Shown here piece after piece: positions 1 to 64,000 of a stretch of DNA of 64,000 bases. Made by a program: the position numbers and the translations under genes. The DNA is taken from assembly GCF_021653975.1 (NCBI RefSeq), contig NZ_JAJKFK010000003.1:806001-870000 (forward strand). The letters run 5' to 3'. The notes beneath the pieces were generated by a model. That model was not told where the DNA came from. It worked only from the letters and a program-made list of their open reading frames with translations, and searched no databases. The number at the start of each line of letters is the position of its first letter. The first letter of the stretch is position 1. This stretch comes from Amycolatopsis sp. GM8. Lineage in GTDB: Bacteria > Actinomycetota > Actinomycetes > Mycobacteriales > Pseudonocardiaceae.

Positions 1-1513
1 CAAACAGCTGGGCGACGGCCGCCACCCGGCGCACGTTCTCGGCCCGGTCCTCAGGCCTGAACCCGAGGTCGGCGTTGAGCCCGTGCCGCAGGTTGTCCCC
101 GTCGAGCAGGTACGCGGGCCGCCCGGCGGTGATGAGCAGGCGTTCCAGCTCGGCGGCGACGGTCGACTTGCCCGAGGCCGAGAGCCCGGTCAGCCACACC
201 GTCAGCCCGCGCGTCGGCCGCTCGTCGCGCGTCACGGTGGCGGCGTGCCAGACGACGCGCGTCGCCGCGCCGGTGATCATCCCGGCCGCGACGGTGTTGT
301 TCGTGGTGTCGTCGACGAGGACGAAGCCGCCGGTCGCGCGGTTGCGGCGGTACGGGTCGAACAGCACCGGCTGCCGGGTGCGCAGCTGGACCCGGCCGAT
401 CTCGTTGAGCGCCAGGGAGTTCGCGGACTCGTCGCGGTGCAGCGTAGTGACGTCGAGCCGGTATTCGAGCGAGCGGACCTCGACCGTGGTCGCGCGCGTG
501 GTGTGCCGCATCGTGTAGGTCGCGCCGGGGCTGAGCGCCGAGCGGTCGGCGAACCAGCAGACCATCGCGTCGAGGTCCTGGCCGGTGTGCGGGCGGTTGC
601 CCGGTCGGCAGATCAGGTCCCCGCGCGCGACGTCGAGTTCGTCGGCCAGCTCGACCGTGACCGCCTGCGGGGCGAACGCCTCGGTGATCGCTTTCCCGCC
701 GGGGCCCCAGATCGCCCGGACACTCGAACGGAATCCGGACGGCAGCACGAGAACCTCGTCGCCGGGCTTGAACACGCCACCGGAAACCGTGCCCGCGTAA
801 CCGCGGAAGTCCCGGTTTTGTTGGCGGATCACGTACTGCACCGGGAACCGGGCGTCGATCAGGTTGCGGTCGGAGGCGACATGCACCTCTTCGAGATGGT
901 GCAGCAACGGCGCGCCTTCGTACCACGGCATGCTCGCGCCGCGGTGCACGACGTTGTCGCCGTGCAGCGCGGAAACCGGCACGAACGTCAGGTCCGGCAC
1001 GTCGAGTTTCATCGCGAACCGGCGGAAGTCCTCGCGGATCTCCTCGAACCGTTCCCGCGACCAGTCGACGAGGTCCATCTTGTTCACGCACAATACGAGG
1101 TGCGGAATGCGCAGCAGGCTCGCGAGAAAGGCGTGCCGGCGCGATTGTTCGAGCACACCTTTGCGAGCGTCGACGAGCACGAGCGCGAGATCGGCCGTCG
1201 AGGCACCGGTAACCATATTGCGGGTGTACTGGATATGGCCGGGCGTGTCGGCGATGATGAATTTCCGGCGCGGGGTGGCGAAATACCGGTGCGCGACGTC
1301 GATGGTGATGCCCTGTTCGCGTTCCGCGCGCAGCCCGTCGGTGAGCAAGGCGAGATTGGGATATTCCTCGCCGCGGTCGCGGCTGGCACGTTCCACGGCG
1401 GCGAGCTGGTCGGTGAACAACGTCTTGGAATCGAAGAGAAGGCGGCCGATCAGGGTGGACTTGCCGTCGTCGACGCTGCCCGCCGTGGCGAGCCGGAGCA
1501 GTTCCTGGGCCAT
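1..1513 (-). CDS. cysNC: Bifunctional sulfate adenylyltransferase subunit 1 / APS kinase (CysNC), 3' end cut by window
   Basis: GTPase subunit of ATP sulfurylase fused to adenylylsulfate kinase; together with CysD it makes APS and then PAPS in the cytoplasm. About 504 residues are visible. GTPase motifs are GSVDDGKST (12-20), DTPGH (89-93) and NKMD (144-147), followed by EF-Tu-like beta-barrel domains. At about residue 441 a second P-loop, GLSASGKST, opens the APS-kinase domain, followed by [11 protein letters not shown]. The ORF runs off the left edge, so most of the kinase domain is missing here by truncation of the window, not by mutation. The start ATG lies one base after the cysD stop, indicating translational coupling. 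The kinase domain makes the product PAPS rather than only APS, which matters for the sulfotransferase at 5105-6256. Confidence 0.95.
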
Positions 1514-1514
1514 T

Positions 1515-2426
1515 TCAGAAATAGCCTTCCTTCTTGCGGTCTTCCATGCCCGCCTCGGAGATCCGGTCGTCGGCCCGGGTCGCGCCGCGCTCGGTGATCC
1601 GGGTCGCGGCGATCTCGGCGACCACCTCGGCGGGGGTGGCCGCCGTCGACTCGACGCAACCGGTGCAGGTCGCGTCACCGACGGTGCGGAAACGAACCGT
1701 TGCCTCGTAAGGATGTTCGCCGTCCAGCAGGGTCAGGTGCCGGGTGCGGGCGAGCAGCATCCCGTCCCGCTGCACGACCTCACGCCGGTGCGCGTAGTAG
1801 ATCGAAGGCAGCTCGATTTCCTCGGCCGCGATATACGACCAGACGTCCAGCTCGGTCCAGTTCGACAACGGGAACACGCGGATATGCTCGCCTTTGCGGT
1901 GCCGGCCGTTGTAGAGATTCCACAGTTCCGGCCGCTGGTTACGCGGGTCCCATTGCCCGAACTCGTCACGGAAACTGAAGACCCGTTCCTTAGCCCGCGC
2001 TTTTTCCTCGTCGCGCCGGGCACCGCCGAAAACCGCGTCGAAAGCGTTTTCCCGGATGACTCTCAGGAGCGTGGCAGTCTGCAGCCGGTTGCGCGAGGCG
2101 CGCGGCCCGGTCTCTTCGACGACCCGTCCGGCGTCGATATCGTCCTGCACGCGGCCGACCAGCAGCCGCACCCCGAGCTTTTCCACCGTCCGGTCCCGGA
2201 ATTCGAGCACCTCGTCGAAGTTGTGCCCGGTGTCCACATGCGACACTCCGAACGGCGGCGGCGCCGGCCAGAACGCCTTGATCGCCAGGTGCAGCAGGAC
2301 GACCGAGTCCTTGCCGCCGGAGAACAGCAGCACGGGCCGCTCGAACGTCGCCGCCACCTCGCGGAACACGTGCACCGACTCGGCCTCGAGGGCGTCGAGG
2401 TGAGACAGCTCGTACGTGCTGGTCAT
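1515..2426 (-). CDS. cysD: Sulfate adenylyltransferase subunit 2 (CysD)
   Basis: Catalytic subunit of ATP sulfurylase, 303 residues, the usual family length. The PP-loop ATP-binding motif SGGKDS lies at residues 36-41, followed by the conserved [16 protein letters not shown] stretch of the PAPS-reductase-like ATP pyrophosphatase fold. It forms sulfate adenylyltransferase with the CysN part of the next gene, which starts one base after this stop. A palindrome 12 bases before the start codon (2438-2449) may control it. Start chosen at the only ATG before the conserved N-terminus. Confidence 0.96.
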
Positions 2427-2437
2427 GCGGAAAAATT

Positions 2438-2449
2438 AGAACACGTTCT
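2438..2449. promoter_or_regulatory. KstR-like inverted repeat in divergent promoter
   Basis: AGAACACGTTCT has perfect 5-base arms (AGAAC/GTTCT) around a 2-base centre. It lies between the divergent starts of cysD (2426) and the NTF2-like gene (2485). It fits the mycobacterial KstR core TnnAACnnGTTnnA except at the last position. That a KstR orthologue binds here is inference; an unrelated TetR repressor is possible. Confidence 0.45.
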
Positions 2450-2484
2450 TGCTTTCGGTCAATCCCCGGTCCATGCTGAGCTGC

Positions 2485-2964
2485 ATGGACCTCGTCGCGC
2501 TCGAAGACATCAAACGGGTGAAGCACCGGTATCTCCGCTGCGTCGACCTCAAGCGCTGGGACGAGGTCGCGGACACGCTCGCGCCGGAGGCCACCGCCAG
2601 TTACGGCACCCCGACCTACGGCGAGCCCATCACGCTCGACGGCCGCGAAGCGATCACCGACTTCCTGCGCGACAAGCTCGGCGGCGCCATCATCACCACA
2701 CATTTCGCGGTACAGCCCGAGATCGACATCGACGGTGACACCGCGACCGGGACCTGGCCGTTCGAGGACACCGTCATCGCCACCGAGCACCAGGTCGTGA
2801 TCAAAGGCGCCGCGGTGTACGAAGACCGCTACCGCCGCTGCGAGGACGGGCGCTGGCGCATCACCCACACCGGCTACACCCGCACGTACGAGTTCATGCT
2901 GCCACTCAAGGACCTGCCGAGCCTCCGGTTCACCGCGAACCGCTGGGCCGAGAACGCGTTCTAA
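2485..2964 (+). CDS. NTF2/SnoaL-like small protein
   Basis: 159 residues with the pattern of a nuclear-transport-factor-2 fold (cone-shaped ketosteroid-isomerase/SnoaL superfamily): an N-terminal helix around LEDIKRVKHRYLRCVDLKRW, then alternating strands ending DGRWRITHTGYTRTYEF. Members range from isomerases and dehydratases to non-catalytic binders, so no reaction can be assigned. ATG 2485 is preferred; an in-frame ATG at 2473 and a further upstream start would add residues outside the fold. It is transcribed away from cysD under the KstR-like site, which suggests but does not prove a steroid-related role. Confidence 0.8.
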   Translation: MDLVALEDIKRVKHRYLRCVDLKRWDEVADTLAPEATASYGTPTYGEPITLDGREAITDFLRDKLGGAIITTHFAVQPEIDIDGDTATGTWPFEDTVIATEHQVVIKGAAVYEDRYRRCEDGRWRITHTGYTRTYEFMLPLKDLPSLRFTANRWAENAF

Positions 2965-3041
2965 CACAGATTGAGGGTGATTTGCGTGGCGGTGCGGGTG
3001 GCGGAACCTGAGGCGGCCCCTCGCTCCGGGATCGCCTCCTC

Positions 3042-3158
3042 ATGAATGCCAATTCACTACGTCGGCGCTGTCCTCGCGAGGAACCACCTCAGAGCCCGCG
3101 GCGACGCAAGCTGACGGTCCACGGCAAGCGGCTCCGCCGCTTCGAAGAACACCTGTAG
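3042..3158 (+). CDS. Possible small Arg-rich ORF (38 aa)
   Basis: An ATG-to-TAG frame of 38 codons encodes a very basic peptide (RRR, RRRK and KRLRR clusters, one Cys). It ends 10 bases before the start of the 387-residue protein gene. No convincing ribosome binding site is visible upstream and I do not recognise the peptide. It may be a leader peptide or chance coding in GC-rich leader DNA. Confidence 0.15.
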   Translation: MNANSLRRRCPREEPPQSPRRRKLTVHGKRLRRFEEHL

Positions 3159-3168
3159 GAAGGGCGCG

Positions 3169-4332
3169 ATGCTCACCGACAAGTTCGCCGCGGCGGTCGG
3201 CGAGGCCGAGAAGATCATCACCGGGGCCCCGCACATACAGAGCGAACTCGATCTCGTCGAGGGTTACGACTATCTCGCCGGCAGCATCCGCGCATCGCTG
3301 CAGATGGCGTGGGCGTACGAGCGCGACTTTCCGTTCTTCGTGCAGGCGACCGGGCCGTACACGAAGATGGGGCTCGACAATCCCGACACCCTGTATTTCC
3401 ACTCGTACCTGCGCGAGGACGCCGAGTACGTCGTCACCGGCACCCGAGGCACCACGCGCGACCTGAGCTTCCAGGTCCTCAACGGCGACTACTCCCCCGT
3501 CGACGTGCCCGACAGCCTCACCGCGTTCGACGACCGGCAGATCGACATCGCGGACGACGGCAGCTACGAGATCCGGTTCGGGCCAGGGAACTCCCGCCCG
3601 GGCTACTTCACGCTCGGCGCGGGCTCGGCGATGCTCGTCGTGCGCGAGGTGTACAGCGACTGGGCACGCGAGCAGCGCGGGACGATCCGGATCCGGCGCG
3701 CGGACGGCTCCGGGCAAGCGCCACCCCCGCCGACCCGTGACCTGATGGAGAAACGGTACGGCGTCGCGGGCAAGATCCTGCTTTCGCGGCTACGGACCTT
3801 CCTCGCCTTCCCGAAATGGTTCTACCTGGACCTGCCGGTGAACACGCTGACCGAGCCGCGGGCCACGCCCGGCGGTCTGAGCACCCAGTTCTCCTCGGCC
3901 GGCCACTACGACCTGGCGGACGACGAGGCGATGGTGGTGACCGTGCCGAAGTCCGACGCGCCGTACCAGGGCATCCAGCTCGGCAGCAGGTGGTACATCT
4001 CGCTGGACTACCTCAACCACCAGACCAGCCTCACCGCCGACCAGGCGCGCACCGACCCGGACGGCAAGATCCGGTTCGTGATCAGCGAGCGCGACCCCGG
4101 TGTCGCGAACTGGCTGGAGCGCACCGGGCACACTCGCGGGTACATCCAACTGCGCTGGCAGCAGCTGTCACGGGACCTCACCCCCGCCGACGGACCCGAG
4201 TTCGAAGTGATCAAAGTGGACGATCTCGCTGGGAAACTTCCGTTCTATGACAACGCGAAGATCACGCCGGGCGAGTTCGCCGACCGGATCGCGGGCCGCC
4301 AGGCCGCCGTAGCCACAAGGATGCTCGGCTGA
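3169..4332 (+). CDS. Uncharacterised protein resembling Rv3531c / DUF1214-type
   Basis: 387 residues, no signal peptide or membrane segment, good upstream AGGAAGG. The N-terminal part (residues 15-130) has features of DUF1214-like proteins found beside oxidoreductases, such as the aromatic stretch YERDFPFFVQATGPY and a jelly-roll-like FQVLNGDYSPVDVPDS. No catalytic residues are known to me. It overlaps the next SDR by one base and starts a three-gene unit (this protein, SDR, sulfotransferase) with the same order as Rv3531c-Rv3530c-Rv3529c in the cholesterol-catabolism region of M. tuberculosis, as I recall it. Function unknown; a steroid-related role is inference from gene order. Confidence 0.75.
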   Translation: MLTDKFAAAVGEAEKIITGAPHIQSELDLVEGYDYLAGSIRASLQMAWAYERDFPFFVQATGPYTKMGLDNPDTLYFHSYLREDAEYVVTGTRGTTRDLSFQVLNGDYSPVDVPDSLTAFDDRQIDIADDGSYEIRFGPGNSRPGYFTLGAGSAMLVVREVYSDWAREQRGTIRIRRADGSGQAPPPPTRDLMEKRYGVAGKILLSRLRTFLAFPKWFYLDLPVNTLTEPRATPGGLSTQFSSAGHYDLADDEAMVVTVPKSDAPYQGIQLGSRWYISLDYLNHQTSLTADQARTDPDGKIRFVISERDPGVANWLERTGHTRGYIQLRWQQLSRDLTPADGPEFEVIKVDDLAGKLPFYDNAKITPGEFADRIAGRQAAVATRMLG

Positions 4333-5108
4333 TGCTGCTCCGGGACAAGGTCGTCGTGGTGTCGGGCATCGGCAGCGGCCTCGGCCGCGCGATCGCCCTA
4401 CAGTGCGCCCGTGCGGGTGCCGATGTCGTGCTGGCCGCCCGCACCGAGGCGCGGCTCACCGAGGTCACGAAGGAGATCGCGGAACTGGGCCGCCGGGCGG
4501 TCGCCGTACCGACCGACGTCACCGACGAGGACGCGGCCGCCGCACTCGTCAGTTCCACTGTGGACGCCTTTGGGCGGGTCGACGCCGTGGTGAACAACGC
4601 GTTCGCGATGCCGCCGATCTCCGAGCTGACCAAAGTGGACCTCGATCCGGTGCGCGAGTCGTTCGAGACCAATGTGTACGCGGCGATCCGGCTGGCCCGG
4701 TTGTTCGCCGGAGAACTGGAGAAGACCCGCGGTTCGGCGGTAATGATCAACTCCGCGGTGCTGCGGCATTCGCGGCGCGGGTTCGGTCCGTACAAGATGA
4801 CCAAGGCGAGCCTGCTCGCGGCCACCCAGGTGCTTTCGACCGAGCTGGGCCCGCGCGGGATCCGCGTCAACTCGGTCGCGCCCGGCTACATCTGGGGCGA
4901 CAACCTGAAGTTCTACTTCGCTTATCTGGCGCGGAAACGGGATATCACGCCGGAACAGGTCTACGAGGAGACGGCAGCGACGATCGACCTGCGGAAGCTG
5001 CCGGAGCCGGACGAGATCGCCGATGCCGTGGTGTTCCTGCTCTCGGACCTGGCGCGCGCGATCACCGGGCACTGCCTGGACGTCAACTGCGGGGAGTACC
5101 ACACATGA
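4332..5108 (+). CDS. SDR-family oxidoreductase (Rv3530c-like)
   Basis: Classical short-chain dehydrogenase of 258 residues. The NAD(P)-binding motif is SGIGSGLGRAIA near the N-terminus, NNAF replaces NNAG around residue 90, and the catalytic Tyr-x3-Lys is YKMTK around residue 157, with Ser in INSAVLRHS. The substrate is unknown; the neighbouring sulfotransferase suggests an alcohol/ketone pair on a hydrophobic molecule such as a sterol. Translationally coupled on both sides: its start overlaps the preceding stop by one base and its TGA overlaps the next ATG (ATGA). Confidence 0.9.
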   Translation: MLLRDKVVVVSGIGSGLGRAIALQCARAGADVVLAARTEARLTEVTKEIAELGRRAVAVPTDVTDEDAAAALVSSTVDAFGRVDAVVNNAFAMPPISELTKVDLDPVRESFETNVYAAIRLARLFAGELEKTRGSAVMINSAVLRHSRRGFGPYKMTKASLLAATQVLSTELGPRGIRVNSVAPGYIWGDNLKFYFAYLARKRDITPEQVYEETAATIDLRKLPEPDEIADAVVFLLSDLARAITGHCLDVNCGEYHT

Positions 5109-6256
5109 CACGGGAAAACGTTGGTACGGTCCAGGATCTGCACGAGTCCGCCACCCGGTTCACCGGTCTGGACGACTTCGGCGCGGAGGACTACCGCGAG
5201 GGCCTGGCCGTGCTGTTGGAGTCCTACGAGCGGGATGCCGCGCTGACGCCGTACGGGCGCCGCGTCAAGCGCGCGTTCCTGCGCGGCGCGCTGGTCGCCC
5301 GGCTGCTCAGCGAAGCGTCGTGGAAGCAGCATCCCGAGTACGCCGACGTGCCGATCGAGCGTCCGATCTTCGTCACCGGGCTCCCGCGCACCGGCACCAC
5401 GGCGTTGCACCGGCTGCTCACGGCGGACCCCGCACATCAGGGGCTGGAAGTGTGGCTCACCGAGGTGCCGCAGCCGCGCCCGCCGCGCGCGACCTGGGCG
5501 GAAAACCCGGTGTTCCAACGGATCCAGGCCGGGTACGAGCAGCATCACGTGGCGCACCCGGAGTTCCTGGGCGCGCACGAGATGTCGGCGGACCAGGTCG
5601 AAGAGTGCTGGCAGCTGTTGCGGCAGACGGTGAAGTCGATCTCGTACGAATGCCTTGCTCACCTGCCAACGTATTCGGCCTGGCTGAGCCGGCAGGACTG
5701 GACGGACGCCTACGCCCGGCACCGGCGCAACCTGCGGCTGATCGGCTTGCCGGACAAGGACAAGCGGTGGGTGCTGAAAAATCCGAGCCACCTGTTCGCG
5801 CTCGACGCGTTGCTGGCGGTCTACCCGGACGCGCTGGTGATCCAGACCCATCGCGCGCCGCGGACGATCATCGCGTCGGTGTGCAGCCTGAACGAGCAGG
5901 CATCGGAGGGCTGGTCCACGGCATTCCGGGGTTCGGTGGTGGGTCGGGCGCAGCTGGAGTTGTGGGCACGCGGCGCGGAAACGTTCCTTGCCGATCGCGC
6001 TCGGTACGACCAGGCACAGTTCTGCGACGTGTACTACGAGGGTTTCGTCGCCGACCCGATCGGCACGGTCGAGTCGATCTACCGGCATTTCGGCCTGCCG
6101 CTGGGCGACGAGGCCCGCTCCGCGATGACGGCACTGAGCCGTGAAAGCGCTTCCCGGCCCGGCCACCGGTATGCGCTGGAAGACTTCGGTCTGGTCGCCG
6201 AGCAGGTCGACGAACGGTTCGCGCGCTACCGGGAAGCCCACACTCGGGTGGCGTGA
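5105..6256 (+). CDS. Sulfotransferase family protein (Rv3529c-like)
   Basis: 383 residues. The PAPS 5'-phosphosulfate-binding loop is PIFVTGLPRTGTTALHRLL (about 87-105), and a second PAPS-contacting region is likely around RAPRTIIASVCSL. Family members transfer sulfate from PAPS to lipids or other hydroxylated metabolites, or bind them. Start at ATG 5105 overlaps the SDR stop by four bases. The 3' end overlaps the convergent asparaginase gene by 31 bases. PAPS could be supplied by the cysNC-cysD pair nearby. The acceptor is unknown. Confidence 0.88.
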   Translation: MTRENVGTVQDLHESATRFTGLDDFGAEDYREGLAVLLESYERDAALTPYGRRVKRAFLRGALVARLLSEASWKQHPEYADVPIERPIFVTGLPRTGTTALHRLLTADPAHQGLEVWLTEVPQPRPPRATWAENPVFQRIQAGYEQHHVAHPEFLGAHEMSADQVEECWQLLRQTVKSISYECLAHLPTYSAWLSRQDWTDAYARHRRNLRLIGLPDKDKRWVLKNPSHLFALDALLAVYPDALVIQTHRAPRTIIASVCSLNEQASEGWSTAFRGSVVGRAQLELWARGAETFLADRARYDQAQFCDVYYEGFVADPIGTVESIYRHFGLPLGDEARSAMTALSRESASRPGHRYALEDFGLVAEQVDERFARYREAHTRVA

Positions 6257-7239
6257 CCGGTGTGCCGGGCGAACTCCTCGGGGGCGCTCACCGGATCGGC
6301 CGACAGCAGCGCGGTCAGCAGGATGCGGGCCTGTGAGGGGCGCAGCAGCCCGGCCGGGATGGCGCCCGCCTCGACGAGATCCCGGCCGCCGCCGTTGCCG
6401 TAGAGACCGGCGACGGGCCCGGCGTGCACGCGGGTGGACAGGGCGAAGACGATCCCGGCCTCGGTGAGCCGGGCGACGGCGTCCCGGATCGGCGGGTTGG
6501 CGTTCCCGGCGCCGGTGGCCTCCAGGACGATCCCGGCGGCGCCGGCCACGACGACGGCGTCCAGCGCGGTGGTGTCCGCGCCCGGGTACAGCGCGACGAT
6601 GTCCACCCGGGCGTCCATTTCGGACAGTTCGATCCGCGGCGGCCGCTCGGGTGCGCCGGTGAAGACGAGGCTGCCCTCCCGAACCTGGCCGATCGGACCG
6701 TGGTCCGGGCTGGAAAACGCCGCCGCGGCAAGGGTTTGCGTCTTACGGGTGCCGCGAGCGGCGAACACCGCACCGTCGAACACGATGAGCACGCCCCGGC
6801 CGTGGGCGCGCTCATCGGCCGCCACGGTGATGGCGTCGGCGAGGTTGCGGGGGCCGTCGGTGTCGGTCGCGTCGGCCGGGCGTTGCGCGCCGGTGAACAC
6901 GACCGGGCGCGGGTCGTCGTGGACGAGATCGGCCAGGAAAGCGCTTTCTTCCATGGTGTCGGTGCCGTGCGTGACGGCGACGCCGAGCACGTCCGGGTCG
7001 TCGAGGGCGCGGCGGATCTCCCGGGCGATGCCCGCCATGTCGGCCGGGGTGAGCAGGTAGCTGCCGAGCCGCAGCACGTCGCGGCCCTCGACCGGCACGC
7101 CGGCCTCGAACGGCAGGCGCCGCAGCAGCGCACTCACCTCGTCGCTGGCGACACTCGCGCCCCGCTCGTTCGCGCGCGAGGCGATCGTGCCGCCCGTCGA
7201 CAGCACCACGACCTTGCCCACCAGGCGTCCCTTCGTCAT
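6226..7239 (-). CDS. L-asparaginase
   Basis: Hydrolyses asparagine to aspartate and ammonia. The two threonine-containing active-site motifs are present: STGGTIAS near the N-terminus and VTHGTDTMEESAF around residue 90. The C-terminal small domain contains GLYGNGGG. No secretion signal is visible, so it is probably cytoplasmic (type I-like). ATG 7239 starts right before the first strand; a GTG 15 bases upstream is an alternative. About 337 residues, normal for the family. It is divergent from the acyl-CoA dehydrogenase gene and convergent with the sulfotransferase gene. Confidence 0.93.
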   Translation of the reverse strand: MTKGRLVGKVVVLSTGGTIASRANERGASVASDEVSALLRRLPFEAGVPVEGRDVLRLGSYLLTPADMAGIAREIRRALDDPDVLGVAVTHGTDTMEESAFLADLVHDDPRPVVFTGAQRPADATDTDGPRNLADAITVAADERAHGRGVLIVFDGAVFAARGTRKTQTLAAAAFSSPDHGPIGQVREGSLVFTGAPERPPRIELSEMDARVDIVALYPGADTTALDAVVVAGAAGIVLEATGAGNANPPIRDAVARLTEAGIVFALSTRVHAGPVAGLYGNGGGRDLVEAGAIPAGLLRPSQARILLTALLSADPVSAPEEFARHTGHATRVWASR

Positions 7240-7284
7240 CGGTGCGTTGGACACGTGTCAGCATAAGGTCGAAGATCGGTGGCC

Positions 7285-8448
7285 ATGAGTGAACGGGTCG
7301 GTGACGACGACTTCGCGGACATCCTCGCCCAGGTCCGGCGCTTCATCCGGGACGACGTGGTGCCGCGCGAGAACGAGATCATGGCCGCGGACCGGATCCC
7401 GGACGATCTGCGCGCCGCCGCGGCGGAGATGGGGCTGTTCGGGTACGCCATCCCGGCCGAGTGGGGCGGGCTGGGGCTCGACCTGCGTCAAGACGTCGAA
7501 CTGGCGATGGAGTTCGGCTACACCACCCTGGCGCTGCGGTCGATGTTCGGCACCAACAACGGCATCGCCGGGCAGGTGCTGGTCAACTACGGCACCGACG
7601 AACAGAAGAAGCAGTGGCTCGAGCGCATCGCCTCCGGTGACGTGGTGGCCTCGTTCGCGCTGACCGAACCCGGCGCGGGGTCGAATCCCGCCGGGCTGCG
7701 CACTCGCGCCCGGCGGGACGGCGACGGCTGGGTCCTCGACGGGCAGAAACGCTTCATCACCAACGCCCCGGTCGCGGACCTGTTCATCGCGTTCGCCCGC
7801 ACCCGCGACGCCGCCACAGACAGCCCTGGTATCGCCGTGTTCCTCGTGCCCGCCGACGCCGCGGGCGTCGGTGTCGGGCCGAAGGACGCGAAGATGGGGC
7901 AGGAAGGCGCCTGGACGGCCGACGTGCACTTCGACGACGTGCGGGTACCGGCGTCCGCGCTGGTGGGCGGCGCCGAAGAGGTCGGCTACCGGGCCGCGAT
8001 GTCGTCACTCGCACGCGGCCGCGTGCACATCGCCGCCCTGGCCGTGGGGTCCGCGCAGCGCGCGCTCGACGAGTCGGTCGCCTACGCCGCCGCGAACACC
8101 CAGGGCGGCGTCCCGATCGGCGACCACCAGCTCGTGCAGGCCATGCTCGCCGACCAGTACACCGGTGTCGCCGCCGGGCGCGCCCTCGTGCGCTACGCCG
8201 CCGCGGCCTACGACACCGGTGCCGACCGGCGCATCGCCCCGTCCGCGGCCAAGCTGTTCTGCACCGAGATGGCCGGCCGCGTCGCCGACCTGGCGGTGCA
8301 GGTGCACGGCGGCACCGGGTACATGCGCGAAGTCCCCGTCGAACGCATCTACCGCGACGTCCGCCTGCTCCGGCTCTATGAAGGCACCAGCGAAATCCAG
8401 CGCCTCATCATCGGCGGCGGGCTGCTCCGGGGGCAGCGGAAGTCCTGA
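7285..8448 (+). CDS. Acyl-CoA dehydrogenase
   Basis: 387 residues, full-length FAD-dependent acyl-CoA dehydrogenase that introduces an alpha-beta double bond and passes electrons to ETF. Visible are FALTEPGAGSNPAG (FAD/substrate loop), FITNAP, the C-terminal VHGGTGY and LYEGTSEIQR with the catalytic glutamate. ATG 7285 is preferred over ATG 7279 because the conserved helix follows directly. It is monocistronic, divergent from the asparaginase gene and followed by a GntR-family regulator. The acyl substrate cannot be deduced. Confidence 0.94.
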   Translation: MSERVGDDDFADILAQVRRFIRDDVVPRENEIMAADRIPDDLRAAAAEMGLFGYAIPAEWGGLGLDLRQDVELAMEFGYTTLALRSMFGTNNGIAGQVLVNYGTDEQKKQWLERIASGDVVASFALTEPGAGSNPAGLRTRARRDGDGWVLDGQKRFITNAPVADLFIAFARTRDAATDSPGIAVFLVPADAAGVGVGPKDAKMGQEGAWTADVHFDDVRVPASALVGGAEEVGYRAAMSSLARGRVHIAALAVGSAQRALDESVAYAAANTQGGVPIGDHQLVQAMLADQYTGVAAGRALVRYAAAAYDTGADRRIAPSAAKLFCTEMAGRVADLAVQVHGGTGYMREVPVERIYRDVRLLRLYEGTSEIQRLIIGGGLLRGQRKS

Positions 8449-8482
8449 CCCGGCCCCGGCTGCTATCGTGGCTAAAGCGGCC

Positions 8483-8495
8483 AAACATACTCATA
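8483..8495. promoter_or_regulatory. AAACATACT element upstream of the FCD regulator
   Basis: AAACATACTCATA sits about 50 bases before the start of the GntR/FCD regulator in an AT-rich pocket. The same AAACATACT core occurs at 12387-12395 before the hydrolase-monooxygenase genes. Shared elements of this kind are typical operator sites of an autoregulated FCD regulator; binding is inferred. Confidence 0.4.
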
Positions 8496-8543
8496 AAATT
8501 GGCTCCACGGCGCGCATGACGTCGTCGGCGAAGGGGAAACGGG

Positions 8544-9305
8544 ATGTCCGACACCGGTGCTCAGCGGGCCACGCCCCGGTTCCGCCAGCGGTCGGCCAAG
8601 ATGGCCGAGCTGGTCGCCCGGCAGATTGTCGAGGACATCGTCGCACAGCGGCTGCCCGCCGGCGCGAGCCTGCCGAGCGAGGTGCCGATGCTCCAGATGT
8701 ACGGCGTCGCGCGCGGGACGCTCCGGGAAGCACTGCGCATCCTCGAATACAACGGGCTCGTGCGGGTGCGGCCCGGGCGTGGCGGCGGCGCCACGGTGGG
8801 CTCGGCGGACGCGTACAACTTCGGCCGGACCATGACGTTGTTCCTGCAGATGGGCCGCACCGAGTTCACCGAACTGGTGGAGGCCCGGCTGATCATGGAA
8901 CCGATAATGGCGCGGCTCGCGGCCGAGCGGCGTGACGAGGAACGGCTCGCCGAACTCGCCAAGAGCATGGGCGAGCACAAGGGCCTGGAGACCCACGACC
9001 AGGCCCGCTACCTCGAAGTGGTGCAGAACTTCCACGGCGTGGTCGCGGGTATGTCCGGCAACGGCGTGCTCGACCTGTTCGGCCGGGCGCTGAAGGAGAT
9101 CTACACCGAGCGCGTCATCGCGGCCGAGAAGCCGCCCGCTCGCTGGGGCGAGGTCCGCAAGGAGCACGAGGCCGTCGCCCAAGCGATCTTCGACGGGGAC
9201 GGGGCGCGCGCCGAGGAACTGATGCGCGCGCACATGGTGGAGCTCAAGGCCGGTTTCGAGCGCAGCTACGCGGCACTGCGCACCGAGATCATCGGCGCGT
9301 GGTGA
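8544..9305 (+). CDS. GntR-family regulator, FCD (FadR-type) subfamily
   Basis: 253 residues. An N-terminal winged helix-turn-helix (about 14-80; LPSEVPMLQMYGVARGTLRE, then a wing VRPGRGGGATV) is followed by an all-helical FCD ligand domain (about 105-235). Such regulators sense organic acids or acyl compounds. Its own promoter and the promoter of the minus-strand operon starting at 12363 share AAACATACT, so it probably controls both itself and that operon. Its stop codon lies at one end of a 16-base palindrome shared with the convergent SDR stop. Confidence 0.9.
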   Translation: MSDTGAQRATPRFRQRSAKMAELVARQIVEDIVAQRLPAGASLPSEVPMLQMYGVARGTLREALRILEYNGLVRVRPGRGGGATVGSADAYNFGRTMTLFLQMGRTEFTELVEARLIMEPIMARLAAERRDEERLAELAKSMGEHKGLETHDQARYLEVVQNFHGVVAGMSGNGVLDLFGRALKEIYTERVIAAEKPPARWGEVRKEHEAVAQAIFDGDGARAEELMRAHMVELKAGFERSYAALRTEIIGAW

Positions 9306-9318
9306 CGCCGCGGCGTCA
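9303..9318. terminator. Palindrome at convergent stop codons
   Basis: TGACGCCGCGGCGTCA is a perfect 16-base palindrome. Its two ends are the TGA of the regulator on the plus strand and the TGA of the SDR on the minus strand. It has no loop or T-tract, so termination activity is uncertain. Confidence 0.3.
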
Positions 9319-10131
9319 GTTCCCGGCCGGCACGGGGTACTTCACGCTGGCGCCGCCGTCGATCACCAGGGTCTGCCCGGTGATGTAGCCCGCCAGATCC
9401 GACGCGAGGAACGCCGCCGCGCGGGCCACCTCGTAAGGTTCGGCCAAGCGCCCCAACGGGATCTCCGCGCGGTACAGCTCCGCCAGCGCTCCCTCGGCGA
9501 GATGCTGCCGCCGCGGGGTGCGCGTCGGGCCGGGCGCCACCGTGTTGACCCGCACCCCGTACTCCGCGCCCTCGATGGCCAGGCTCCGCGCCAGCGACAC
9601 CAGACCGGCCTTGGCCACCCCGTAGGCGGCCCGCACCGGCGACGAACCCAGCCCGTTGACGGAGGAGATGAACACCAGGCTCCCCCGCCGCTGCGCCATC
9701 ATCGGCTTCAGGACTTCGCGCGCGACGAGGAACTGCTGCTGCAGGTTGATGTCCAGCATCTGGTGCCAGACCTCGTCCGGCATCTCGGCCACCGTCGCCG
9801 CCGGGCCTCCGTGACCGACCACGTTGATCACGACATCGAGCCCGCCGAACGCGTCGAGCGCCGCGCCGACCAGCCGCCTGACTTCGTCCGGCCGGCGCAC
9901 GTCACCGACCAGAGCCGCCGCCTCGCCCGGGTGGTGCGCCAGTTCCGCGGCCGCGGTCGCGGCCCGGTCCGGGTCCTGGTCCACACACCCGACATGGGCG
10001 CCCAGCGCGCCCAGCAGCCGGGCGCATTCCAGCCCGATCCCCGGTCCGACCCCGACCACGAGGGCCCGGGCGCCACGCAGTCCCGGGTCCAGCGCGTCGG
10101 TCTGGACGGCGGTAGCCACGTCGTCGGTCAT
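9316..10131 (-). CDS. SDR-family oxidoreductase
   Basis: 271 residues. The nucleotide-binding loop is VVGVGPGIGLECA, slightly unlike the usual TGxxxGIG. The catalytic set is Ser in ISSVNGLGS and YGVAK around residues 170-174, and the C-terminus GQTLVIDGG is canonical. It is the last gene of the minus-strand run beginning with the alpha/beta hydrolase at 12363 and follows the tautomerase. It probably oxidises or reduces an alcohol/ketone intermediate of that pathway. Confidence 0.9.
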   Translation of the reverse strand: MTDDVATAVQTDALDPGLRGARALVVGVGPGIGLECARLLGALGAHVGCVDQDPDRAATAAAELAHHPGEAAALVGDVRRPDEVRRLVGAALDAFGGLDVVINVVGHGGPAATVAEMPDEVWHQMLDINLQQQFLVAREVLKPMMAQRRGSLVFISSVNGLGSSPVRAAYGVAKAGLVSLARSLAIEGAEYGVRVNTVAPGPTRTPRRQHLAEGALAELYRAEIPLGRLAEPYEVARAAAFLASDLAGYITGQTLVIDGGASVKYPVPAGN

Positions 10132-10156
10132 TTCTGTCCTTTCTGGACGGTCGAGG

Positions 10157-10357
10157 TCAGGCGGACGCGGTTTCCTTGTCAGCGGCCAGTACCCCGGCCT
10201 TGCCCATGTTCTCCCGCCGGATCTCCTCGATGACCACGGTCACGGTCTCGGGCGCGACGGAGAACGCTTCCACCACCCCGTCGGTGATCGCGCGCACCAG
10301 GTGCCGCTTCTGCTCCACCGACCGGCCTTCGATCGCCTGCACGATGATCCTCGGCAT
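10157..10357 (-). CDS. 4-oxalocrotonate tautomerase-family protein
   Basis: 66 residues starting MPRIIVQAIEGRS, so Pro is exposed after Met removal and acts as the catalytic base of this family. The start at 10357 is chosen for this reason and has a good AAGGGA ribosome site; an upstream in-frame start would bury the proline. Length matches the usual 60-75. Family members tautomerise 2-hydroxymuconate-type dienols or process halogenated or acetylenic acids. Its position between the monooxygenase and an SDR supports a ring-cleavage or enol/keto step. Confidence 0.9.
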   Translation of the reverse strand: MPRIIVQAIEGRSVEQKRHLVRAITDGVVEAFSVAPETVTVVIEEIRRENMGKAGVLAADKETASA

Positions 10358-10384
10358 CACACACATCCCTTCGATTGACGGTTT

Positions 10385-11596
10385 TCAGGAAAGGGCGCTC
10401 GCGAGCACCGTCTCCACCGGCTGGGTGTCGCGGTCGACCCGCCAGCGGGTGTCCTCGTCCTGCCACTGCCGCCCGAGCGGCGCGACCGCCGGCAGCACCT
10501 CGCGGGCCAGCAGGCTCAGGCTGTCGCGCACCTGGTTGCTGGTCATCTCACCGGCCTGGTTCATCAGGATCACGTTGCCCACGCCGGTTTCGTCGTAGAG
10601 CCGCCGCAGTTGCGCGGTGACCGTGTCCGGCGTGCCGACGAGCAGGATGCCCTCCTCGACGAGCCGTTCGAAGCTGTACCGGCGCACCTCGCCGAGCTTG
10701 CCGCGCAGCGCTGCCACCGCGGCCGCGGTCGAGGAGTAGCCCGGCGGGTTCGCGGCGCCGAGCCGCAGCCTGCCCTGCTTGAGGTACCAGGTCAGCTGCT
10801 CGCCGACCCGCCGCGCCTCCTCCTCGGAGGACGCCACGTGACACAGCGCCAGGTAGGCGAACTTGTCCGGCCCCGGTTCCGGCTGCCCGGCCGCGATCGC
10901 GGTCTGCCGGTACAGCCGGAAGGACTTCGCGGTGTCGGGGTAGGTACCGAGCAGGTTGCACAACGTGTAGCCGTGCGCCGCGGTCCACTCGACCAGTTGC
11001 CGGGTGGTGCCGCTGACCCAGATCGGCGGGTGCGGCTGCTGGTAGGGCCGCGGCCACACCGCCACGTACCGGTAGTGGTAGTGGCGGCCTTCCCAGGAAA
11101 AGAGATCGTGATTGGTCCAGGCCTCGACGATGAGGTCGTGCGCCTCGGTGAACATCTCCATGTTGTGCACGGGATTCTGGTTGGACGGGAACGTCTCGCC
11201 CTGCACGCCGCGCACGAAACCGCAGTTGATCCGGCCCGCGCTCATCGCGTCGAGGAACGCGATCTCCTCGGCGACCCGGACCGGGCTTTCCCGGTGTGGC
11301 AACGGGGTGCCGAGCACGAGCACCCGGCCGTTGCGGGTGCGGCTGAGCACCGTCGCCGCGCTCAGCGTCGCGGACACGTGCAGCGTCGAGGCGGACTGGT
11401 GGTGCTCGTTGACCATCAGGTCGAAGCCGAGCTCGTCGGCCAGTTCGTACTCGTCCAGATAGCGCTGGTACAGCTCGTATCCGCGGACCGGGTCGTAGAA
11501 CCTGTTGGGAATGAAGTACTTCAGGCCCCGGTGCGCTTCCTCGGCCTCCGGCGGCACATAGGGATACGGCATTTCGGTGAAGTGGAACAGCTTCAC
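10385..11596 (-). CDS. LLM-class flavin-dependent monooxygenase
   Basis: 403 residues of the bacterial luciferase-like (LLM) fold. Features include FGFDLMVNEHHQS-like text (ELGFDLMVNEHH), SRTRNGRVLVLGTPLPHRESPVRVAEEIAFLD split across the barrel, and AGRINCGFVRGVQGETF. Enzymes of this class take FMNH2 from a separate reductase, which fits the flavin reductase at 17464-17961. GTG 11596 is chosen: it overlaps the upstream hydrolase stop (GTGA) and leads directly into KLFHFTEMPYPYVPPE; the longer frame is out-of-frame hydrolase sequence. The substrate is unknown. Confidence 0.9.
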   Translation of the reverse strand: MKLFHFTEMPYPYVPPEAEEAHRGLKYFIPNRFYDPVRGYELYQRYLDEYELADELGFDLMVNEHHQSASTLHVSATLSAATVLSRTRNGRVLVLGTPLPHRESPVRVAEEIAFLDAMSAGRINCGFVRGVQGETFPSNQNPVHNMEMFTEAHDLIVEAWTNHDLFSWEGRHYHYRYVAVWPRPYQQPHPPIWVSGTTRQLVEWTAAHGYTLCNLLGTYPDTAKSFRLYRQTAIAAGQPEPGPDKFAYLALCHVASSEEEARRVGEQLTWYLKQGRLRLGAANPPGYSSTAAAVAALRGKLGEVRRYSFERLVEEGILLVGTPDTVTAQLRRLYDETGVGNVILMNQAGEMTSNQVRDSLSLLAREVLPAVAPLGRQWQDEDTRWRVDRDTQPVETVLASALS

Positions 11597-12363
11597 TGCG
11601 TCGCTCCGATCGTCTGCCGTCCGGACACAAAGGACAGGACGGCTTCGGCGAACTCGTCCGGGGTTTCGAGGTACGGATAGTGCCCGCTGCCGGGAAACTC
11701 CACGTACCGCGCGCCCCGCAGCAGCCCGGCCAGCTCCCGGCTGTGCTCCGGCTTGACGAGCCGGTCGTGGCTGCCCGCGATGACGAGCGTCGGCAGGTCG
11801 AGCACGTGCAGCCAGCGCCGCAACCGCGGGTCGTGCAGGAACGGTTTCCACGCCAGCCGCGCGATCGTCGCGCGGTCCTCGAATGCCCGCTCGTACTCGC
11901 CGTCGTCGAGCCCCTTGGGCAGTCCCGGCATGCGCAAACCGTGGCAGGCGGCGGGATTCGCCCAGCCCAGCGCCACCACCTCCGCCGGGTCGAGCAGCAG
12001 GATGTCGGCGAACTCCCGGTCCATCCGGCCGAACAGCTTGACCCCGTAGGGCGCGACGAGGGTCAGCGACGCGAACCGCGCCTGGTCGCGCACCGCCATC
12101 TCGAGGGCGATCCAGCCACCGAGGCCCGCGCCGGCGAGATGCGGCGCCGGTCCGCCGCGGAGTTCGAGTTCGTGCAGGTAGTACTGGGCGACGTCGGCGA
12201 TCGAATCCCAGTCTTGCGCCAGTTCGTCGTGCTCACCGAAACCGGGGTGGCGCGGCACCTCGAGATCGACCGAGTCGGCCAGCCCGGCCAACGCGCCGAC
12301 AGGTCCGGGGAGTACATCCGCGTCGTGCAGGAACAGGAGCCGGGCTCGGTCCGGGTCGGTCAC
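11593..12363 (-). CDS. Alpha/beta hydrolase
   Basis: 256 residues of alpha/beta-hydrolase fold. The elbow is unusual: the segment LAGAGLGGWIALEMA takes the place of GxSxG, with Gly in the nucleophile position (GAGLGG), so a normal serine nucleophile is not evident. The late histidine is in PGSGHYPYLE and an acid may be in IAGSHDRLVKPEH. GTG 12363 is preferred because GGAGG lies 7 bases upstream; GTG 12384 would include the ribosome site. It is the first gene after the AAACATACT element and is coupled to the monooxygenase. Confidence 0.82.
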   Translation of the reverse strand: MTDPDRARLLFLHDADVLPGPVGALAGLADSVDLEVPRHPGFGEHDELAQDWDSIADVAQYYLHELELRGGPAPHLAGAGLGGWIALEMAVRDQARFASLTLVAPYGVKLFGRMDREFADILLLDPAEVVALGWANPAACHGLRMPGLPKGLDDGEYERAFEDRATIARLAWKPFLHDPRLRRWLHVLDLPTLVIAGSHDRLVKPEHSRELAGLLRGARYVEFPGSGHYPYLETPDEFAEAVLSFVSGRQTIGATQ

Positions 12364-12386
12364 GTTGGTTCCTCCCTCGCTCACCT

Positions 12387-12403
12387 AAACATACTAAACA
12401 TAA
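12387..12403. promoter_or_regulatory. AAACATACTAAACATAA element, internal operon promoter
   Basis: Two AAACATA copies in tandem within a markedly AT-rich 30-base gap between the SDR stop (12406) and the hydrolase start. The element shares AAACATACT with the site before the FCD regulator gene. It marks a likely regulated promoter for the hydrolase-monooxygenase-tautomerase-SDR unit. Confidence 0.45.
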
Positions 12404-12405
12404 TC

Positions 12406-13260
12406 CTATTTAACGGGCAAGGCCTCCGGCGTCATCCGGTGCTCGCCGTAGCCGATGGGTTCGAGCGGGCCCAGGTCGGCGCGGAAGACCCGTTCGATAT
12501 CGGCGACCTCCCAGCGTTCGGCCTCGAGCATGCCGCCGATGGCCGGGTGGTTCAGCAGGCCGAGGCCGCGGCGCGCCCGGCGCACGATCTGCCCGGTGAT
12601 CCCCTGCGCGGCGTCACTGAGCAGAAAGGTCACCACCGCCGCGACCTCGGCCGGCTGGGCGTGGCCGTCGTGGGGCGGCAACTTCATGTCCGTGACGGCG
12701 AGCGGGGAGATCGCGTTGACCCGGATGCCGAGCGGCGCCAGGTCCAGCGCCCAGCCGTAGGTCAGCGACGCGACGGCGCCCTTGGTGGCGCCGTACACGG
12801 CCGTGCCGGGATGCCCGAGGTGGGTCCCCGAGGTCACGTTGACGATCGCACCCGTCTTGCCCAGCTCCCGAAGCCGGGCGATCGCGGCCAGTCCACAGTG
12901 GACTGTGCCGAGGAGGTTCACCTCGATCAGCGCGTGGATGCGGGCGAGATCTTCGGCCCAGGGCATGGCCTGATGGAAGAGCCCGGCGTTGTTGACCAGC
13001 CCGTCCAGGGTGCCGAACCGGGAGACGCAGCGTTCGACCAGTTCGGCCGCGCCCGCGGGATCGGTGACCGAATGCGTGTCGGGCTCGGCGGTCCCACCAG
13101 CTGCCACGATCTCGGCCACCACTGATTCGGCGGCCGCGGCGTCGATGTCGTTGACCACCACGGCGGCACCGGATTCCGCCACATGCCGGGCGTAGGCACG
13201 GCCGAGCCCGCGGCCCGCGCCCGTGACGATGATCGCCCGGCCGTCGAGGTACCGGCTCAT
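12406..13260 (-). CDS. SDR-family oxidoreductase
   Basis: 284 residues. TGAGRGLGRAYA, NNAG and YGATK are all present, with Ser in VNVTSGTHLG. The C-terminus is longer than in a minimal SDR and lacks the typical DGG end, finishing with a 25-residue tail after GQIVRRARRGLGLLNHP, as in some SDRs of larger subgroups. ATG 13260 overlaps the stop of the upstream carboxymuconolactone-decarboxylase-like gene (ATGA). Probably a dehydrogenase step of the same pathway. Confidence 0.9.
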   Translation of the reverse strand: MSRYLDGRAIIVTGAGRGLGRAYARHVAESGAAVVVNDIDAAAAESVVAEIVAAGGTAEPDTHSVTDPAGAAELVERCVSRFGTLDGLVNNAGLFHQAMPWAEDLARIHALIEVNLLGTVHCGLAAIARLRELGKTGAIVNVTSGTHLGHPGTAVYGATKGAVASLTYGWALDLAPLGIRVNAISPLAVTDMKLPPHDGHAQPAEVAAVVTFLLSDAAQGITGQIVRRARRGLGLLNHPAIGGMLEAERWEVADIERVFRADLGPLEPIGYGEHRMTPEALPVK

Positions 13261-13826
13261 GCCCCGACCTCGAACGCGTTGTTGATATGCGCGATGGTCT
13301 GGTAGTAGCCGATCGTCGCCACCAGTTCGAACACGCCCGAGCGGGACCACAGTTCGGTGGCCCGCGCGAAAACCGGCTCAGGGACACGGTTTCCGGTGAG
13401 CAGGTCGCTCGTGAACGCGTGCGTCACCTCAGCGGTTTCGTCCGGCAGCACGGGTTTTCCGGTCTTCAGACTGGCTATGGTTTCTTCCGGCACCCCAGAG
13501 TCACGGGCCAGGTTTTCGTGGGCACGCCACTCGGTCGCGCAGTCGGTATGCACGGCCACGGTCAGGATCGCCAGTTCACGCACCACCGCCGGGAGCGCGC
13601 AGTGGTAGCGCACCGCGACCCCGGTCCGTTCCAGCGCGGCGCCGACCGCCGGGCTGAGCAACATCGCCCGGTACGGTCCACTGAGGACTCCGTCGCCGTC
13701 CGCGACGGGGAAGAACCGGGCCTGCTGCTGCCGTGGCCCGCCGACGATGGTCTGATACAGCTCCGCCTGCGCCGGCTCCAGGTCAGCGGGAGCCAGCCGG
13801 GGCAGTCGAGCACCGTCCACCGTCAA
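13257..13826 (-). CDS. Carboxymuconolactone decarboxylase-like (AhpD fold) protein
   Basis: About 189 residues, all helical. The family signature region is REIAIL-like (RELAILTVAVHTDCATEWRAH, shown in parts), with His and Glu of the AhpD-like active region, then the repeat-like LLTGNRVPEPVFARATELWS. Members are gamma-carboxymuconolactone decarboxylases, peroxidase partners or uncharacterised. TTG 13826 is chosen because it overlaps the upstream hydrolase stop (TTGA); GTG 13820 is an alternative, and the longer frame reads through the hydrolase gene. Coupled to the SDR downstream. Confidence 0.8.
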   Translation of the reverse strand: MTVDGARLPRLAPADLEPAQAELYQTIVGGPRQQQARFFPVADGDGVLSGPYRAMLLSPAVGAALERTGVAVRYHCALPAVVRELAILTVAVHTDCATEWRAHENLARDSGVPEETIASLKTGKPVLPDETAEVTHAFTSDLLTGNRVPEPVFARATELWSRSGVFELVATIGYYQTIAHINNAFEVGA

Positions 13827-14662
13827 CTCCGCGCCGACGGCTCGCGCGTGCGCGCGAGATGGCTGAGCAGCAACGCCGCCACGGTGTCCGGCTGGTCCAT
13901 GTTGGGCGCGTGCTTGGCATCGAGGCGGTGCACGGTGATCGCCGGGGACAGCCCGGCGAGGTGCTCCGTCCACCCCGCGGCCATCAGCGGGTCACGGTCC
14001 CCGGCGATGACCAGCACAGGCACGGACACGGATTTCAGTGCCTCCGGCCAGGAATCCGGCGCCGGTTGCGGTGTCCGGGTGGGATGCTTGAGCTTCCCGG
14101 CCAGGACCGCTTCCACGTGTCCCGGCTTGAGTGTGTTGGCATAGCGCAGTTTCAGCACCTCGTCGAGCCCGGGATAGTCGTCGACCATCAGCGCTGTGAG
14201 CCGCCGCAGGTCCTGCTCGGTGCCGTCGAACCGGCCCAGTTCGGCGACCGCTTCCTTGACCCGCCACGGTCCCCCGCTGCCGGAGATGCTCGTCGCGCTC
14301 AGCACGGGCAGCGTCGACGCGGCGAGCGCGCGCAGCACCAGCGAACCACCGAAGGAATGGCCGACGAAGTGCGCGCCGTTGATGTCGAGCGCCGCGCAGA
14401 ACGCGGCGAGGTGCGCGGTCCGGAACGCGTAGGGCGAGCGGTCGGTGTAGACGACCTTGTCGGTGTCGCCGAAGCCGAGCAGATCCGGTGCGAGCACGCG
14501 GTATCGGCCGCCGAGGCGCGCCATGATCTCGTGCCAGCTCGTGTACGCGTCCGAACCGAACGCGCCGTCGTGCACCAGCACCACGGTCGCCTCCGGGTGC
14601 TCCGGCGTCACCTCCCAGTAGTGGGTCTCGACCGAACCTGCCTGAATCGTGTTGTCCCGCAA
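13823..14662 (-). CDS. Alpha/beta hydrolase (meta-cleavage hydrolase-like)
   Basis: 279 residues. The nucleophile elbow is FVGHSFGGS (Ser about residue 105), a DRDPLM segment provides the likely acid, and the catalytic His is in LDAKHAPNMDQP near residue 255. The oxyanion region is VLVHDGAFG. The general layout resembles C-C bond hydrolases and esterases of aromatic pathways. Coupled to the next gene by a 4-base overlap and 13 bases downstream of the ABC permease gene, suggesting that the imported substrate is hydrolysed by this operon. Confidence 0.9.
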   Translation of the reverse strand: MRDNTIQAGSVETHYWEVTPEHPEATVVLVHDGAFGSDAYTSWHEIMARLGGRYRVLAPDLLGFGDTDKVVYTDRSPYAFRTAHLAAFCAALDINGAHFVGHSFGGSLVLRALAASTLPVLSATSISGSGGPWRVKEAVAELGRFDGTEQDLRRLTALMVDDYPGLDEVLKLRYANTLKPGHVEAVLAGKLKHPTRTPQPAPDSWPEALKSVSVPVLVIAGDRDPLMAAGWTEHLAGLSPAITVHRLDAKHAPNMDQPDTVAALLLSHLARTREPSARS

Positions 14663-14675
14663 GGGTTGTCCTTCC

Positions 14676-15524
14676 TCAGTCCGCTTGCCACGGGGCGAGC
14701 ATCCGGCCCAGCCTGCTGATCGCCGCCGACGCGAGCCAGCCCGTCAGCCCCACGATGGCCAGGCCGACGAACATCACCGACACGTCGAGTATCTGCCAGG
14801 AATTCCAGATGAGATAACCGATCCCGCCGTCGCCGGAGACGAACTCCGTCGACACGACGATGATCAGCGCCTGCCCGAACCCGAGCCGCAGGCCGCTGAC
14901 GACCGACGGGATCGCGGCGGGCAGGATGATCTTCCGCAACCGCACCAGCCGCGGCAGTTCGAACGCGGTGGCGACGTCGCGGTACACCGGGTTCGAGTAG
15001 ATCACCCCGGCGGCGGTGTTGATGCACACCATGAAGAACACGCCCAGCGCGACCAGCGCGATGATGCTGGTGTCGCCGATCCCGAAGAAGATCAGCATCA
15101 ACGGGAACAGCGCGAGCTTGGGCAGCGGGTAGATCCCGTTGATCAGTGCGCTGAGCGCGTACCGGGTCACCGCGTGCAGCCCGGTCGCGAGGCCCGCCGC
15201 GAGCCCGGTCACCGCCCCGATCACGAACCCGATACCGAGCCGGATACCAGACTCGCCGAGGTTCGTCAGCAGGTCCGCCCGCCGGTCCGGCTGGATCAGC
15301 AACCGCGCGGCGTCGGCCAGGATGCCCGTCGGGGACGGGAAGAACCGCTCGTCCAAGAGGCCGGTCCGGCTGGCCAGTTCCCACAGGCACAACAGCACGA
15401 GCGGGGTCAGGATGGCCCAGGCCCGGCGCTTGGCCCGCTCCCGCGCCTGGCCGCGGCGCAACCGGTCGGCGGATTCGGTCACGTCGGCGGAGGCCACCAT
15501 CCGCGACATGCTCTGGGTGGTCAT
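14676..15524 (-). CDS. ABC transporter permease (NitT/TauT/SsuC type)
   Basis: 282 residues with about six membrane segments and a BPD-type permease domain; the EAA-like loop is around VYRDVATAFELPRLVRLRKIILPAAIPSV. ATG 15524 is chosen because it overlaps the ATPase stop (ATGA); the longer frame would read into that gene. Part of a three-gene importer with the ATPase and the lipoprotein upstream. Substrates of this subfamily include sulfonates, taurine, nitrate, cyanate and aromatic or heterocyclic acids. Confidence 0.93.
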   Translation of the reverse strand: MTTQSMSRMVASADVTESADRLRRGQARERAKRRAWAILTPLVLLCLWELASRTGLLDERFFPSPTGILADAARLLIQPDRRADLLTNLGESGIRLGIGFVIGAVTGLAAGLATGLHAVTRYALSALINGIYPLPKLALFPLMLIFFGIGDTSIIALVALGVFFMVCINTAAGVIYSNPVYRDVATAFELPRLVRLRKIILPAAIPSVVSGLRLGFGQALIIVVSTEFVSGDGGIGYLIWNSWQILDVSVMFVGLAIVGLTGWLASAAISRLGRMLAPWQAD

Positions 15525-16363
15525 CACGCGGCCCCCACCTTCGTCGGTTCGGCGGTATCCGCCGGCGACAGCGAGACGCCGACCTCGTTCGCGATCACGT
15601 CCCACAGTTCGACGACGAGATCGCCGAACGCCGTTTCGCGGCGCAGCTCCGTGACGCTCGACTTCGTGGTGGCGACCTCGCGGGTCATCCGGATCCGGCC
15701 CGGGCGCGCGGAAAGCACCACGACCCGGTCCGCGACGGTGACCGCCTCCTCGATGTCGTGCGTCACGTAGAAGACGGTCGAATTGGTCTGCCGCCAGATC
15801 GTCAGCAGTTCCTGCTGCATCACCAGCCGGGTCTGGGCGTCCAGCGCGGCGAGCGGCTCGTCCATCAGCAGCAGGTGCGGGCGGGTGGCCAGCGCGCGGG
15901 CGATCGCGACACGTTGCCGCATGCCACCGGACAGCTCGTGCGGGAACGCCTTCGGGAACTCGGCCAGCCCGACGAGCCGGAGCACGTCGGCGGTGCGCTC
16001 GTCGATCTCACGGCGGGCCAGCCGCAGCTTGCTGAGTCCGATGTGGACGTTCTCCTCGACCGTCAGCCAGGGCAGCGTCGAGTCGGTCTGGAACACCGTG
16101 GCGCTGGTGAGCCGCCCCTCCTTCCGGGCGCCGGCGGTCAGCTGCCAGTCCACCTCGCCGTCGTAGGTCCGGTCGAGGCCGGCGAGGATGCGCAGGAACG
16201 AACTCTTCCCGCACCCGCTCGGCCCGATGATCGCGACGACCTCGCCCTGGTGCACGTCGAGTTCGATGCCGTCGAGCGCGTGCACCGCCTCGTTCTTGCG
16301 GCTCAGGAACACCTTCGTCAGATTCCGGATCCGGACGGCCGGCGCGGCGTTGCGGTCCATCAT
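15524..16363 (-). CDS. ABC transporter ATP-binding protein (NitT/TauT/SsuB type)
   Basis: 279 residues. Walker A GPSGCGKSS (48-56), signature LSGGMRQRV, Walker B LLLMDEPLAALD and the switch His in YVTHDIEEAV. Energises the permease whose gene follows with a 4-base overlap. The C-terminal extension of about 40 residues after the ATPase core is usual in this subgroup. Confidence 0.95.
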   Translation of the reverse strand: MMDRNAAPAVRIRNLTKVFLSRKNEAVHALDGIELDVHQGEVVAIIGPSGCGKSSFLRILAGLDRTYDGEVDWQLTAGARKEGRLTSATVFQTDSTLPWLTVEENVHIGLSKLRLARREIDERTADVLRLVGLAEFPKAFPHELSGGMRQRVAIARALATRPHLLLMDEPLAALDAQTRLVMQQELLTIWRQTNSTVFYVTHDIEEAVTVADRVVVLSARPGRIRMTREVATTKSSVTELRRETAFGDLVVELWDVIANEVGVSLSPADTAEPTKVGAA

Positions 16364-16395
16364 CCTGTCCTCCTTGCGATTCGGGACGGGCGCTG

Positions 16396-17445
16396 TCAGG
16401 GCGCCGGGGGCTTGTACGGGCCGAGTTGCGTGCGGGCGGCGTCGGCGTAGGACGTGTCGATCACGTCGGTGGACTTGACGGCTTTCGTCAGGGTTCCTTG
16501 CTGCACATAGAACTGCTGCAGCCGGTCGAGATAGGCCGGGTCGAGCCGCTGCTCCGGGTCGAGCCCGCTCGGGTTGGTCTTCTGCACCAGGTCCAGCGGG
16601 GTGTTCGACTCGTCCGCGATGATCTGCTCGGCCTGCTGCTTGTTCTTGTCGTGGAACATCGCGTCGTTGTAGGCGCGCACCCCGCGCATGTAGGCGACCA
16701 TGAACGCGGTGCCCAGCTGACGGTTCTCCAGCAGTTCCTTGCCGTAGAGCAACCCGGTCAGCACCTCGCCGTCCGGCGGCGCCGCCTCGGTCAGGTCGCT
16801 CGCCGGTTTGACGATGCCCGCCTCGACGGCCTCGGTGAGGTACGGCTCGAGCATGACCGCGGCGTCGACCGAATTTCCCTTGAGCGCGCCGATCTGGTCC
16901 GGTGACAGGACCGGGGTCACCTGGAAGTCCGACAGCGACATCCCGTGCCGTTGCAGGAAATTACTCAGCATGAAGACCTGAATGGACAGTTTACTGTGGA
17001 CGGCGATCTTCTTGCCGCGCAGCGCCTGCAGGGTCGCGTCGAGGGTCGGCCTGGCGTACTCGGATCGCACGGCGAACTGTGTCGCGGACACGCCGGGGCG
17101 GGAACTCTGCTTGTCCCCGACGACGCGGATCTCGATGTCCCGGTTCAGCGCCGAGAAGACACCGGGAGCCAGTGACGCGCCCGCCACCTCCAGATGCCCG
17201 GTCGCCAGCGCGTTGGTGATACTCGGCGCGTCGTTGAGGCGCTGGTAGTCGATCTGGATACCGGCTTCCTTGAAATAGCCGAGCCGATCGGCCAGGAAGA
17301 TCCCGGCGTCCGAGGTGACCTTTTCGGTGCCGACGCGAATCGTGGTGAGCCCACCCGATTCGCCCGCCCGCTGCCCGGCGCCGCAGCCCGCGACCAGTGC
17401 GATCACGGTGAGCGCCGTCAGGCAGACGGAGATGATTTTCTTCAT
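16396..17445 (-). CDS. ABC transporter substrate-binding lipoprotein (NMT1/SsuA-like)
   Basis: 349 residues. The signal peptide ends with lipobox VAGC, Cys21 being the lipid-modified residue, so the protein is anchored outside the membrane. The mature part has the two-lobed NitT/TauT pattern: TIRVGTEKVTSDAGIFLADRL-like start (read in parts), YFKEAGI, ALATGHLEVAG, then DAAVMLEPYL. Binds the substrate imported by the permease-ATPase pair encoded next. The ligand cannot be predicted, although a neighbouring flavin reductase and luciferase-like monooxygenase are typical of sulfonate or heterocycle utilisation. Confidence 0.93.
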   Translation of the reverse strand: MKKIISVCLTALTVIALVAGCGAGQRAGESGGLTTIRVGTEKVTSDAGIFLADRLGYFKEAGIQIDYQRLNDAPSITNALATGHLEVAGASLAPGVFSALNRDIEIRVVGDKQSSRPGVSATQFAVRSEYARPTLDATLQALRGKKIAVHSKLSIQVFMLSNFLQRHGMSLSDFQVTPVLSPDQIGALKGNSVDAAVMLEPYLTEAVEAGIVKPASDLTEAAPPDGEVLTGLLYGKELLENRQLGTAFMVAYMRGVRAYNDAMFHDKNKQQAEQIIADESNTPLDLVQKTNPSGLDPEQRLDPAYLDRLQQFYVQQGTLTKAVKSTDVIDTSYADAARTQLGPYKPPAP

Positions 17446-17463
17446 AGGGATTCCTTTGCCCTG

Positions 17464-17961
17464 CTAGCCGAAGGTGCCGTACCGGCCCGCCCGGTAGATC
17501 AGCGGTTCCGCGTCGGCCTGGAAGCGGGCTTCGAGGACGTGCGCGGTCAGAATCGAGTGGTCGCCCCCGTCGTGCACCGCGGCGAGCCCGCATTCGAGCA
17601 CCGCCACCGTGCCGGTGGCCAGTGTGGGGACCGGGGTGCGGCCCGGCACGATGACGTGCGCCAGCGCGGCCATGTCCTGGCCCCGCCCCGCGAACGCCCG
17701 CGACCACGCCGCCCGGTCGGCGGCGAGGTAGTTGATGCTGAACCGGCCGGCCTGCTCGATCCGGGGCATGACGCCGGTCTTGTCGTCGACCGCCACCATC
17801 GCCATCGGCGGATCCGCCGAGAGCGACGACGCGGAGGTACAGGTGATGCCCACTACCCCGCCCTCGGCGGTCCGGACGAGCACGACCGCGACGGGCGCGG
17901 GAACCTGCCGGAAGGCGTGCCGGAAACGCACCGCTTCGACGGCGCGGTCCTGAGTTCGCAT
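17464..17961 (-). CDS. Flavin reductase (HpaC/RutF-like)
   Basis: 165 residues of the flavin-reductase-like FMN-binding split barrel: FRQVPAPVAVVLV, GITCTSASSLSADPPM and FSINYLAADRAAWS match the usual order of strands and flavin contacts. It supplies reduced flavin to a two-component monooxygenase; the luciferase-like enzyme at 10385-11596 is the obvious partner in the same run. A good AGGAG lies 5 bases before ATG 17961; an ATG directly before it overlaps the ApbE stop. The longer frame is ApbE sequence read out of frame. Confidence 0.9.
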   Translation of the reverse strand: MRTQDRAVEAVRFRHAFRQVPAPVAVVLVRTAEGGVVGITCTSASSLSADPPMAMVAVDDKTGVMPRIEQAGRFSINYLAADRAAWSRAFAGRGQDMAALAHVIVPGRTPVPTLATGTVAVLECGLAAVHDGGDHSILTAHVLEARFQADAEPLIYRAGRYGTFG

Positions 17962-17963
17962 CA

Positions 17964-18821
17964 TCACTCCTTCACCGGTCGTAGCGAGATGTCGAGGACG
18001 TCGGTCCGGGCGGAAAGCCGTTGCGCGGCAGCGGTTCCACCGACCACGGCCGCCGTGGCGACCCAGTCCGCGCACGCTCCCGTCGAGGCCACGACGGTCG
18101 CTTCGTCCACATCGGACATCGACGGGCAGCCGGTGCGCGGATCGATCAGGTGGTGCAACCCTTCGCCCCAGCGGCGTTTCGCCGTGCCGCTCGTGGCGAC
18201 CGCGCCGTCCCGCACGACCACGACCTGGCCCGACGGGGTTTCCACCGGCCAGCCTTCACCCCGCGGTCCCGGTCCGCGGCAGGAGACGTCCCCGCCGAGG
18301 CTCGCCGCGGAATCGGGACCGAGCCACGAAACGACGTCGTCGGCCCAGACTCCTTTCGCGAGCCCGCCGAGGTCGACGGCGTGCCCGGGCTGCAGGCGGG
18401 CCTGCCGGCGCCGCAGTTCGAGGACCGAGGTCAGCGGCGGCACCGGCACGGGATCGACCGCGGGCACCGCCGGTCCGTCCAATGAGTCCGGATAGCCCGC
18501 GGCCACCAGCCGCGGCAGGACCGCGATGTTGATCAGCCCGTCGCTCGCCATCGCGACGTTCAGCGCGTGGGCGAGCAGCCGGTGCAGCTCGGGCGAAATG
18601 TCGTGCCAGCGCCCGGCGCCGGCGTTGAGCCGCGAAAGCTCGCTGTCGGCCGTGAACCGGGTGAACCGGCGGTCGAGCTCGCGCAGCCGCCATTCGATCT
18701 CAGCGAACGGGACCGCGGGCGGGCCCTGGCAGACGAGCGTGATGTCGCACGTGAAAACCGTGCAGGAGTGGATCGAAGTGCCGGCCCGGGGCCCGGCCTG
18801 TGGAAGAGCACGCGGGCGCAC
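17964..18821 (-). CDS. FAD:protein FMN transferase (ApbE family)
   Basis: About 285 residues. ApbE motifs are visible: FTADSELSRLNAG near residue 60, the Mg-binding VDLGGLAKGVWAD around 155 and ATSGTAKRRW with HHLIDPRTG near 215-235. ApbE enzymes attach FMN to a Thr in a target protein. No lipobox or clear signal peptide is seen, so this copy may act inside the cell. GTG 18821 gives a 9-base spacing from AGGAG; GTG 18827 is possible but too close. First gene of the long minus-strand run. No target with an FMN-binding domain is encoded in the window. Confidence 0.88.
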   Translation of the reverse strand: MRPRALPQAGPRAGTSIHSCTVFTCDITLVCQGPPAVPFAEIEWRLRELDRRFTRFTADSELSRLNAGAGRWHDISPELHRLLAHALNVAMASDGLINIAVLPRLVAAGYPDSLDGPAVPAVDPVPVPPLTSVLELRRRQARLQPGHAVDLGGLAKGVWADDVVSWLGPDSAASLGGDVSCRGPGPRGEGWPVETPSGQVVVVRDGAVATSGTAKRRWGEGLHHLIDPRTGCPSMSDVDEATVVASTGACADWVATAAVVGGTAAAQRLSARTDVLDISLRPVKE

Positions 18822-18926
18822 ATGCACCAGCTCCTTCCTGGTCGCTTCGTTGCGGGCCTAAATATGTCATTCATGATGCGATTTATCAAGGCCGATCATG
18901 ACCCCGGAAAAAACGGCGCGAAATGA

Positions 18927-19571
18927 TCAGTGCGCCAGTGCCGTCGCGGTGGCGTTGTGGATGTGTTCCCGCCACAGGGCGCTCGCGCCGTCGGCGTCGC
19001 GGGCGGCGATCCTCGCGACGACGGCCGCGATCTCGTCGATACTCGCGCCGGGGCGGCCGTCGTGACTGAGCGAGCGGGCGCGCAACTGCGCCAGCCGCCC
19101 GTGCAGCAGGCGCGCCTGCGCGTGCAGGATTTCGTTGCCCGCGCCCGAATACAGCACGTCGTAGAACTGGTTCTTGGAGCTGAGCATGCGCGTGACCCGG
19201 CCGGATTCGTGCGCCGCCCGCAACTTCGCGAGGACCGCTTCGAGCCGGGCGACCACGTCATCGGAGGCACGTTCGACGAACAGCCGGACGGCGAAGCACT
19301 CCAGTGCCTCGCGCACCTCGTAGATCGCCCGCGCCTCGTCGTCGGTCAGCCGCGCGACGACCGGCCCCTTGTGCGGCGGGATGACGAGGAAGCCCTCCGC
19401 CTCCAGCTGCCGGCAGGCCTCGCGGATGGTGTTGCGCGAGACGTCCAGCCGCTCGCACAGTTCGCGTTCCACCAGCCGCTGGCCCGGTACGAGGGCACCG
19501 CTGATGATCTCCGCCCGGATGGCCTCGACGGCCTGCAGGCGGACCGGGGCCGCGACGTGGGTGACCTTCAC
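18927..19571 (-). CDS. GntR-family regulator (FCD type)
   Basis: About 214 residues. Winged helix-turn-helix at 10-75 with LVERELCERLDVSRNTIRE, then an FCD domain with SKNQFYDVLYSGAGNEIL and the helix ending WREHIHNA. Start is uncertain: GTG 19571 is placed just before the conserved first helix; a start at 19625 would run through the operator-like palindromes at 19593-19626. Divergent from the aldehyde dehydrogenase gene, which it probably controls. Confidence 0.85.
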   Translation of the reverse strand: MKVTHVAAPVRLQAVEAIRAEIISGALVPGQRLVERELCERLDVSRNTIREACRQLEAEGFLVIPPHKGPVVARLTDDEARAIYEVREALECFAVRLFVERASDDVVARLEAVLAKLRAAHESGRVTRMLSSKNQFYDVLYSGAGNEILHAQARLLHGRLAQLRARSLSHDGRPGASIDEIAAVVARIAARDADGASALWREHIHNATATALAH

Positions 19572-19592
19572 CCGCACAGGATACCCGCCGAT

Positions 19593-19626
19593 CACACATT
19601 GTGTGGTTGACCGATTGTGGGACAAT
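19593..19626. promoter_or_regulatory. Two palindromes in GntR/ALDH divergent promoter
   Basis: CACACATTGTGTG (19593-19605) and ATTGTGGGACAAT (19614-19626) are both near-perfect inverted repeats with ATTGT/ACAAT-like halves, spaced 21 bases centre to centre (two helical turns). They lie between the divergent gntR and aldehyde dehydrogenase starts and are good candidates for the GntR operator. Confidence 0.5.
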
Positions 19627-19669
19627 CTTCTAGGTTGGCCGGGTAGCCGTCCGAACCGAAAGGCGCACC

Positions 19670-21175
19670 ATGTCCCCGACGCCGGCCGCGGAAGTCACCC
19701 GCTACGGCCTGTTCATCGACAACCAGCGCACAGCACCGATCGAGGGCGAGTACCTCGACGTCGTCGACCCCGCGACGGGTCGCGTCTGGGCGCAGGTCCC
19801 GAACGCGAGCGCGAAGGACGTCGACACCGCGGTCTCGGCCGCGCGCCGCGCGTTCGAGGACGGCGACTGGCCCGGCTACCGCGCGGCCGACCGCGCCAAG
19901 TTCCTGATCCGCTTCGGCGAGGCGATCGCCGACCACGCCGACGAACTGGCGGCGCTGCAGGTACGCGAGAACGGCAAGCTGATCCGGGAGATGGCCGGGC
20001 AGGCCAAGCTGATGCCGGAGTACCTGAACTACTACGCGGGCCTCGCCCAGATGCCGACCGGCACGACGAATCCCTTGCACGTCAAGGACATGGTGAGCTA
20101 CACGGTGCGCGAGCCGATCGGCGTGGTCGCGGCGATCACGCCGTGGAACTCGCCGTTGCTGTTGCTGCTGTGGAAACTCGGCCCCGCGCTCGCGGCCGGC
20201 AACACCGTGATCGCCAAACCGTCCGAGGTCACCCCGGTGTCGGCGATCCGGTTCGCCGAACTCGCCGCCGAGGCCGGTCTCCCGCCGGGAGTGTTCAATG
20301 TGGTCACCGGGCTCGGCAGCCCGTCCGGGACCGCGCTGACCGGGCACCCTGGCGTGGACAAGATCGCGTTCACCGGCTCGACCGCGACCGGCCAGGCCAT
20401 CGCTTCGCAGGCGGGCAAGACGCTCAAGCGGGTCTCCCTCGAACTCGGCGGGAAATCGCCGAACATCGTCTTCGACGACGCCGATGTGTCCAGCGCGATC
20501 AACGGGCTCATCGCCGGGATCTTCGGCGCCAGCGGGCAGACCTGCATGGCCGGTTCCCGGATCCTCGTGCAGGAGAACAGTTACGACCGGGTGGTGGCCG
20601 AACTCGCCGAGCGCGCCGACGCGATCAAGGTGGGCGACCCGCACGATCCGGCGAGCGAGATGGGCACCGTCGCCTGCCGGCCGCAGTTCGACAAGGTGCG
20701 CCACTACATGGATCTCGCCAAATCCGAGGGCGCGCGCCTGGTCGCGGGCGGCACGACGGCAGAGGTCGACGGCTTCCCCGACGGATTGTTCGTGCGGCCG
20801 ACGGTGTTCGCCGACGTCAGCAACGACATGAAGATCGCCCGCGAGGAGGTCTTCGGCCCGATCGCCTCGGTCATCCCATTCCGGGACGAGGACGACGCCG
20901 TACGCATCGCCAACGACACCGAATTCGGGCTCGCCGCCGGGATCTGGACGCAGAACGTGCAGCGGGCGCACCGGGTCGCCGGGCGGCTGCGGGCGGGCAC
21001 GGTCTGGATCAACAACTATCGCAAGACCTCTTACGCCACACCGTTCGGCGGGTACAAGCAGAGCGGTCTCGGCCGGGAGAACGGCCCCGACTCGTTGCGC
21101 GAGTACACCGAGGAGAAGAGCGTGTGGGTCGATACCGGCCAGGGCGTCAAGGACCCGTTCAATCCGCGAGCCTGA
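19670..21175 (+). CDS. Aldehyde dehydrogenase (NAD(P)+)
   Basis: 501 residues, full-length class of 2-hydroxymuconic-semialdehyde or betaine-type aldehyde dehydrogenases. AITPWNSP, FTGSTATG, the general base in LELGGKSP and the nucleophilic Cys in GASGQTCMAGS are intact, and the C-terminus has PFGGYKQSGLGREN. It oxidises an aldehyde to an acid. The next gene starts 14 bases downstream, so the two form an operon probably repressed by the divergent GntR protein. Confidence 0.95.
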   Translation: MSPTPAAEVTRYGLFIDNQRTAPIEGEYLDVVDPATGRVWAQVPNASAKDVDTAVSAARRAFEDGDWPGYRAADRAKFLIRFGEAIADHADELAALQVRENGKLIREMAGQAKLMPEYLNYYAGLAQMPTGTTNPLHVKDMVSYTVREPIGVVAAITPWNSPLLLLLWKLGPALAAGNTVIAKPSEVTPVSAIRFAELAAEAGLPPGVFNVVTGLGSPSGTALTGHPGVDKIAFTGSTATGQAIASQAGKTLKRVSLELGGKSPNIVFDDADVSSAINGLIAGIFGASGQTCMAGSRILVQENSYDRVVAELAERADAIKVGDPHDPASEMGTVACRPQFDKVRHYMDLAKSEGARLVAGGTTAEVDGFPDGLFVRPTVFADVSNDMKIAREEVFGPIASVIPFRDEDDAVRIANDTEFGLAAGIWTQNVQRAHRVAGRLRAGTVWINNYRKTSYATPFGGYKQSGLGRENGPDSLREYTEEKSVWVDTGQGVKDPFNPRA

Positions 21176-21189
21176 GAGAGGGCAAGGAC

Positions 21190-22557
21190 ATGTCAGCAGC
21201 GTCGCTGGACACGGTTGTCGTGATCGGATCGGGAGTCGCGGGCCTGTCGGCCGCGGTTTCCGCCGCGGAGGAGGGCGCGCACGTCGTCGTGGTGGACCGC
21301 GCCGGGTCACTGGATGCGGGCGGGAACAGCAAATGGACGTCCGCGTATCTGCGGCTGGAGGATGTTTACGAAGCAGGTGAGTCCTTTGTGGACGATCTGC
21401 GCGAGTTCTCGGGCGGCCGCACGCCGGACTGGTACGGCAAGACGCTCGTCGAACTGCTGCCGGAGACCATGGAGTGGATCCAGGGGCACGGCGCGCGGTT
21501 CCGCAAGTTCCCGACCTACTTCATCAACAGCAACCGGCCCCGCCTCCAGCCGGTGGGCGGTGGCGAGGGCCTGCTGATCCACCTGCGGGCGGCGGCGGAA
21601 AAGCTCGGCGTCGAATTCCGGTACGAGACCACGGCCGAGCGGCTGGAGGTCGGAAACGGCCGGGTCACCGGCGTGGTCGTGAGCGACACCGAAGGGACGC
21701 ACACGATCCCCGCGAGCGCGACGGTCATCGCCTCGGGCGGGTTCGAGGGCGACGAAACCGTGCTGGGCAAGGAACTCGGCGGCGATGTCAGCACGTTGAT
21801 CCCCATCGCGCCCGGCGTGCCGTTCAACAAGGGCGAGGGTATCCGGATGGCGCTGGAGATCGGCGCGAAGCGCGGCGGCCAGTGGGACAGCTTCCACGCC
21901 GAGCCGGTCGATCCGCGGTCCGGGCAGCCGGAAGCGCTCGTGATGGTGTTCCCGTACGGGATCCTCGTGAACAAGCACGCCGAACGGTTCCTGGACGAGG
22001 GTCGCGGCACGGTCGACGAGACCTACGAGCGCACCGCGCGGGAGGTCTGGGCGCAGCCCGGCGGGACCGCGTACTTCGTGACCGACCGGAAGTTCGAGCA
22101 GGTCACCGATCGCGAGCGCGGCCTGTTGACGAGCGCGAAACCGGTCTCCGCGGGCAACCTCGACGAACTCGCCGCCGCGCTGGACCTACCCGCGGAAAAG
22201 CTCGCCGCGACCGTGACGACCTTCAACGAGTCCGTTGTAGACGGTCCGTTCGACTGGCGGGTACCGGACGGCAAGCACACCGACGGGCTCACCCCACCCA
22301 AGACCAACTGGGCGCTGCGGGTGGACGAACCGCCGTTCCTGGCCTACCCGGTGGCTTGCGCGATCGTGTTCACCTTCGGTGGCCTGGAAACCGATGCCGC
22401 GGCCCGGGTCGTGGACGAGCAGGACACCCCGATCCCGGGCCTGTACGCGGCAGGCGAATGCACCGGCATCTACCACGACAAGTACCCGGGCGGCACGTCG
22501 GTCCTGCGCGGCATCGTGTTCGGCCGCGTCGCGGGCCGTGCCGCCGGGCGCGGCTAG
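21190..22557 (+). CDS. FAD-dependent fumarate-reductase/tricarballylate-dehydrogenase-like protein
   Basis: 455 residues. The N-terminal FAD-binding motif is VVIGSGVAGLSAA followed by a conserved AGGNSKWT, and the C-terminus has GGTSVLRGIVFGRVAGRAA. It belongs to the FAD_binding_2 superfamily (succinate dehydrogenase flavoprotein, ketosteroid dehydrogenase, tricarballylate dehydrogenase TcuA); the AGGNS/K signature and length are closest to TcuA-like soluble members. It oxidises a C-C bond next to carboxylates or ketones. The stop codon shares a CTAG tetranucleotide with the stop of the convergent gene. Confidence 0.85.
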   Translation: MSAASLDTVVVIGSGVAGLSAAVSAAEEGAHVVVVDRAGSLDAGGNSKWTSAYLRLEDVYEAGESFVDDLREFSGGRTPDWYGKTLVELLPETMEWIQGHGARFRKFPTYFINSNRPRLQPVGGGEGLLIHLRAAAEKLGVEFRYETTAERLEVGNGRVTGVVVSDTEGTHTIPASATVIASGGFEGDETVLGKELGGDVSTLIPIAPGVPFNKGEGIRMALEIGAKRGGQWDSFHAEPVDPRSGQPEALVMVFPYGILVNKHAERFLDEGRGTVDETYERTAREVWAQPGGTAYFVTDRKFEQVTDRERGLLTSAKPVSAGNLDELAAALDLPAEKLAATVTTFNESVVDGPFDWRVPDGKHTDGLTPPKTNWALRVDEPPFLAYPVACAIVFTFGGLETDAAARVVDEQDTPIPGLYAAGECTGIYHDKYPGGTSVLRGIVFGRVAGRAAGRG

Positions 22558-23003
22558 GCCGGTTCTCCCGCCAGGTGGGGCACGACCCGCTCGGCGTCGT
22601 ACTGCCAGAGCGTGTGATGTTCCCGCCGTGCGATACGCCACCCGGATCCGTGCCGCACCAGCTGGTCCTCGTACCGCAGGCCGCGAACGAGGATCGGGCC
22701 CGCGTCGGGGATCAGGTGGGCGACCACGAAACTGGTGGCCGTGGCGGTATCACCGGTCACGGTCACCGTTTGGTTGGCCAGTGAATGGCACGTGTGCGCG
22801 TAGCCGCCGCTGAGTCTCCCGCCGGCGATCATGTCGGCGATCTTCACGACGTTTTCGCCGCCGAACAACGACAGTTCGGCATCGGCGGTGAAGGCGGCGC
22901 CGAACAGGTCCGCGTCTTTCTGGTCCACTCCGGCCCAGTAACGCATGCACGCGTCCCGGATTCCCTGCTCGTCGAGCAACCGCCGCACAGCTGGCTCCGT
23001 CAT
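22554..23003 (-). CDS. NTF2/SnoaL-like protein
   Basis: 149 residues with the SnoaL-like fold: GIRDACMRYWAGVDQKDADL, a central FTADAELSLFGG strand pair and RHGSGWRIARREHHTLWQYD at the C-terminus. Function unknown; relatives include small subunit-like proteins of ring-hydroxylating dioxygenases and cyclases. ATG 23003 overlaps the TetR gene's stop (ATGA), so the two genes are one unit, and the longer frame is TetR sequence out of frame. Confidence 0.82.
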   Translation of the reverse strand: MTEPAVRRLLDEQGIRDACMRYWAGVDQKDADLFGAAFTADAELSLFGGENVVKIADMIAGGRLSGGYAHTCHSLANQTVTVTGDTATATSFVVAHLIPDAGPILVRGLRYEDQLVRHGSGWRIARREHHTLWQYDAERVVPHLAGEPA

Positions 23004-23590
23004 GTCCTGTCCTTCGGGTTGTTTCGTGCCGTGAGCCGGGTGATCATCGTGTCGAGTCGTCCGGCGATCTCGGCCGGAGACGCCGCGGTGAATGAGACGT
23101 CGGTGAGCCACTGCCGGATGACGGTGATACTGCCGCCCGCCACGAAGGACGCGATGACGGCGGCATCGACGACCCTGGCCGCTTCGAGCTTCTTTTGGCT
23201 CTGCGAAGCGAAAAACTCTTCGAGGACTCCGCAGAACCGCCCGCTTCGCTGCTCGAACACGGGAATGTAGAAGCGATCCTGCTCACGAAGGTGACGCAGG
23301 ATCGTCTCGGTCAACTCCCGGCGTTCCGCGCACTCGGCCCGGCCCCGCCCGATGACGGTCTCCACTGAGCGGACCGCGGCGTGCGCGATCACGGAGTCCC
23401 GGTCGGAATAGTTGAGGTACAGCGTCTGCCGGCTCAACCCCGCCCGCCGCGCGATGTCGGCCAGCGGGATGTCGGCCGTCTGCCGTTCCGCGACCAAGGC
23501 GCGCACCGCGTCATCGACGGCTCGGTGCGTCCGCACTACCCGCGGATCGACCGCCGCCTCACCAGCTCCTGGCACAGTTCTATCTGACAT
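23000..23590 (-). CDS. TetR/AcrR-family regulator
   Basis: 196 residues. The DNA-binding domain is at about 20-70 with ADIARRAGLSRQTLYLNYSDR as helix-turn-helix; the rest is a poorly conserved helical ligand domain. Co-transcribed with the NTF2-like gene. A perfect 12-base palindrome spans its start codon, suggesting that it represses itself. Confidence 0.9.
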   Translation of the reverse strand: MSDRTVPGAGEAAVDPRVVRTHRAVDDAVRALVAERQTADIPLADIARRAGLSRQTLYLNYSDRDSVIAHAAVRSVETVIGRGRAECAERRELTETILRHLREQDRFYIPVFEQRSGRFCGVLEEFFASQSQKKLEAARVVDAAVIASFVAGGSITVIRQWLTDVSFTAASPAEIAGRLDTMITRLTARNNPKDRT

Positions 23591-23596
23591 ATGTCA
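23585..23596. promoter_or_regulatory. TetR-type operator candidate
   Basis: TGACATATGTCA is a perfect palindrome covering the first codons of the TetR gene. A second half-palindrome ACATGT follows at about 23607-23612, so two dimers could bind. Site use is inferred from symmetry and position only. Confidence 0.45.
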
Positions 23597-23786
23597 ACTA
23601 TCATACACATGTCCATCAAGTACGCTGCGGGCCGCGTGTGGTCGCCGGGATGGCGACGGGGCAGGTGGTGGAGAACAGGTTGACGGAGGACTTGGTGGCC
23701 GCGGACGCGCAGGGCGGTATGCACGCCCGGCCCACCGTTGTGTCGCGGATCCGGCGGACCTCGTCATGCGCCAGCGCGGGAAACGC

Positions 23787-25976
23787 TCACGCCTTCGGTG
23801 CAGCATCCCTCGGGGCATCGGAGGCGTCCCCGATCGGGACGATATCGACCGGGAGGGCGGACATGATCGGCATGCGGAGTACCTGTTGCGAGGGGCCGCG
23901 CGTGCTGGTCAGGTTGTTGACGTTCGCCCCGACGCCGGGGGTGAACGGGTCTTCGTCCGCCAGTCCGCCCCAGCCGTGCGTCATGGCGACGACGCCTGGG
24001 CGGAGGCTGTCATCGGAGCGCGTCACCGCCTTCACCGTGCCATGATCGGACGAGATCGCCACCCGGTCCCCCGACACGAGACCTAACTCTGCCAAATCGC
24101 CGGGGTGAATGTGGAGCGGATTGGTGCCCCCCTTGTTCAACTCGGCAAGGTTCTTTCCCGTACCGTTGAACGTTTCCTTGGCCCGGCGGACGACAAGCCG
24201 GTACTGACGCCGAGCCGAGTCGTCGAGAATTCGCCTGAGCTCTCCCATTTCTTCGGGGAACTCGGGCGGAAAGAGATCGAGGTGGTCTTGCCGGCCGGCA
24301 TCGAGTGGCCCGAGCACGGTGACCGACCGCGGTGGTGGCGCGTACCCGGTGGGATGCTTCTTGAGCTGCTCGAGCAGCTGGTCATCGTCTGCGATCAGCT
24401 CGAGCACAACGTCGCTCGAAGGTGGCTCGCCACTCAGTTCACCGGGCCGCCCACGAGGAATCGCGGCGAAGGCGCCGATGCCGTCGCTCTTGCCTTCACC
24501 GAGTCGCATGTCGAGCCGTTGAGCCCGCCCGAGACGCCAGAAGAATTCCCATTCGTCGACCGTTTCACCCGGCGCTGGGACGATCGGGTCCGAATAGATA
24601 CCGAACGTGCCGTTGAGAATATTGAAGTCCGCGCGCTCATACATCATCGTGGGCGCGATGATGTAATCCGCCAAGCGCGCCGTCTCGGTCATGAACGGGT
24701 CTATGGTGACCATCAGCTCGAGGGCCGCGATCGCCTCCACCTGCCGGCGCGTGTCGGGTATCGCGTTGATCGGATTCCCGCCGATCGAGAAGAGCGCTCG
24801 TACGCGGTCCTGGCCGGGCGCCAGGATTTCCTCGGCCAGTAGTGTCGCCGGCAGCTCGCCGAAGTGGCTATGCGGGCTGGGCAACAAACCGTACCCGAGA
24901 CGGCTCTGCCAACCGGACTCCCATTTCCGGAAAGGTCCTATCACCTGGGCACGCGGCGCGGCAGCCTGCCCGGTCAGCGTAGCCGCGTTGACCTGCTCGC
25001 CCTCGACCGCGAAGCGACCGCAGATGATGTTGATCGCGCCGAGCAGGTGCTCACACGGGTTCCCGCCCGGTCCCATATCGGTTCCCGTGTGCCCGTTGGC
25101 CATACCGCGCCGGCCTTTGCCGAACATGATCGCGGCGGCGGAAATCGCCTCTTCGGGCACATCACAGATCTTTGCCGCGACCGCGGGCGTGATGTCCTGG
25201 ACATAGCGGCGCAGGACATCCACGTTTCGCGCGTACCGTCCCCAGAACTCGGGGCGGTCAAGCCCTTCGGCGAAGATCACGTGCAGAAATGCGGACAGCA
25301 ATACGGCATCGGTGCCCGGCCGGACCTGGAGATGGATATCGGCGCTCTTGGCCAGCTCCGTTCTCCGCGGGTCGACAACGATGAGCTGCAGACCACGTTT
25401 CCGCTGATCTCGAAGGTTGACGGTCGGGTTCGTGTTGCTCCACCCGGCGCTTTGCAGCGAAACCAGCTGGTTGCCCCCCACCTCCATCCACACATCCGCG
25501 TCCTCGAGACGATGCGGACCTCCCACATAGGCGCCGGTCCGTCCATAAGAGACAGTCTTGGAGGCTTGATCGATGGTGATCGGCGAGAAGGTCTTGTGTG
25601 ACCCGATGGCCTCCCACCACGCCTTCGCGATGGGCAGGGTCGCCGTTGCTCGCCACGAGTAGGTGCCCCAATAGCTGCCGACCGACTCGGGGCCGGTTTC
25701 GGCCAAAATCGCCGTCAGGCGCTCGCCGATCTCGTCGATCGCGGTTTGCAGGCTTATTCTTTCGAATTCGCCGTCGGACCGCCTGCGAAGATGGTGTAAA
25801 ATTCGATCCTGGTGATTATGGGCCGCCGGCGCATTACGGCCCTTGACGCAACTGTAACCGGCCGAAGAAACGTTGGTGGTGTCGGCTCGGACGCGGACGA
25901 TTTTATCGTCCGTGACATCGACCAGCGTGCCACAGATCGCGGGACACAGCCGGCAATAGGAAACGTGTGTGCTCAT
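23787..25976 (-). CDS. Molybdopterin (bis-MGD) oxidoreductase with N-terminal 4Fe-4S site
   Basis: 729 residues of the DMSO-reductase superfamily. The N-terminal 4Fe-4S motif is C8-x2-C11-x3-C15-x27-C43, followed by the conserved VKG. Middle domains contain NQLVSLQSAGW and VVDPRRTE, and the C-terminal MGD-binding barrel has NPLHIHPGDLAELGL and AMTHGWGG. At the position that in FdhF reads NVDCCARVU, this protein reads TIDQASKTV, so no Cys, SeC or Ser is at the Mo-ligand position (Ser143 is one residue on). ATG 25976 overlaps the MHS transporter stop. No Tat signal, so cytoplasmic. Base composition is lower in GC, with adjacent rare codons AGA-ATA near 25754-25759. Substrate unknown. Confidence 0.88.
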   Translation of the reverse strand: MSTHVSYCRLCPAICGTLVDVTDDKIVRVRADTTNVSSAGYSCVKGRNAPAAHNHQDRILHHLRRRSDGEFERISLQTAIDEIGERLTAILAETGPESVGSYWGTYSWRATATLPIAKAWWEAIGSHKTFSPITIDQASKTVSYGRTGAYVGGPHRLEDADVWMEVGGNQLVSLQSAGWSNTNPTVNLRDQRKRGLQLIVVDPRRTELAKSADIHLQVRPGTDAVLLSAFLHVIFAEGLDRPEFWGRYARNVDVLRRYVQDITPAVAAKICDVPEEAISAAAIMFGKGRRGMANGHTGTDMGPGGNPCEHLLGAINIICGRFAVEGEQVNAATLTGQAAAPRAQVIGPFRKWESGWQSRLGYGLLPSPHSHFGELPATLLAEEILAPGQDRVRALFSIGGNPINAIPDTRRQVEAIAALELMVTIDPFMTETARLADYIIAPTMMYERADFNILNGTFGIYSDPIVPAPGETVDEWEFFWRLGRAQRLDMRLGEGKSDGIGAFAAIPRGRPGELSGEPPSSDVVLELIADDDQLLEQLKKHPTGYAPPPRSVTVLGPLDAGRQDHLDLFPPEFPEEMGELRRILDDSARRQYRLVVRRAKETFNGTGKNLAELNKGGTNPLHIHPGDLAELGLVSGDRVAISSDHGTVKAVTRSDDSLRPGVVAMTHGWGGLADEDPFTPGVGANVNNLTSTRGPSQQVLRMPIMSALPVDIVPIGDASDAPRDAAPKA

Positions 25977-27283
25977 GCGGGAGCCTTGGCCGTCCTCGAG
26001 GCCGCGAACAGCGTGCCGAGCGCGAGCAGGCAAGCCGCGCCGACCCAGATGGCCGGACTGAGCGCGGAACCCGTCCCCACCACCAGCGCCCCGGCGATCA
26101 GCGGCGTGGTGCCACCGGCGATACAGACACCCACGTTCTGCGCGAAGTTCGATCCGGAGAATCGCACGTCCGTCGAGAACAGCTCGGCGAGATAGGCGTA
26201 CGCGGGCGCGGTCAAAAAGGCTACGAGCATGAGGTAGACGGCGACTCCGATGAACAGAATGCCCGGGGCCGTCGCGGTTCCGAGCAGCCAGAGAATGGGA
26301 ACCGACAGCACCAGGAACGCCGCGAACGTGGCCACCATGACTCTCGTATGGCCGAAGCGGTCGATCAGGCGACCGGCGATCGGAGAGCCCACGGCGGCGA
26401 GCAGGGTCGCGATCCCGTACACGAAAATGATGGGAGTCGCCGGCAACTGTCGTGTTGCCGCCAGGTAGGTGGTCAGCCAGCCGGCCATCCCGGAGACGGC
26501 GTTGACCCCGAGCGCCAGCCCGCATCCCAGCAGCAGCGGACCGCGGTGCTGGCTGAAGAGAGTGCGCAGCGGTGTTCGCGAGGTTTCCTTGCGGGCCACC
26601 AGATCGAGGAACTCGGGCGAATCCTCGATCCGGCGCCGGGCCAGGAAGGCGAGCAGGCTCAGCGGAATCGCGACGAGGAACGGGATCCGCCAGCCGTAGT
26701 CGAGCATCGTCGCCTTGGACACGGTCAGGCTGGTCAGCGCACCGATCAGAGCACCCGTCGCGCCGCCCAGTGTGGAGCCGAGCGGCGTCAGTGAGGCCAG
26801 GAAACCACGGCGGGATGGAGGCGCGGATTCGAGGACATAGGTGACGGACCCGAGTACCTCAGCCCCGGCGGAGAAGCCTTGGGCGAGCCGCAGGAACACC
26901 AGCAGGATCGAGGCCGCGATCCCCGCTGTGGCGTGGGTGGGGAGCACGCCGACAAGGCTGGTCGCCAGGCCCATCAGCAGGACGGAGGCCAGCAGCGCCG
27001 TCCGCCGCCCGCGACTGTCGCCCAGCCGGCCGAGGACCAGTCCGCCGATCGGGCGCGCGACGTAGCCCAGTCCGAAAACGCCCAGGCTGACCAGGATGGA
27101 CGACGCCGCGTTACCGGCCGGGAAGAACAACGGCGCGAGGTAGACGGTCAACACACCGTAGAGGCCGTAGTCGTAGTACTCGACGAACGTACCGACGGCT
27201 CCGGCGACGGCGGCGCGACGCGCCACGGGCGGGATCGGTTCCTTCGTTCTACTCACGGTGGCGGCCGAAACGGGCGAGTTCAT
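25973..27283 (-). CDS. MFS transporter, metabolite:H+ symporter (MHS) family
   Basis: 436 residues with about 12 membrane segments. The MHS signature FVEYYDYGLYG in helix 1 and LGRLGDSRGRRTAL in the first cytoplasmic loop identify the group of proton symporters for organic acids (shikimate, citrate, proline-betaine relatives). ATG 27283 has AGGAG 8 bases upstream; a GTG at 27292 is less well spaced. The downstream molybdoenzyme gene overlaps by four bases, so the transporter probably brings in that enzyme's substrate. Confidence 0.92.
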   Translation of the reverse strand: MNSPVSAATVSRTKEPIPPVARRAAVAGAVGTFVEYYDYGLYGVLTVYLAPLFFPAGNAASSILVSLGVFGLGYVARPIGGLVLGRLGDSRGRRTALLASVLLMGLATSLVGVLPTHATAGIAASILLVFLRLAQGFSAGAEVLGSVTYVLESAPPSRRGFLASLTPLGSTLGGATGALIGALTSLTVSKATMLDYGWRIPFLVAIPLSLLAFLARRRIEDSPEFLDLVARKETSRTPLRTLFSQHRGPLLLGCGLALGVNAVSGMAGWLTTYLAATRQLPATPIIFVYGIATLLAAVGSPIAGRLIDRFGHTRVMVATFAAFLVLSVPILWLLGTATAPGILFIGVAVYLMLVAFLTAPAYAYLAELFSTDVRFSGSNFAQNVGVCIAGGTTPLIAGALVVGTGSALSPAIWVGAACLLALGTLFAASRTAKAPA

Positions 27284-27540
27284 TCTCATCACTCCTAAGG
27301 CGTAGCTGGTTCAGCTGCGTAATTGAGGTAGGGGAATCGAACTCCAAGCCGGTGGGTCTTCGGTCGGATCGAACGTCCCGTCGCAGGCTTATTGGCCGCG
27401 CCGAGGTGAAAGCGAGCGTACGAGTGGGTGGCCGCGATGTAATCATCAGTATGACGGTCCATGTTGCGATCGTCAACAGACTGCTATGCTATGGCGCGGG
27501 ATCCGGCTCGACTTTCAACGGCAGCAAGGGAAAGAGCGAG

Positions 27541-29712
27541 ATGGCCACAGTGGAGCGCAAACCGTCTTTCTGCCGGGTCTGCCAGAACTTCTGCCCGGTC
27601 GACGTCCACATCGCCGACGGGGCCGTGCAGCGCATCACGGGTGCGGCCGGCAACGAAATCTACCGCGGCTACACGTGCGTCAAGGGCCGCTCTCATGTCG
27701 CCCTTTACAACCACCCCGAGCGAGTTCTCCACTCCCTCAAGAAGCTGCCCGACGGACGGTTCGCCAGGATCCCGACCGTCGACGCCATCGACGAGATCGC
27801 CACCCGGCTCAGTGCCGTCATCGATCGCGAAGGCCCGCGGGCGTTCGCGCTCTTCATGGGCACCTACGTGCCGTTCGAGAACCCGATCAATCTGAGCATG
27901 GTCGCGTCCTTCATCCGGGCCGTCGGCTCGCCGATGTTGTTCACGACGTCGACGATCGACCAGCCGGGCAAGCCCATCGCCAAGTCGTTCCACGGCGCGT
28001 GGATGGCCCCCAGCCAGGCGTTCAGCGACCCCGATGTGGCGCTCGTCGTGGGCAGCAACCCGCTCGTGAGCCTGGTTGGCCCGGCGGGCTTCCCCATGTC
28101 GTCCATCAGGAAGCTCGAAGCGCGGGGCGGCCACCTCATCGTGCTCGACCCGCGCAAAACCGAGACGGCCAAACGCGCCTCGATCCACCTCCAGCTCAAG
28201 CCCGGCGAGGACGCGGCCGTCCTGGCCGGGATGATCCGCGTCATCATCGACGAGGATCTGGCCGACCACGAGTTCATCGCGGAGAACGTCGACGGCTACG
28301 AGCGGCTGCGTGCGGCCGTCGCTCCCTTCACTCCCGAGTACGTGGCTCGGCGGGCCGGGATCGATGCCGCCGATCTCACCGCCGCGGCTCGGCTGATCGG
28401 CAGCGCTCCTCGTGGGTACGGGGCTTCCGGCACCGGGGCGAACATGTCCGGGCACGGGCCTCTCGTCGAGTACCTCGTCCTCTGCCTGAGTTCGATCCGC
28501 GGCCACTGGACGCGCGCCGGCGAGCGCCTCCCGAGCCCGAGCGTCCTGACCAGTGCCGCCGAGCCGCGGGCGCAGGCTCGCCCGCCGTTCCCGGACGTCG
28601 AGAACCCCGAGAAGCTGCGCGTGCGAGGGCTCACCGCGTCGCGGGCGGGGATGCCGACGAGCGCGCTGGCCGACGAGATCCTGACCCCGGGTGCGGGCCA
28701 GGTCCGGGCGATGATCAGCACCGGCGCCAATCCCGCCAAGTGCATCCCGGATCAGCTCAAGGTGGTCGACGCTCTCCGGTCCCTGGAACTGCTGGTCCAG
28801 GTCGATGTCCAGATGTCGCCGACGGCCAGGCTCGCGGACTACGTCATCGCCGCCCGGCTCCCGTACGAGATGCCCGGCACGAACGGTTTCATGCAACGGA
28901 TGGCGGAGTACACGGTCGGCGCCGGGCTGCCCGAGCCGTTCGGCCAGTACACCGACGCGGTGGTCGAGCCACCGCCCGGAGCCGACGTGATCGAGCAGTG
29001 GCGGTTCTTCTACCTCCTCGCCCAGCGCCTCGGTCTCGAGCTCACCTTCGACGGCCTGGTCCCCGACGGGTCCGAACCGACCCCCCTCGACATGGACGGC
29101 GCGGGTGACGCCGGCGCGCTGATGGAGATCGTGCACGCCGGCTCGCGGATCCCCCTCGAAGAGGTTCGGAAGCATCCGCAAGGGGCGCTCTTCCCCGAGC
29201 CGGCCGTCTTCGTGGCACCCAAGGAAGCCGGCTGGACGGGACGGCTGGACGTCGGGAACGAGACGATGATGGGCGACCTCGCTGCGACATTGACGAGCGC
29301 GCGGGATCCGGAGGATGAAGCCTTTCCGCTTCGCCTGCTCTCGCGCCGGCTGCCGTATGTCATGAACTCCCCCACGTTGGCGGCGCCACCCGGCAAACCG
29401 GCCCACAACCGGGCGAACTTCCATCCCGGCGATCTCGCGGCGCTGGGCATCGCGGCGGGCACCCTCGTCGAGATCCGCTCGCCGCGGGCCGCCGTCGTCG
29501 CGGTCGCCGACTCGGATCCGACGATGCGACCGGGTACGGTGTCGATGACCCATTCCTTCGGTGACCTGCCCGGCGAGGACGACGACGTGTGGCGCCACGG
29601 AACCAGCATCGGGCGGCTGATCGCCGACGACGTGGCATTCGATCCGTACTCGGGTCAGCCCCGGATGAGCAACATCCCGATCCGCGTGACGGCGCTCGGC
29701 GGGGCCGGGTGA
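27541..29712 (+). CDS. Molybdopterin (bis-MGD) oxidoreductase, paralogue of the enzyme at 23787-25976
   Basis: 723 residues. The 4Fe-4S motif has the same spacing as the other copy (C11-x2-C14-x3-C18-x27-C46, then VKG). At the Mo-ligand position the text is TIDQPGKPI, with Ile146 in place of Cys, SeC or Ser by hand alignment. MGD contacts are likely in LVVGSNPLVSLVGPAG and in the C-terminal HNRANFHPGDLAALGI and SMTHSFGD. Preceded by AAGGGAAAG and a 250-base leader divergent from the transporter. No signal peptide. Probably acts on a related substrate; hydration, hydroxyl transfer or oxidation are all possible for the superfamily. Confidence 0.88.
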   Translation: MATVERKPSFCRVCQNFCPVDVHIADGAVQRITGAAGNEIYRGYTCVKGRSHVALYNHPERVLHSLKKLPDGRFARIPTVDAIDEIATRLSAVIDREGPRAFALFMGTYVPFENPINLSMVASFIRAVGSPMLFTTSTIDQPGKPIAKSFHGAWMAPSQAFSDPDVALVVGSNPLVSLVGPAGFPMSSIRKLEARGGHLIVLDPRKTETAKRASIHLQLKPGEDAAVLAGMIRVIIDEDLADHEFIAENVDGYERLRAAVAPFTPEYVARRAGIDAADLTAAARLIGSAPRGYGASGTGANMSGHGPLVEYLVLCLSSIRGHWTRAGERLPSPSVLTSAAEPRAQARPPFPDVENPEKLRVRGLTASRAGMPTSALADEILTPGAGQVRAMISTGANPAKCIPDQLKVVDALRSLELLVQVDVQMSPTARLADYVIAARLPYEMPGTNGFMQRMAEYTVGAGLPEPFGQYTDAVVEPPPGADVIEQWRFFYLLAQRLGLELTFDGLVPDGSEPTPLDMDGAGDAGALMEIVHAGSRIPLEEVRKHPQGALFPEPAVFVAPKEAGWTGRLDVGNETMMGDLAATLTSARDPEDEAFPLRLLSRRLPYVMNSPTLAAPPGKPAHNRANFHPGDLAALGIAAGTLVEIRSPRAAVVAVADSDPTMRPGTVSMTHSFGDLPGEDDDVWRHGTSIGRLIADDVAFDPYSGQPRMSNIPIRVTALGGAG

Positions 29713-29728
29713 GCGCCGGGCCCGCCCG

Positions 29729-30181
29729 ATGACGCTGCAGGCGCGGCACATCATGGTGACCGTCCCCAAGAGACTGGGGGCGGACGCGCGCATCGCCCAC
29801 GTGCGGGCCGAGTTCGAAAACGACCACGTGCACCTGGTCCTCGTCGTCGACCGCGACGGACGACTCGTCACCGCCATCGAACGCGCCGACCTGACCCCCG
29901 GACTGGACGACTCGTCCTTCGCGTCCGCGTGCGGCCGGCTGGAGGGCCGCACGGTCTCCGCGACGACCCCAGTGACCGCGATCGCCCGCCTCCTCGGCAG
30001 CACCCGTCGCCGGCTCGCCGTCGTCGACGACCACGGCCGTCTGCTGGGGCTCGTGTGCCTCAAGCGCAGTCGTCGCGGCTATTGCGACGACGACGGCGTG
30101 CGGGCCCGGGCGCAGGAGAGAGGCGGGACGGTTCCCGCTCCCCTGCCTCAAGACCGGTTCCCTTCGACACCTAGGCGGTGA
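29729..30181 (+). CDS. CBS-domain protein
   Basis: 150 residues with two CBS-like repeats: VTVPKRLGADARIAHVRAEF followed by HLVLVVDRDGRLVTAIERADL, then a second unit with RRLAVVDDHGRLLGLVCLKR. The C-terminal 35 residues are polar and probably unstructured. CBS pairs bind adenine nucleotides and regulate other proteins. It lies 16 bases after the molybdoenzyme stop, so it is probably co-transcribed; its 3' end overlaps the convergent MFS gene by 11 bases. Confidence 0.8.
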   Translation: MTLQARHIMVTVPKRLGADARIAHVRAEFENDHVHLVLVVDRDGRLVTAIERADLTPGLDDSSFASACGRLEGRTVSATTPVTAIARLLGSTRRRLAVVDDHGRLLGLVCLKRSRRGYCDDDGVRARAQERGGTVPAPLPQDRFPSTPRR

Positions 30182-31733
30182 TCTCGGGGGGCATCGGCGG
30201 CCCTTCTGAGCGGATCGCCGGCCGCAACAGGAAAACGCACACGATGGAGAGCGCGGCAAGCGGGGTGATCACCAGGAACGCGTCGCCGAAGGCCGTCCCG
30301 TAGGCACTGCTGTACAGCTCGCGCACCGGCGGACTCAGCGTGTCGAGGATCGGGATCCGGCCTTGCTCGGGCAACGGGCCGGAGGTCCGGCCCAACCCGG
30401 GCAACCCGTCGGCGACCTTCGTCGCGGTCCTCGCGGACAGGACGGCGCCCATCACGCACACGCCGACCGCTCCACCGAACGACCGTGCGAAGCCCGCCAT
30501 GGCACTGCCCGCGCCCAGGTCGCGCAACTCGACGTTGTTCTGAACCGCGACAACCAGATTCTGCGTCGTCAGACCGAGGCCGAGGCCCAGCACGCCGAGG
30601 TAGCCCCCCACCACCACCAGGTGGGTGTGGACGTCCACCGTCCCGAGGAGCGCCAGCCCCAGTGCGACGGCTGCCGTGCCCGACACCAGCCATACCCGCC
30701 AGTGCCGCCCCCCGATCTTCCGTCCCGACACAACGCTCGCCAGAGCCAACGCGCCGATGGTCGTCATCGTCATCAGCCCCGCGGCCTGCGGGCTCATCCC
30801 GCGGGCGAGCTGGAAGTACTGGGCCGGATAGAGCGTCGAGGCGAACGCGGCGGTCGCCAGCAGGCCCGACGCGAGCGTGGCCAGGAGGACGTTGCGGTTG
30901 CGGAAGAGACGCAGGGGCAGGACCGGTTCCGGGTGCCGGAGCTCGAAGACCACCGCGACGACACCGATCAGGAGGCCGCCCCCGAGCATCCAGGCCGTAC
31001 TCACCGAGACCCAGGGGAACTGCTGGCCGACCAGGCTCGTCCAGACGAGGAGGAGGCCGACCGAGGTGACGACCAGTGCCGACCCGGTGAGGTCGATGCG
31101 GACCGGGCTACGGCCCCGCGGCAGGCGAAGGGTCAGGTGCAGCAGGACCATCGCGACGACCGCGATCGGCAGGCTGGCGAAGAAGCAGCCACGCCAGCCG
31201 AGGGGCGAATCCACGATCACCCCACCGATGAGCGGGCCCGCGAGGGTGGCGACCGCGTACACGGCCCCGACGTAGCCGGAGAACCTCGCGCGTTCTCTCG
31301 GCGTCCCGACCCACCCCACGATCACCAGGCTGAGCGACGACAGGCCACCCGCCCCGATGCCCTGGATGGCTCGGGCCACCAGCAGGACGGTCATGGAGTG
31401 TGAGAACGCGCCCACCAGCGACCCGGCGACGTACAGCAGCATCGCCGCCTGGATCAGGAGCAGCTTGTCGAACAGATCGGCGAGCTTCCCCCAGATCGGC
31501 GTCGTCGCCGTCAGGGCGAGGAGGGTGGCGACGACGACCCATGAGTAGCCCGTCTGGTTCCCGCCGAGGTCGCCGATGATGCGCGGGAGCGCGTTGGACA
31601 CGATCGTGCTCGACAACATCGAGACGAACAGTGCGAGCATCAGCCCCGTCAAGGCCACCCTCAGGCGCCGTGGGGACATGCGCTGAGGTGTGGTGTCCAT
31701 CGTCAGCTCGGTGGAACCGGATCCGGCCACCAT
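30171..31733 (-). CDS. MFS drug-type exporter, DHA2 (EmrB/QacA) family
   Basis: 520 residues with about 14 membrane segments. Helix 1 has SSTIVSNALPRIIGDLGG in place of the usual LDxTIVNVALP, and the loop 2-3 motif is WGKLADLFDKLLLI. Proton-driven export of hydrophobic or aromatic compounds is the family role. ATG 31733 follows a GGAG at 6 bases. The promoter region contains the ATATGATATC element at 31828-31847, related to those at 32870 and 45044, which suggests PaaX-type control. Confidence 0.9.
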   Translation of the reverse strand: MVAGSGSTELTMDTTPQRMSPRRLRVALTGLMLALFVSMLSSTIVSNALPRIIGDLGGNQTGYSWVVVATLLALTATTPIWGKLADLFDKLLLIQAAMLLYVAGSLVGAFSHSMTVLLVARAIQGIGAGGLSSLSLVIVGWVGTPRERARFSGYVGAVYAVATLAGPLIGGVIVDSPLGWRGCFFASLPIAVVAMVLLHLTLRLPRGRSPVRIDLTGSALVVTSVGLLLVWTSLVGQQFPWVSVSTAWMLGGGLLIGVVAVVFELRHPEPVLPLRLFRNRNVLLATLASGLLATAAFASTLYPAQYFQLARGMSPQAAGLMTMTTIGALALASVVSGRKIGGRHWRVWLVSGTAAVALGLALLGTVDVHTHLVVVGGYLGVLGLGLGLTTQNLVVAVQNNVELRDLGAGSAMAGFARSFGGAVGVCVMGAVLSARTATKVADGLPGLGRTSGPLPEQGRIPILDTLSPPVRELYSSAYGTAFGDAFLVITPLAALSIVCVFLLRPAIRSEGPPMPPEITA

Positions 31734-31827
31734 CGCTACTCCGCGCTCCTCACTCAGCCGGCTCCTTTGTGGCCGACCGAGCGGCGCACCCCAGAGGGGA
31801 TCCGAAGTCGCATGGACCCGTTTCGAT

Positions 31828-31847
31828 ATATGATATCTAGCGTATCA
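31828..31847. promoter_or_regulatory. PaaX-regulon candidate site 1
   Basis: ATATGATATCTAGCGTATCA, in an AT-rich pocket about 100 bases upstream of the MFS start, matches the site at 45044-45063 at 16 of 20 positions. It lies between the MFS exporter start and the paaX stop. Binding by the PaaX protein encoded next to it is inferred. Confidence 0.5.
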
Positions 31848-31907
31848 CGAAACCGGCACTGGTCTGGGGATCGATGACGATCAGGAAGCGCTACAGCTGA
31901 GCCGGGC

Positions 31908-32777
31908 TCAGGGGATGTCGGCGGCCCAGCGGCCGCGTGCGAAGCCGATCGCACGGTCGCGGAGCATGTCCACGAGGTCCTCGAACAACCGGCCCGCGTC
32001 CTGGCCCGCCCACTCGGCCCCGAGAAGGTGCGACGGCAGCCCCGGATCCCGCAGCGGTAGCCGTCGCCACCGATTGAAGGCGAGCACGTAGTCCCGGAAC
32101 GCCTCGGCGTCGCGCCCGCCGTCAGCGGTACCGCGCGCGGCCCAGAGCTCCGCCACCGGCCGATAGACCTCGACGAAGTCGAGGTAGGCGTCGTTGAGCT
32201 CGGCGAGGTCCCAGCCGCGCCCGATGACCTCCGCCGGGTCGGCTGCCGAGGGCAGGCTGGCGTGGAACACGTCGACGAACCGCCCCAGGTCGTACTGGCG
32301 CAGGACCGCGTTCATCGGCCCCTCCATCCGGGCCGGCGCGAGGAGGGTCCCAGGGCCGATCGCGCCGAAACCGAGGCTGCCCAGCCGGGACCGGAGGAGA
32401 TGGCGCCGGGTCCGGGCGGACTCCGGCACGGAGAACGTGACGAGCACCCAGCCGTCCTCGATCCGGGCCTCTTCCCGCGGATGCCAGACGATCTTGTCGC
32501 TCTCGGCGATGTTGGTGAGAGCCAGTTCGCTCAGCCGGTATCCGCGCATCCGGCCGCGCTTCTCGGGTTCCAGCCATCCCCGTCGCTTCTGCCGGGACAC
32601 CATCGCGCGGACGAGCGCCTCGTCGAAGCCCAGCTCGGCCATCAGCTCGACGATCGCCGACACCGGCGCCCAGCCGCCCGCCGGCCGCACGATCAGCGCG
32701 AGGAACTCGGCGAACAGGCTGTTCGGGTGAGCGACGGCCCATCGTGCGCCGGGCTCGGGGGTGTGCTGGGTGGTCAT
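31908..32777 (-). CDS. PaaX-family transcriptional regulator
   Basis: 289 residues. N-terminal winged-helix domain (about 15-95, HPNSLFAEFLALIVRP and VRAMVSRQKRRGWL), a central ferredoxin-like domain (VLVTFSVPESARTRRHLLR) and the C-terminal PaaX_C segment with VLAFNRWRRLPLRDPGLP. PaaX relatives repress phenylacetate or other aromatic catabolism and respond to CoA thioesters. ATG 32777 directly precedes the conserved part; the longer frame extends into the divergent promoter. Encoded beside sites 1 and 2 of a shared element. Confidence 0.9.
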   Translation of the reverse strand: MTTQHTPEPGARWAVAHPNSLFAEFLALIVRPAGGWAPVSAIVELMAELGFDEALVRAMVSRQKRRGWLEPEKRGRMRGYRLSELALTNIAESDKIVWHPREEARIEDGWVLVTFSVPESARTRRHLLRSRLGSLGFGAIGPGTLLAPARMEGPMNAVLRQYDLGRFVDVFHASLPSAADPAEVIGRGWDLAELNDAYLDFVEVYRPVAELWAARGTADGGRDAEAFRDYVLAFNRWRRLPLRDPGLPSHLLGAEWAGQDAGRLFEDLVDMLRDRAIGFARGRWAADIP

Positions 32778-32869
32778 TCGCTCGTCCCCACAGAGGTGTG
32801 CCGAGCACATTAGCAGCGCGCCGGCGGGACGGGCGCCGACCAAGACACTTCAACCGGTTATCGAATGGA

Positions 32870-32887
32870 ATACGATATCTGATATAG
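32870..32887. promoter_or_regulatory. PaaX-regulon candidate site 2
   Basis: ATACGATATCTGATATAG has two GATAT halves and lies between the divergent paaX (32777) and esterase (32922) starts. It shares the ATAyGrTATC core with sites 1 and 3 but has closer half-sites. Confidence 0.45.
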
Positions 32888-32921
32888 ACACCCACTACAC
32901 AGTGGACTATCGTCGGTCGCC

Positions 32922-33956
32922 ATGAAACTGGTGGCGGAGGCGCAACTTCGCGACATCATCGAGCAGATCACTCCCTTGCTGGAGGGCAACGAGGCGCCCA
33001 CCGTCCGGCGGCCACCCACCGATCCGCTGGAGCGGGACGCGTGGTTCGCCGAGGTGTCGCAGCGCCGTGCGACGCAGCAGGCCCGGACGGTGGAGCGGAT
33101 CCGGGCCGCGACCGCCGGGGCGCCGGCCGTCGACGGGGTCGACGTGACCGAGGTCCGCATCCCGGTGGCGGGAACCTGCGGCTGGGCCGGGTGCCCCGAC
33201 TGCACGGCCGGGTCGATCAACGCGATCGTGTACCGGCCGGCCGGCGCCGTGGACGTGCCGGTCTACTTGCACTTCCACGGCGGCGGGTTCTGGATCGGCG
33301 GCGGCGATGTGCTGCGGGCCGCCGGCGCGCCGCACGCCACCCGGGCCCGGGAACTCGGCGTCGTGGTCATCGATGTGGACTACCGGATGGCGCCGGAGCA
33401 CAAGTTCCCGCTCCCGGTCGAGGACTGCTACGCGGCGGTGTCCTGGGCGGTGTCGAACGCCGGGGAGCTCGGTGTCGACCCGAGCAAGATCGCCATCGGC
33501 GGCGGCAGCGCCGGTGCCGCCCTGGTGGCGGCCGTCGCACTGATGAGCCGGGACCGCGGTGGACCGGCGATCGCCGGGCAGGTGCTCAACATCCCGGCCG
33601 TCGACAGCGGCTGCAGCACGGAATCGATGCGCCTGTTCGCCGAGGGCTACGTCATGACCCGCCGGAACGCCCTCGAGATGTGGGAGATGTACCTGGCCTC
33701 GCAGGCCGACGCGTACGAGCCGTACGCCTCGCCCGTCCACGCGTCCGACCTCAGCGGGCTGCCCCCCGCCCTGGTCCTGCTCGGCGACTACGACCCCCTG
33801 CGGGACGAGGGCATCGCGTACGCCCGCCGCCTGATCGACGAGGGGGTCACAGTGACGATGCGCCGCTTCCCCCAGGCCCACGGCGCGGCGCTGCCCGAGG
33901 TCGGTCCGGAGACCGAACGCCTCACCGACGAGTTCCTCCGCGCGAACCTGCTCTAG
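32922..33956 (+). CDS. Alpha/beta hydrolase, hormone-sensitive-lipase (HSL/GDXG) family
   Basis: 344 residues. The HSL oxyanion motif HGGG is in LHFHGGGFWIGG, the nucleophile elbow is GGGSAGAAL and the catalytic His is in FPQAHGAALPE, with Asp in LGDYDPLRDEG. These enzymes hydrolyse esters or lactones of small or aromatic acids in the cytoplasm. An unusual CGWAGCPDC stretch in the N-terminal cap could bind a metal or be structural. No clear ribosome binding site. Controlled by the divergent promoter with site 2. Confidence 0.9.
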   Translation: MKLVAEAQLRDIIEQITPLLEGNEAPTVRRPPTDPLERDAWFAEVSQRRATQQARTVERIRAATAGAPAVDGVDVTEVRIPVAGTCGWAGCPDCTAGSINAIVYRPAGAVDVPVYLHFHGGGFWIGGGDVLRAAGAPHATRARELGVVVIDVDYRMAPEHKFPLPVEDCYAAVSWAVSNAGELGVDPSKIAIGGGSAGAALVAAVALMSRDRGGPAIAGQVLNIPAVDSGCSTESMRLFAEGYVMTRRNALEMWEMYLASQADAYEPYASPVHASDLSGLPPALVLLGDYDPLRDEGIAYARRLIDEGVTVTMRRFPQAHGAALPEVGPETERLTDEFLRANLL

Positions 33957-33957
33957 T

Positions 33958-34007
33958 CCGTAACGAGCTGCGGGCCCGCCACACGGCGGGCCCGCAGCTC
34001 GTTACGG
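33958..34007. terminator. Strong bidirectional hairpin between convergent genes
   Basis: Two perfect 23-base arms (33958-33980 and 33985-34007) surround a 4-base ACAC loop, between the esterase stop (33956) and the SDR stop (34013). The stem contains GGGCCCGCC. An intrinsic terminator for both convergent genes is the simplest reading; there is no T-tract, as is common in actinomycetes. Confidence 0.85.
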
Positions 34008-34012
34008 CAGGA

Positions 34013-34930
34013 CTACAGCGACGCGCCCCCGTCGGTCCCGATGACCTCGCCGACGATCGCGCTGGCCGCGTCCGAGGTCAGGAATGCCACCACGTTCGCC
34101 GTCTCCTCGTGCAGCAGGTAGCGGCCCAGCTGGTTGCGGATCATCGAGTAGAACCACATGTTGTTGAACGCCGGGATCTTCGCCTTCGTGCGCACCATCG
34201 ATCCCGGGTTGACCCCGACCACGCGGATGCCGTGCTGGATCACCTCGGCCGCGAGGAACTTCGTGAACGACGCAAGCCAGCTCTTACCGGTGCCGTAGAG
34301 CAGGCCCCTCGGCGCGGTCGGCATGTTCGCGGAACCACTGCCGATGTTGACGATGTGCCCGCGGCCCTGCGGGATCATGTAGTCGAGCGCCGCCCGGCTC
34401 GCGTACATCGGACCCGCCATCGTCCCCCGCAGGGACCGGTCGAGGTCGTCCCTGGTCGCCGTCGCGAAGTCCACCACGGCGACGTCGACGGCGCTGTTCA
34501 CCAGCACGTCGATCCCGCCCAGCAGGTCGTTGCACTCCGCCATCCACCGCTGGATGTCGTCCCAGTCCATCGCGTCGCCGTACACGCCGAAGGCCCGGGT
34601 CCCCCACTTCTCCGACACCCGGGCGGCCACCCCGTGCGGGTCCGGTCCGGCGTACTGCGGCAGGCTCCCGGTGGAGTCGGTGGATTCGACCTTGATGTCG
34701 ACGAGGGCGACGTCGGCGCCGAGGCCGGCGAACCGGTTGGCACAGGCCTGCCCGAGCCCGGCCCCGCCCCCGCCGGTGATGACCACCTTCCGGCCGCGCA
34801 TGTCGAACAGGTCCGTGACCCGCTTCTCGATCGAGTCGAACGGCATCCGCTGCTCGTCCCACAACAGGTCGAGGCTGTCCCCCGCCTCGACGGCGCGGTT
34901 GTAGAGCGAATTGAAATAGTCGTTGGCCAT
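34013..34930 (-). CDS. SDR-family oxidoreductase with N-terminal extension
   Basis: 305 residues. About 45 residues precede the Rossmann motif VVITGGGGAGLGQA; they include DSIEKRVTDLFDMRGRK, which is nearly identical in the divergent SDR at 35132. Catalytic Tyr-Lys is YGTGK, with Ser in NIGSGSANM; the C-terminus is GTDGGASL. ATG 34930 is chosen since the longer frame crosses palindromes and the paralogue's promoter. Substrate unknown. Confidence 0.88.
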   Translation of the reverse strand: MANDYFNSLYNRAVEAGDSLDLLWDEQRMPFDSIEKRVTDLFDMRGRKVVITGGGGAGLGQACANRFAGLGADVALVDIKVESTDSTGSLPQYAGPDPHGVAARVSEKWGTRAFGVYGDAMDWDDIQRWMAECNDLLGGIDVLVNSAVDVAVVDFATATRDDLDRSLRGTMAGPMYASRAALDYMIPQGRGHIVNIGSGSANMPTAPRGLLYGTGKSWLASFTKFLAAEVIQHGIRVVGVNPGSMVRTKAKIPAFNNMWFYSMIRNQLGRYLLHEETANVVAFLTSDAASAIVGEVIGTDGGASL

Positions 34931-34945
34931 GCTTCGTCCCGCCTT

Positions 34946-34965
34946 TCCTTGGCCCGGGCCAAGGA
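34946..34965. promoter_or_regulatory. 20-base perfect palindrome upstream of SDR
   Basis: TCCTTGGCCCGGGCCAAGGA is a perfect palindrome 15 bases upstream of the SDR start at 34930, close to its ribosome site. It may be an operator or a structure that controls translation. Confidence 0.35.
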
Positions 34966-35027
34966 CCCGGGAGCTCCGCCCGGAGTCAAACACCGGCCCG
35001 GGGGCGGGATCCACGAAGGCGTCCCGG

Positions 35028-35059
35028 CTCGCAGAACCTGTCGCGTTCTGTTCTGCGAG
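35028..35059. promoter_or_regulatory. Inverted repeat in divergent SDR promoter
   Basis: CTCGCAGAAC (35028-35037) and GTTCTGCGAG (35050-35059) form perfect 10-base arms with a 12-base spacer. It is located between the two divergent paralogous SDR genes and is a plausible shared operator. Confidence 0.4.
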
Positions 35060-35131
35060 ACGCGGCGCTGGCCCTATGCGGGCACCGCATCCGAGAGTGG
35101 GAGGGCGTGCCAGTGACCGACGACCGAGGGG

Positions 35132-36055
35132 ATGACCGTGGCGACCCATTTCCTGCTGCAGGTGCTTCAGAACCACATCGACGCCGGCAACGGGTCGCAG
35201 ACCGTCTGGTGGGACGAGTCGCGGATTCCGCTCGACTCGATCGAGAAGCGGGTCACGGACCTGCTGGACCTGCGGGGCCGGCGCGCCGTCGTCACCGGCG
35301 GCGCGGGGATCAACCTCGGGCAGGCGTGTGTGAACCGGCTGGCCGGCCTGGGCGCGGACGTCGCCGTCGTCGACCTGAGCGCCGAGCAGGTGCGCGAGCG
35401 GGGCTTCTCGCGGCACCCGTCCGCACCGGACGCCGAGGGTGTCGCCGCCGCTGCCGCCAAGAAGTGGGGCACGAACGTCGTCCCCATCCACGGCGACGTG
35501 ATGGACTGGGACAGCGTGCAGCAGGTCATGACGACGGCCGCGGAAGCCTTGGGCGGCATCGACATCCTGGTCAACAACGCGGCGGACGTCGTGGTCGGCG
35601 ACTTCATGAACTTCGGTCGCGAGGAGATCGACCGCTCCGTGCGAGGTACCCTGACCGGCCCGATGTACTGCACCCGAGCCGCGCTCGACCACATGGTGCC
35701 CCAGGGCCGCGGCCGGATCATCAACATCGGGTCGGAGGCGGGCAGCTCGGCCATGCCCGGGCTGACCGTGTACGGCGCGCTCAAGTCCGGCCTCGGCCAG
35801 TTCACCCGGTTCCTCGGCAAGGAACTCGGCCCGCAGGGGATCCAGGTACTGGGGGTCAACGCCGGCTCGATGTGGGGGCCCGGCCGCCCGCTGACCGACG
35901 ACCGCCCGGAGACGCTCTATCCCCGCGGCCGCACCGCGATCCAGCGCTACGAGCTGCCGGAGGAGGTCGCGAACATGGTCGCGTTCCTCGCCAGTGACGC
36001 GGCGAGCGCGATGAACGGCGCCATGATCGACATGGGCGGCGGGATGGCGGTCTGA
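35132..36055 (+). CDS. SDR-family oxidoreductase with N-terminal extension (paralogue of 34013-34930)
   Basis: 307 residues. The same 45-residue extension as the divergent SDR precedes VVTGGAGINLGQA; DSIEKRVTDLLDLRGRR differs in only a few residues. Catalytic motif YGALK with Ser in NIGSEAGSS. ATG 35132 abuts GAGGGG, and GTG 35138 has better spacing, so the first two residues are uncertain. Followed after 4 bases by a crotonase gene. Probably works on a CoA-ester or ring alcohol of the same pathway; the partner could be the divergent paralogue. Confidence 0.88.
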   Translation: MTVATHFLLQVLQNHIDAGNGSQTVWWDESRIPLDSIEKRVTDLLDLRGRRAVVTGGAGINLGQACVNRLAGLGADVAVVDLSAEQVRERGFSRHPSAPDAEGVAAAAAKKWGTNVVPIHGDVMDWDSVQQVMTTAAEALGGIDILVNNAADVVVGDFMNFGREEIDRSVRGTLTGPMYCTRAALDHMVPQGRGRIINIGSEAGSSAMPGLTVYGALKSGLGQFTRFLGKELGPQGIQVLGVNAGSMWGPGRPLTDDRPETLYPRGRTAIQRYELPEEVANMVAFLASDAASAMNGAMIDMGGGMAV

Positions 36056-36059
36056 GCCC

Positions 36060-36830
36060 ATGACCGAGCCGGGTGTCAGCACTGAGCGGGTCCAGGGCAC
36101 CATCCTCGTCATCGCGATCGACCGGCCCTCGGTGCGCAACGCGGTCGACGCCGCCACGGCCCGGCAACTGGCCGAGGCGTTCGACGAACTGGATTCCGAT
36201 GCCGGTCTTCGTGTCGGCATCTTGACCGGGCGCAATGGCGACTTCTGCACCGGCATGGACCTCGCCGCAGCGGCGCGGGGCGAGCGGCCGATCGTCCCGG
36301 GCCGCGGTTTCGGCGGCCTCACCGAGCGACCGCCGCGCACACCGCTCATCGCGGCTGTGGAGGGCTATGCGCTGGCCGGTGGTTTCGAGATGGTCCTCGC
36401 GTGCGACCTGATCGTGGCGTCCCGGACCGCCCAGTTCGGCCTACCCGAGGTGCGGCGCGGCCTGATCGCGGGCGCCGGCGGCCTGCTCCGGCTGCCGGAC
36501 CGCATCCCCTACCACGCGGCGATGCGGCTCGCCCTGACCGGTGAGCGGATGGACGCCGCCACGGCCGAGCGCTACGGCCTGCTGGCCGGCCTGGTCGACC
36601 CGGGCGGTGCGCAAGCCGCGGCGATCACACTGGCCGAGCGGATCGCCGACAACGCCCCACTGGCGGTGCGGAACAGCAAGCGCATCGTCGCGGAACTCGG
36701 CCGCCCGGTGGCAGCGGAGTTGTATGCACGGCAGGAACCGCTGCTGCGCGAGGTCTACGACTCGGCCGATGCGAAGGAAGGCGTCGTGGCGTTCACGGAG
36801 AAGCGGCCACCGCAATGGCAGGGGCGCTGA
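36060..36830 (+). CDS. Enoyl-CoA hydratase/isomerase (crotonase family)
   Basis: 256 residues. The oxyanion-hole segments FCTGMDLAAAARG and VEGYALAGGFEMVLACDL are intact and the catalytic Glu region reads FGLPEVRRGLIAGAGG. It hydrates or isomerises enoyl-CoA esters. Its start is 4 bases after the SDR stop. A strong hairpin follows the stop. Confidence 0.93.
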   Translation: MTEPGVSTERVQGTILVIAIDRPSVRNAVDAATARQLAEAFDELDSDAGLRVGILTGRNGDFCTGMDLAAAARGERPIVPGRGFGGLTERPPRTPLIAAVEGYALAGGFEMVLACDLIVASRTAQFGLPEVRRGLIAGAGGLLRLPDRIPYHAAMRLALTGERMDAATAERYGLLAGLVDPGGAQAAAITLAERIADNAPLAVRNSKRIVAELGRPVAAELYARQEPLLREVYDSADAKEGVVAFTEKRPPQWQGR

Positions 36831-36866
36831 CGCGAGGAGAGCGATCACGGTGACGCTCTCCTCGCG
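36831..36866. terminator. Hairpin between convergent crotonase and TrxR-like genes
   Basis: Perfect 13-base arms CGCGAGGAGAGCG and CGCTCTCCTCGCG around a 10-base loop, starting directly after the crotonase TGA and ending 6 bases before the convergent stop at 36873. Likely terminator in both directions. Confidence 0.8.
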
Positions 36867-36872
36867 CAGCAC

Positions 36873-37808
36873 TCACTCCGCTTGGTCTCGCAGGAAGTCT
36901 CGGGCCGAGGTCGCGGCGGTGGCGCCGTCGGCGGCGGCCATCACCGCATAACCCCCGAAGCCCCGGCGTGCGCCGCCTGCCGCGAAGAGGCCGGGCACGG
37001 GGGTGCGCATCCCAGCGTCGACCACGACACCGCAGCCGGCGTCCTCGTCGAGCAGCGATTCCAGCAGGCCCGTGTTCGGCGCCATCCCGCTGTTCACGAA
37101 CAGGCCGGCCAGCGACAGGTCGGTGACGGCCGCCGATCCCACGTCGCGAACCTGAACCGCGGTCAGCACCCCGCCGGATTCGTGCACCTCGGTCACCTCG
37201 GCATTGGGCAGAACCCTGATCCGCTCGCTCGCCTCGATGGCCTGGTAGGTCGCGGATGCCAGCTGCGGATCGGGCCGGCTCGTGATCAGGGTGACGTCGG
37301 ACGCGTAGCGCGCGACCACCAATGCTTCACGCCCGGCGAAGTCGTCATCACCCACCACGGCCACGGGCCGATCCTTGAAGAACGGTCCGTCGCAGGTCCC
37401 GCAGTAGGAGATTCCCCGTCCTTCGAGCGCGTCCTCACCCGCGACCCCGAGTTTGCGCCGCTTGGCGCCGGTGGCGAGGATGACGGTCGCCGCGCGTGTG
37501 GTGTCCGACAGGCCCGCCACGAGGAACCCGCCGGATTCACGGGAGATACCGGTGACATCGTCGAAGACGAATTCCGCGCCCGCCTCGACCGCCTGCGCCT
37601 CGACCCTGCTCGCGAGTTCGCTGCCGGAGACGGGTTCGGTCAACCCCGGATAGCGGTCGACCTCCTCCAGGTTGATGAGCTCGCCGCCCAGCACGATCTC
37701 GGTCAGGACGGCCGTGCGGAGACCGAAACCGGCGGCGAACAGCCCGGCGGTCAATGCCGCGATGCCACCGCCCACGACTGCCACATCGAGGACCTCCGGC
37801 GCGCTCAT
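36873..37808 (-). CDS. Thioredoxin-reductase-like FAD oxidoreductase
   Basis: 311 residues, the size of bacterial TrxR. FAD motif VVGGGIAALTAG, redox-active CGTC at 136-139 (TrxR has CATC) and the C-terminal GLFAAGGARRGFGG. The NADPH-binding loop, usually GGGDSAxxEA, reads VGDDDFAGREA and lacks two of the glycines, so NADPH may be bound weakly or another reductant used. ATG 37808 overlaps the UGSC gene stop (ATGA). The pairing suggests that it keeps the UGSC protein's cysteines reduced. Confidence 0.87.
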   Translation of the reverse strand: MSAPEVLDVAVVGGGIAALTAGLFAAGFGLRTAVLTEIVLGGELINLEEVDRYPGLTEPVSGSELASRVEAQAVEAGAEFVFDDVTGISRESGGFLVAGLSDTTRAATVILATGAKRRKLGVAGEDALEGRGISYCGTCDGPFFKDRPVAVVGDDDFAGREALVVARYASDVTLITSRPDPQLASATYQAIEASERIRVLPNAEVTEVHESGGVLTAVQVRDVGSAAVTDLSLAGLFVNSGMAPNTGLLESLLDEDAGCGVVVDAGMRTPVPGLFAAGGARRGFGGYAVMAAADGATAATSARDFLRDQAE

Positions 37809-38392
37809 TGGGCCGGCCCATCGACACCGGAAACCAGGCCTTCGCGCAGCTCAGCGGCCTTCAACCCGTCGATGCCGAGCAATGATAGGACCTGCGGCAA
37901 AGCCTCCTGTGCGCGTTCGGCGATCTCGCTCGCCTCCAGGCTCGAAACCGGATGCTGGACGCGCGCGAACTCGTAACCCGGGATTCCCCGGCGTTTCGCC
38001 ATCGCCGCGCCGGAGGCCAGGAACGGCTCGGTGCAGATCGCGACCGTGGGCACGCCGCTGATCTCCAGATCAGTGGCGACGTGCAGCGTGGTCGCCGAGC
38101 ACGAGCCGCAGTCACCCAGCCCGGTCAGCACGACGTCACAGCGATCGATCAGGTCGGCCAGCTGCTCACTGGACGGCAGCATCACACCGGCGGTGATCAC
38201 CGGGCCGATGACCTCGGCGCCGGGCAGTTCGTCACTCAAAAGGCCGGCCACGGCCTGCAGCAATTCGGGCGCGTTGCGCTTGGTGTTGGCGAGCAAACCG
38301 ACGACCAGGCCCTTCCTGCTCGTCGGCCGCGGCGCGATGTTCATTTGTGCCACCGAATCCACTGGCACCGGGATGAGAGCTTCGATCGTCAT
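37805..38392 (-). CDS. UGSC-family protein, cysteine form
   Basis: 195 residues. The motif GLGDCGSCSA places C95-G-S-C98 where selenoprotein members of the UGSC family have U-G-S-C, so this is a Cys homologue. The surroundings (VVGLLANTKRNAPELL, then strand-helix repeats) look like a single alpha/beta domain. The CxxC-like CGSC suggests redox chemistry. ATG 38392 overlaps the preceding gene's stop, and its own stop overlaps the TrxR-like start. The reaction is not known to me; redox or group transfer on a CoA-linked or aromatic substrate is inference from the operon. Confidence 0.8.
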   Translation of the reverse strand: MTIEALIPVPVDSVAQMNIAPRPTSRKGLVVGLLANTKRNAPELLQAVAGLLSDELPGAEVIGPVITAGVMLPSSEQLADLIDRCDVVLTGLGDCGSCSATTLHVATDLEISGVPTVAICTEPFLASGAAMAKRRGIPGYEFARVQHPVSSLEASEIAERAQEALPQVLSLLGIDGLKAAELREGLVSGVDGPAQ

Positions 38393-39474
38393 TTGTCGGC
38401 CTTTCCACTTCGCTGTTCGACCGGCGAAAGGATGAACTCGCCCGGCGGCGTCGAATAGCACCAGCTGGTGATGACGGAGGAAATCCCCGCGTTGCGGCCG
38501 CCGGCGACGATCAGCGCGATGTCGTCCGGGCACCGTGCGCCGTAGCGATAGGCCGTTCCTCCCTCGCTGCGATCGCGCAGTGGATCCGGGCGGATCGCGA
38601 GCCCGGCCCGTTCGAGATCGGCCACCGGGCGCCGGAAGTTCTCGTAGAGGTACTGCTTGACCTCCTGCTTGGACCAGCCGTGCTTGGAACCGACGAGATC
38701 CGCGTGCTCCGGTCCCATGACGACCACCACCGGGCCGCCGGGCACCATCGCGCCGAGCCTGGACAAGGTGTCCGCGATGGTGAACAGGACCCCCTCGGCG
38801 CTGCCGCTCATCCGGTTCTCGACCGGCTCCGGTCCGCGCGCGCTCATCACCATCACGGTGCTGCTGCCGGCGGCGAACCCACGCTCGACGTGCAGCGGCT
38901 CCCACGGCGACTGTTCTTCGTTCTCGGCGATGCAGAACCCGGCCTTGCCGGGATGTCCCTGGGTGGCCTGGTCCAGGGTGCTGGGCAGGAACCCGAGCAC
39001 GTTGCGGATGATCAGCCGCAGGGCGCGTCCGATGGCGACATTGGCGTGCGCCACGGGGGCGTAGACGTTGGTGCCGCTGTTCATGCCCAGCTCGCCGCGC
39101 ACAGGTCCGTTCACCACGGTCAATTGCGCGGCGCCGCCCGTGCTGGCATTGCTCATGTAGAAGTAGGTGCGGTCGCCCGACCCCCAGCGTGAGTCGGCCC
39201 AGCCACGGACCGCGGCCACGACGACCCGGAACTGCTCCGGCGCACAGCCGGCCAGGACAGCGTTGACGGCCGCCAGGCGGACCGTCACCTCGCGGCGGCT
39301 CTCCTCGACAGCCAGCAGTACCTCGTCGGGATCCGCGTCGACCGCGGCCAGGAAGTGATCCACCCGGTCCTGGGTCGGCACCGTCACCGGGAGGTGATCG
39401 GTCCAGCCCCGGGAGGCGAAATCGCGGCCGATCTCGTCCTCCGACTCGCCGGCGATCGTCTGAGCCACCTTCAT
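38389..39474 (-). CDS. Uncharacterised 361-residue partner of UGSC protein
   Basis: I do not recognise the fold. It is soluble, with no signal peptide; cysteines are few, one at AGFCIAENEEQSP about residue 178 in a well-conserved-looking stretch (FLPSTLDQATQGHPGK precedes it), another near residue 76 in VLAGCAPEQF. The N-terminal DRVDHFLAAVDADPDEVL is helical. Sits between the FAH-family gene and the UGSC gene with ATGA overlaps on both sides, so it is made in step with both and is probably the catalytic partner of the UGSC protein. Confidence 0.75.
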   Translation of the reverse strand: MKVAQTIAGESEDEIGRDFASRGWTDHLPVTVPTQDRVDHFLAAVDADPDEVLLAVEESRREVTVRLAAVNAVLAGCAPEQFRVVVAAVRGWADSRWGSGDRTYFYMSNASTGGAAQLTVVNGPVRGELGMNSGTNVYAPVAHANVAIGRALRLIIRNVLGFLPSTLDQATQGHPGKAGFCIAENEEQSPWEPLHVERGFAAGSSTVMVMSARGPEPVENRMSGSAEGVLFTIADTLSRLGAMVPGGPVVVVMGPEHADLVGSKHGWSKQEVKQYLYENFRRPVADLERAGLAIRPDPLRDRSEGGTAYRYGARCPDDIALIVAGGRNAGISSVITSWCYSTPPGEFILSPVEQRSGKADK

Positions 39475-40223
39475 TGGTTACTCCTTCTGACGGGGTTCCG
39501 CAGTGTCCCGATGCCCTCGATCTCGACCTCGACCACATCGCCGTCCCCGAGGGGTTCGAGGTCCGGCGGCGTGCCGAAGCAGACCAGGTCGCCGGGGCGC
39601 AGCGTCATGAACCCGCTGATCCAGCTGATCACCTCGTCGGTCGACCAGTTCATCAGCGAGGTGACCGTGTCGGTGACGACCCGGCCGTTGATCCGGGCCC
39701 GCAACGGCGCGTCGTCCGGATCGAGTTCGGTCTCGACGACCGGGCCCAGCACGCCGAACGTGTCGAAGGATTTCCCCGGGAGGAACGGGAAGTTGGTCGT
39801 CACGCCGAGGTCCGTGGCCGTCACGTCGTTGACGCAGGTCCAGCCGACGACGTGGGCGCGCGCCTCGGCCGGGGTGACACCGCGGCAGGTCCGGCCGATC
39901 ACCGCGGCGATCTCGGGCTCGTAGACGACGGTGGGGCAGCTCTCGGGCAGCACGATCGTGTCGCCGTCGCCGATCAGTGAGCTGGTCGGCTTGATGAAGA
40001 AGCTCGGGCCGTCGCGGCCGTCCCGGCCCTTCCAATTGCCGAGCAGGCAGACCACGGTGCTGGTCGGCGTGACCGGCTTGACGACGGTGAGCCCGTCGGC
40101 CGGGCCCAGGTCGCGACCCTCCTGGCGGAGGTCCCCGAGGTCGCGCAATTCGACCGAGTGCTCCCGGTCGAGCCGGGCCCAGACCTCCTCACCGGAGCCG
40201 AGCAGAACGCGCCCGATCTTCAT
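39471..40223 (-). CDS. Fumarylacetoacetate hydrolase (FAH)-family protein
   Basis: 250 residues. Mg-binding acidic residues in VVYEPEIAAVIGR and the downstream TCVNDVTATDLGV, plus GKSFDTFGVLGP and the C-terminal FGTPPDLEPLGDGD, match FAH-type hydrolases, decarboxylases and hydratases of meta-cleavage pathways. ATG 40223 overlaps the SDR stop; the longer frame is SDR sequence out of frame. Likely cleaves or hydrates a 2-oxo acid in the ring-degradation route. Confidence 0.92.
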   Translation of the reverse strand: MKIGRVLLGSGEEVWARLDREHSVELRDLGDLRQEGRDLGPADGLTVVKPVTPTSTVVCLLGNWKGRDGRDGPSFFIKPTSSLIGDGDTIVLPESCPTVVYEPEIAAVIGRTCRGVTPAEARAHVVGWTCVNDVTATDLGVTTNFPFLPGKSFDTFGVLGPVVETELDPDDAPLRARINGRVVTDTVTSLMNWSTDEVISWISGFMTLRPGDLVCFGTPPDLEPLGDGDVVEVEIEGIGTLRNPVRRSNQ

Positions 40224-40984
40224 GCCTTCGGTCCCCCGGCGACGTAGAGCACCTGTCCCGAGACGAACGAGGCCTCCTCGCGGACGAAGAACGAGACGGC
40301 AGCGGCGATATCCTCCGGCTGGCCCACCCGGCCGACCGGGATCTCGGCGGCCCGCATGACGGTGTAGTCCTCGTACGGCATCCCGATCCTGACCGCGGTG
40401 TCGCGGGTCATGTCGGTGACGATGAACCCGGGCGCCACGGCATTGGCGGTGATCCCGAACTTCCCGAGTTCCATCGCGAGCGTCTTGGTGAACCCCTGCA
40501 GCCCGGACTTCGCCGCGGCGTAGTTGGCCTGGCCCTTCTTGCCGAGCGCGGACGTGCTGGACAGGTTCACGATCCGGCCCCAGCCCGCGCTGACCATGTA
40601 CTTCTGGGTGGCCCGCGACATGAGGTAGGCGCCGCGCAGGTGGACATTGATGACGGCGTCCCACTCGTCGGGCTGGAGCTTGAAGAGCAGGTTGTCGCGG
40701 ACGATGCCGGCGTTGTTGACCAGCACCGTGGGTTCGCCGAGCTCCGCGACCACGCGATCGACCGCGGCCCCCACATCCTCCACAACGGACACGTCCGCGC
40801 CGACGGCCAGCGCCCTGCCGCCGGCGGCTTCGATCTCCTCGACGGCCGGGGCACACGCCTTCTCGTCGAGGTCGAGGACGGCGACGGCACAGCCGTCCGC
40901 CGCGAGCCGGTTCGCGACCCCGCGACCGATCCCCCGGGCACCTCCGGTCACGATCGCGACCGGGTTTCTGTCCTTGCCGAACAC
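40220..40984 (-). CDS. SDR-family oxidoreductase (FabG-like)
   Basis: 254 residues, full canonical set: TGGARGIGRGVA, NNAGIV, YAAAK with Ser in LSSTSALG, and GQVLYVAGG at the end. The closest general match is 3-oxoacyl-ACP/CoA reductases. GTG 40984 has AAAGGACG 8 bases upstream and is preferred; the longer frame reads CaiB sequence out of frame. 16 bases after the CaiB stop; its stop overlaps the FAH start. Confidence 0.93.
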   Translation of the reverse strand: MFGKDRNPVAIVTGGARGIGRGVANRLAADGCAVAVLDLDEKACAPAVEEIEAAGGRALAVGADVSVVEDVGAAVDRVVAELGEPTVLVNNAGIVRDNLLFKLQPDEWDAVINVHLRGAYLMSRATQKYMVSAGWGRIVNLSSTSALGKKGQANYAAAKSGLQGFTKTLAMELGKFGITANAVAPGFIVTDMTRDTAVRIGMPYEDYTVMRAAEIPVGRVGQPEDIAAAVSFFVREEASFVSGQVLYVAGGPKA

Positions 40985-41000
40985 AGCAGCTCGTCCTTTC

Positions 41001-42155
41001 TCAGCTTGACGCACGGGATGCCAGCCACGCCCGGATTTCCTCGCCCGCGTTGTCCAGCGCGGGCGGGCGGTGGCGGTACTGCGGCGGGGTGAGTGAGTAG
41101 GTGGCGGGGTTCCGGACCATCGGCACCCCTTCGACGTCCACGACGGGGTCGAGACCGAGCCGGGTCGCCAGCTCCACCCCGCCACGCACGTCGTTGATCG
41201 GCCCGCAGGGCAGGCCGGCGCCGGTGAGCAGCTCGGCCCACTCGTCGGCGCCGCGCGTGGCCAGCACGCTCGCCAGCTCGGGGCGCAGCTCCTCGCGGTG
41301 CCGGTTGCGCAGCCCGACCGTGGCGAACCGCGGGTCCGCCGCGAGATCCGGCCGGCCCAGCGCGGTGCAGAGCGTCCGGAACTGGCGGTCGTTGCCGGCG
41401 ACGATGATCAGCTCCCGGTCGGCCGTCGGGAACGGGCCGTACGGGAAGAGGCTGGGATGCTCGTTCCCCATCCGCTGGGGCACCACGCCCCCGGCGACGT
41501 AGGCCGAGGACTGGTTGATCATCGACGACAACGCGCTCGTCAACAGGTCGAGCTCGACGAACTGGCCCTGGCCGGTCCGGCCACGGTGGTTCAGCGCGGC
41601 GAGCACCGCGACCGTCGCGTGCAGCCCGGTCATCACGTCGATGGCGGAGATCCCGGCCCGCAGCGGGGCGCCATCGGCCTCGCCGGTCATCGCCATCATC
41701 CCCGACACGGCCTGGATCAGCAGGTCGTAGCCCGGCAGGGCGGCACCCTCGCGACTGCCGAACCCGCTGATGGCGCAGTAGACGACGGCCGGGTTGACCG
41801 CCGCCACATCCTCGTACCCCAGGCCGTACCGCTCGATGCCGCCGGGCCTGAAGTTGTGCACGAACACGTCGGCGCGGTGCGCGAGACTCCGCGCCGCGGC
41901 GAGGTCGGCCTCGTCCGCGAGGTCGAGCGCGATGGATCTCTTGTTGCGGTTCACGGCCATGTAGTACGTCGACTCGTCGCCCCGCACCGGCGGCACGAAC
42001 GTCCTCGTGTCGTCGCCGGCCCGGCTCTCGACCTTGATCACGTCGGCGCCGAGGTCGCCGAGCAGCATGGTGCAATAGGGCCCGGCGACGATGCGCGAGA
42101 AGTCCGCGACGACCAGCCCGGACAGCGGCCCGGCGACCGGTGGCAGGTCAGCCAT
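41001..42155 (-). CDS. CaiB/BaiF-family (class III) CoA transferase
   Basis: 384 residues. VVADFSRIVAGPYCTMLLGD and ADVIKVE near the N-terminus, the catalytic Asp region AISAIDVMTGLHA and GRTGQGQFVELDLL are typical. Moves CoA between carboxylic acids without a free intermediate, so a pathway acid is activated here. The start overlaps the monooxygenase gene by 8 bases, in the same operon. Confidence 0.94.
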   Translation of the reverse strand: MADLPPVAGPLSGLVVADFSRIVAGPYCTMLLGDLGADVIKVESRAGDDTRTFVPPVRGDESTYYMAVNRNKRSIALDLADEADLAAARSLAHRADVFVHNFRPGGIERYGLGYEDVAAVNPAVVYCAISGFGSREGAALPGYDLLIQAVSGMMAMTGEADGAPLRAGISAIDVMTGLHATVAVLAALNHRGRTGQGQFVELDLLTSALSSMINQSSAYVAGGVVPQRMGNEHPSLFPYGPFPTADRELIIVAGNDRQFRTLCTALGRPDLAADPRFATVGLRNRHREELRPELASVLATRGADEWAELLTGAGLPCGPINDVRGGVELATRLGLDPVVDVEGVPMVRNPATYSLTPPQYRHRPPALDNAGEEIRAWLASRASS

Positions 42156-43935
42156 TTTCGGTCGATTCGAAGATCAGCCCTTCCCACGACCCCTCGGCGC
42201 GCCAGGCGCTGATGAGGTGGTCGAAGGCGACGATCCCGGGCCCGTAGGCCCCGTTGCGCCGGGAGGCGGTCGCGTTGGGCTTGCCCTCGTTGTTGTAGTA
42301 GCCGGGGGTGCACGATTCGAGGAATTCGAGGTTGGCGCGCGAGGAGTCGAAGACGGTCTGGACCCAGGCCTCCTCGGCCGCCACGTCCACCTCGATGGCC
42401 CGGGCCGCCCGGCTGTCGGCCTCGTGGATGACCTGGCTGACGTGCCGGCTCTGCACGTCGAGCACATGGGCGAAGTTCGAGCTCACACCGACCTGGTTGA
42501 GCGCGACGATGAAGAAGTTCGGGAAACCGTTGGTCTGCATCCCGTAGAGCGTCGAGATCCCGGTCTTGAACTTCTCGCTCAGCTTCCGTCCGCCGCGGCC
42601 GGTCACGTCGTAGCCGAGCCGGGTCGCGAACGGCGCGGCCACCTGGAACCCGCTGGCGAAAACGAGGCAGTCGACGTCGTACTCGGTGCCGGCCACCACG
42701 ATCCCGGTCGGGGTGACGCGCTCGATGCCTTGACCGTCGGTGTCGAGCAGGGTCACGTTCGGCCGGTTGAACGTCTCGAGGTACTCGTCGTTGAAACAGG
42801 GCCGCTTACAAAGCGCGCGATACCAGGGCTTCAGCCCCTCCGCCGTCGCGGGGTCGCGCACGATGGCGGCCACCCGCCCCCGGATCTCCTCCATCTTCGT
42901 GAAGTCGTCGATCTCGTCCAGGACGCCGCCGCTGAGCGTGCGGAGCCGGTAGATGGCGGTCCAGCCGTCGTTGACCAGGTCCGTCTCGGCGTCGCCACCG
43001 GCGACGAAGGTCGAGAAGTTGTCCATCCGTTCCCGTTGCCAGCCGGGCTTGAGCGTCTCGGCCCAGGCCGGGTCGGTCGGCCGGTTGTTGCGCGCGTTGA
43101 CCGCCGACGGGGTGCGCTGGACGACGTAGAGGTGGCCCGCGCTCGCGCCGAGATGGGGCACCGCCTGGATCGCGGTGGCACCGGTGCCGACGATCGCGAC
43201 CTTCTTGTCGGCGAGGTTCTCGAGCCCCCCGGTGCTGTCCCCGCCGGTGTAGGCGTAGTCCCACCGGGTCGTGTGGAACGTGTGGCCGCGGAAGCTCTCG
43301 ATCCCGGGCACGCCGGGGAGCTTGGGCTTCTGCATCGCCCCCGCGGTCATGCAGACGTACCGCGCGGTGAACCGGTCGCCGCGGTCGGTCTCCACCGTCC
43401 AGAGGCCGTCCGCCTCGCTCCAGGTGACACCGGAGACCCGGGTCTGGAGCAGCGCCTTGTCATAAAGGCGGTAGTGGCGGGCGATCCGGTGGCAGTGCGC
43501 CAGGATCTCGGGCGCCTTCACGTACTTCTCGCTCGGTATGTAGCCCGTCTCCTCCAGCAGCGGGAGGTAGATGTAGGCCTCGGTGTCACAGGCGGCGCCC
43601 GGGTAGCGGTTCCAGTACCAGGTGCCGCCGAAATCGCCGCCCTGCTCGACGAGCCGGATGTCCGTGTAGCCCAGGTCGCGCAGGCGCGCGCCGAGGAGCA
43701 TCCCGCCGAACCCGCCGCCGATGACGGCGACATCGACGTGGTCGGAGACGGGCTCGCGTTCGGTTCTCGGCGTATAGGGGTCGTCGATGAAACGCGCGAG
43801 TTCGCCCTCGAGCGCCTGGTACTGGCGTGCGCCGTCCTCACGCAGCCGCTTGTCGCGCTCGATCCGGTACTTCTCGCGGAGCACATCCGGGTCGAACCCG
43901 AGCGCCTTCGTGTCCCTCTGGCCTGTCACTGTCAC
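42148..43935 (-). CDS. Baeyer-Villiger-type flavin monooxygenase
   Basis: 595 residues. First Rossmann motif VAVIGGGFGGMLLG, the fingerprint FRGHTFHTTRWDY (FxGxxxHTxxW(P/D)) and the second motif VAIVGTGATAIQ identify a class B flavoprotein monooxygenase. An N-terminal 65-residue extension precedes the FAD motif, as in larger BVMOs. It inserts oxygen next to a ketone to give an ester or lactone, which the hydrolase encoded upstream (43932-44855) could open. Start overlaps the hydrolase stop (ATGA-type), downstream overlap with CaiB. Confidence 0.93.
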   Translation of the reverse strand: MTVTGQRDTKALGFDPDVLREKYRIERDKRLREDGARQYQALEGELARFIDDPYTPRTEREPVSDHVDVAVIGGGFGGMLLGARLRDLGYTDIRLVEQGGDFGGTWYWNRYPGAACDTEAYIYLPLLEETGYIPSEKYVKAPEILAHCHRIARHYRLYDKALLQTRVSGVTWSEADGLWTVETDRGDRFTARYVCMTAGAMQKPKLPGVPGIESFRGHTFHTTRWDYAYTGGDSTGGLENLADKKVAIVGTGATAIQAVPHLGASAGHLYVVQRTPSAVNARNNRPTDPAWAETLKPGWQRERMDNFSTFVAGGDAETDLVNDGWTAIYRLRTLSGGVLDEIDDFTKMEEIRGRVAAIVRDPATAEGLKPWYRALCKRPCFNDEYLETFNRPNVTLLDTDGQGIERVTPTGIVVAGTEYDVDCLVFASGFQVAAPFATRLGYDVTGRGGRKLSEKFKTGISTLYGMQTNGFPNFFIVALNQVGVSSNFAHVLDVQSRHVSQVIHEADSRAARAIEVDVAAEEAWVQTVFDSSRANLEFLESCTPGYYNNEGKPNATASRRNGAYGPGIVAFDHLISAWRAEGSWEGLIFESTENG

Positions 43936-44855
43936 CTGACGTCTCCTGGAATTGCGGTGGCGCGGGCCGCGTTGCGGCGGACCGCCGTGATGATCTGGGG
44001 CCAGGCTCCGCGCACGATGCCGTGACCCATTCCGTCGATGACTTCGAACCGGGCGTCCGGCACGGCGTCCGCGGTCGCCCGGCCGCCACTGATGCCGACC
44101 AGGCGGTCGTCGGTCCCGTGGATGACGACCGTGGGCACCCGGAGGCCGCGGAGTGCGGGTGTCCGGTCCGCGGCGGCGATGGCGGCCGCCTGCTGGCGGA
44201 GCCGGCCGGCCGGGTCGTGCGCGCGGTCGTAGGCCGCGGCCGCTTTGGTCCGCGCCGCCTCTTCGTCGAACGGGAAGCCGCTGCCGGCAAGCGCGCGTGA
44301 CCGCTCCACCGCCGCCTCGACGACGCCCTCGCGGGTGGGCGGGGCTGGGCGGCGCATCAGCGCGATGGTGTCGGGGTCCGGCTGGCCGACGGCCCGGTCA
44401 CCGGTGCTGGACATGATCGAGCACAGCGACAGCACCCGTTCCGGCCAGCGGATCGCGACCAGTTGCGCGATCATCCCGCCCATCGACGCGCCGAGGAGGT
44501 GGGCACGGTCCAGGCCGAGCGCGTCGAGGAGGCCCACAACGTCGGCGGCCATGTCGTCGAGGGTGTACGGCAGTGTGCTCAGGTCGCCGCCGCGAATCGC
44601 CGCGAGATCAGGGTTTCCGTCGATCCGTTGCGACAACCCGACATCACGGTTGTCGAACCGGATCACGAAGAAACCCGAGCCGATGAGCTCGTCGACGAAA
44701 CCCCGGTCCCAGCCGTCCAATTGGGTGCCCTGGCCCATGATCATCAGCAGCGGCGGATCGGCCGGATCGCCGTAGGTCGCACAGCACAGGCTGATCCCGT
44801 TCGCCAGGACCGACCGGGGCACCTCGTTTCGCATGTCGTGGGGGGTCGATCCCAC
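43932..44855 (-). CDS. Alpha/beta hydrolase (esterase/lactonase-like)
   Basis: 307 residues. The nucleophile elbow is LLGASMGGMI (Ser about residue 116), acid in HGTDDRLV and His in GMGHGIV. N-terminal MGQGTQLDGW suggests the LipG/aclacinomycin-methylesterase-like group. GTG 44855 follows GAGGAGG by 5 bases and is preferred to the internal ATG at 44834. First gene of the operon; paired with the Baeyer-Villiger monooxygenase for ester hydrolysis. Expression probably under site 3 (45044-45063). Confidence 0.92.
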   Translation of the reverse strand: MGSTPHDMRNEVPRSVLANGISLCCATYGDPADPPLLMIMGQGTQLDGWDRGFVDELIGSGFFVIRFDNRDVGLSQRIDGNPDLAAIRGGDLSTLPYTLDDMAADVVGLLDALGLDRAHLLGASMGGMIAQLVAIRWPERVLSLCSIMSSTGDRAVGQPDPDTIALMRRPAPPTREGVVEAAVERSRALAGSGFPFDEEAARTKAAAAYDRAHDPAGRLRQQAAAIAAADRTPALRGLRVPTVVIHGTDDRLVGISGGRATADAVPDARFEVIDGMGHGIVRGAWPQIITAVRRNAARATAIPGDVR

Positions 44856-45043
44856 CCGGGCCTCCTCGTCTTCGCGCTCGGTCGGGCTGTCAGGAGAAGT
44901 TGCTGAGGTTCTGGTCCTGGTGGACCCGGTTCATCGATCATGCGAACGCCCGGCGCGCCGGGACAATGAAGCCGTTCCGTCTGATGGACCCCGGATGAGC
45001 GCCCGTCCCGGCAGGTCGGGAGTGGCGATCGTGAACGCTTGAG

Positions 45044-45063
45044 ATATGGTATCTCAGGTATCA
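45044..45063. promoter_or_regulatory. PaaX-regulon candidate site 3
   Basis: ATATGGTATCTCAGGTATCA, in an AT-rich pocket between the divergent hydrolase (44855) and Rieske (45104) genes, shares 16 of 20 positions with site 1 at 31828-31847. About 40 bases before the Rieske start, a position suited to repression. Confidence 0.5.
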
Positions 45064-45103
45064 GATTGGTCAATGCCTGATCAACGGCAGCTGTGAGGAA
45101 CAC

Positions 45104-45412
45104 GTGACCTGGACAAAGGCGTGCGCTACGTCCGACCTCGAGGAGGGCGAGGGCTACCAGCTCGAAAGAGCTCGCCCGATCGCGCTCTTCACCGTCGACG
45201 GCGAATACTTCGCGATCGACGACACCTGCACCCACGACGAGTCGTCGCTGGCGGACGGCTACGTGGAAGGTGATGTCGTCGAGTGCGCGTGGCACTTCGC
45301 GAAGTTCTGCATCAGGACGGGAGAGGTGCTCAGCCTCCCGGCCACCTGCCCGGTGGCCACCTACGCCGTCAAGGTCGAGGGCGACGACGTCTTCGTCGAC
45401 CTCCCCGACTGA
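45104..45412 (+). CDS. Rieske-type [2Fe-2S] ferredoxin
   Basis: 102 residues. Cluster ligands C42-T-H44 and C61-A-W-H64 have normal Rieske spacing, and the fold is the small ferredoxin type of ring-hydroxylating dioxygenases (BphF/HcaC-like). It carries electrons from a reductase to an oxygenase. GTG 45104 has GAGGA upstream. No oxygenase alpha or beta subunit and no ferredoxin reductase are encoded nearby. It is followed by the dihydrodiol dehydrogenase. Confidence 0.93.
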   Translation: MTWTKACATSDLEEGEGYQLERARPIALFTVDGEYFAIDDTCTHDESSLADGYVEGDVVECAWHFAKFCIRTGEVLSLPATCPVATYAVKVEGDDVFVDLPD

Positions 45413-45457
45413 CCGCGGCGATCAGGAACCAGGAACCAGACGGAAGGACGGCGCTCC

Positions 45458-46249
45458 ATGGGCGGACTCGAGGGCCGGGTCGTTCTCGTCACCGGCGGCG
45501 GCTCCGGTGTCGGGCGGGCGATCGTGGACCGCTTTCTCGACGAGGGCGCGCGGCTCGTGGTCCTCGAACGGGACCCCGGCAAAGTGGCCTCACTGGGCGA
45601 AATCGGCAACAGCGACCTGGTCGCCGTGACCGGTGACGTCACCTCGTACGCGGACAACGAGCGGGCCGTCGCCGCGGCCGTGGAGGCGTTCGGCCGGCTC
45701 GACGTGTTCATAGGCAACGTCGGCCTGTGGGACTTCAGCCGGACCCTGGTCGATCTGTCCCCGGACGAGCTCGAAGCCGGGTTCCACGACCTGTTCACGG
45801 TGAACGTGCTGGGCTACCTGCTGGGCGCGAAGGCGGCGGCCGCCGCGCTCAGGGAATCGCGCGGCGCGATCATCCTCACGCTCTCCAACGCGTCTTTCTA
45901 CCCGCAGGGCGGCGGCGTCCTCTACACCGCGACGAAGCACGCCGGGCTCGGCATCGTGCGACAGCTGGCCTACGAGCTGGCGCCCGAGATCCGAGTGAAC
46001 GGCGTGGCTCCGGGCGGGATGGCCACCAATTTGAGCGGCCCGAAGTCACTGGGCCTCGACGAGCGGCAGATCAAGGACATGCCGATCCAGGACTATCTCG
46101 AGAAGTACTCGGCACTCGAGCGAGCCATCGACCCGGCCGATTACGTCGGCACCTACGCCCTGCTGGCGTCGAGCCGGGACGCCCTCACCGTGACCGGCAC
46201 CGTGTTCGACATCAGCGCGGTGGGCACGCCGCGTCGCGGGCAGCAGTGA
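45458..46249 (+). CDS. cis-dihydrodiol dehydrogenase-like SDR (BphB/HcaB group)
   Basis: 263 residues. Beyond the SDR motifs (TGGGSGVGRAIV, YTATK), it has the features of aromatic dihydrodiol dehydrogenases: DVFIGNVGLWDF in place of NNAG, TLSNASFYPQGGGVLYTATK, and VNGVAPGGM. These enzymes oxidise cis-dihydrodiols to catechols after a Rieske dioxygenase. This assignment is from memory of BphB/HcaB sequences and is fairly strong. It follows the Rieske ferredoxin by 45 bases. Confidence 0.88.
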   Translation: MGGLEGRVVLVTGGGSGVGRAIVDRFLDEGARLVVLERDPGKVASLGEIGNSDLVAVTGDVTSYADNERAVAAAVEAFGRLDVFIGNVGLWDFSRTLVDLSPDELEAGFHDLFTVNVLGYLLGAKAAAAALRESRGAIILTLSNASFYPQGGGVLYTATKHAGLGIVRQLAYELAPEIRVNGVAPGGMATNLSGPKSLGLDERQIKDMPIQDYLEKYSALERAIDPADYVGTYALLASSRDALTVTGTVFDISAVGTPRRGQQ

Positions 46250-46320
46250 CGGAATCCCGGGTCCGCACCGCAGAACGCGGCGCTCGACCGGACCCCGGGG
46301 CACCGGCGACCATCGCCACC

Positions 46321-47121
46321 ATGACAGCGAGGGGTCAGCGCACCGGGTCCGCACCGTTCGATCTGACCGGCAAGGTCGCGCTGGTCACGGGAGGCAACGG
46401 CGGGATCGGCCTCGGCATGGCCGAGGGTCTCGCTCGGGCCGGCGCCGCGGTCGCGATCTGGGGCCGGGACGCCGCGAAGCTCGACAAGGCCGCGGCACGG
46501 CTGGCCGAGTGCGGCGCCCAGGTGCACGCCGCCGTGGTCGACGTCAGCGACGCCGATGCGGTGACGTCCGCCGTCGAGGCCACGGTCGCCTCCCTCGGCC
46601 GCATCGACTCGGTGTTCGCGAACGCGGGCGTGGGCGGCCGCACCAAGTTCCTCGATCTCGACGCCGCCGAGCTGCATCGGGTGCTGGCGATCGACCTCGA
46701 AGGCGCGCTGTGGACCTTGCGCGAGGTGGCGCGGCACATGGTCGCGCGGGCGAAGGACGGCGACCCCGGTGGCTCGCTGGTGACTACTTCGAGCGTTTCC
46801 GCCGTCCGGGGAGCGCCCACGCTGCAGTCGTACGCCGCGGCGAAGGGCGCGCTCATCCCGGTCACCAAGGGGCTGGCCGTCGAGTTCGGGCGGTACGGCA
46901 TCCGGGCGAACACGATCATCCCCGGCTGGATCCGCACCGAGATGACCGCGGGCAGCTTCGACCGCCCGGACGTGCAGGACGCGATCCTCAAGCGCGTGCC
47001 GGTGCGGCGCTGGGGCACGAGCGAGGACTTCGCCGGCATCGCGGTGTACCTCGCGTCCGACGCATCGGTTTACCACACCGGCGACACCCTGGTCGTCGAC
47101 GGCGGCTACACGGCGTTCTGA
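46321..47121 (+). CDS. SDR-family oxidoreductase
   Basis: 266 residues. TGGNGGIGLGMA, NAGVGG, YAAAK (Ser in TTSSVSAVRG) and the C-terminal LVVDGGYTAF are standard. ATG 46321 is preferred since the longer frame is the upstream SDR out of frame. Third gene of the plus-strand set after the dihydrodiol dehydrogenase; the 71-base gap to it holds no clear promoter. Confidence 0.9.
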   Translation: MTARGQRTGSAPFDLTGKVALVTGGNGGIGLGMAEGLARAGAAVAIWGRDAAKLDKAAARLAECGAQVHAAVVDVSDADAVTSAVEATVASLGRIDSVFANAGVGGRTKFLDLDAAELHRVLAIDLEGALWTLREVARHMVARAKDGDPGGSLVTTSSVSAVRGAPTLQSYAAAKGALIPVTKGLAVEFGRYGIRANTIIPGWIRTEMTAGSFDRPDVQDAILKRVPVRRWGTSEDFAGIAVYLASDASVYHTGDTLVVDGGYTAF

Positions 47122-47142
47122 GCGCCAGACATGGAGGAACAG

Positions 47143-48096
47143 ATGAGCGAGCAAGGAAACGACGCCCCGGTCCTCGTCGTCGGGGCGACCGGGAAGCAGG
47201 GCGGGTCGACCGCACGTGCGCTCCTCGCCGCCGGGATCCCGGTCCGCGCTCTGGTTCGCGACCCCGGCTCCGAGCGTGCCAAGGCGCTCGTCGAGCTCGG
47301 GGCGAGCCTGGCGGTCGGTGACCTCTACGACGCGGATTCCCTCGTGCAGCCGTGCACCGGGGTGCGGGCGGTTTTCTCGGCCCTCACACCGGACATGATG
47401 AACCCGGCCGCCGACGCCGAACGGGTCCACGCGCGCAACCTGATCCCGGCGGCTGTGACGGCCGGGGTGCCCCACTTCGTCCAGACGTCGGTGTCCGGCG
47501 CCGGCGGCCACACCTCGGCGCCCGGCTGGGACGAGGGCCGCTGGCACCGCTCGTACCACGAGGCCGTGGCGCCGATCAGCGAGTACTGGGAGAGCAAGGA
47601 GGACGTCAACGACCTGGTCCGGAAGGCGGGCTTCCTGGCCTGGACCATCCTCTACCCGTCGACGTTCATGGAGATGTTCCTGCGCCCGTCGGTGTACTTC
47701 GAGGACCGCACGAGCAACCGGCTGATGGCCGCCGTCAACCCGGACAGCGTCTACGCGCTGGTCGCGGTGGAAGACATCGGCCGCGCGGCCGCGGCCGCGA
47801 TCGCGGACCCCGAGCGGTTCAACGGCGTCCAGCTGGAACTGGCGGGTGACGTGCTCACCTTCGACGAGATCGCCGCCGCGCTGTCGCGCGCTTGGGACGA
47901 GGAGATCCTGCCTCCGGAGCTGCCGATGTCGCCCGAACAGGCGCTGGCCAAGGGCATGGTCGCCCCCATCGTGCAGGCGAGCGAGTGGAACCGCGACGTC
48001 CCGCCCACGGCCCGGCGCGAGCACCTGGAGAAGTTCGGCATCACCCCGCTCGACCTCGAGACCTGGGCGAGGAAGACGCGAGAATCCGGCCGGTGA
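47143..48096 (+). CDS. NmrA-like NAD(P)-binding protein
   Basis: 317 residues of the atypical SDR family of NmrA/HSCARG-like proteins: VVGATGKQGGSTARALLAAG at the N-terminus, VQTSVSGAGG and the C-terminal substrate-like domain. Members bind NAD(P) as redox sensors or act as reductases; the lack of YxxxK points to a sensor or an isoflavone-reductase-like role. ATG 47143 has GGAGGA 5-10 bases upstream, and the ATG at 47131 lies in that ribosome site. Confidence 0.87.
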   Translation: MSEQGNDAPVLVVGATGKQGGSTARALLAAGIPVRALVRDPGSERAKALVELGASLAVGDLYDADSLVQPCTGVRAVFSALTPDMMNPAADAERVHARNLIPAAVTAGVPHFVQTSVSGAGGHTSAPGWDEGRWHRSYHEAVAPISEYWESKEDVNDLVRKAGFLAWTILYPSTFMEMFLRPSVYFEDRTSNRLMAAVNPDSVYALVAVEDIGRAAAAAIADPERFNGVQLELAGDVLTFDEIAAALSRAWDEEILPPELPMSPEQALAKGMVAPIVQASEWNRDVPPTARREHLEKFGITPLDLETWARKTRESGR

Positions 48097-48108
48097 GCCC
48101 GGCGGGCT

Positions 48109-48774
48109 TCATCGTGGTTTGACGAGCCCGATCTGGTAGGCGAACACCACCGCCTGGACCCGATCCCGCAGGTCGAGTTTGCCCAGTAGCCGGCCGACGT
48201 GGGTCTTCACGGTGGCCTCCGAAACCGACAGCACGGCGGCGATCTCGGCGTTGGACAGGCCGCCGGCGAGCTGGGTGAGCACCTCGATCTCGCGGTCGGT
48301 CAGCCGGGCCAGCCTCGGGTCCGGTTCCGCGCGGCCGCCCATATCGGGCAGCTGACCGGCCATCGCGTCCAGCAGCCGCCGGGTCACGCTGGGGGCGACG
48401 ACGGCGTCCCCGGCCGCGACCGCGCGGATCGCCGAGAGCAGGTCCTCCGGCGGGACGTTCTTGAGCAGGAAACCGCTCGCCCCGGCCTTGAGCCCGGCGA
48501 AGGCGTACTCGTCGAGATCGAAGGTGGTCAGGATGAGCACCTTCGAACGCGGGTGGTCGCGCACGATCGCCCGGGTGGCGTCGATCCCGTCCATGCCGGG
48601 CATCCGGACGTCCATCAGCACCACGTCGGGATCCCGCTCCCCGGTCCGCGCCAGCGCGGCCGCGCCGTCGGCGGCCTCGCCCACCACCGTCAGATCCGGC
48701 TGGGACTCCAGCACCAGCCGGAAACCCAGTCGCAGCAAGGGTTCGTCATCGACGATGAGCACGCTGGTGGTCAC
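48109..48774 (-). CDS. NarL/FixJ-type response regulator
   Basis: 221 residues. Receiver domain with acidic pair DDE, phosphorylated Asp in LMDVRMPGMDG and Lys in LLKNVPPEDL, then a LuxR-type helix-turn-helix (LTDREIEVLTQLAGGLSNAEI). Its start overlaps the kinase stop (ATGA). Last gene of the ABC exporter-kinase-regulator operon. Confidence 0.96.
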   Translation of the reverse strand: MTTSVLIVDDEPLLRLGFRLVLESQPDLTVVGEAADGAAALARTGERDPDVVLMDVRMPGMDGIDATRAIVRDHPRSKVLILTTFDLDEYAFAGLKAGASGFLLKNVPPEDLLSAIRAVAAGDAVVAPSVTRRLLDAMAGQLPDMGGRAEPDPRLARLTDREIEVLTQLAGGLSNAEIAAVLSVSEATVKTHVGRLLGKLDLRDRVQAVVFAYQIGLVKPR

Positions 48775-49961
48775 GAGGGCAGCCGCCCCGACGCCAGTTC
48801 CGCGCGCACCCGCCAGCCGCCGCCGGGCCGGGGGCCGGCCACGACGTGCCCGTCGAACATGGCGGCGCGTTCGGCCATGCCGGCGAGCCCGTGCCCGTTG
48901 ACGGTGGAGGCGACCGGGCGGCCGTGCCCGTTGTCGCCGATCTCGACCTCGACGACGGGATCGCGGTAGCGCAGCAGCACCCAGGCTTCGCCGGGGGTGT
49001 CGGCGTGCTTGAGCACGTTCGTGAGCGCCTCCTGCACCAGCCGGTAGACCGCGAGCTGCGCGGTGGGCGAGAGCGGGAACGAGGTGCCGGTCACGGTCAG
49101 CGAGGTCGGCAGGCCGGCCGCGCGCACCTGGCCGATCAGCTCGTCGAGCTGCTCGATCCCGGGCTGTGGCGCGCGGGATGGTTCCTGTCCCTCACCGCGG
49201 AGCACGCCGAGCAGCCGGTGCATCTCACCCAGCGCCTGGCGGCCGGTCGCCGAGACCTGGCGGGCGGCGGCCTCGGCCTGCTCGGGGTTGCCGCGGGCAC
49301 CAAAGGCCGCTCCGTCGGCGAGCGCGATCATCACGGACAGATTGTGCGCCACGATGTCGTGCATCTCGCGGGCGATCCGGGCCCGTTCGGCCGCGGCCGC
49401 GAGCTGGGCCTGCTGATCGCGTTCGTGCTCGGCGCGGCGCGCCCGGTCCTCCAGCGAGGCGAGGTAGGCCCGCCGGGTACGCACGTTCCGGCCGAGCACG
49501 AACGCCGCGGTCGCCAGTCCCGACAGGAACACGAACACGTCGGCCACATCCGAGCCCGGCGCCCATTTCAGGGCCGCGAGCAGGATCCCGAGCTCCAGCA
49601 GGCCCCAGGCCGCCAGCGCGGTCTTCCGTCCACAAAGGACGGCGACGGTGTAGAGCGCGATCAGCAGCGCGGCGTCGGCGACCACGACCTGCCAGACCAG
49701 CCACTGCACCGCCGCGACGACGGCCATCCAGCCGAACACCACGAGCGGGGCGTGCCGCCGCCACACCAGTGGCACGACGAGCAGCACGCCGAACACCACC
49801 GACCACGGGAACTGCTCGGTGAACACCTCGAACCGGTCCCGGCCCACCATGGCGAGAGCGACGACCACGGCGAGCAGAGCGTCCGCAGCCAGCGGATGCC
49901 GGCGCGGCCACGCGCGCAGCCGCGACAAGCTCAGCAGGCGCGTGGCCGTCGGTTCCGTCAT
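48771..49961 (-). CDS. Sensor histidine kinase, HisKA_3 type
   Basis: 396 residues. Four to five membrane segments in the first 150 residues, then the dimerisation/phosphoacceptor region ARIAREMHDIVAHNLSVMI, and an ATPase domain with GHGLAGMAERA. Partner of the NarL-type regulator. ATG 49961 is chosen; the longer frame reads through the ABC permease gene. Twenty bases after the permease stop. Confidence 0.93.
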   Translation of the reverse strand: MTEPTATRLLSLSRLRAWPRRHPLAADALLAVVVALAMVGRDRFEVFTEQFPWSVVFGVLLVVPLVWRRHAPLVVFGWMAVVAAVQWLVWQVVVADAALLIALYTVAVLCGRKTALAAWGLLELGILLAALKWAPGSDVADVFVFLSGLATAAFVLGRNVRTRRAYLASLEDRARRAEHERDQQAQLAAAAERARIAREMHDIVAHNLSVMIALADGAAFGARGNPEQAEAAARQVSATGRQALGEMHRLLGVLRGEGQEPSRAPQPGIEQLDELIGQVRAAGLPTSLTVTGTSFPLSPTAQLAVYRLVQEALTNVLKHADTPGEAWVLLRYRDPVVEVEIGDNGHGRPVASTVNGHGLAGMAERAAMFDGHVVAGPRPGGGWRVRAELASGRLPS

Positions 49962-49980
49962 GCGGACATCATCCCGCGGG

Positions 49981-50799
49981 TCAGGCGTCCCGGCGCCGCA
50001 GCAAGACCGCGGCGACGACGACGGCGACCACGAGATATCCGGCGAACACGGCAAATCCCGTCCAGGGCGCGAGATCCGCCGGATCCGGCACCGCCGCCGT
50101 GACCGCCTGCCCCGCGGTGCTCGGCAGGTACGGGTCGATCTTGCTGGACCAGCTGTCCGGCAGCGCCGAAACCAGCGCGGGCAGCACCAGCAGCAGGCCG
50201 AACAGTGTCGCGATCGCACCGGCCGTGTGCCGCAGGATCCAGCCCAGCGCCACCCCGAGCAGGCCGACCACCGTCAGGTACAGAGCCGTGCCGATGACCG
50301 CGCGCAGCACGCCCGGCCCGGCCAGCGTCGTCTGGAGGTACTGCGAGGACAGCACCGCCTGGCCCGAGAAGAACGCGGCGAACGAGCCGACGACCGTCAC
50401 CACGAAGGTGATTCCCGCGAACACGGCGAGCTTCGCCCACAACACCGGCAGCCTGCGCGGCGCGGCGGACAGGCTCGCCCGGATCATCCCGGTGCCGTAC
50501 TCGCCGCTGATCACGAGCACGCCGAGCACCCCGATGATCAGCTGCGCCAGGAAGAAGCCGCTCAGGCTGCTGTCGGTCGCGTTGAAATGGGCCTTCTCCT
50601 GGGGCGTCGCGTGGGGCCAGCGGTTGACCAGCACCGTGGTGACCAGGACGGCGAAGCCGATCATCGCCACGAGGGCGGCGGCCAGCGCGATGTAGGACGA
50701 GCGCAGCGACCGGAACTTCACCCATTCCGAGGCCAGTACCCGGGACTGGGTCACCCGGGCACCCGGCATGGGCGCGGCGGCGGGAACCGTCGTGGTCAT
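49981..50799 (-). CDS. ABC transporter permease (ABC-2 type)
   Basis: 272 residues with six membrane segments. ABC-2 features: the N-terminal cytoplasmic segment leading to LASEWVKFRSLRSSYIALA, and EYGTGMIRASLSAAPRR in the coupling loop. Exports an unknown compound together with the ATPase whose gene precedes it (4-base overlap). Confidence 0.92.
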   Translation of the reverse strand: MTTTVPAAAPMPGARVTQSRVLASEWVKFRSLRSSYIALAAALVAMIGFAVLVTTVLVNRWPHATPQEKAHFNATDSSLSGFFLAQLIIGVLGVLVISGEYGTGMIRASLSAAPRRLPVLWAKLAVFAGITFVVTVVGSFAAFFSGQAVLSSQYLQTTLAGPGVLRAVIGTALYLTVVGLLGVALGWILRHTAGAIATLFGLLLVLPALVSALPDSWSSKIDPYLPSTAGQAVTAAVPDPADLAPWTGFAVFAGYLVVAVVVAAVLLRRRDA

Positions 50800-51710
50800 G
50801 ACGCCTTCCTCTCCGTGCCGTACTCCACGGCGTCGTCGGTCAGTTCCATGAACGCCTCCTCCAGCGAAGCCCGCACCGGAGTCAGCTCCTCCAGGGGCAC
50901 CTGTTCCCGCAACGCGACGAGGCCGATGTCCGCCGCGGTCATCCCGGAAACCTGTAGCACGCTGTCCTCCTCGCTGGTGACCGCCACGTCCGGCCCGGCC
51001 AGCAGCGAGCGCAGCCGCGCCGCCTGCGGGCTACGGACCCGGACCGCGCTGCTGGAAGCCGACTCGATGAACTCGGTCACCGAGGTGTCGGCGATGAGCC
51101 GGCCGCGCCCGACGACGATCAGGTGCTCGGCGGTGAGCGCCATCTCGCTCATCAGGTGCGAGGAGACGAACACGGTGCGCCCCTGGGCCGCGAGCCCGCG
51201 CAGCAGGTTCCGGATCCAGAGGATCCCTTGCGGGTCAAGGCCGTTCACCGGTTCGTCGAGCACCAGGGTCGCCGGGTCGCCGAGCATCGCGGCCGCGATG
51301 CCCAGCCGCTGTCCCATCCCCAGCGAGAAGCCGCCGACCCGCTTGCGCGCCACCGCTTCCAGGCCGACCAGGTCGATCACCTCGTCCACCCGCCGCCGCG
51401 GGATGCCGTTGCTGACCGCCAGCGCCAGCAGGTGGTGGTAGGCGGACCGTCCCGTGTGGACGGCGCGCGCCTCCAGCAGTGCCCCGACCTCGCGCAGCGG
51501 CGCGGTGTGCTCGGCGTAGCGCCGCCCGTTCACCAGCACGCTCCCGGAGGTGGGCGCGTCGAGCCCCATGATCATCCGGATGGTGGTGGACTTGCCCGCC
51601 CCGTTCGGCCCCAGGAAGCCGGTCACCACCCCGGGTTTCACCGTGAAGGTGAGGTCGTCGACGGCGAGCTTCTCGCCGTATCTCTTGGTCAGTGCCTGAG
51701 CTTCGATCAT
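50796..51710 (-). CDS. ABC transporter ATP-binding protein (drug/peptide exporter type)
   Basis: 304 residues. Walker A GPNGAGKST, signature FSLGMGQRLGI, Walker B VLDEPVNGLDP and a 90-residue C-terminal extension typical of BcrA/DrrA-like exporters. The adjacent two-component system suggests response to an antibiotic or envelope stress. First gene of its operon. Confidence 0.95.
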   Translation of the reverse strand: MIEAQALTKRYGEKLAVDDLTFTVKPGVVTGFLGPNGAGKSTTIRMIMGLDAPTSGSVLVNGRRYAEHTAPLREVGALLEARAVHTGRSAYHHLLALAVSNGIPRRRVDEVIDLVGLEAVARKRVGGFSLGMGQRLGIAAAMLGDPATLVLDEPVNGLDPQGILWIRNLLRGLAAQGRTVFVSSHLMSEMALTAEHLIVVGRGRLIADTSVTEFIESASSSAVRVRSPQAARLRSLLAGPDVAVTSEEDSVLQVSGMTAADIGLVALREQVPLEELTPVRASLEEAFMELTDDAVEYGTERKAS

Positions 51711-51824
51711 GCCTTACCCCTTTTTCCGCCTGTGGCATGGAAAAGCTAGGCCGGTGGCAGGCCGGGGACGACCCTCCCGGGGGTGAATCCACTGCCCGGA
51801 GCCGTCCACCCTCGGGCCTACCCG

Positions 51825-52655
51825 CTACGCCGAAAGTCGCACGTCGCCGGCCGGGGCGGGCAGCGGGGCCGGCGGGTGCCGCCGGATCTGGCGGGACTGG
51901 TAGGCGACCAGAACGGCGAGCAGGCCGAACAGGGCCGCCGAGCCCCACACCGTGCCCCACCCGAGGCCGCCCTCGTCGGCGGGCTTGGTGAGCGCGTCCC
52001 CGCCGGCGGCGCCCAGCGGGCGGGTCAGGATGAACGCGAGCCAGAACAGCAGCATTGTGTTGATGCCGGTCAGGTAATGCGCGGCGATGATGAGCACCAT
52101 GATGCCCGCGATGATCAGGAACGCGGTGCGGAAGCCCAGTCCGGTGTCGTCCGACAGCCAGTCGCCACTGGCGGTGCCGAGTGTGTTCGAGACCAGAATC
52201 GCCGTCCAGTAAAGGATCTCGCCCTTGCGGCTGGCGATGTTCTCGACGTCGTAGGTCTGCCCGGTGCGCCACCACACGAGAAAGATGAGCCCGAGCAGGC
52301 TGGTGAGGATCACCGCGCCCCACCCGTAGCCGACGCCGTTCGCGGCGCTCCCGTGGCCGGGTCCGCGATCGAGCAGGTCCGACAACTCGGTGCCGACCAT
52401 GCTGGTGCCGAGCACGACCGCCCAGAACAGCACCGGCCGGAACCGGCGGCTCACGATCTGGAGCGCGAGCACGATCAGGAAATAGCCGAGAAACATCAGC
52501 TCGGTGACTACGTAGCCGGTCTTGAGAGTGATCCCGACGAGGTCGCCGGCGGTTTCCCCCAATGTGACAGCGACGATCTTCAGCGCCCAGAACAAGGCGG
52601 TTACGTGCGGCAGCTTGCGCTGCACGTAACCGCCGCCGGAACGTCCGGCCTGCAT
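51825..52655 (-). CDS. COG4705-type multi-pass membrane protein
   Basis: 276 residues with about eight predicted membrane segments. Repeated motif-like stretches, ALFWALKIVAVTLGETAGDL and ILYWTAILVSNTLGTASGDW, suggest a duplicated unit. Matches the uncharacterised membrane-anchored COG4705 group in my recollection. Monocistronic, no obvious link to its neighbours. Confidence 0.8.
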   Translation of the reverse strand: MQAGRSGGGYVQRKLPHVTALFWALKIVAVTLGETAGDLVGITLKTGYVVTELMFLGYFLIVLALQIVSRRFRPVLFWAVVLGTSMVGTELSDLLDRGPGHGSAANGVGYGWGAVILTSLLGLIFLVWWRTGQTYDVENIASRKGEILYWTAILVSNTLGTASGDWLSDDTGLGFRTAFLIIAGIMVLIIAAHYLTGINTMLLFWLAFILTRPLGAAGGDALTKPADEGGLGWGTVWGSAALFGLLAVLVAYQSRQIRRHPPAPLPAPAGDVRLSA

Positions 52656-52788
52656 CTGCCCTCCCAGCGAAACGGTGGCCGTTCACCTGGTCACTGAAGG
52701 TATTCGCGCGGAAGTTAGCGGGAGGCAAATTGAGAGACAGCAGGTAGTTAGACGGTCCCCACGTCCGGGTGATCTTGTCCGGGCGGCC

Positions 52789-53832
52789 TCATTTCGCCGC
52801 TTGGACGAACTTGTCGGTGTAGGTCTTGCTCAGGTCGATGTTCTTGCCCTTCACATCGGGGTTGAACGCCTGCAGGACGGCGAGGTTCGTCGGCGGGCCG
52901 TTCGGCGGCATCAGCCCGGTCGGGTTGTAGATGCCCTTCTCGTTGTCGAACGCCTTCGCGTAGGCGTCCTTGCCCGAGCCCGCGTAGTAGTCGGCCGGCA
53001 TCACGTCGGCCACCTGGGCACCGTTGTGCGCCTGGATCCACTTGAGCGTGTCGACGTAGGCGTTGACCAGCTTCTGCACGATGTCCGGGTGGCTGTCCAC
53101 ATAGGACGTCGTCAGGTACAGCGACGTCGCCGGGTACTGGCCGCCCAGTTGCTCGGCGGTGCCCTGCGCGGTGCGCATGTCCAGCAGGATGTAGGCGGCG
53201 CCCTGGGCGAGTGCGGTGGACACGGTGGGCTCCGTGGTCATGGCGCAGTCGACGTTGCCGTGCTGCAGTGCGCCGATCAGGGTCGAACCGGACTGCACGC
53301 CGACACGGTGGATCTTCGACGGGTCGGTGCCGTTCTTCTGTGCCAGGTACTGGGTCAGGAAGTCGGTGGACGAGCCGAGGTCGGTGACGCCGAGGTTGCG
53401 GCCGGCCCAGTCGGCTGGCGAGTGAATCTGCCCCTTGACCTCGTTGCGGCACAACTCGACCTCGCCGGGTGTGGTGAGCATCGAGACCACCGATTCCATC
53501 GACTGACCGAGCCCTTGCATGGCAATGGTGTGGTCATAGAACCCGCCCACGCCGTCGACCTTGCCCGCGACCATGTTGGTGGTCGCGTCGACGCCCGCGC
53601 CCTCGTCCTGCAGCGTGACATCGAGCCCCTGCCGCTGGTAGTAGCCCAGGCGCTGGGCGAGCATGAACGGCAGGTAAATCTGCTTGTTCAGCCCGCCGAC
53701 CATGATGCTGACCGGCGTGCCACCACCACCGCCGCCGGAGCCGGTGCCCGCGTTCTGGCTCGCGGTCGAGGCGCAGCCGGTCACGGTCAGCGCCGCTGCC
53801 GCGACGACCGCCAGCCATTTCTTCTTGTGCAC
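52789..53832 (-). CDS. ABC transporter substrate-binding lipoprotein (NMT1/NitT-TauT type)
   Basis: 347 residues. The signal peptide VHKKKWLAVVAAAALTVTGC ends in a lipobox Cys, and a Gly-rich linker follows. The mature part has LPFMLAQRLGYYQRQGLDV and NMVAGKVDGVGGFYD, as in thiamine-pyrimidine, taurine or nitrate binders. GTG 53832 has AGGAG 7 bases upstream; the longer frame covers the ribosome site. Third gene of an importer divergent from a CitA-type sensor. Confidence 0.93.
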   Translation of the reverse strand: MHKKKWLAVVAAAALTVTGCASTASQNAGTGSGGGGGGTPVSIMVGGLNKQIYLPFMLAQRLGYYQRQGLDVTLQDEGAGVDATTNMVAGKVDGVGGFYDHTIAMQGLGQSMESVVSMLTTPGEVELCRNEVKGQIHSPADWAGRNLGVTDLGSSTDFLTQYLAQKNGTDPSKIHRVGVQSGSTLIGALQHGNVDCAMTTEPTVSTALAQGAAYILLDMRTAQGTAEQLGGQYPATSLYLTTSYVDSHPDIVQKLVNAYVDTLKWIQAHNGAQVADVMPADYYAGSGKDAYAKAFDNEKGIYNPTGLMPPNGPPTNLAVLQAFNPDVKGKNIDLSKTYTDKFVQAAK

Positions 53833-53864
53833 GATGAGCTCCTTTGCTCGAAGGGATTGCGGGG

Positions 53865-54728
53865 TCACAGATCGGGGCCGGTGAGCTGGGCGGGGCGCCA
53901 GCGCAGCAGCCGGCGCTCGAGGCGGGTGATGAGCCATTCGGCGATGAGCGCGACGATCGCCATGATCACCATCGCGGCCCAGACGCCGTTGGCGTCGAAG
54001 GTTCCCTGGGCGTTCTTGATGAGGACGCCGAGTCCGGCGTAGCCACCGAGGAACTCGCCGACGATCGCGCCGATGAGCGCGAACCCGAAGCTCACGTGCA
54101 GGCTCGCGATGATCCAGGTGAACGCCGAGGGCAGCACGACCTGGCGGGTCACCTGCCAGCGCGACGCGCCCAGGATGCTCGCGTTGGCGATGAAGTTGCG
54201 GTCGACCTCACGCGTGCCCTGGAAGGCGTTGAAGAAGACGCCGAAGAACACCAGCACGATCACCAGCAGGATCTTCGACTCGAGACCCAGCCCGAACGCG
54301 AGTACGAACACCGAGCCGAGCACGATGCGCGGAATGGCGTTGAGCACCTTGATGAACGGTCCGAACACGTCGGCCAGGAACCGGATCCGCCCGAGCGCGA
54401 TACCGCAGACGATGCCGAGCAAGGTGCCGATGACGAAGCCGATCAGCGCCTCCTGCAGCGTGATCCAGATCTGGCTGCCGAGTGAGCCGATCGCGGTGCC
54501 TTCGGTGACCCAGGACCGCAGCCGGTCGTAGATGCCCGAGGGCAGTCCATAAAGGATGATCGCCTTCTGGTCGCCCTGCACGAGCAGTTGCCAGCCACCG
54601 ACCACGATCAGCAGCACCAGCACCTGGGTGATGTGCACCAGGGCGGCGCGCGTACCGGGACCGCGCCGCCGTGGCCGGCGGCCGCGGCTGGTGGACGTGG
54701 TGGGGGCGTCCTCGAGCCGGGCGGTCAT
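53865..54728 (-). CDS. ABC transporter permease (NitT/TauT type)
   Basis: 287 residues, about six membrane segments, with the permease loop around REVDRNFIANASILGASRW and VTRQVVLPSAFTWI. The first 30 residues are basic and Ser/Thr-rich. Overlaps the ATPase gene by four bases (ATGA). Second NitT/TauT-type importer in the window. Confidence 0.93.
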   Translation of the reverse strand: MTARLEDAPTTSTSRGRRPRRRGPGTRAALVHITQVLVLLIVVGGWQLLVQGDQKAIILYGLPSGIYDRLRSWVTEGTAIGSLGSQIWITLQEALIGFVIGTLLGIVCGIALGRIRFLADVFGPFIKVLNAIPRIVLGSVFVLAFGLGLESKILLVIVLVFFGVFFNAFQGTREVDRNFIANASILGASRWQVTRQVVLPSAFTWIIASLHVSFGFALIGAIVGEFLGGYAGLGVLIKNAQGTFDANGVWAAMVIMAIVALIAEWLITRLERRLLRWRPAQLTGPDL

Positions 54729-55540
54729 GAATCCTCCTGTCCGGGGGTGGCGGTGACCTGGGAGTAGGCCCGGTCCACCTCGGCCCGCAGCGCGTCCCAG
54801 ATCTGCTGGTACAGATCGACGAACCGCGCGTCGAACCGGATCTCCTGCACGACGCGTGGCCGGGGAAGGTCGATCGGGAAACGGGCCTTGACGGTGGCGG
54901 CGGGGCCGGCGGTGAGCACGACGACCGTGTCGGCGAGCGCGATCGCCTCTTCCAGGTCATGGGTCACGAAGACCACGGCCGGGCGCGTCAGGTCCCACAG
55001 CGCGAGCAGTTCGGTCGACATCTTCGCCCGCGTCTGCACGTCGAGCGCGCTGAAGGGCTCGTCCATCAGGATGATCCGGGGTTCGTTGATGAGGTTCTGC
55101 GCCAGCGCCACGCGCTTGCGCATCCCCCCGGAGAGCTGGTGCGGGTACCGGCCTTCGAAACCGCTCAGCCCGACCCGCCGGATCCAGTCACGGGCGTCGG
55201 TGAACGCCTCGCGTTTGCCGACACCGCGAAATCGTGGTCCCGCGGCCACATTGTCCAGCACTGTTTTCCACGGCAGGATCGCGTCGGTCTGGAACATGAA
55301 ACCGACCTCGGGCGTGATACCGGAGACCGGGGATCCGTGCACGCGCACCGTTCCTTCCGACGGCCGTTCGAGACCGGCCACCAGCGTGAGCATGGTGGAC
55401 TTGCCACATCCGGTCGGCCCCACGACAGCGCAGAACTCCCCCGGCGCGACATCGAGGTCCACCGCTCGCAGGGCCGTGTAGGGTTCCGGTCCCTCGGTGG
55501 CGAAGCGTTTCGTCACCTCGTGCAGTTCGATCGCGGCCAC
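54725..55540 (-). CDS. ABC transporter ATP-binding protein (NitT/TauT type)
   Basis: 271 residues. Walker A GPTGCGKST, signature LSGGMRKRVAL, Walker B ILMDEPFSALD, and FVTHDLEEAI. First gene of the importer operon, divergent from the two-component system at 55774. Confidence 0.95.
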   Translation of the reverse strand: MAAIELHEVTKRFATEGPEPYTALRAVDLDVAPGEFCAVVGPTGCGKSTMLTLVAGLERPSEGTVRVHGSPVSGITPEVGFMFQTDAILPWKTVLDNVAAGPRFRGVGKREAFTDARDWIRRVGLSGFEGRYPHQLSGGMRKRVALAQNLINEPRIILMDEPFSALDVQTRAKMSTELLALWDLTRPAVVFVTHDLEEAIALADTVVVLTAGPAATVKARFPIDLPRPRVVQEIRFDARFVDLYQQIWDALRAEVDRAYSQVTATPGQEDS

Positions 55541-55654
55541 GCTGCCGTCCTTTCCGGTGGGTCGGGTGTGGAAATGAACGCTAGAAGCGGCTCCGTCCGG
55601 GGAAAACGTTGTGCGCGATACCCGTCATGGAGTTCGTTTGCCGTGGTTTTGCTC

Positions 55655-55692
55655 GAAAAGTTCAGCGGACAATCGGATGTTCCGGACTTTTC
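55655..55692. promoter_or_regulatory. Inverted repeat between ABC importer and CitA-type kinase
   Basis: GAAAAGT (55655-55661) and ACTTTTC (55686-55692) are perfect 7-base inverted arms, 24 bases apart, between the divergent importer and sensor kinase genes. It is a possible site for the cognate response regulator; weak evidence. Confidence 0.25.
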
Positions 55693-55773
55693 ACGCCGCG
55701 ATCCTTGGCATCGTTCGCCGGCCGTGGTGTCATGCCTGACAGCCCCTGTGACGAGTGGCGGAGCGGAGTGGTC

Positions 55774-57363
55774 ATGTGGCGAACCCGGCCGCTGGCGTCC
55801 CAGATCCTGGTGGCGGTGCTGGGAATCCTGCTGGCCACCGTGTCCGCGGGCGCGCTGCTCTACGTCAAACTCACCGGGGAAACGCTCGACGCCCAGTACG
55901 GCCAGCGCGCACTGGCGATCGCGAACACCGTCGCCCAGATGCAGGAGATCCGCGAGGCCGTGCCCGGCGCCGACGCCGACCACGTTGTCCAGCGAACGGC
56001 CGAACAGGTCCGGCTCGCCAGCGGGGCGGCCTACATCGTGGTGACCGATCGCACCGGGCTGCGCCTGTCCCACACGAACGTGAACCTGATCGGGCAACGT
56101 ATCGAGGAACCCGTCGCCGCCCTGGACGGGAATGCGCACCTCGGTATCGACAACGGCAGCCTCGGCCGGTCGGCCAACGCCCGCGTTCCCTTGCGTGGCA
56201 CGGACGGGACGATCGTCGGCCAGGTGTCGGTGGGTCTGCTCGAAGAGCAGGTCTCCAGTGAGCTGGCCAACGACGCGCTCTGGGTGGTGCTCTACTCCGC
56301 GCTGGCGCTGACCATCGGCACGGTCGCGTCGTGGTGGCTCGCGCACCGCATCAAACGCGCCACGTTCGGGCTGGAGCTGTCGGAAATCGTGGCCCTGCTC
56401 CAGCAACGGGAGGCGATGCTGCACGGTATCCGCGAAGGTGTGCTCGGCCTCGATCCCGCCGGGCGCGTCGAAGTCATCAACGACGAAGCCCGGCGCCTGC
56501 TGGGCATCGCCGGCCCGGCACGAGGCCGGACGCTGCACGAAGTGCTGGCACCCGGGCGGCTGCGAGACCTGCTGGACGGCCGCCACGACGCGCGCGACGA
56601 GATCGTCCTCACCGACGAGTTCTTGTTGGTGGTCAACACAATGCCGGTGGTCCTGGCCGGGCGCGGCGCGGGCTCGGTGATCACCTTGAGAGACCGCACC
56701 GAACTGGAAGGGCTGATCCGCGAACTGCACGCCGTCACCGGGCTGACCGACGCGCTGCGTGCGCAGGAGCACGAGTTCAGCAACCGCCTGCACGTCCTGT
56801 CGGGATTGCTGGGACTCGGTGAGACCGGCGAAGCCGCTCGCTACCTCACGGAGATCTCCCACGCGCCCGGCCCGCAGGGTATCGACTTGCGGGCCCGGAT
56901 CGCGCCGCCCGAACTCGCGGCCCTGCTGATGGCGAAGGTGACCATCGCCGCGGAGCGGGACGTGCGGCTCACCGTCAGCCCCGGCTCCCACCTCGATTTG
57001 CCGTCGGCCGACGCGAACACCCTCGTGACCGTCCTGGGCAACCTCATCGACAACGCGGTCGAAGCGGTCGCCGGGCGCGCCGAACCTCGCACCGTCGAAG
57101 TACACGTCCACGACTCGGACGGGGTCGTGACGATGAGCGTGCACGACACCGGCCCGGGAATCGTGGCGGAGGCGTTGCTCGAAATCTTCGCCGACGGTTT
57201 CTCCACCAAGTCCGCTCGCGGCGGCATGCGCCGCGGGCTGGGGCTGGCACTGGTGCACCGGCTGGTGCGCCGCGCGGGCGGCACGATCATGGTGACGCCC
57301 GGTCCCGGGGCCCGCTTCGACGTGACGATCCCGGCCGGCGAACGGCAGCTGGAGCATTCATGA
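55774..57363 (+). CDS. CitA/DcuS-type sensor histidine kinase
   Basis: 529 residues. Two membrane segments (about 12-32 and 173-193) enclose an extracytoplasmic sCache-type domain (TGLRLSHTNVNLIGQRI), as in citrate and dicarboxylate sensors. A cytoplasmic PAS domain (about 215-320) is followed by the phosphoacceptor EHEFSNRLHVLSGLL and an ATPase domain with NLIDNAVEA. ATG 55774 is chosen; the longer frame extends 55 residues through promoter DNA. Overlaps the regulator gene by four bases. It probably senses an organic acid and controls the divergent importer. Confidence 0.93.
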   Translation: MWRTRPLASQILVAVLGILLATVSAGALLYVKLTGETLDAQYGQRALAIANTVAQMQEIREAVPGADADHVVQRTAEQVRLASGAAYIVVTDRTGLRLSHTNVNLIGQRIEEPVAALDGNAHLGIDNGSLGRSANARVPLRGTDGTIVGQVSVGLLEEQVSSELANDALWVVLYSALALTIGTVASWWLAHRIKRATFGLELSEIVALLQQREAMLHGIREGVLGLDPAGRVEVINDEARRLLGIAGPARGRTLHEVLAPGRLRDLLDGRHDARDEIVLTDEFLLVVNTMPVVLAGRGAGSVITLRDRTELEGLIRELHAVTGLTDALRAQEHEFSNRLHVLSGLLGLGETGEAARYLTEISHAPGPQGIDLRARIAPPELAALLMAKVTIAAERDVRLTVSPGSHLDLPSADANTLVTVLGNLIDNAVEAVAGRAEPRTVEVHVHDSDGVVTMSVHDTGPGIVAEALLEIFADGFSTKSARGGMRRGLGLALVHRLVRRAGGTIMVTPGPGARFDVTIPAGERQLEHS

Positions 57364-58055
57364 CGATCAGGACCCTCGTCGTGGACGACGACTACCGTGT
57401 GGCCGCGATCCACGCGGCCAGCATCGACCGCATCCCCGGATTCCGGTGCGCCGGCACCGCGCAGACCGCCCGCGACGCCCGCAAGGCGGTGGCCGAGCTA
57501 CGCCCGGAGCTGGTGTTGCTGGACATCTACCTTCCCGACGAAGACGGGCTGAGTGTCCTCAAAGGACTGAGATCCCAAGACGCGCCAGGCCCGGACTGCA
57601 TCGTGATCACCGCGTCGCGTGACCTGAGCACGGTCCGCACGGCGATGCGCCTCGGCGCCGTCTACTACCTCGTGAAACCGTTCGGACTCCCCCAGTTGCG
57701 CGCCCAGCTCGAGGCGTATCGCCAGTGGCGCGCACGTGCGTTCCGGCCCGGCGAAGCCGATCAGACCACGGTGGACACGCTCTACAGCATGCTGCGCGGA
57801 CCGGCACCGTCCGCACCCGCCGAGGTTCTCACGCCCACGATGAAGAACGTGCTGGAGACGGTCCGCCGGTCGCCGGTGGCGCTCGCGGCCAGCGGTCTGG
57901 CGGCGCAGCTGGGTATCAGCAGGCCGACCGCCCAGCGCTATCTCAACGAACTGCACCGGCGCGGCCTGGTCGAGCTGAGCCTCGAATACGGCAACGCCGG
58001 GCGCCCCGTGCACCGTTACGCGGTACCGGCGGAGGAGGTCACCAAGACCGTCTGA
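57360..58055 (+). CDS. CitB/DcuR-type response regulator
   Basis: 231 residues. Receiver domain with acidic pair in VDDDYRV, phosphorylated Asp in LLDIYLPDEDG and YYLVKPFG; C-terminal helix-turn-helix GLAAQLGISRPTAQRYLNEL. Partner of the CitA-type kinase. Its 3' end overlaps the convergent fusion gene by 40 bases. Confidence 0.94.
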   Translation: MTIRTLVVDDDYRVAAIHAASIDRIPGFRCAGTAQTARDARKAVAELRPELVLLDIYLPDEDGLSVLKGLRSQDAPGPDCIVITASRDLSTVRTAMRLGAVYYLVKPFGLPQLRAQLEAYRQWRARAFRPGEADQTTVDTLYSMLRGPAPSAPAEVLTPTMKNVLETVRRSPVALAASGLAAQLGISRPTAQRYLNELHRRGLVELSLEYGNAGRPVHRYAVPAEEVTKTV

Positions 58056-60037
58056 CGGGAATTCGGCATCAGGACATCGCGGTACAGCTCTTCGAAGCGT
58101 GCCAACGTGTTCTGGATGTCGTGCGCCGCGATCAGGTCCGAACTCACTCGTCCCATCGTGTCGCGTACCGCGCGGTCGCTCAGCACGTCGCCGAGCGCCC
58201 TGGTCAGCCCGGCCACGTCACCAGGCTGGTAGAGCCAGCCGTTGCGGCCCGGCTGGACCAGGTGCGGCAGGGCCATCGCGTCCGCGGCGACGACCGGCTT
58301 GCCCGCGGCCATGGCCTCCATGGTCGCGAGACTTTGCAGCTCCGCCGTTCCTGGCATGCAGAACACGGCACAGGACTGGTAGGCGCGGACGAGTTCGTCC
58401 TCGGTGACGAAGCCGCGGAACGTGACGCGATCCGTGACGCCCAGGCGAGTGGCGAGCTGTTCGAGCCGGTCGCGTTCGCTGCCGTCCCCGACCAACTCGA
58501 CCATCGCCTCGAGGTCCGCGGGCAACGCGGCCGCGGCTTCGAGCAGCTCGTGCACGTTCTTCTCCGCGTCCAGCCTGCCGACGAACAGAATGGTCGCGCC
58601 GCCGTCCACTGTGGCCGGTGCGGGGGCGAAGTGAGTGCGGTCGATACCACACGAAATAGCGGTTGCCGGCCGATCGAGACCATTGTCTTCGAGCAGCCGG
58701 ACGGCGCGCGGGGTCGGTGCGGTGACCGCGGACGCGTGTTCGAGCACCCGGGTCAGGTCCCACCAGGCCAGTCGTGTGAACAGCCGGTGGGACCAGCGCG
58801 GAAGCCCGTAGCCGACGAGGTTCTCCGGCATGAAGTGATTGGTCGAGACCACTGGGATCGCGGCCGCGGCAGCGGCGCGGACCGCGCGCCTGCCGACGAC
58901 GAAGTGCGCCTGGCTGTGCACGAGGTCGGGCCGGATGTCCTTCAGCAGCGCCGGGACGGTCCGGGCGACGCGCCAGGGAGTGCAGACCCTGAACGTCGGG
59001 TGGAACGGCGTGCGGAGCGCGCCGATGCGGTGCACGACCACGCCGTCGGCCACCTCGGTCCGGTCCCGGCTCGTGGTCGACGGGCACAGCACATGGACGT
59101 CATGACCGCGCGCGGCGAGCCCGGCGGCGAGGCGGTGCGCGAAATGCGACGCACCGTTGATGTCGGGAGGATAGGTGTCCGCGGCGACGACTGTGCGCAG
59201 GGATCCGTTATGGAATTCCCGCCCGGCGGGAAAAGGGGGCTCCGGCACCACACGCGCGAGCACGAGCAAACCCACGATCGCGGCCGCCGCGGGCAAAACC
59301 GCGATCGTGAGAAATGAGCTGCCCGCCTCGCCGTAGGCCACGATCCCGATCAGAATGGCGGCCACCGGATCGACGATGGTCGTCGTCGCCACCACGACCG
59401 CGGACGATCCCCGGGCGTGCGCCTGGTGCACGAACCAGCTCCCGGCGAGCGCCGCGACCACGATCTCGGCCGCCACCACCGGCAGCAGGCCGCCCAGCTG
59501 CCCTTGGGTGAGCACGCGGACCAGTGCCGAGGTGAACCCGAACAGCAGCGCTCCGGCGCCGGCCAGCAGCACGCACCTGGTCCGCGCGCCGGCCCGGCGC
59601 GCGGCGGCCGCCAGCACCACGGCCAGGACGGGAACGCACTGTGCCACCAGCAGATCAGGCCGGGTAGCGGTCGTGGTCGCGGACGCCGAAAGCCCGACGA
59701 ACCCGGCCACCCCACCCACGGTCAGCACCATCCCGGCGAGGACACCCCGGGTGAGGCGGACCTTGGCGAGCAGGACGGTGCCCACCAGCGACAGCACGCC
59801 GATGGGTTGCACCACGACCAATGGGGCCATCGTCAGCGCGAGCACGTGCAGGGCCGCGCCCGCGGCGAGGAGCAGCACACTCCAGCGCCACGATGCGACC
59901 CGCAGGATCGCCCGCACCCCGCGGAAAGTCAGCTCAGGGCCGGCGGTGACCGCGCGGACCGAGGTGTGTTGCAGATGGTTGGCGAGCGCGTAGCCGACCG
60001 CCGCGGCGACCGCGCACCCGATGGCGATGATCAGCAT
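58016..60037 (-). CDS. Fusion of DMT-like membrane domain and GT4 glycosyltransferase
   Basis: 673 residues in one continuous frame. Residues 1-265 are hydrophobic with about nine or ten segments in the style of EamA/DMT transporters (VVVQPIGVLSLVGTVLLAK; IVDPVAAILIGIVAYGE). From about 280 it is a GT-B glycosyltransferase: TYPPDINGASHFAHRLAAGL, the acceptor-side HSQAHFVV, and the ExxxxxxxE motif in GTAELQSLATMEAMAAG. No internal start with a ribosome site is visible at the junction. ATG 60037 is chosen; it overlaps the DUF998 stop by 7 bases. The membrane half could flip or import the lipid acceptor, which is inference. Confidence 0.85.
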   Translation of the reverse strand: MLIIAIGCAVAAAVGYALANHLQHTSVRAVTAGPELTFRGVRAILRVASWRWSVLLLAAGAALHVLALTMAPLVVVQPIGVLSLVGTVLLAKVRLTRGVLAGMVLTVGGVAGFVGLSASATTTATRPDLLVAQCVPVLAVVLAAAARRAGARTRCVLLAGAGALLFGFTSALVRVLTQGQLGGLLPVVAAEIVVAALAGSWFVHQAHARGSSAVVVATTTIVDPVAAILIGIVAYGEAGSSFLTIAVLPAAAAIVGLLVLARVVPEPPFPAGREFHNGSLRTVVAADTYPPDINGASHFAHRLAAGLAARGHDVHVLCPSTTSRDRTEVADGVVVHRIGALRTPFHPTFRVCTPWRVARTVPALLKDIRPDLVHSQAHFVVGRRAVRAAAAAAIPVVSTNHFMPENLVGYGLPRWSHRLFTRLAWWDLTRVLEHASAVTAPTPRAVRLLEDNGLDRPATAISCGIDRTHFAPAPATVDGGATILFVGRLDAEKNVHELLEAAAALPADLEAMVELVGDGSERDRLEQLATRLGVTDRVTFRGFVTEDELVRAYQSCAVFCMPGTAELQSLATMEAMAAGKPVVAADAMALPHLVQPGRNGWLYQPGDVAGLTRALGDVLSDRAVRDTMGRVSSDLIAAHDIQNTLARFEELYRDVLMPNSRQTVLVTSSAGTA

Positions 60038-60726
60038 GGCTTCCTCTCGAGTCGGAACAGGACGATCGCCGGCCGGGACATCGCGGCGATGTAGGTGGCG
60101 AGCGCCAGCCGCTCGCACAGGCCTTGGACCGGAAGGCCGAAATAGGCTCCAGGACCGGAGAACACGACACAGACCTGGGTGGCCGCGAACACGGCGAGCG
60201 TGCCCCAGCACCATCGCGTCCACCGGCGAAGCCGCGCCGCGAGGTCCGCATGCCTAGGTCCACAGTGGACGGTCAGCGCACGCAGTGCCGAGGGCAGGCA
60301 TACGAACAGCACCGCTCCGGCGACGAGATGCACCGCCCCGCCGACGGTTCGGGAACCGCCGGTCGGGTCGGTGGGCACGAACATGCACACGGTCAGGCCG
60401 AGACACCATCCGCTCGCCGGGACGAAGAAGCCTGTGCTGAGCGGGATTCCCGCGCGCAGCAGACCGATCGTCAGCAGCACCATCGCACCGGCGAGGGCGG
60501 CGGCGCTGCCGGCGAACCACCCGGCGCCACCGGAGAGCGCGTAGTCGCTGATGACCTGGCTGACCGGATCGACCCTGGTGGCGAGCTCAACGTGCAGCCA
60601 CAGCGTGCCGGCGACGGCTGTGCTCAACGCGCCGAGCGCGGCCGCACCCCAGAAAGACGCCCCACCGCGCACCGCGTCGTTTTCGGGCGGTCCGGCCGTT
60701 TGGCGGGGACTGTCGACGAGGGTCAC
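60031..60726 (-). CDS. DUF998-family membrane protein
   Basis: 231 residues, about six membrane segments. The N-terminal HVELATRVDPVSQVISDYALSG, read in parts, and FVPTDP in the third loop are the DUF998 signature. Function unknown. GTG 60726 is the start. Overlaps the downstream fusion gene, so they are co-transcribed. Confidence 0.87.
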   Translation of the reverse strand: MTLVDSPRQTAGPPENDAVRGGASFWGAAALGALSTAVAGTLWLHVELATRVDPVSQVISDYALSGGAGWFAGSAAALAGAMVLLTIGLLRAGIPLSTGFFVPASGWCLGLTVCMFVPTDPTGGSRTVGGAVHLVAGAVLFVCLPSALRALTVHCGPRHADLAARLRRWTRWCWGTLAVFAATQVCVVFSGPGAYFGLPVQGLCERLALATYIAAMSRPAIVLFRLERKPC

Positions 60727-60779
60727 AGTGCGAGGATTTCCGGTCCAGATGAAGAAACATTAAGAACCTGAGGGTGTTC

Positions 60780-62168
60780 TCATCCGGGCGGCGGAAGCGG
60801 CAGCCGGACCTCGATCCGGGCGCCGCCGCTCCCAGCTCGGGCCGCGCACACCGTTCCGCGGTGTGCCTCGACGGTTTTCGCCACGATGGCCAGCCCCAGC
60901 CCGGATCCGGGCATCGCGCGCGCCGCCGCGGCCCGATAGAACCGCTGGAACACCTTTTCCCGATCCTGCTCGGCGATTCCCGGTCCCTCGTCACTGACCA
61001 CGAGGTGCGCGAAATCGCCGCTCTCCTCGACGGACAGCGCGACCCGCACCACCCCGGCCGGCGGGCTCCATTTCGCGGCGTTGTCGAGCAGATTGAGTAC
61101 GGCGCGCTCGAGCTCGCCCGGTTGGCCCTCGCACGTAACGGGATCGAGGTGGAGGTCGAAGGTCACCGAGGGCCAGCGGATGCGGGCGCGTGCCACCGCC
61201 GCGTGCGCGCACTCGGCGAGGTCGAGCAGCTCGAACGGCTCCGGGTTCGCCTCGTCGGCGGCCAGATCGATCAGTTCTGTGGTCAATGTGGACAGTTCGC
61301 CGACCTGGGTGCCGAGGTCGGCCAGCAGCCGTGTCTGGTCCTCGGCCGGCAGCGCCCGGCCGTGCGGGGCCTGCTGCGACGCGTGGATGAGGAGCTCGAT
61401 GTTGTTGCGCAGACCGGTCATTGGTGTCCGCAGCTCGTGCCCCGCGTCTTCGACCAGCTGCCGTTGCGCCGCTTTCGCCCCGGCCAGCGCCGTGAGCATC
61501 CCGTTGAACGCCTCGGCGAGGCGGGCGACCTCGTCCTGCCCGTGCGCCGGGATCCTGGCCGTGAGGTCCTGGGTGCGGGCGATGCCCTCGATCGCCGCGG
61601 TGAGGCGTTCCACCGGGGCCAGGCCCGTCCGGGCGACCGACCGGCCGATGAGTCCGGCGAGGGCGACGCCGACGACGCTGATTCCGACGAGTAGCGCGCC
61701 CAGCCCGGTCAGGGTGTCGGCGACGCCGCCGGTCCGCCGGGCGACTTCGACCGATCCGCCGGGTCTGGCCGCGATGTAGACCCGGTAGGCGTCTTCGTCG
61801 GACCCGGCGGTCGCCTGTGCCGACGAGGTGACCGGTCCCAGCACCTGCGCGCCCGCGCTCTGGGCGACGACGGCGCCGGTCGCGTCGAGGAACCGCACCA
61901 CGACAGCGGGGTCACCGTGCCATTCGGGCCGTGGGTCCGCCCCAGCGGCGATGGCGGTGACCGCGTCGGCCGGCGTGGCCGCGTGCTGAGCCGTGACCGC
62001 GTCGGCCCGCAGTCGCGCGTCCAGTTGCTGGTACAGCCGCTCGCGCATGAGCCACCAGCACGACAGGGACACGGCCACCACGACGGCGGCCACGGCCACC
62101 GAGGTGATCATGGCCAGCCGGGCGCGAAGGCTCATCCGGCGCCCCGGGCGCGCGGGCGCGCGGGTCAC
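60780..62168 (-). CDS. Sensor histidine kinase (HisKA/OmpR type)
   Basis: 462 residues. Membrane segments near residues 17-38 and about 155-178 flank an extracytoplasmic domain; then HAMP, H-box EDAGHELRTPMTGL, N-box LLDNAAKWS and G-box GSGLGLAIV. Partner of the OmpR-type regulator, whose stop overlaps this start by 4 bases. Confidence 0.95.
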   Translation of the reverse strand: MTRAPARPGRRMSLRARLAMITSVAVAAVVVAVSLSCWWLMRERLYQQLDARLRADAVTAQHAATPADAVTAIAAGADPRPEWHGDPAVVVRFLDATGAVVAQSAGAQVLGPVTSSAQATAGSDEDAYRVYIAARPGGSVEVARRTGGVADTLTGLGALLVGISVVGVALAGLIGRSVARTGLAPVERLTAAIEGIARTQDLTARIPAHGQDEVARLAEAFNGMLTALAGAKAAQRQLVEDAGHELRTPMTGLRNNIELLIHASQQAPHGRALPAEDQTRLLADLGTQVGELSTLTTELIDLAADEANPEPFELLDLAECAHAAVARARIRWPSVTFDLHLDPVTCEGQPGELERAVLNLLDNAAKWSPPAGVVRVALSVEESGDFAHLVVSDEGPGIAEQDREKVFQRFYRAAAARAMPGSGLGLAIVAKTVEAHRGTVCAARAGSGGARIEVRLPLPPPG

Positions 62169-62860
62169 ACCGCGCCGTCCCGCAACACGTAGCCGACACC
62201 GCGTACGGTGTGCAGCACCCGCGTTTCACCGTGCTCTTCGAGCTTTTTGCGCAGATTCTTGACGAAGACGTCGAGCCCGTTGGAGCCCGCCGGCAGGTCC
62301 GCCTCCCACACCTGGTCGCCGAGCACCGGCCGGGTCAGCACCTGCCGGGGATGGCGCAGGAACACCTCCAGGATCGCGAATTCCGTTCTGGTGAGCCGCA
62401 CCGGGCGGGCGCCCCGCCGGACTTCACGCGTGACGGGGTTGAGCGTGAGGTCGCCGAACGCGAGCGCGGCGGCTTCGGTGTCGGCGGGCGCCTCCGGCGG
62501 TGCGGTCCTGCGCAGCAGCGCGCGGATCCGCGCGAGCAGTTCCTGCAACGCGAACGGCTTCGCCAGGTAGTCGTCGGCGCCCGCGTCGAGACCGGCGACC
62601 CGGTCCCCGATCCGGCCGCGCGCGGTCAGCATCAGGACAGGTATGGAGTTTCCCTCGGCGCGCAGCCGCCGGCATGCCTCCACCCCGTCCATTCCGGGCA
62701 TCGCCACGTCGAGGATCGCGCCGTCCGGGCGCAGCGTCCGGACGCGCTCCAGTGCTTGCGCGCCGTCGCCGGCGAATTCGACTTCGTATCCTTCGAAGCG
62801 CAGCGTGCGCGACAGGGAGTCGCGGACACCCGGATCGTCATCGGCGATCAACAGCAACAT
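62165..62860 (-). CDS. OmpR/PhoB-type response regulator
   Basis: 231 residues. Receiver with ADDDPGVRD, phosphorylated Asp in ILDVAMPGMDG and DYLAKPFAL, then a winged-helix domain with LTRTEFAILEVFLRHPRQVL and TVRGVGYVLR. ATG 62860 is 11 bases after the glycosidase stop; the longer frame overlaps that gene. Controls an envelope function, judging by its neighbours. Confidence 0.95.
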   Translation of the reverse strand: MLLLIADDDPGVRDSLSRTLRFEGYEVEFAGDGAQALERVRTLRPDGAILDVAMPGMDGVEACRRLRAEGNSIPVLMLTARGRIGDRVAGLDAGADDYLAKPFALQELLARIRALLRRTAPPEAPADTEAAALAFGDLTLNPVTREVRRGARPVRLTRTEFAILEVFLRHPRQVLTRPVLGDQVWEADLPAGSNGLDVFVKNLRKKLEEHGETRVLHTVRGVGYVLRDGAV

Positions 62861-62870
62861 GGTGCACCGC

Positions 62871-63989
62871 CTAGAATCCGACGCCGGGATTCGCGCCCGC
62901 CGTCGAGCGCAACGACACGGCGAAGAAGTCACGCTGGTCCGGTTTCAGGTACCGGGCCGCCGATCCCGACATGGCCGGCAGCAGGTGGACCGGGTCGCTG
63001 CCGGGCACATCCGGCCGGTATGCGTTGAACGTCACCATCTGCGCGTGGATGTCGAGCTCCATTCCGCGCACCATCCCGGCCCGCACCATGGCGTCGGCCA
63101 ACGTGGTCAGCGTGAGCTTGTCGCCCGCCACATAGATCAGGTTGCCCGCACGGTCGACACCGAGCCCGGAGCGCCACGTGAACTGGAACTGGTTGCTCGC
63201 GCTACCCCAGTCACCGGCCGGGTTCGACCGCAACCCCGGGACCGGGGCTCCCCCGTCGACCACCAGGTGCAGGTTCTGCCGGACGGCCACCACATCGGGC
63301 GTCAGCGTCTCGTCGCGCCCCCACTGTCCAATCGAGACGGTCCCGTCCCGGTGCACCACGGCCGAGGCGACGCCGTCGCGCAGGCGGGGGCCCTCGGTCC
63401 CGTCGAGATAGGCACCGCACCCGCAGTCCTGCGTCTTGAACCCGGAGTTGAATGTCGCCACGAGCCCGAACCGCAGGGCGGCGGGCACGGCGCCCCCTTC
63501 GGGCCCCGCGGCACCCCGTGGCTCCTTCGTGCCGGCGATCAGGCTCGTCTTGACCAGACGCTGATCGAGCCAGGCGACGCCGGCGACAACGCTGGCGTGA
63601 CCGGAATCCGGCCGGATGAACGTGGTGTAATCCGCGGCCGCGCCATCCGCAGCACGGGCTCCCGGGACCCAGACGCCCTCGCCCGGCAATGAGGGCGGCG
63701 CCACCGGTATGTCGGCCGGACGGGCTCCGGACGGCGCGGTCTGCCCAGCCGGCGCGGGTCGGGGCAGTGCCCCAGCGGCAGGGGCCACGGTCGACGGCTG
63801 ATGCCGGGTGTACCACCAGTTCTCGACGGCGTTGACCACCGGCCCGGCCCCGATCTGCCGCATCCAGTCGATGGTTCGCACCGACAGCGACGCGTCACCG
63901 GGATACGCGAGCGCCTGGGCATAGGTCACACCCGGATATGCCAGCACGGCAATGATCCCGAGAGCGACGAACTTACCGCGTCTGCGCAT
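62871..63989 (-). CDS. Phosphodiester glycosidase (NAGPA-like) family protein
   Basis: 372 residues. An N-terminal hydrophobic signal or anchor (residues 6-25) is followed by a Pro/Ala-rich linker (about 65-105) and a domain with FNSGFKTQDCGCGAYLDG and HLVVDGGAPV, both conserved in the phosphodiester glycosidase (NAGPA-like/exopolysaccharide-linked) family. Likely outside the membrane, removing sugar phosphodiester caps or processing envelope glycans; the substrate is not known. First gene visible of the minus-strand run with the two-component system, DUF998 protein and glycosyltransferase fusion. Confidence 0.88.
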   Translation of the reverse strand: MRRRGKFVALGIIAVLAYPGVTYAQALAYPGDASLSVRTIDWMRQIGAGPVVNAVENWWYTRHQPSTVAPAAGALPRPAPAGQTAPSGARPADIPVAPPSLPGEGVWVPGARAADGAAADYTTFIRPDSGHASVVAGVAWLDQRLVKTSLIAGTKEPRGAAGPEGGAVPAALRFGLVATFNSGFKTQDCGCGAYLDGTEGPRLRDGVASAVVHRDGTVSIGQWGRDETLTPDVVAVRQNLHLVVDGGAPVPGLRSNPAGDWGSASNQFQFTWRSGLGVDRAGNLIYVAGDKLTLTTLADAMVRAGMVRGMELDIHAQMVTFNAYRPDVPGSDPVHLLPAMSGSAARYLKPDQRDFFAVSLRSTAGANPGVGF

Positions 63990-64000
63990 GCCGTCGACGG

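Follow-up and report, generated by a model that had tools for sequence, protein, structure and literature searches.

We propose that a protein of the UGSC family and the 361-residue protein encoded beside it (P361) together form a two-subunit (seleno)thiol enzyme. This enzyme would be reductive, like PrdB and GrdB, but with a different partner subunit and with re-reduction of the thioredoxin (Trx) type, and we give the proposal about an even chance. We found that the two genes are paired, that UGSC has a predicted Rossmann-like fold, that profile homology to GrdB and PrdB places C95 of the UGSC protein on the position of their selenocysteine (Sec), and that TrxR-like genes are statistically linked to the cysteine forms of UGSC.

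UGSC was among the major selenoprotein families in a 2008 survey of ocean metagenomes, whose Table 2 counts 255 Sec forms of it (PMC2398784), and the profile link to GrdB/PrdB suggests a chemistry to test. This link, together with a partner for co-purification and Cys-forms independent of the Sec machinery, makes the UGSC reaction testable in an ordinary host. The association of Cys-forms with TrxR is also relevant to the question of how enzymes adjust to losing selenium.

Gene layout in the window

The window is the whole 64,000-nucleotide stretch that we analyzed, from Amycolatopsis sp. GM8. A sequence-only reading had described a five-gene operon that begins with an SDR gene. The five open frames are there, on the minus strand, and are joined by four 4-base ATGA overlaps. 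However, the SDR is not the first gene: the unit has eight coupled genes (44855-36873, minus strand). Ahead of the SDR are an alpha/beta hydrolase, a flavin monooxygenase, and CaiB, which are joined by overlaps of 4 and 8 bases and then a 16-base gap. There is no trxA in the operon, which counts against a PrdB/GrdB-like reading. A Rieske protein is encoded at 45104-45412. The genes of the unit, in order of transcription, and two neighbors are:

43932..44855, minus strand: alpha/beta hydrolase, 307 aa; the coupled unit, as far as seen, starts here
42148..43935, minus strand: flavin monooxygenase, PtlE-like, 595 aa (774.7 bits, under the cut-off of 1100)
41001..42155, minus strand: CaiB-type CoA-transferase (family III), 384 aa
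40220..40984, minus strand: SDR (FabG-like) oxidoreductase, 254 aa (adh_short); the GTG start at 40984 is our choice
39471..40223, minus strand: FAA-hydrolase family protein (FAH), 250 aa (FAA_hydrolase)
38389..39474, minus strand: P361, 361 aa, a near-obligate neighbor of UGSC, with conserved C77, C181, R150, and E184
37805..38392, minus strand: UGSC family protein in the Cys form (C95-G-S-C98), 195 aa; proposed to be the catalytic (nucleophile) subunit on the basis of family profiles, conservation, and GRDB homology
36873..37808, minus strand: TrxR-like flavoprotein with C136-G-T-C139 and a degenerate NADPH-binding loop (Pyr_redox_2, TRX_reduct); proposed reductant of P361-UGSC
36060..36830, plus strand: enoyl-CoA hydratase/isomerase (ECH), convergent; also part of the cluster in the three nearest relatives
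35132..36055, plus strand: SDR3, an SDR; in the three nearest relatives its gene immediately precedes that of P361

The UGSC protein and its motif

The UGSC protein of the window scores 172.1 bits on PF24696 (cut-off 25) and 133.7 bits on NF041046 (cut-off 125). It resembles the family in passing both cut-offs, in motif, in size, and in having P361 as its neighbor. It differs in having Cys instead of Sec, in its linkage to a TrxR-like gene, and in belonging to an eight-gene unit. Its (U/C)-G-S-C motif is C95-G-S-C98, the cysteine form. No SelB scored over the cut-off in its own genome, which is in keeping with a Cys-form.

Across 82 UGSC genes from 83 loci, the first position of the motif holds Sec (TGA) 53 times, Cys 28 times, and neither of them once (L087); the UGSC of L088 is under the profile threshold and so is outside this count. 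All but one of the 82 genes have Sec or Cys at position 95 and Cys at position 98. If Sec is written as Cys, then both columns are invariant in an alignment of 74 rows, which comprises the window protein and those of 77 collected sequences that have at least 150 residues, with L087 and L088 not included.

P361 is a near-constant partner of UGSC

P361 had no match in Pfam or NCBIfam and no credible match in the PDB, and its lack of an assigned fold counts against a PrdB/GrdB-like reading. The P361-UGSC neighborhood recurs across phyla, which is more than chance would give. Among 396 Actinomycetota genomes, UGSC was found in 26 and P361 in 28, and all 26 are shared (Fisher 1e-38, ignoring kinship). 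At most eight and at most five candidates per genome were scored in these searches, so the counts of places are lower bounds. P361 lies within 1 kb and on the same strand at 39 of the 43 UGSC places found (there are at least 43), or at 40 of 43 after L198 is added. As for the other three, L197 is cut by the end of the contig, L199 is a fragment of 60 positions, and in L196 the UGSC gene starts about 750 bases from the start of the contig, with P361 absent from the 4 kb that were read. Looking from the other side, UGSC is beside 39 of the 47 P361 places found (at least 47 exist), with a fragment or a divergent copy at two more (L201 and L200). The remaining six P361 places lack UGSC, and four of these are tandem genes of one genome.

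Other collections gave similar results. A search for P361 in species genomes yielded 26 loci, and UGSC adjoins P361 in 24 of them; the two exceptions are L010, which has two P361 genes in tandem, and L023, where the stretch begins inside P361. Both proteins were found by profile in 79 of the 83 loci, which were read with flanks of varying length (the exceptions are L010, L023, L088, and L110). In the genome of the window we found three UGSC genes, each adjoining P361, and UGSC comes first in the two other pairs. The two proteins are also naturally fused, in L032 (three fusions), L057, and L079; in L087 and L088 the fusions have a degenerate motif. The claim that P361 and UGSC form one enzyme is thus well supported by near-universal adjacency, natural fusions, and a joint structural model (below). 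Covariation between loop residues of UGSC and P361 exceeds that in 12 shuffled pairings, but we consider this to be suggestive only. The fusion of UGSC to a conserved domain, Unknown_1, in the GOS selenoproteome (PMC2398784) has the same form as the fusions in L032, L057, and L079. Judging by the layout of the fusion, Unknown_1 is likely to be P361.

Some of these data do not sit easily with a reductase. Fused relatives with M-G-T-S in place of the motif adjoin genes for aconitase X and DUF126, and P361 also occurs without UGSC. Both observations count against a PrdB/GrdB-like reading and could be explained if P361-UGSC were a lyase or isomerase with no net redox change. C95 would then be a nucleophile or a base, and the TrxR-like protein would only repair accidental oxidation. 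The varied CoA, hydroxyacid, and hydratase neighbors of the pair would fit as well. Still, we think that a lyase or isomerase is unlikely, given the conservation of both motif positions (all but one of the 82 genes and all 74 rows), the homology of UGSC to reductases, and the TrxR link of the Cys-forms.

Profile similarity to GrdB and PrdB

Of the 396 genomes, 76 have GRDB (PF07355). We fetched 40 loci and stretches (20 + 20) and gathered 37 C-terminal, Sec-bearing GRDB sequences from them. Fifteen of these are full-length and GrdB-like (U-G-T-x-T-R), and 22 are from short proteins (U-x-x-C) that we call PrdB-like on the basis of their length and motif. When 28 UGSC sequences were compared to these 37 with HHalign, the result was 96.2% (E 2.1e-9 as a single comparison, score 63.5) over 70 columns. 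C95 aligned with Sec and C98 with the C of UxxC, and the P-containing loop after the last strand was also aligned. Against the PrdB-like sequences alone (21 of the 22) the value was 88.3%, and against the 15 GrdB-like sequences alone it was 85.5%. With all 74 UGSC rows it was 95.6%, while the maximum among 300 permuted alignments was 2.5%.

Controls for the first comparison were also low. Two hundred column-permuted alignments gave at most 5.6% and scores of at most 24; a reversed alignment gave 1%; the P361 and TrxR alignments gave under 1%; and alignments of six real protein families found in these loci (SDR twice, CaiB, ECH, monooxygenase, and TrxR) gave at most 4.8%. (Two further control families were omitted because they had too few members.) These profile comparisons suggest that UGSC is distantly related to the half of GrdB/PrdB that carries Sec.

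The similarities to PrdB/GrdB are the Sec-bearing half itself, the alignment of Sec with C95, the UxxC of the short PrdB-like set, and the loop after the last strand. PrdB and GrdB also work with a partner subunit, as UGSC seems to, and glycine reductase has a Trx-type reductant: electrons pass from NADPH to TrxR to Trx (PMC3091704). There are differences as well. PF07355 does not match UGSC directly (it was not among the 12 families listed when 28 UGSC members were scanned with E up to 1), which also counts against a PrdB/GrdB-like reading. P361 shows no detectable sequence kinship with GrdE-like proteins: comparisons to 14 sequences, all of them GrdE-like, gave 0.66% and 0.09%. No pyruvoyl subunit was identified. 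Finally, the flavin monooxygenase in the cluster suggests an aerobic setting, unlike that of PrdB/GrdB.

Predicted structure

We used AlphaFold2 to predict the joint structure of P361 and UGSC from a close relative, with pLDDT of 85.7 and pTM of 0.85. In this model, UGSC is an alpha/beta, Rossmann-like domain of five strand-helix units, and the motif follows the third strand. In the Trx topology, CxxC follows the first strand. The predicted arrangement therefore speaks against a Trx fold for UGSC.

Under the Trx-like label, P361-UGSC would be a thiol peroxidase or a general thiol-disulfide oxidoreductase that protects the cell. The UxxC motif, the redox context, and the trxA/trxB neighbors could be taken that way; the 2008 survey deemed the UGSC fold likely to be Trx-like (PMC2398784); and a reference cited in PMC3091704 bears a title on the peroxidase activity of GrdB. 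We nevertheless find this explanation improbable. Besides the predicted position of the motif in a Rossmann-like domain, UGSC goes with a large conserved partner, and in the clade of the window it lies among catabolic genes.

Proposed mechanism

We return to the proposal of a PrdB/GrdB-like enzyme, which we make because the same two residues are in the same place, the partner is constant, and Cys-forms tend to be found next to a Trx system. In the mechanism proposed for PrdB, the nucleophilic Sec attacks pyruvoyl-bound D-proline at its alpha carbon, after which a Cys of PrdB cuts the selenoether and the selenide-sulfide bond is reduced again (PMC3091704). By analogy, UGSC would be the nucleophile subunit, and P361 would most likely bind and activate the substrate, in the place of GrdE/PrdA, although no sequence relationship to GrdE-like proteins is detectable. 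A substrate carbon beside a carbonyl or similar group would be attacked by Cys95, which is Sec in most relatives, and a heteroatom group would leave. The (seleno)thioether so formed would then be cleaved by Cys98, leaving the 95-98 disulfide to be re-reduced by a thioredoxin-type system, which here is probably the co-encoded TrxR-like flavoprotein. In the operon of the window, the pair would remove a substituent from an intermediate of a CoA-linked catabolic pathway, or open that intermediate. We infer the nucleophilic attack, the reductive cleavage, and the electron path, including the steps that lead from homology to reaction.

It is also possible, though we would bet slightly against it, that P361-UGSC is a separate and widespread branch of the GrdB/PrdB-type reductases. 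This branch would have a new and possibly pyruvoyl-free activating subunit, would operate in aerobes too, and would act on CoA-linked or carbonyl substrates. Lineages that went from Sec to Cys would have compensated with a dedicated TrxR, whose electron donor changed in the clade of the window.

TrxR-like genes near Cys-forms

The sequence-only reading held that the TrxR-like protein keeps the pair reduced, and that UGSC homologs mostly unlinked to a TrxR-like gene would speak against this. As a general feature of UGSC the linkage fails: a TrxR-like gene is absent from the surroundings of most UGSC loci, and among 36 evenly drawn loci the single TrxR-like neighbor is that of L149, a Sec-form. 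For Cys-forms the role remains plausible. A TrxR-like gene lies within 2.5 kb, on either strand, of 10 of 28 Cys-forms as against 1 of 53 Sec-forms (Fisher 6e-5). These figures leave out the window itself, and their plasmid loci come from the hit list of one search rather than from random sampling. If the three relatives in the window's clade and two haloarchaea are each collapsed to one, then the counts become 7 of 25 and 1 of 53 (p 0.001). Because some stretches are short, the absences are partly blind. All but one of the TrxR-like genes near the pair are on the same strand as the pair (the exception is L112). Cases independent of one another include trxB-trxA-P361-UGSC in Arthrobacter, P361-UGSC-trxB in Roseovarius, trxB beside P361-UGSC in Variovorax, and a TrxR-like gene beside P361-UGSC in the haloarchaeon Haloterrigena.

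The TrxR-like protein of the window shares the FAD and CxxC layout of TrxB (TIGR01292). It differs in scoring below the cut-off (254.7 bits on TRX_reduct/TIGR01292, cut-off 343.45) and in its degenerate NADPH loop. The degenerate loop is real: where a GGGDSA-type loop and an HRR-type motif are expected, the window protein has GDDDFAGREA and TSRP. Together with its three closest relatives, it has G-D-[DH]-[DE]-F-A in the loop and TSR, TRR, or TRH instead of HRR. By contrast, four other aligned TrxR-like neighbors keep GGG(D/N)(S/T)A and HRR or HRK.

Dithiol oxidases are NADPH-free relatives of TrxR. The loss of both motifs in the window's clade would fit such an enzyme, with electrons leaving the P361-UGSC pair or a dithiol product. 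However, the four TrxR-like neighbors with intact motifs, one of them beside trxA, argue the other way, and we consider a dithiol oxidase to be very unlikely.

Genomic context and possible substrates

The sequence-only reading proposed that the upstream CaiB and monooxygenase genes make the substrate of the pair, and the link to these genes is kept in the clade of the window. A CaiB-like gene is present in the stretches of 14 of the 83 loci (tblastn, E up to 1e-15), or 11 of 80 outside the clade of L007-L009, and in some loci it is directly beside P361-UGSC (L020, L116, and L124). CaiB genes are common in such genomes, so these numbers favor a CoA-linked substrate for P361-UGSC only mildly. 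A related monooxygenase is present in 4 of 83 loci (2 of 80 outside the clade) and FAH in 2 of 83. The genome's two other UGSC pairs have no CaiB, monooxygenase, or FAH within 16-kb stretches. Our guess, which relies on gene families, is that the genes of the window could serve a route from a cyclic ketone through a lactone and a CoA ester to steps of the hydratase type.

The exact order of the five genes is not conserved in the three nearest relatives from the P361 search of species genomes, which are from Streptomyces (L007 and L008) and Phytohabitans (L009). Instead, these have an SDR3-P361-UGSC-TrxR cassette that converges with a block composed of ECH, SDR, and CaiB on the opposite strand. 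As far as the stretches show, the block also includes FAH (L007 and L008), the monooxygenase (L007 and L009), and the alpha/beta hydrolase (L009). Despite the changed arrangement, members of this clade keep the two blocks together, which fits a common pathway.

Coding and annotation of the Sec position

In the UGSC genes of L071, L078, and L099-L106, TAG occupies the Sec position, as we confirmed from the sequences. These loci are from genomes of one family, in the same order as the window genome. Across 30 genomes, 12 of the 14 UGSC places had an internal TAG. UGSC proteins with UAG-coded Sec have already been described in Geodermatophilaceae (PMC5330540).

On a plasmid of Paracoccus ferrooxidans, a Sec-form UGSC gene (L086:7360-7929) is split in the annotation into two small hypothetical proteins, and selB lies about 4 kb from it.

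Fusions and exceptions to pairing

On two plasmids, UGSC is fused to P361, its 361-residue partner, and D-M-G-T-S replaces D-U-G-S-C:
L087:7362-9044, fusion gene, Vibrio europaeus plasmid
L088:7332-9053, fusion gene, Sporomusa termitida plasmid

Genes for aconitase X and DUF126 are close to both fusions, which possibly form a non-redox branch. In a Chloroflexi MAG, 17 kb (L032:1-16987) hold five copies of P361 and four of UGSC. Two of the P361 copies are truncated where the stretch begins or ends, three of the four UGSC copies are fused, and the motifs are U-G-A-C, U-G-T-C, and U-G-G-C.

P361 genes form a tandem pair at L010:6876-9041 and at L202 (contig C272 of genome G183), and we found no adjoining UGSC gene at either locus. 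On haloarchaeal plasmids (L082, L089, and L112) the gene order is P361-UGSC-P361, so perhaps one UGSC protein works with two different P361 subunits.

Neighboring genes

A gene just outside the window operon encodes a protein that could serve the TrxR-like protein as electron carrier:
45104-45412, opposite strand to the operon, Rieske ferredoxin gene

ComA (phosphosulfolactate-synthase-like) genes lie near the P361-UGSC pair in an Arthrobacter (L081:5707-6492) and a haloarchaeon (L108:4880-5344; the match is short and weak). A link of the pair to C-S chemistry is conceivable given these neighbors.

In three distant relatives, a gene for a CaiB-like CoA-transferase is directly behind UGSC:
L116:8616-9752, CaiB-like gene
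L020:9600-10559, CaiB-like gene
L124:8281-9309, CaiB-like gene
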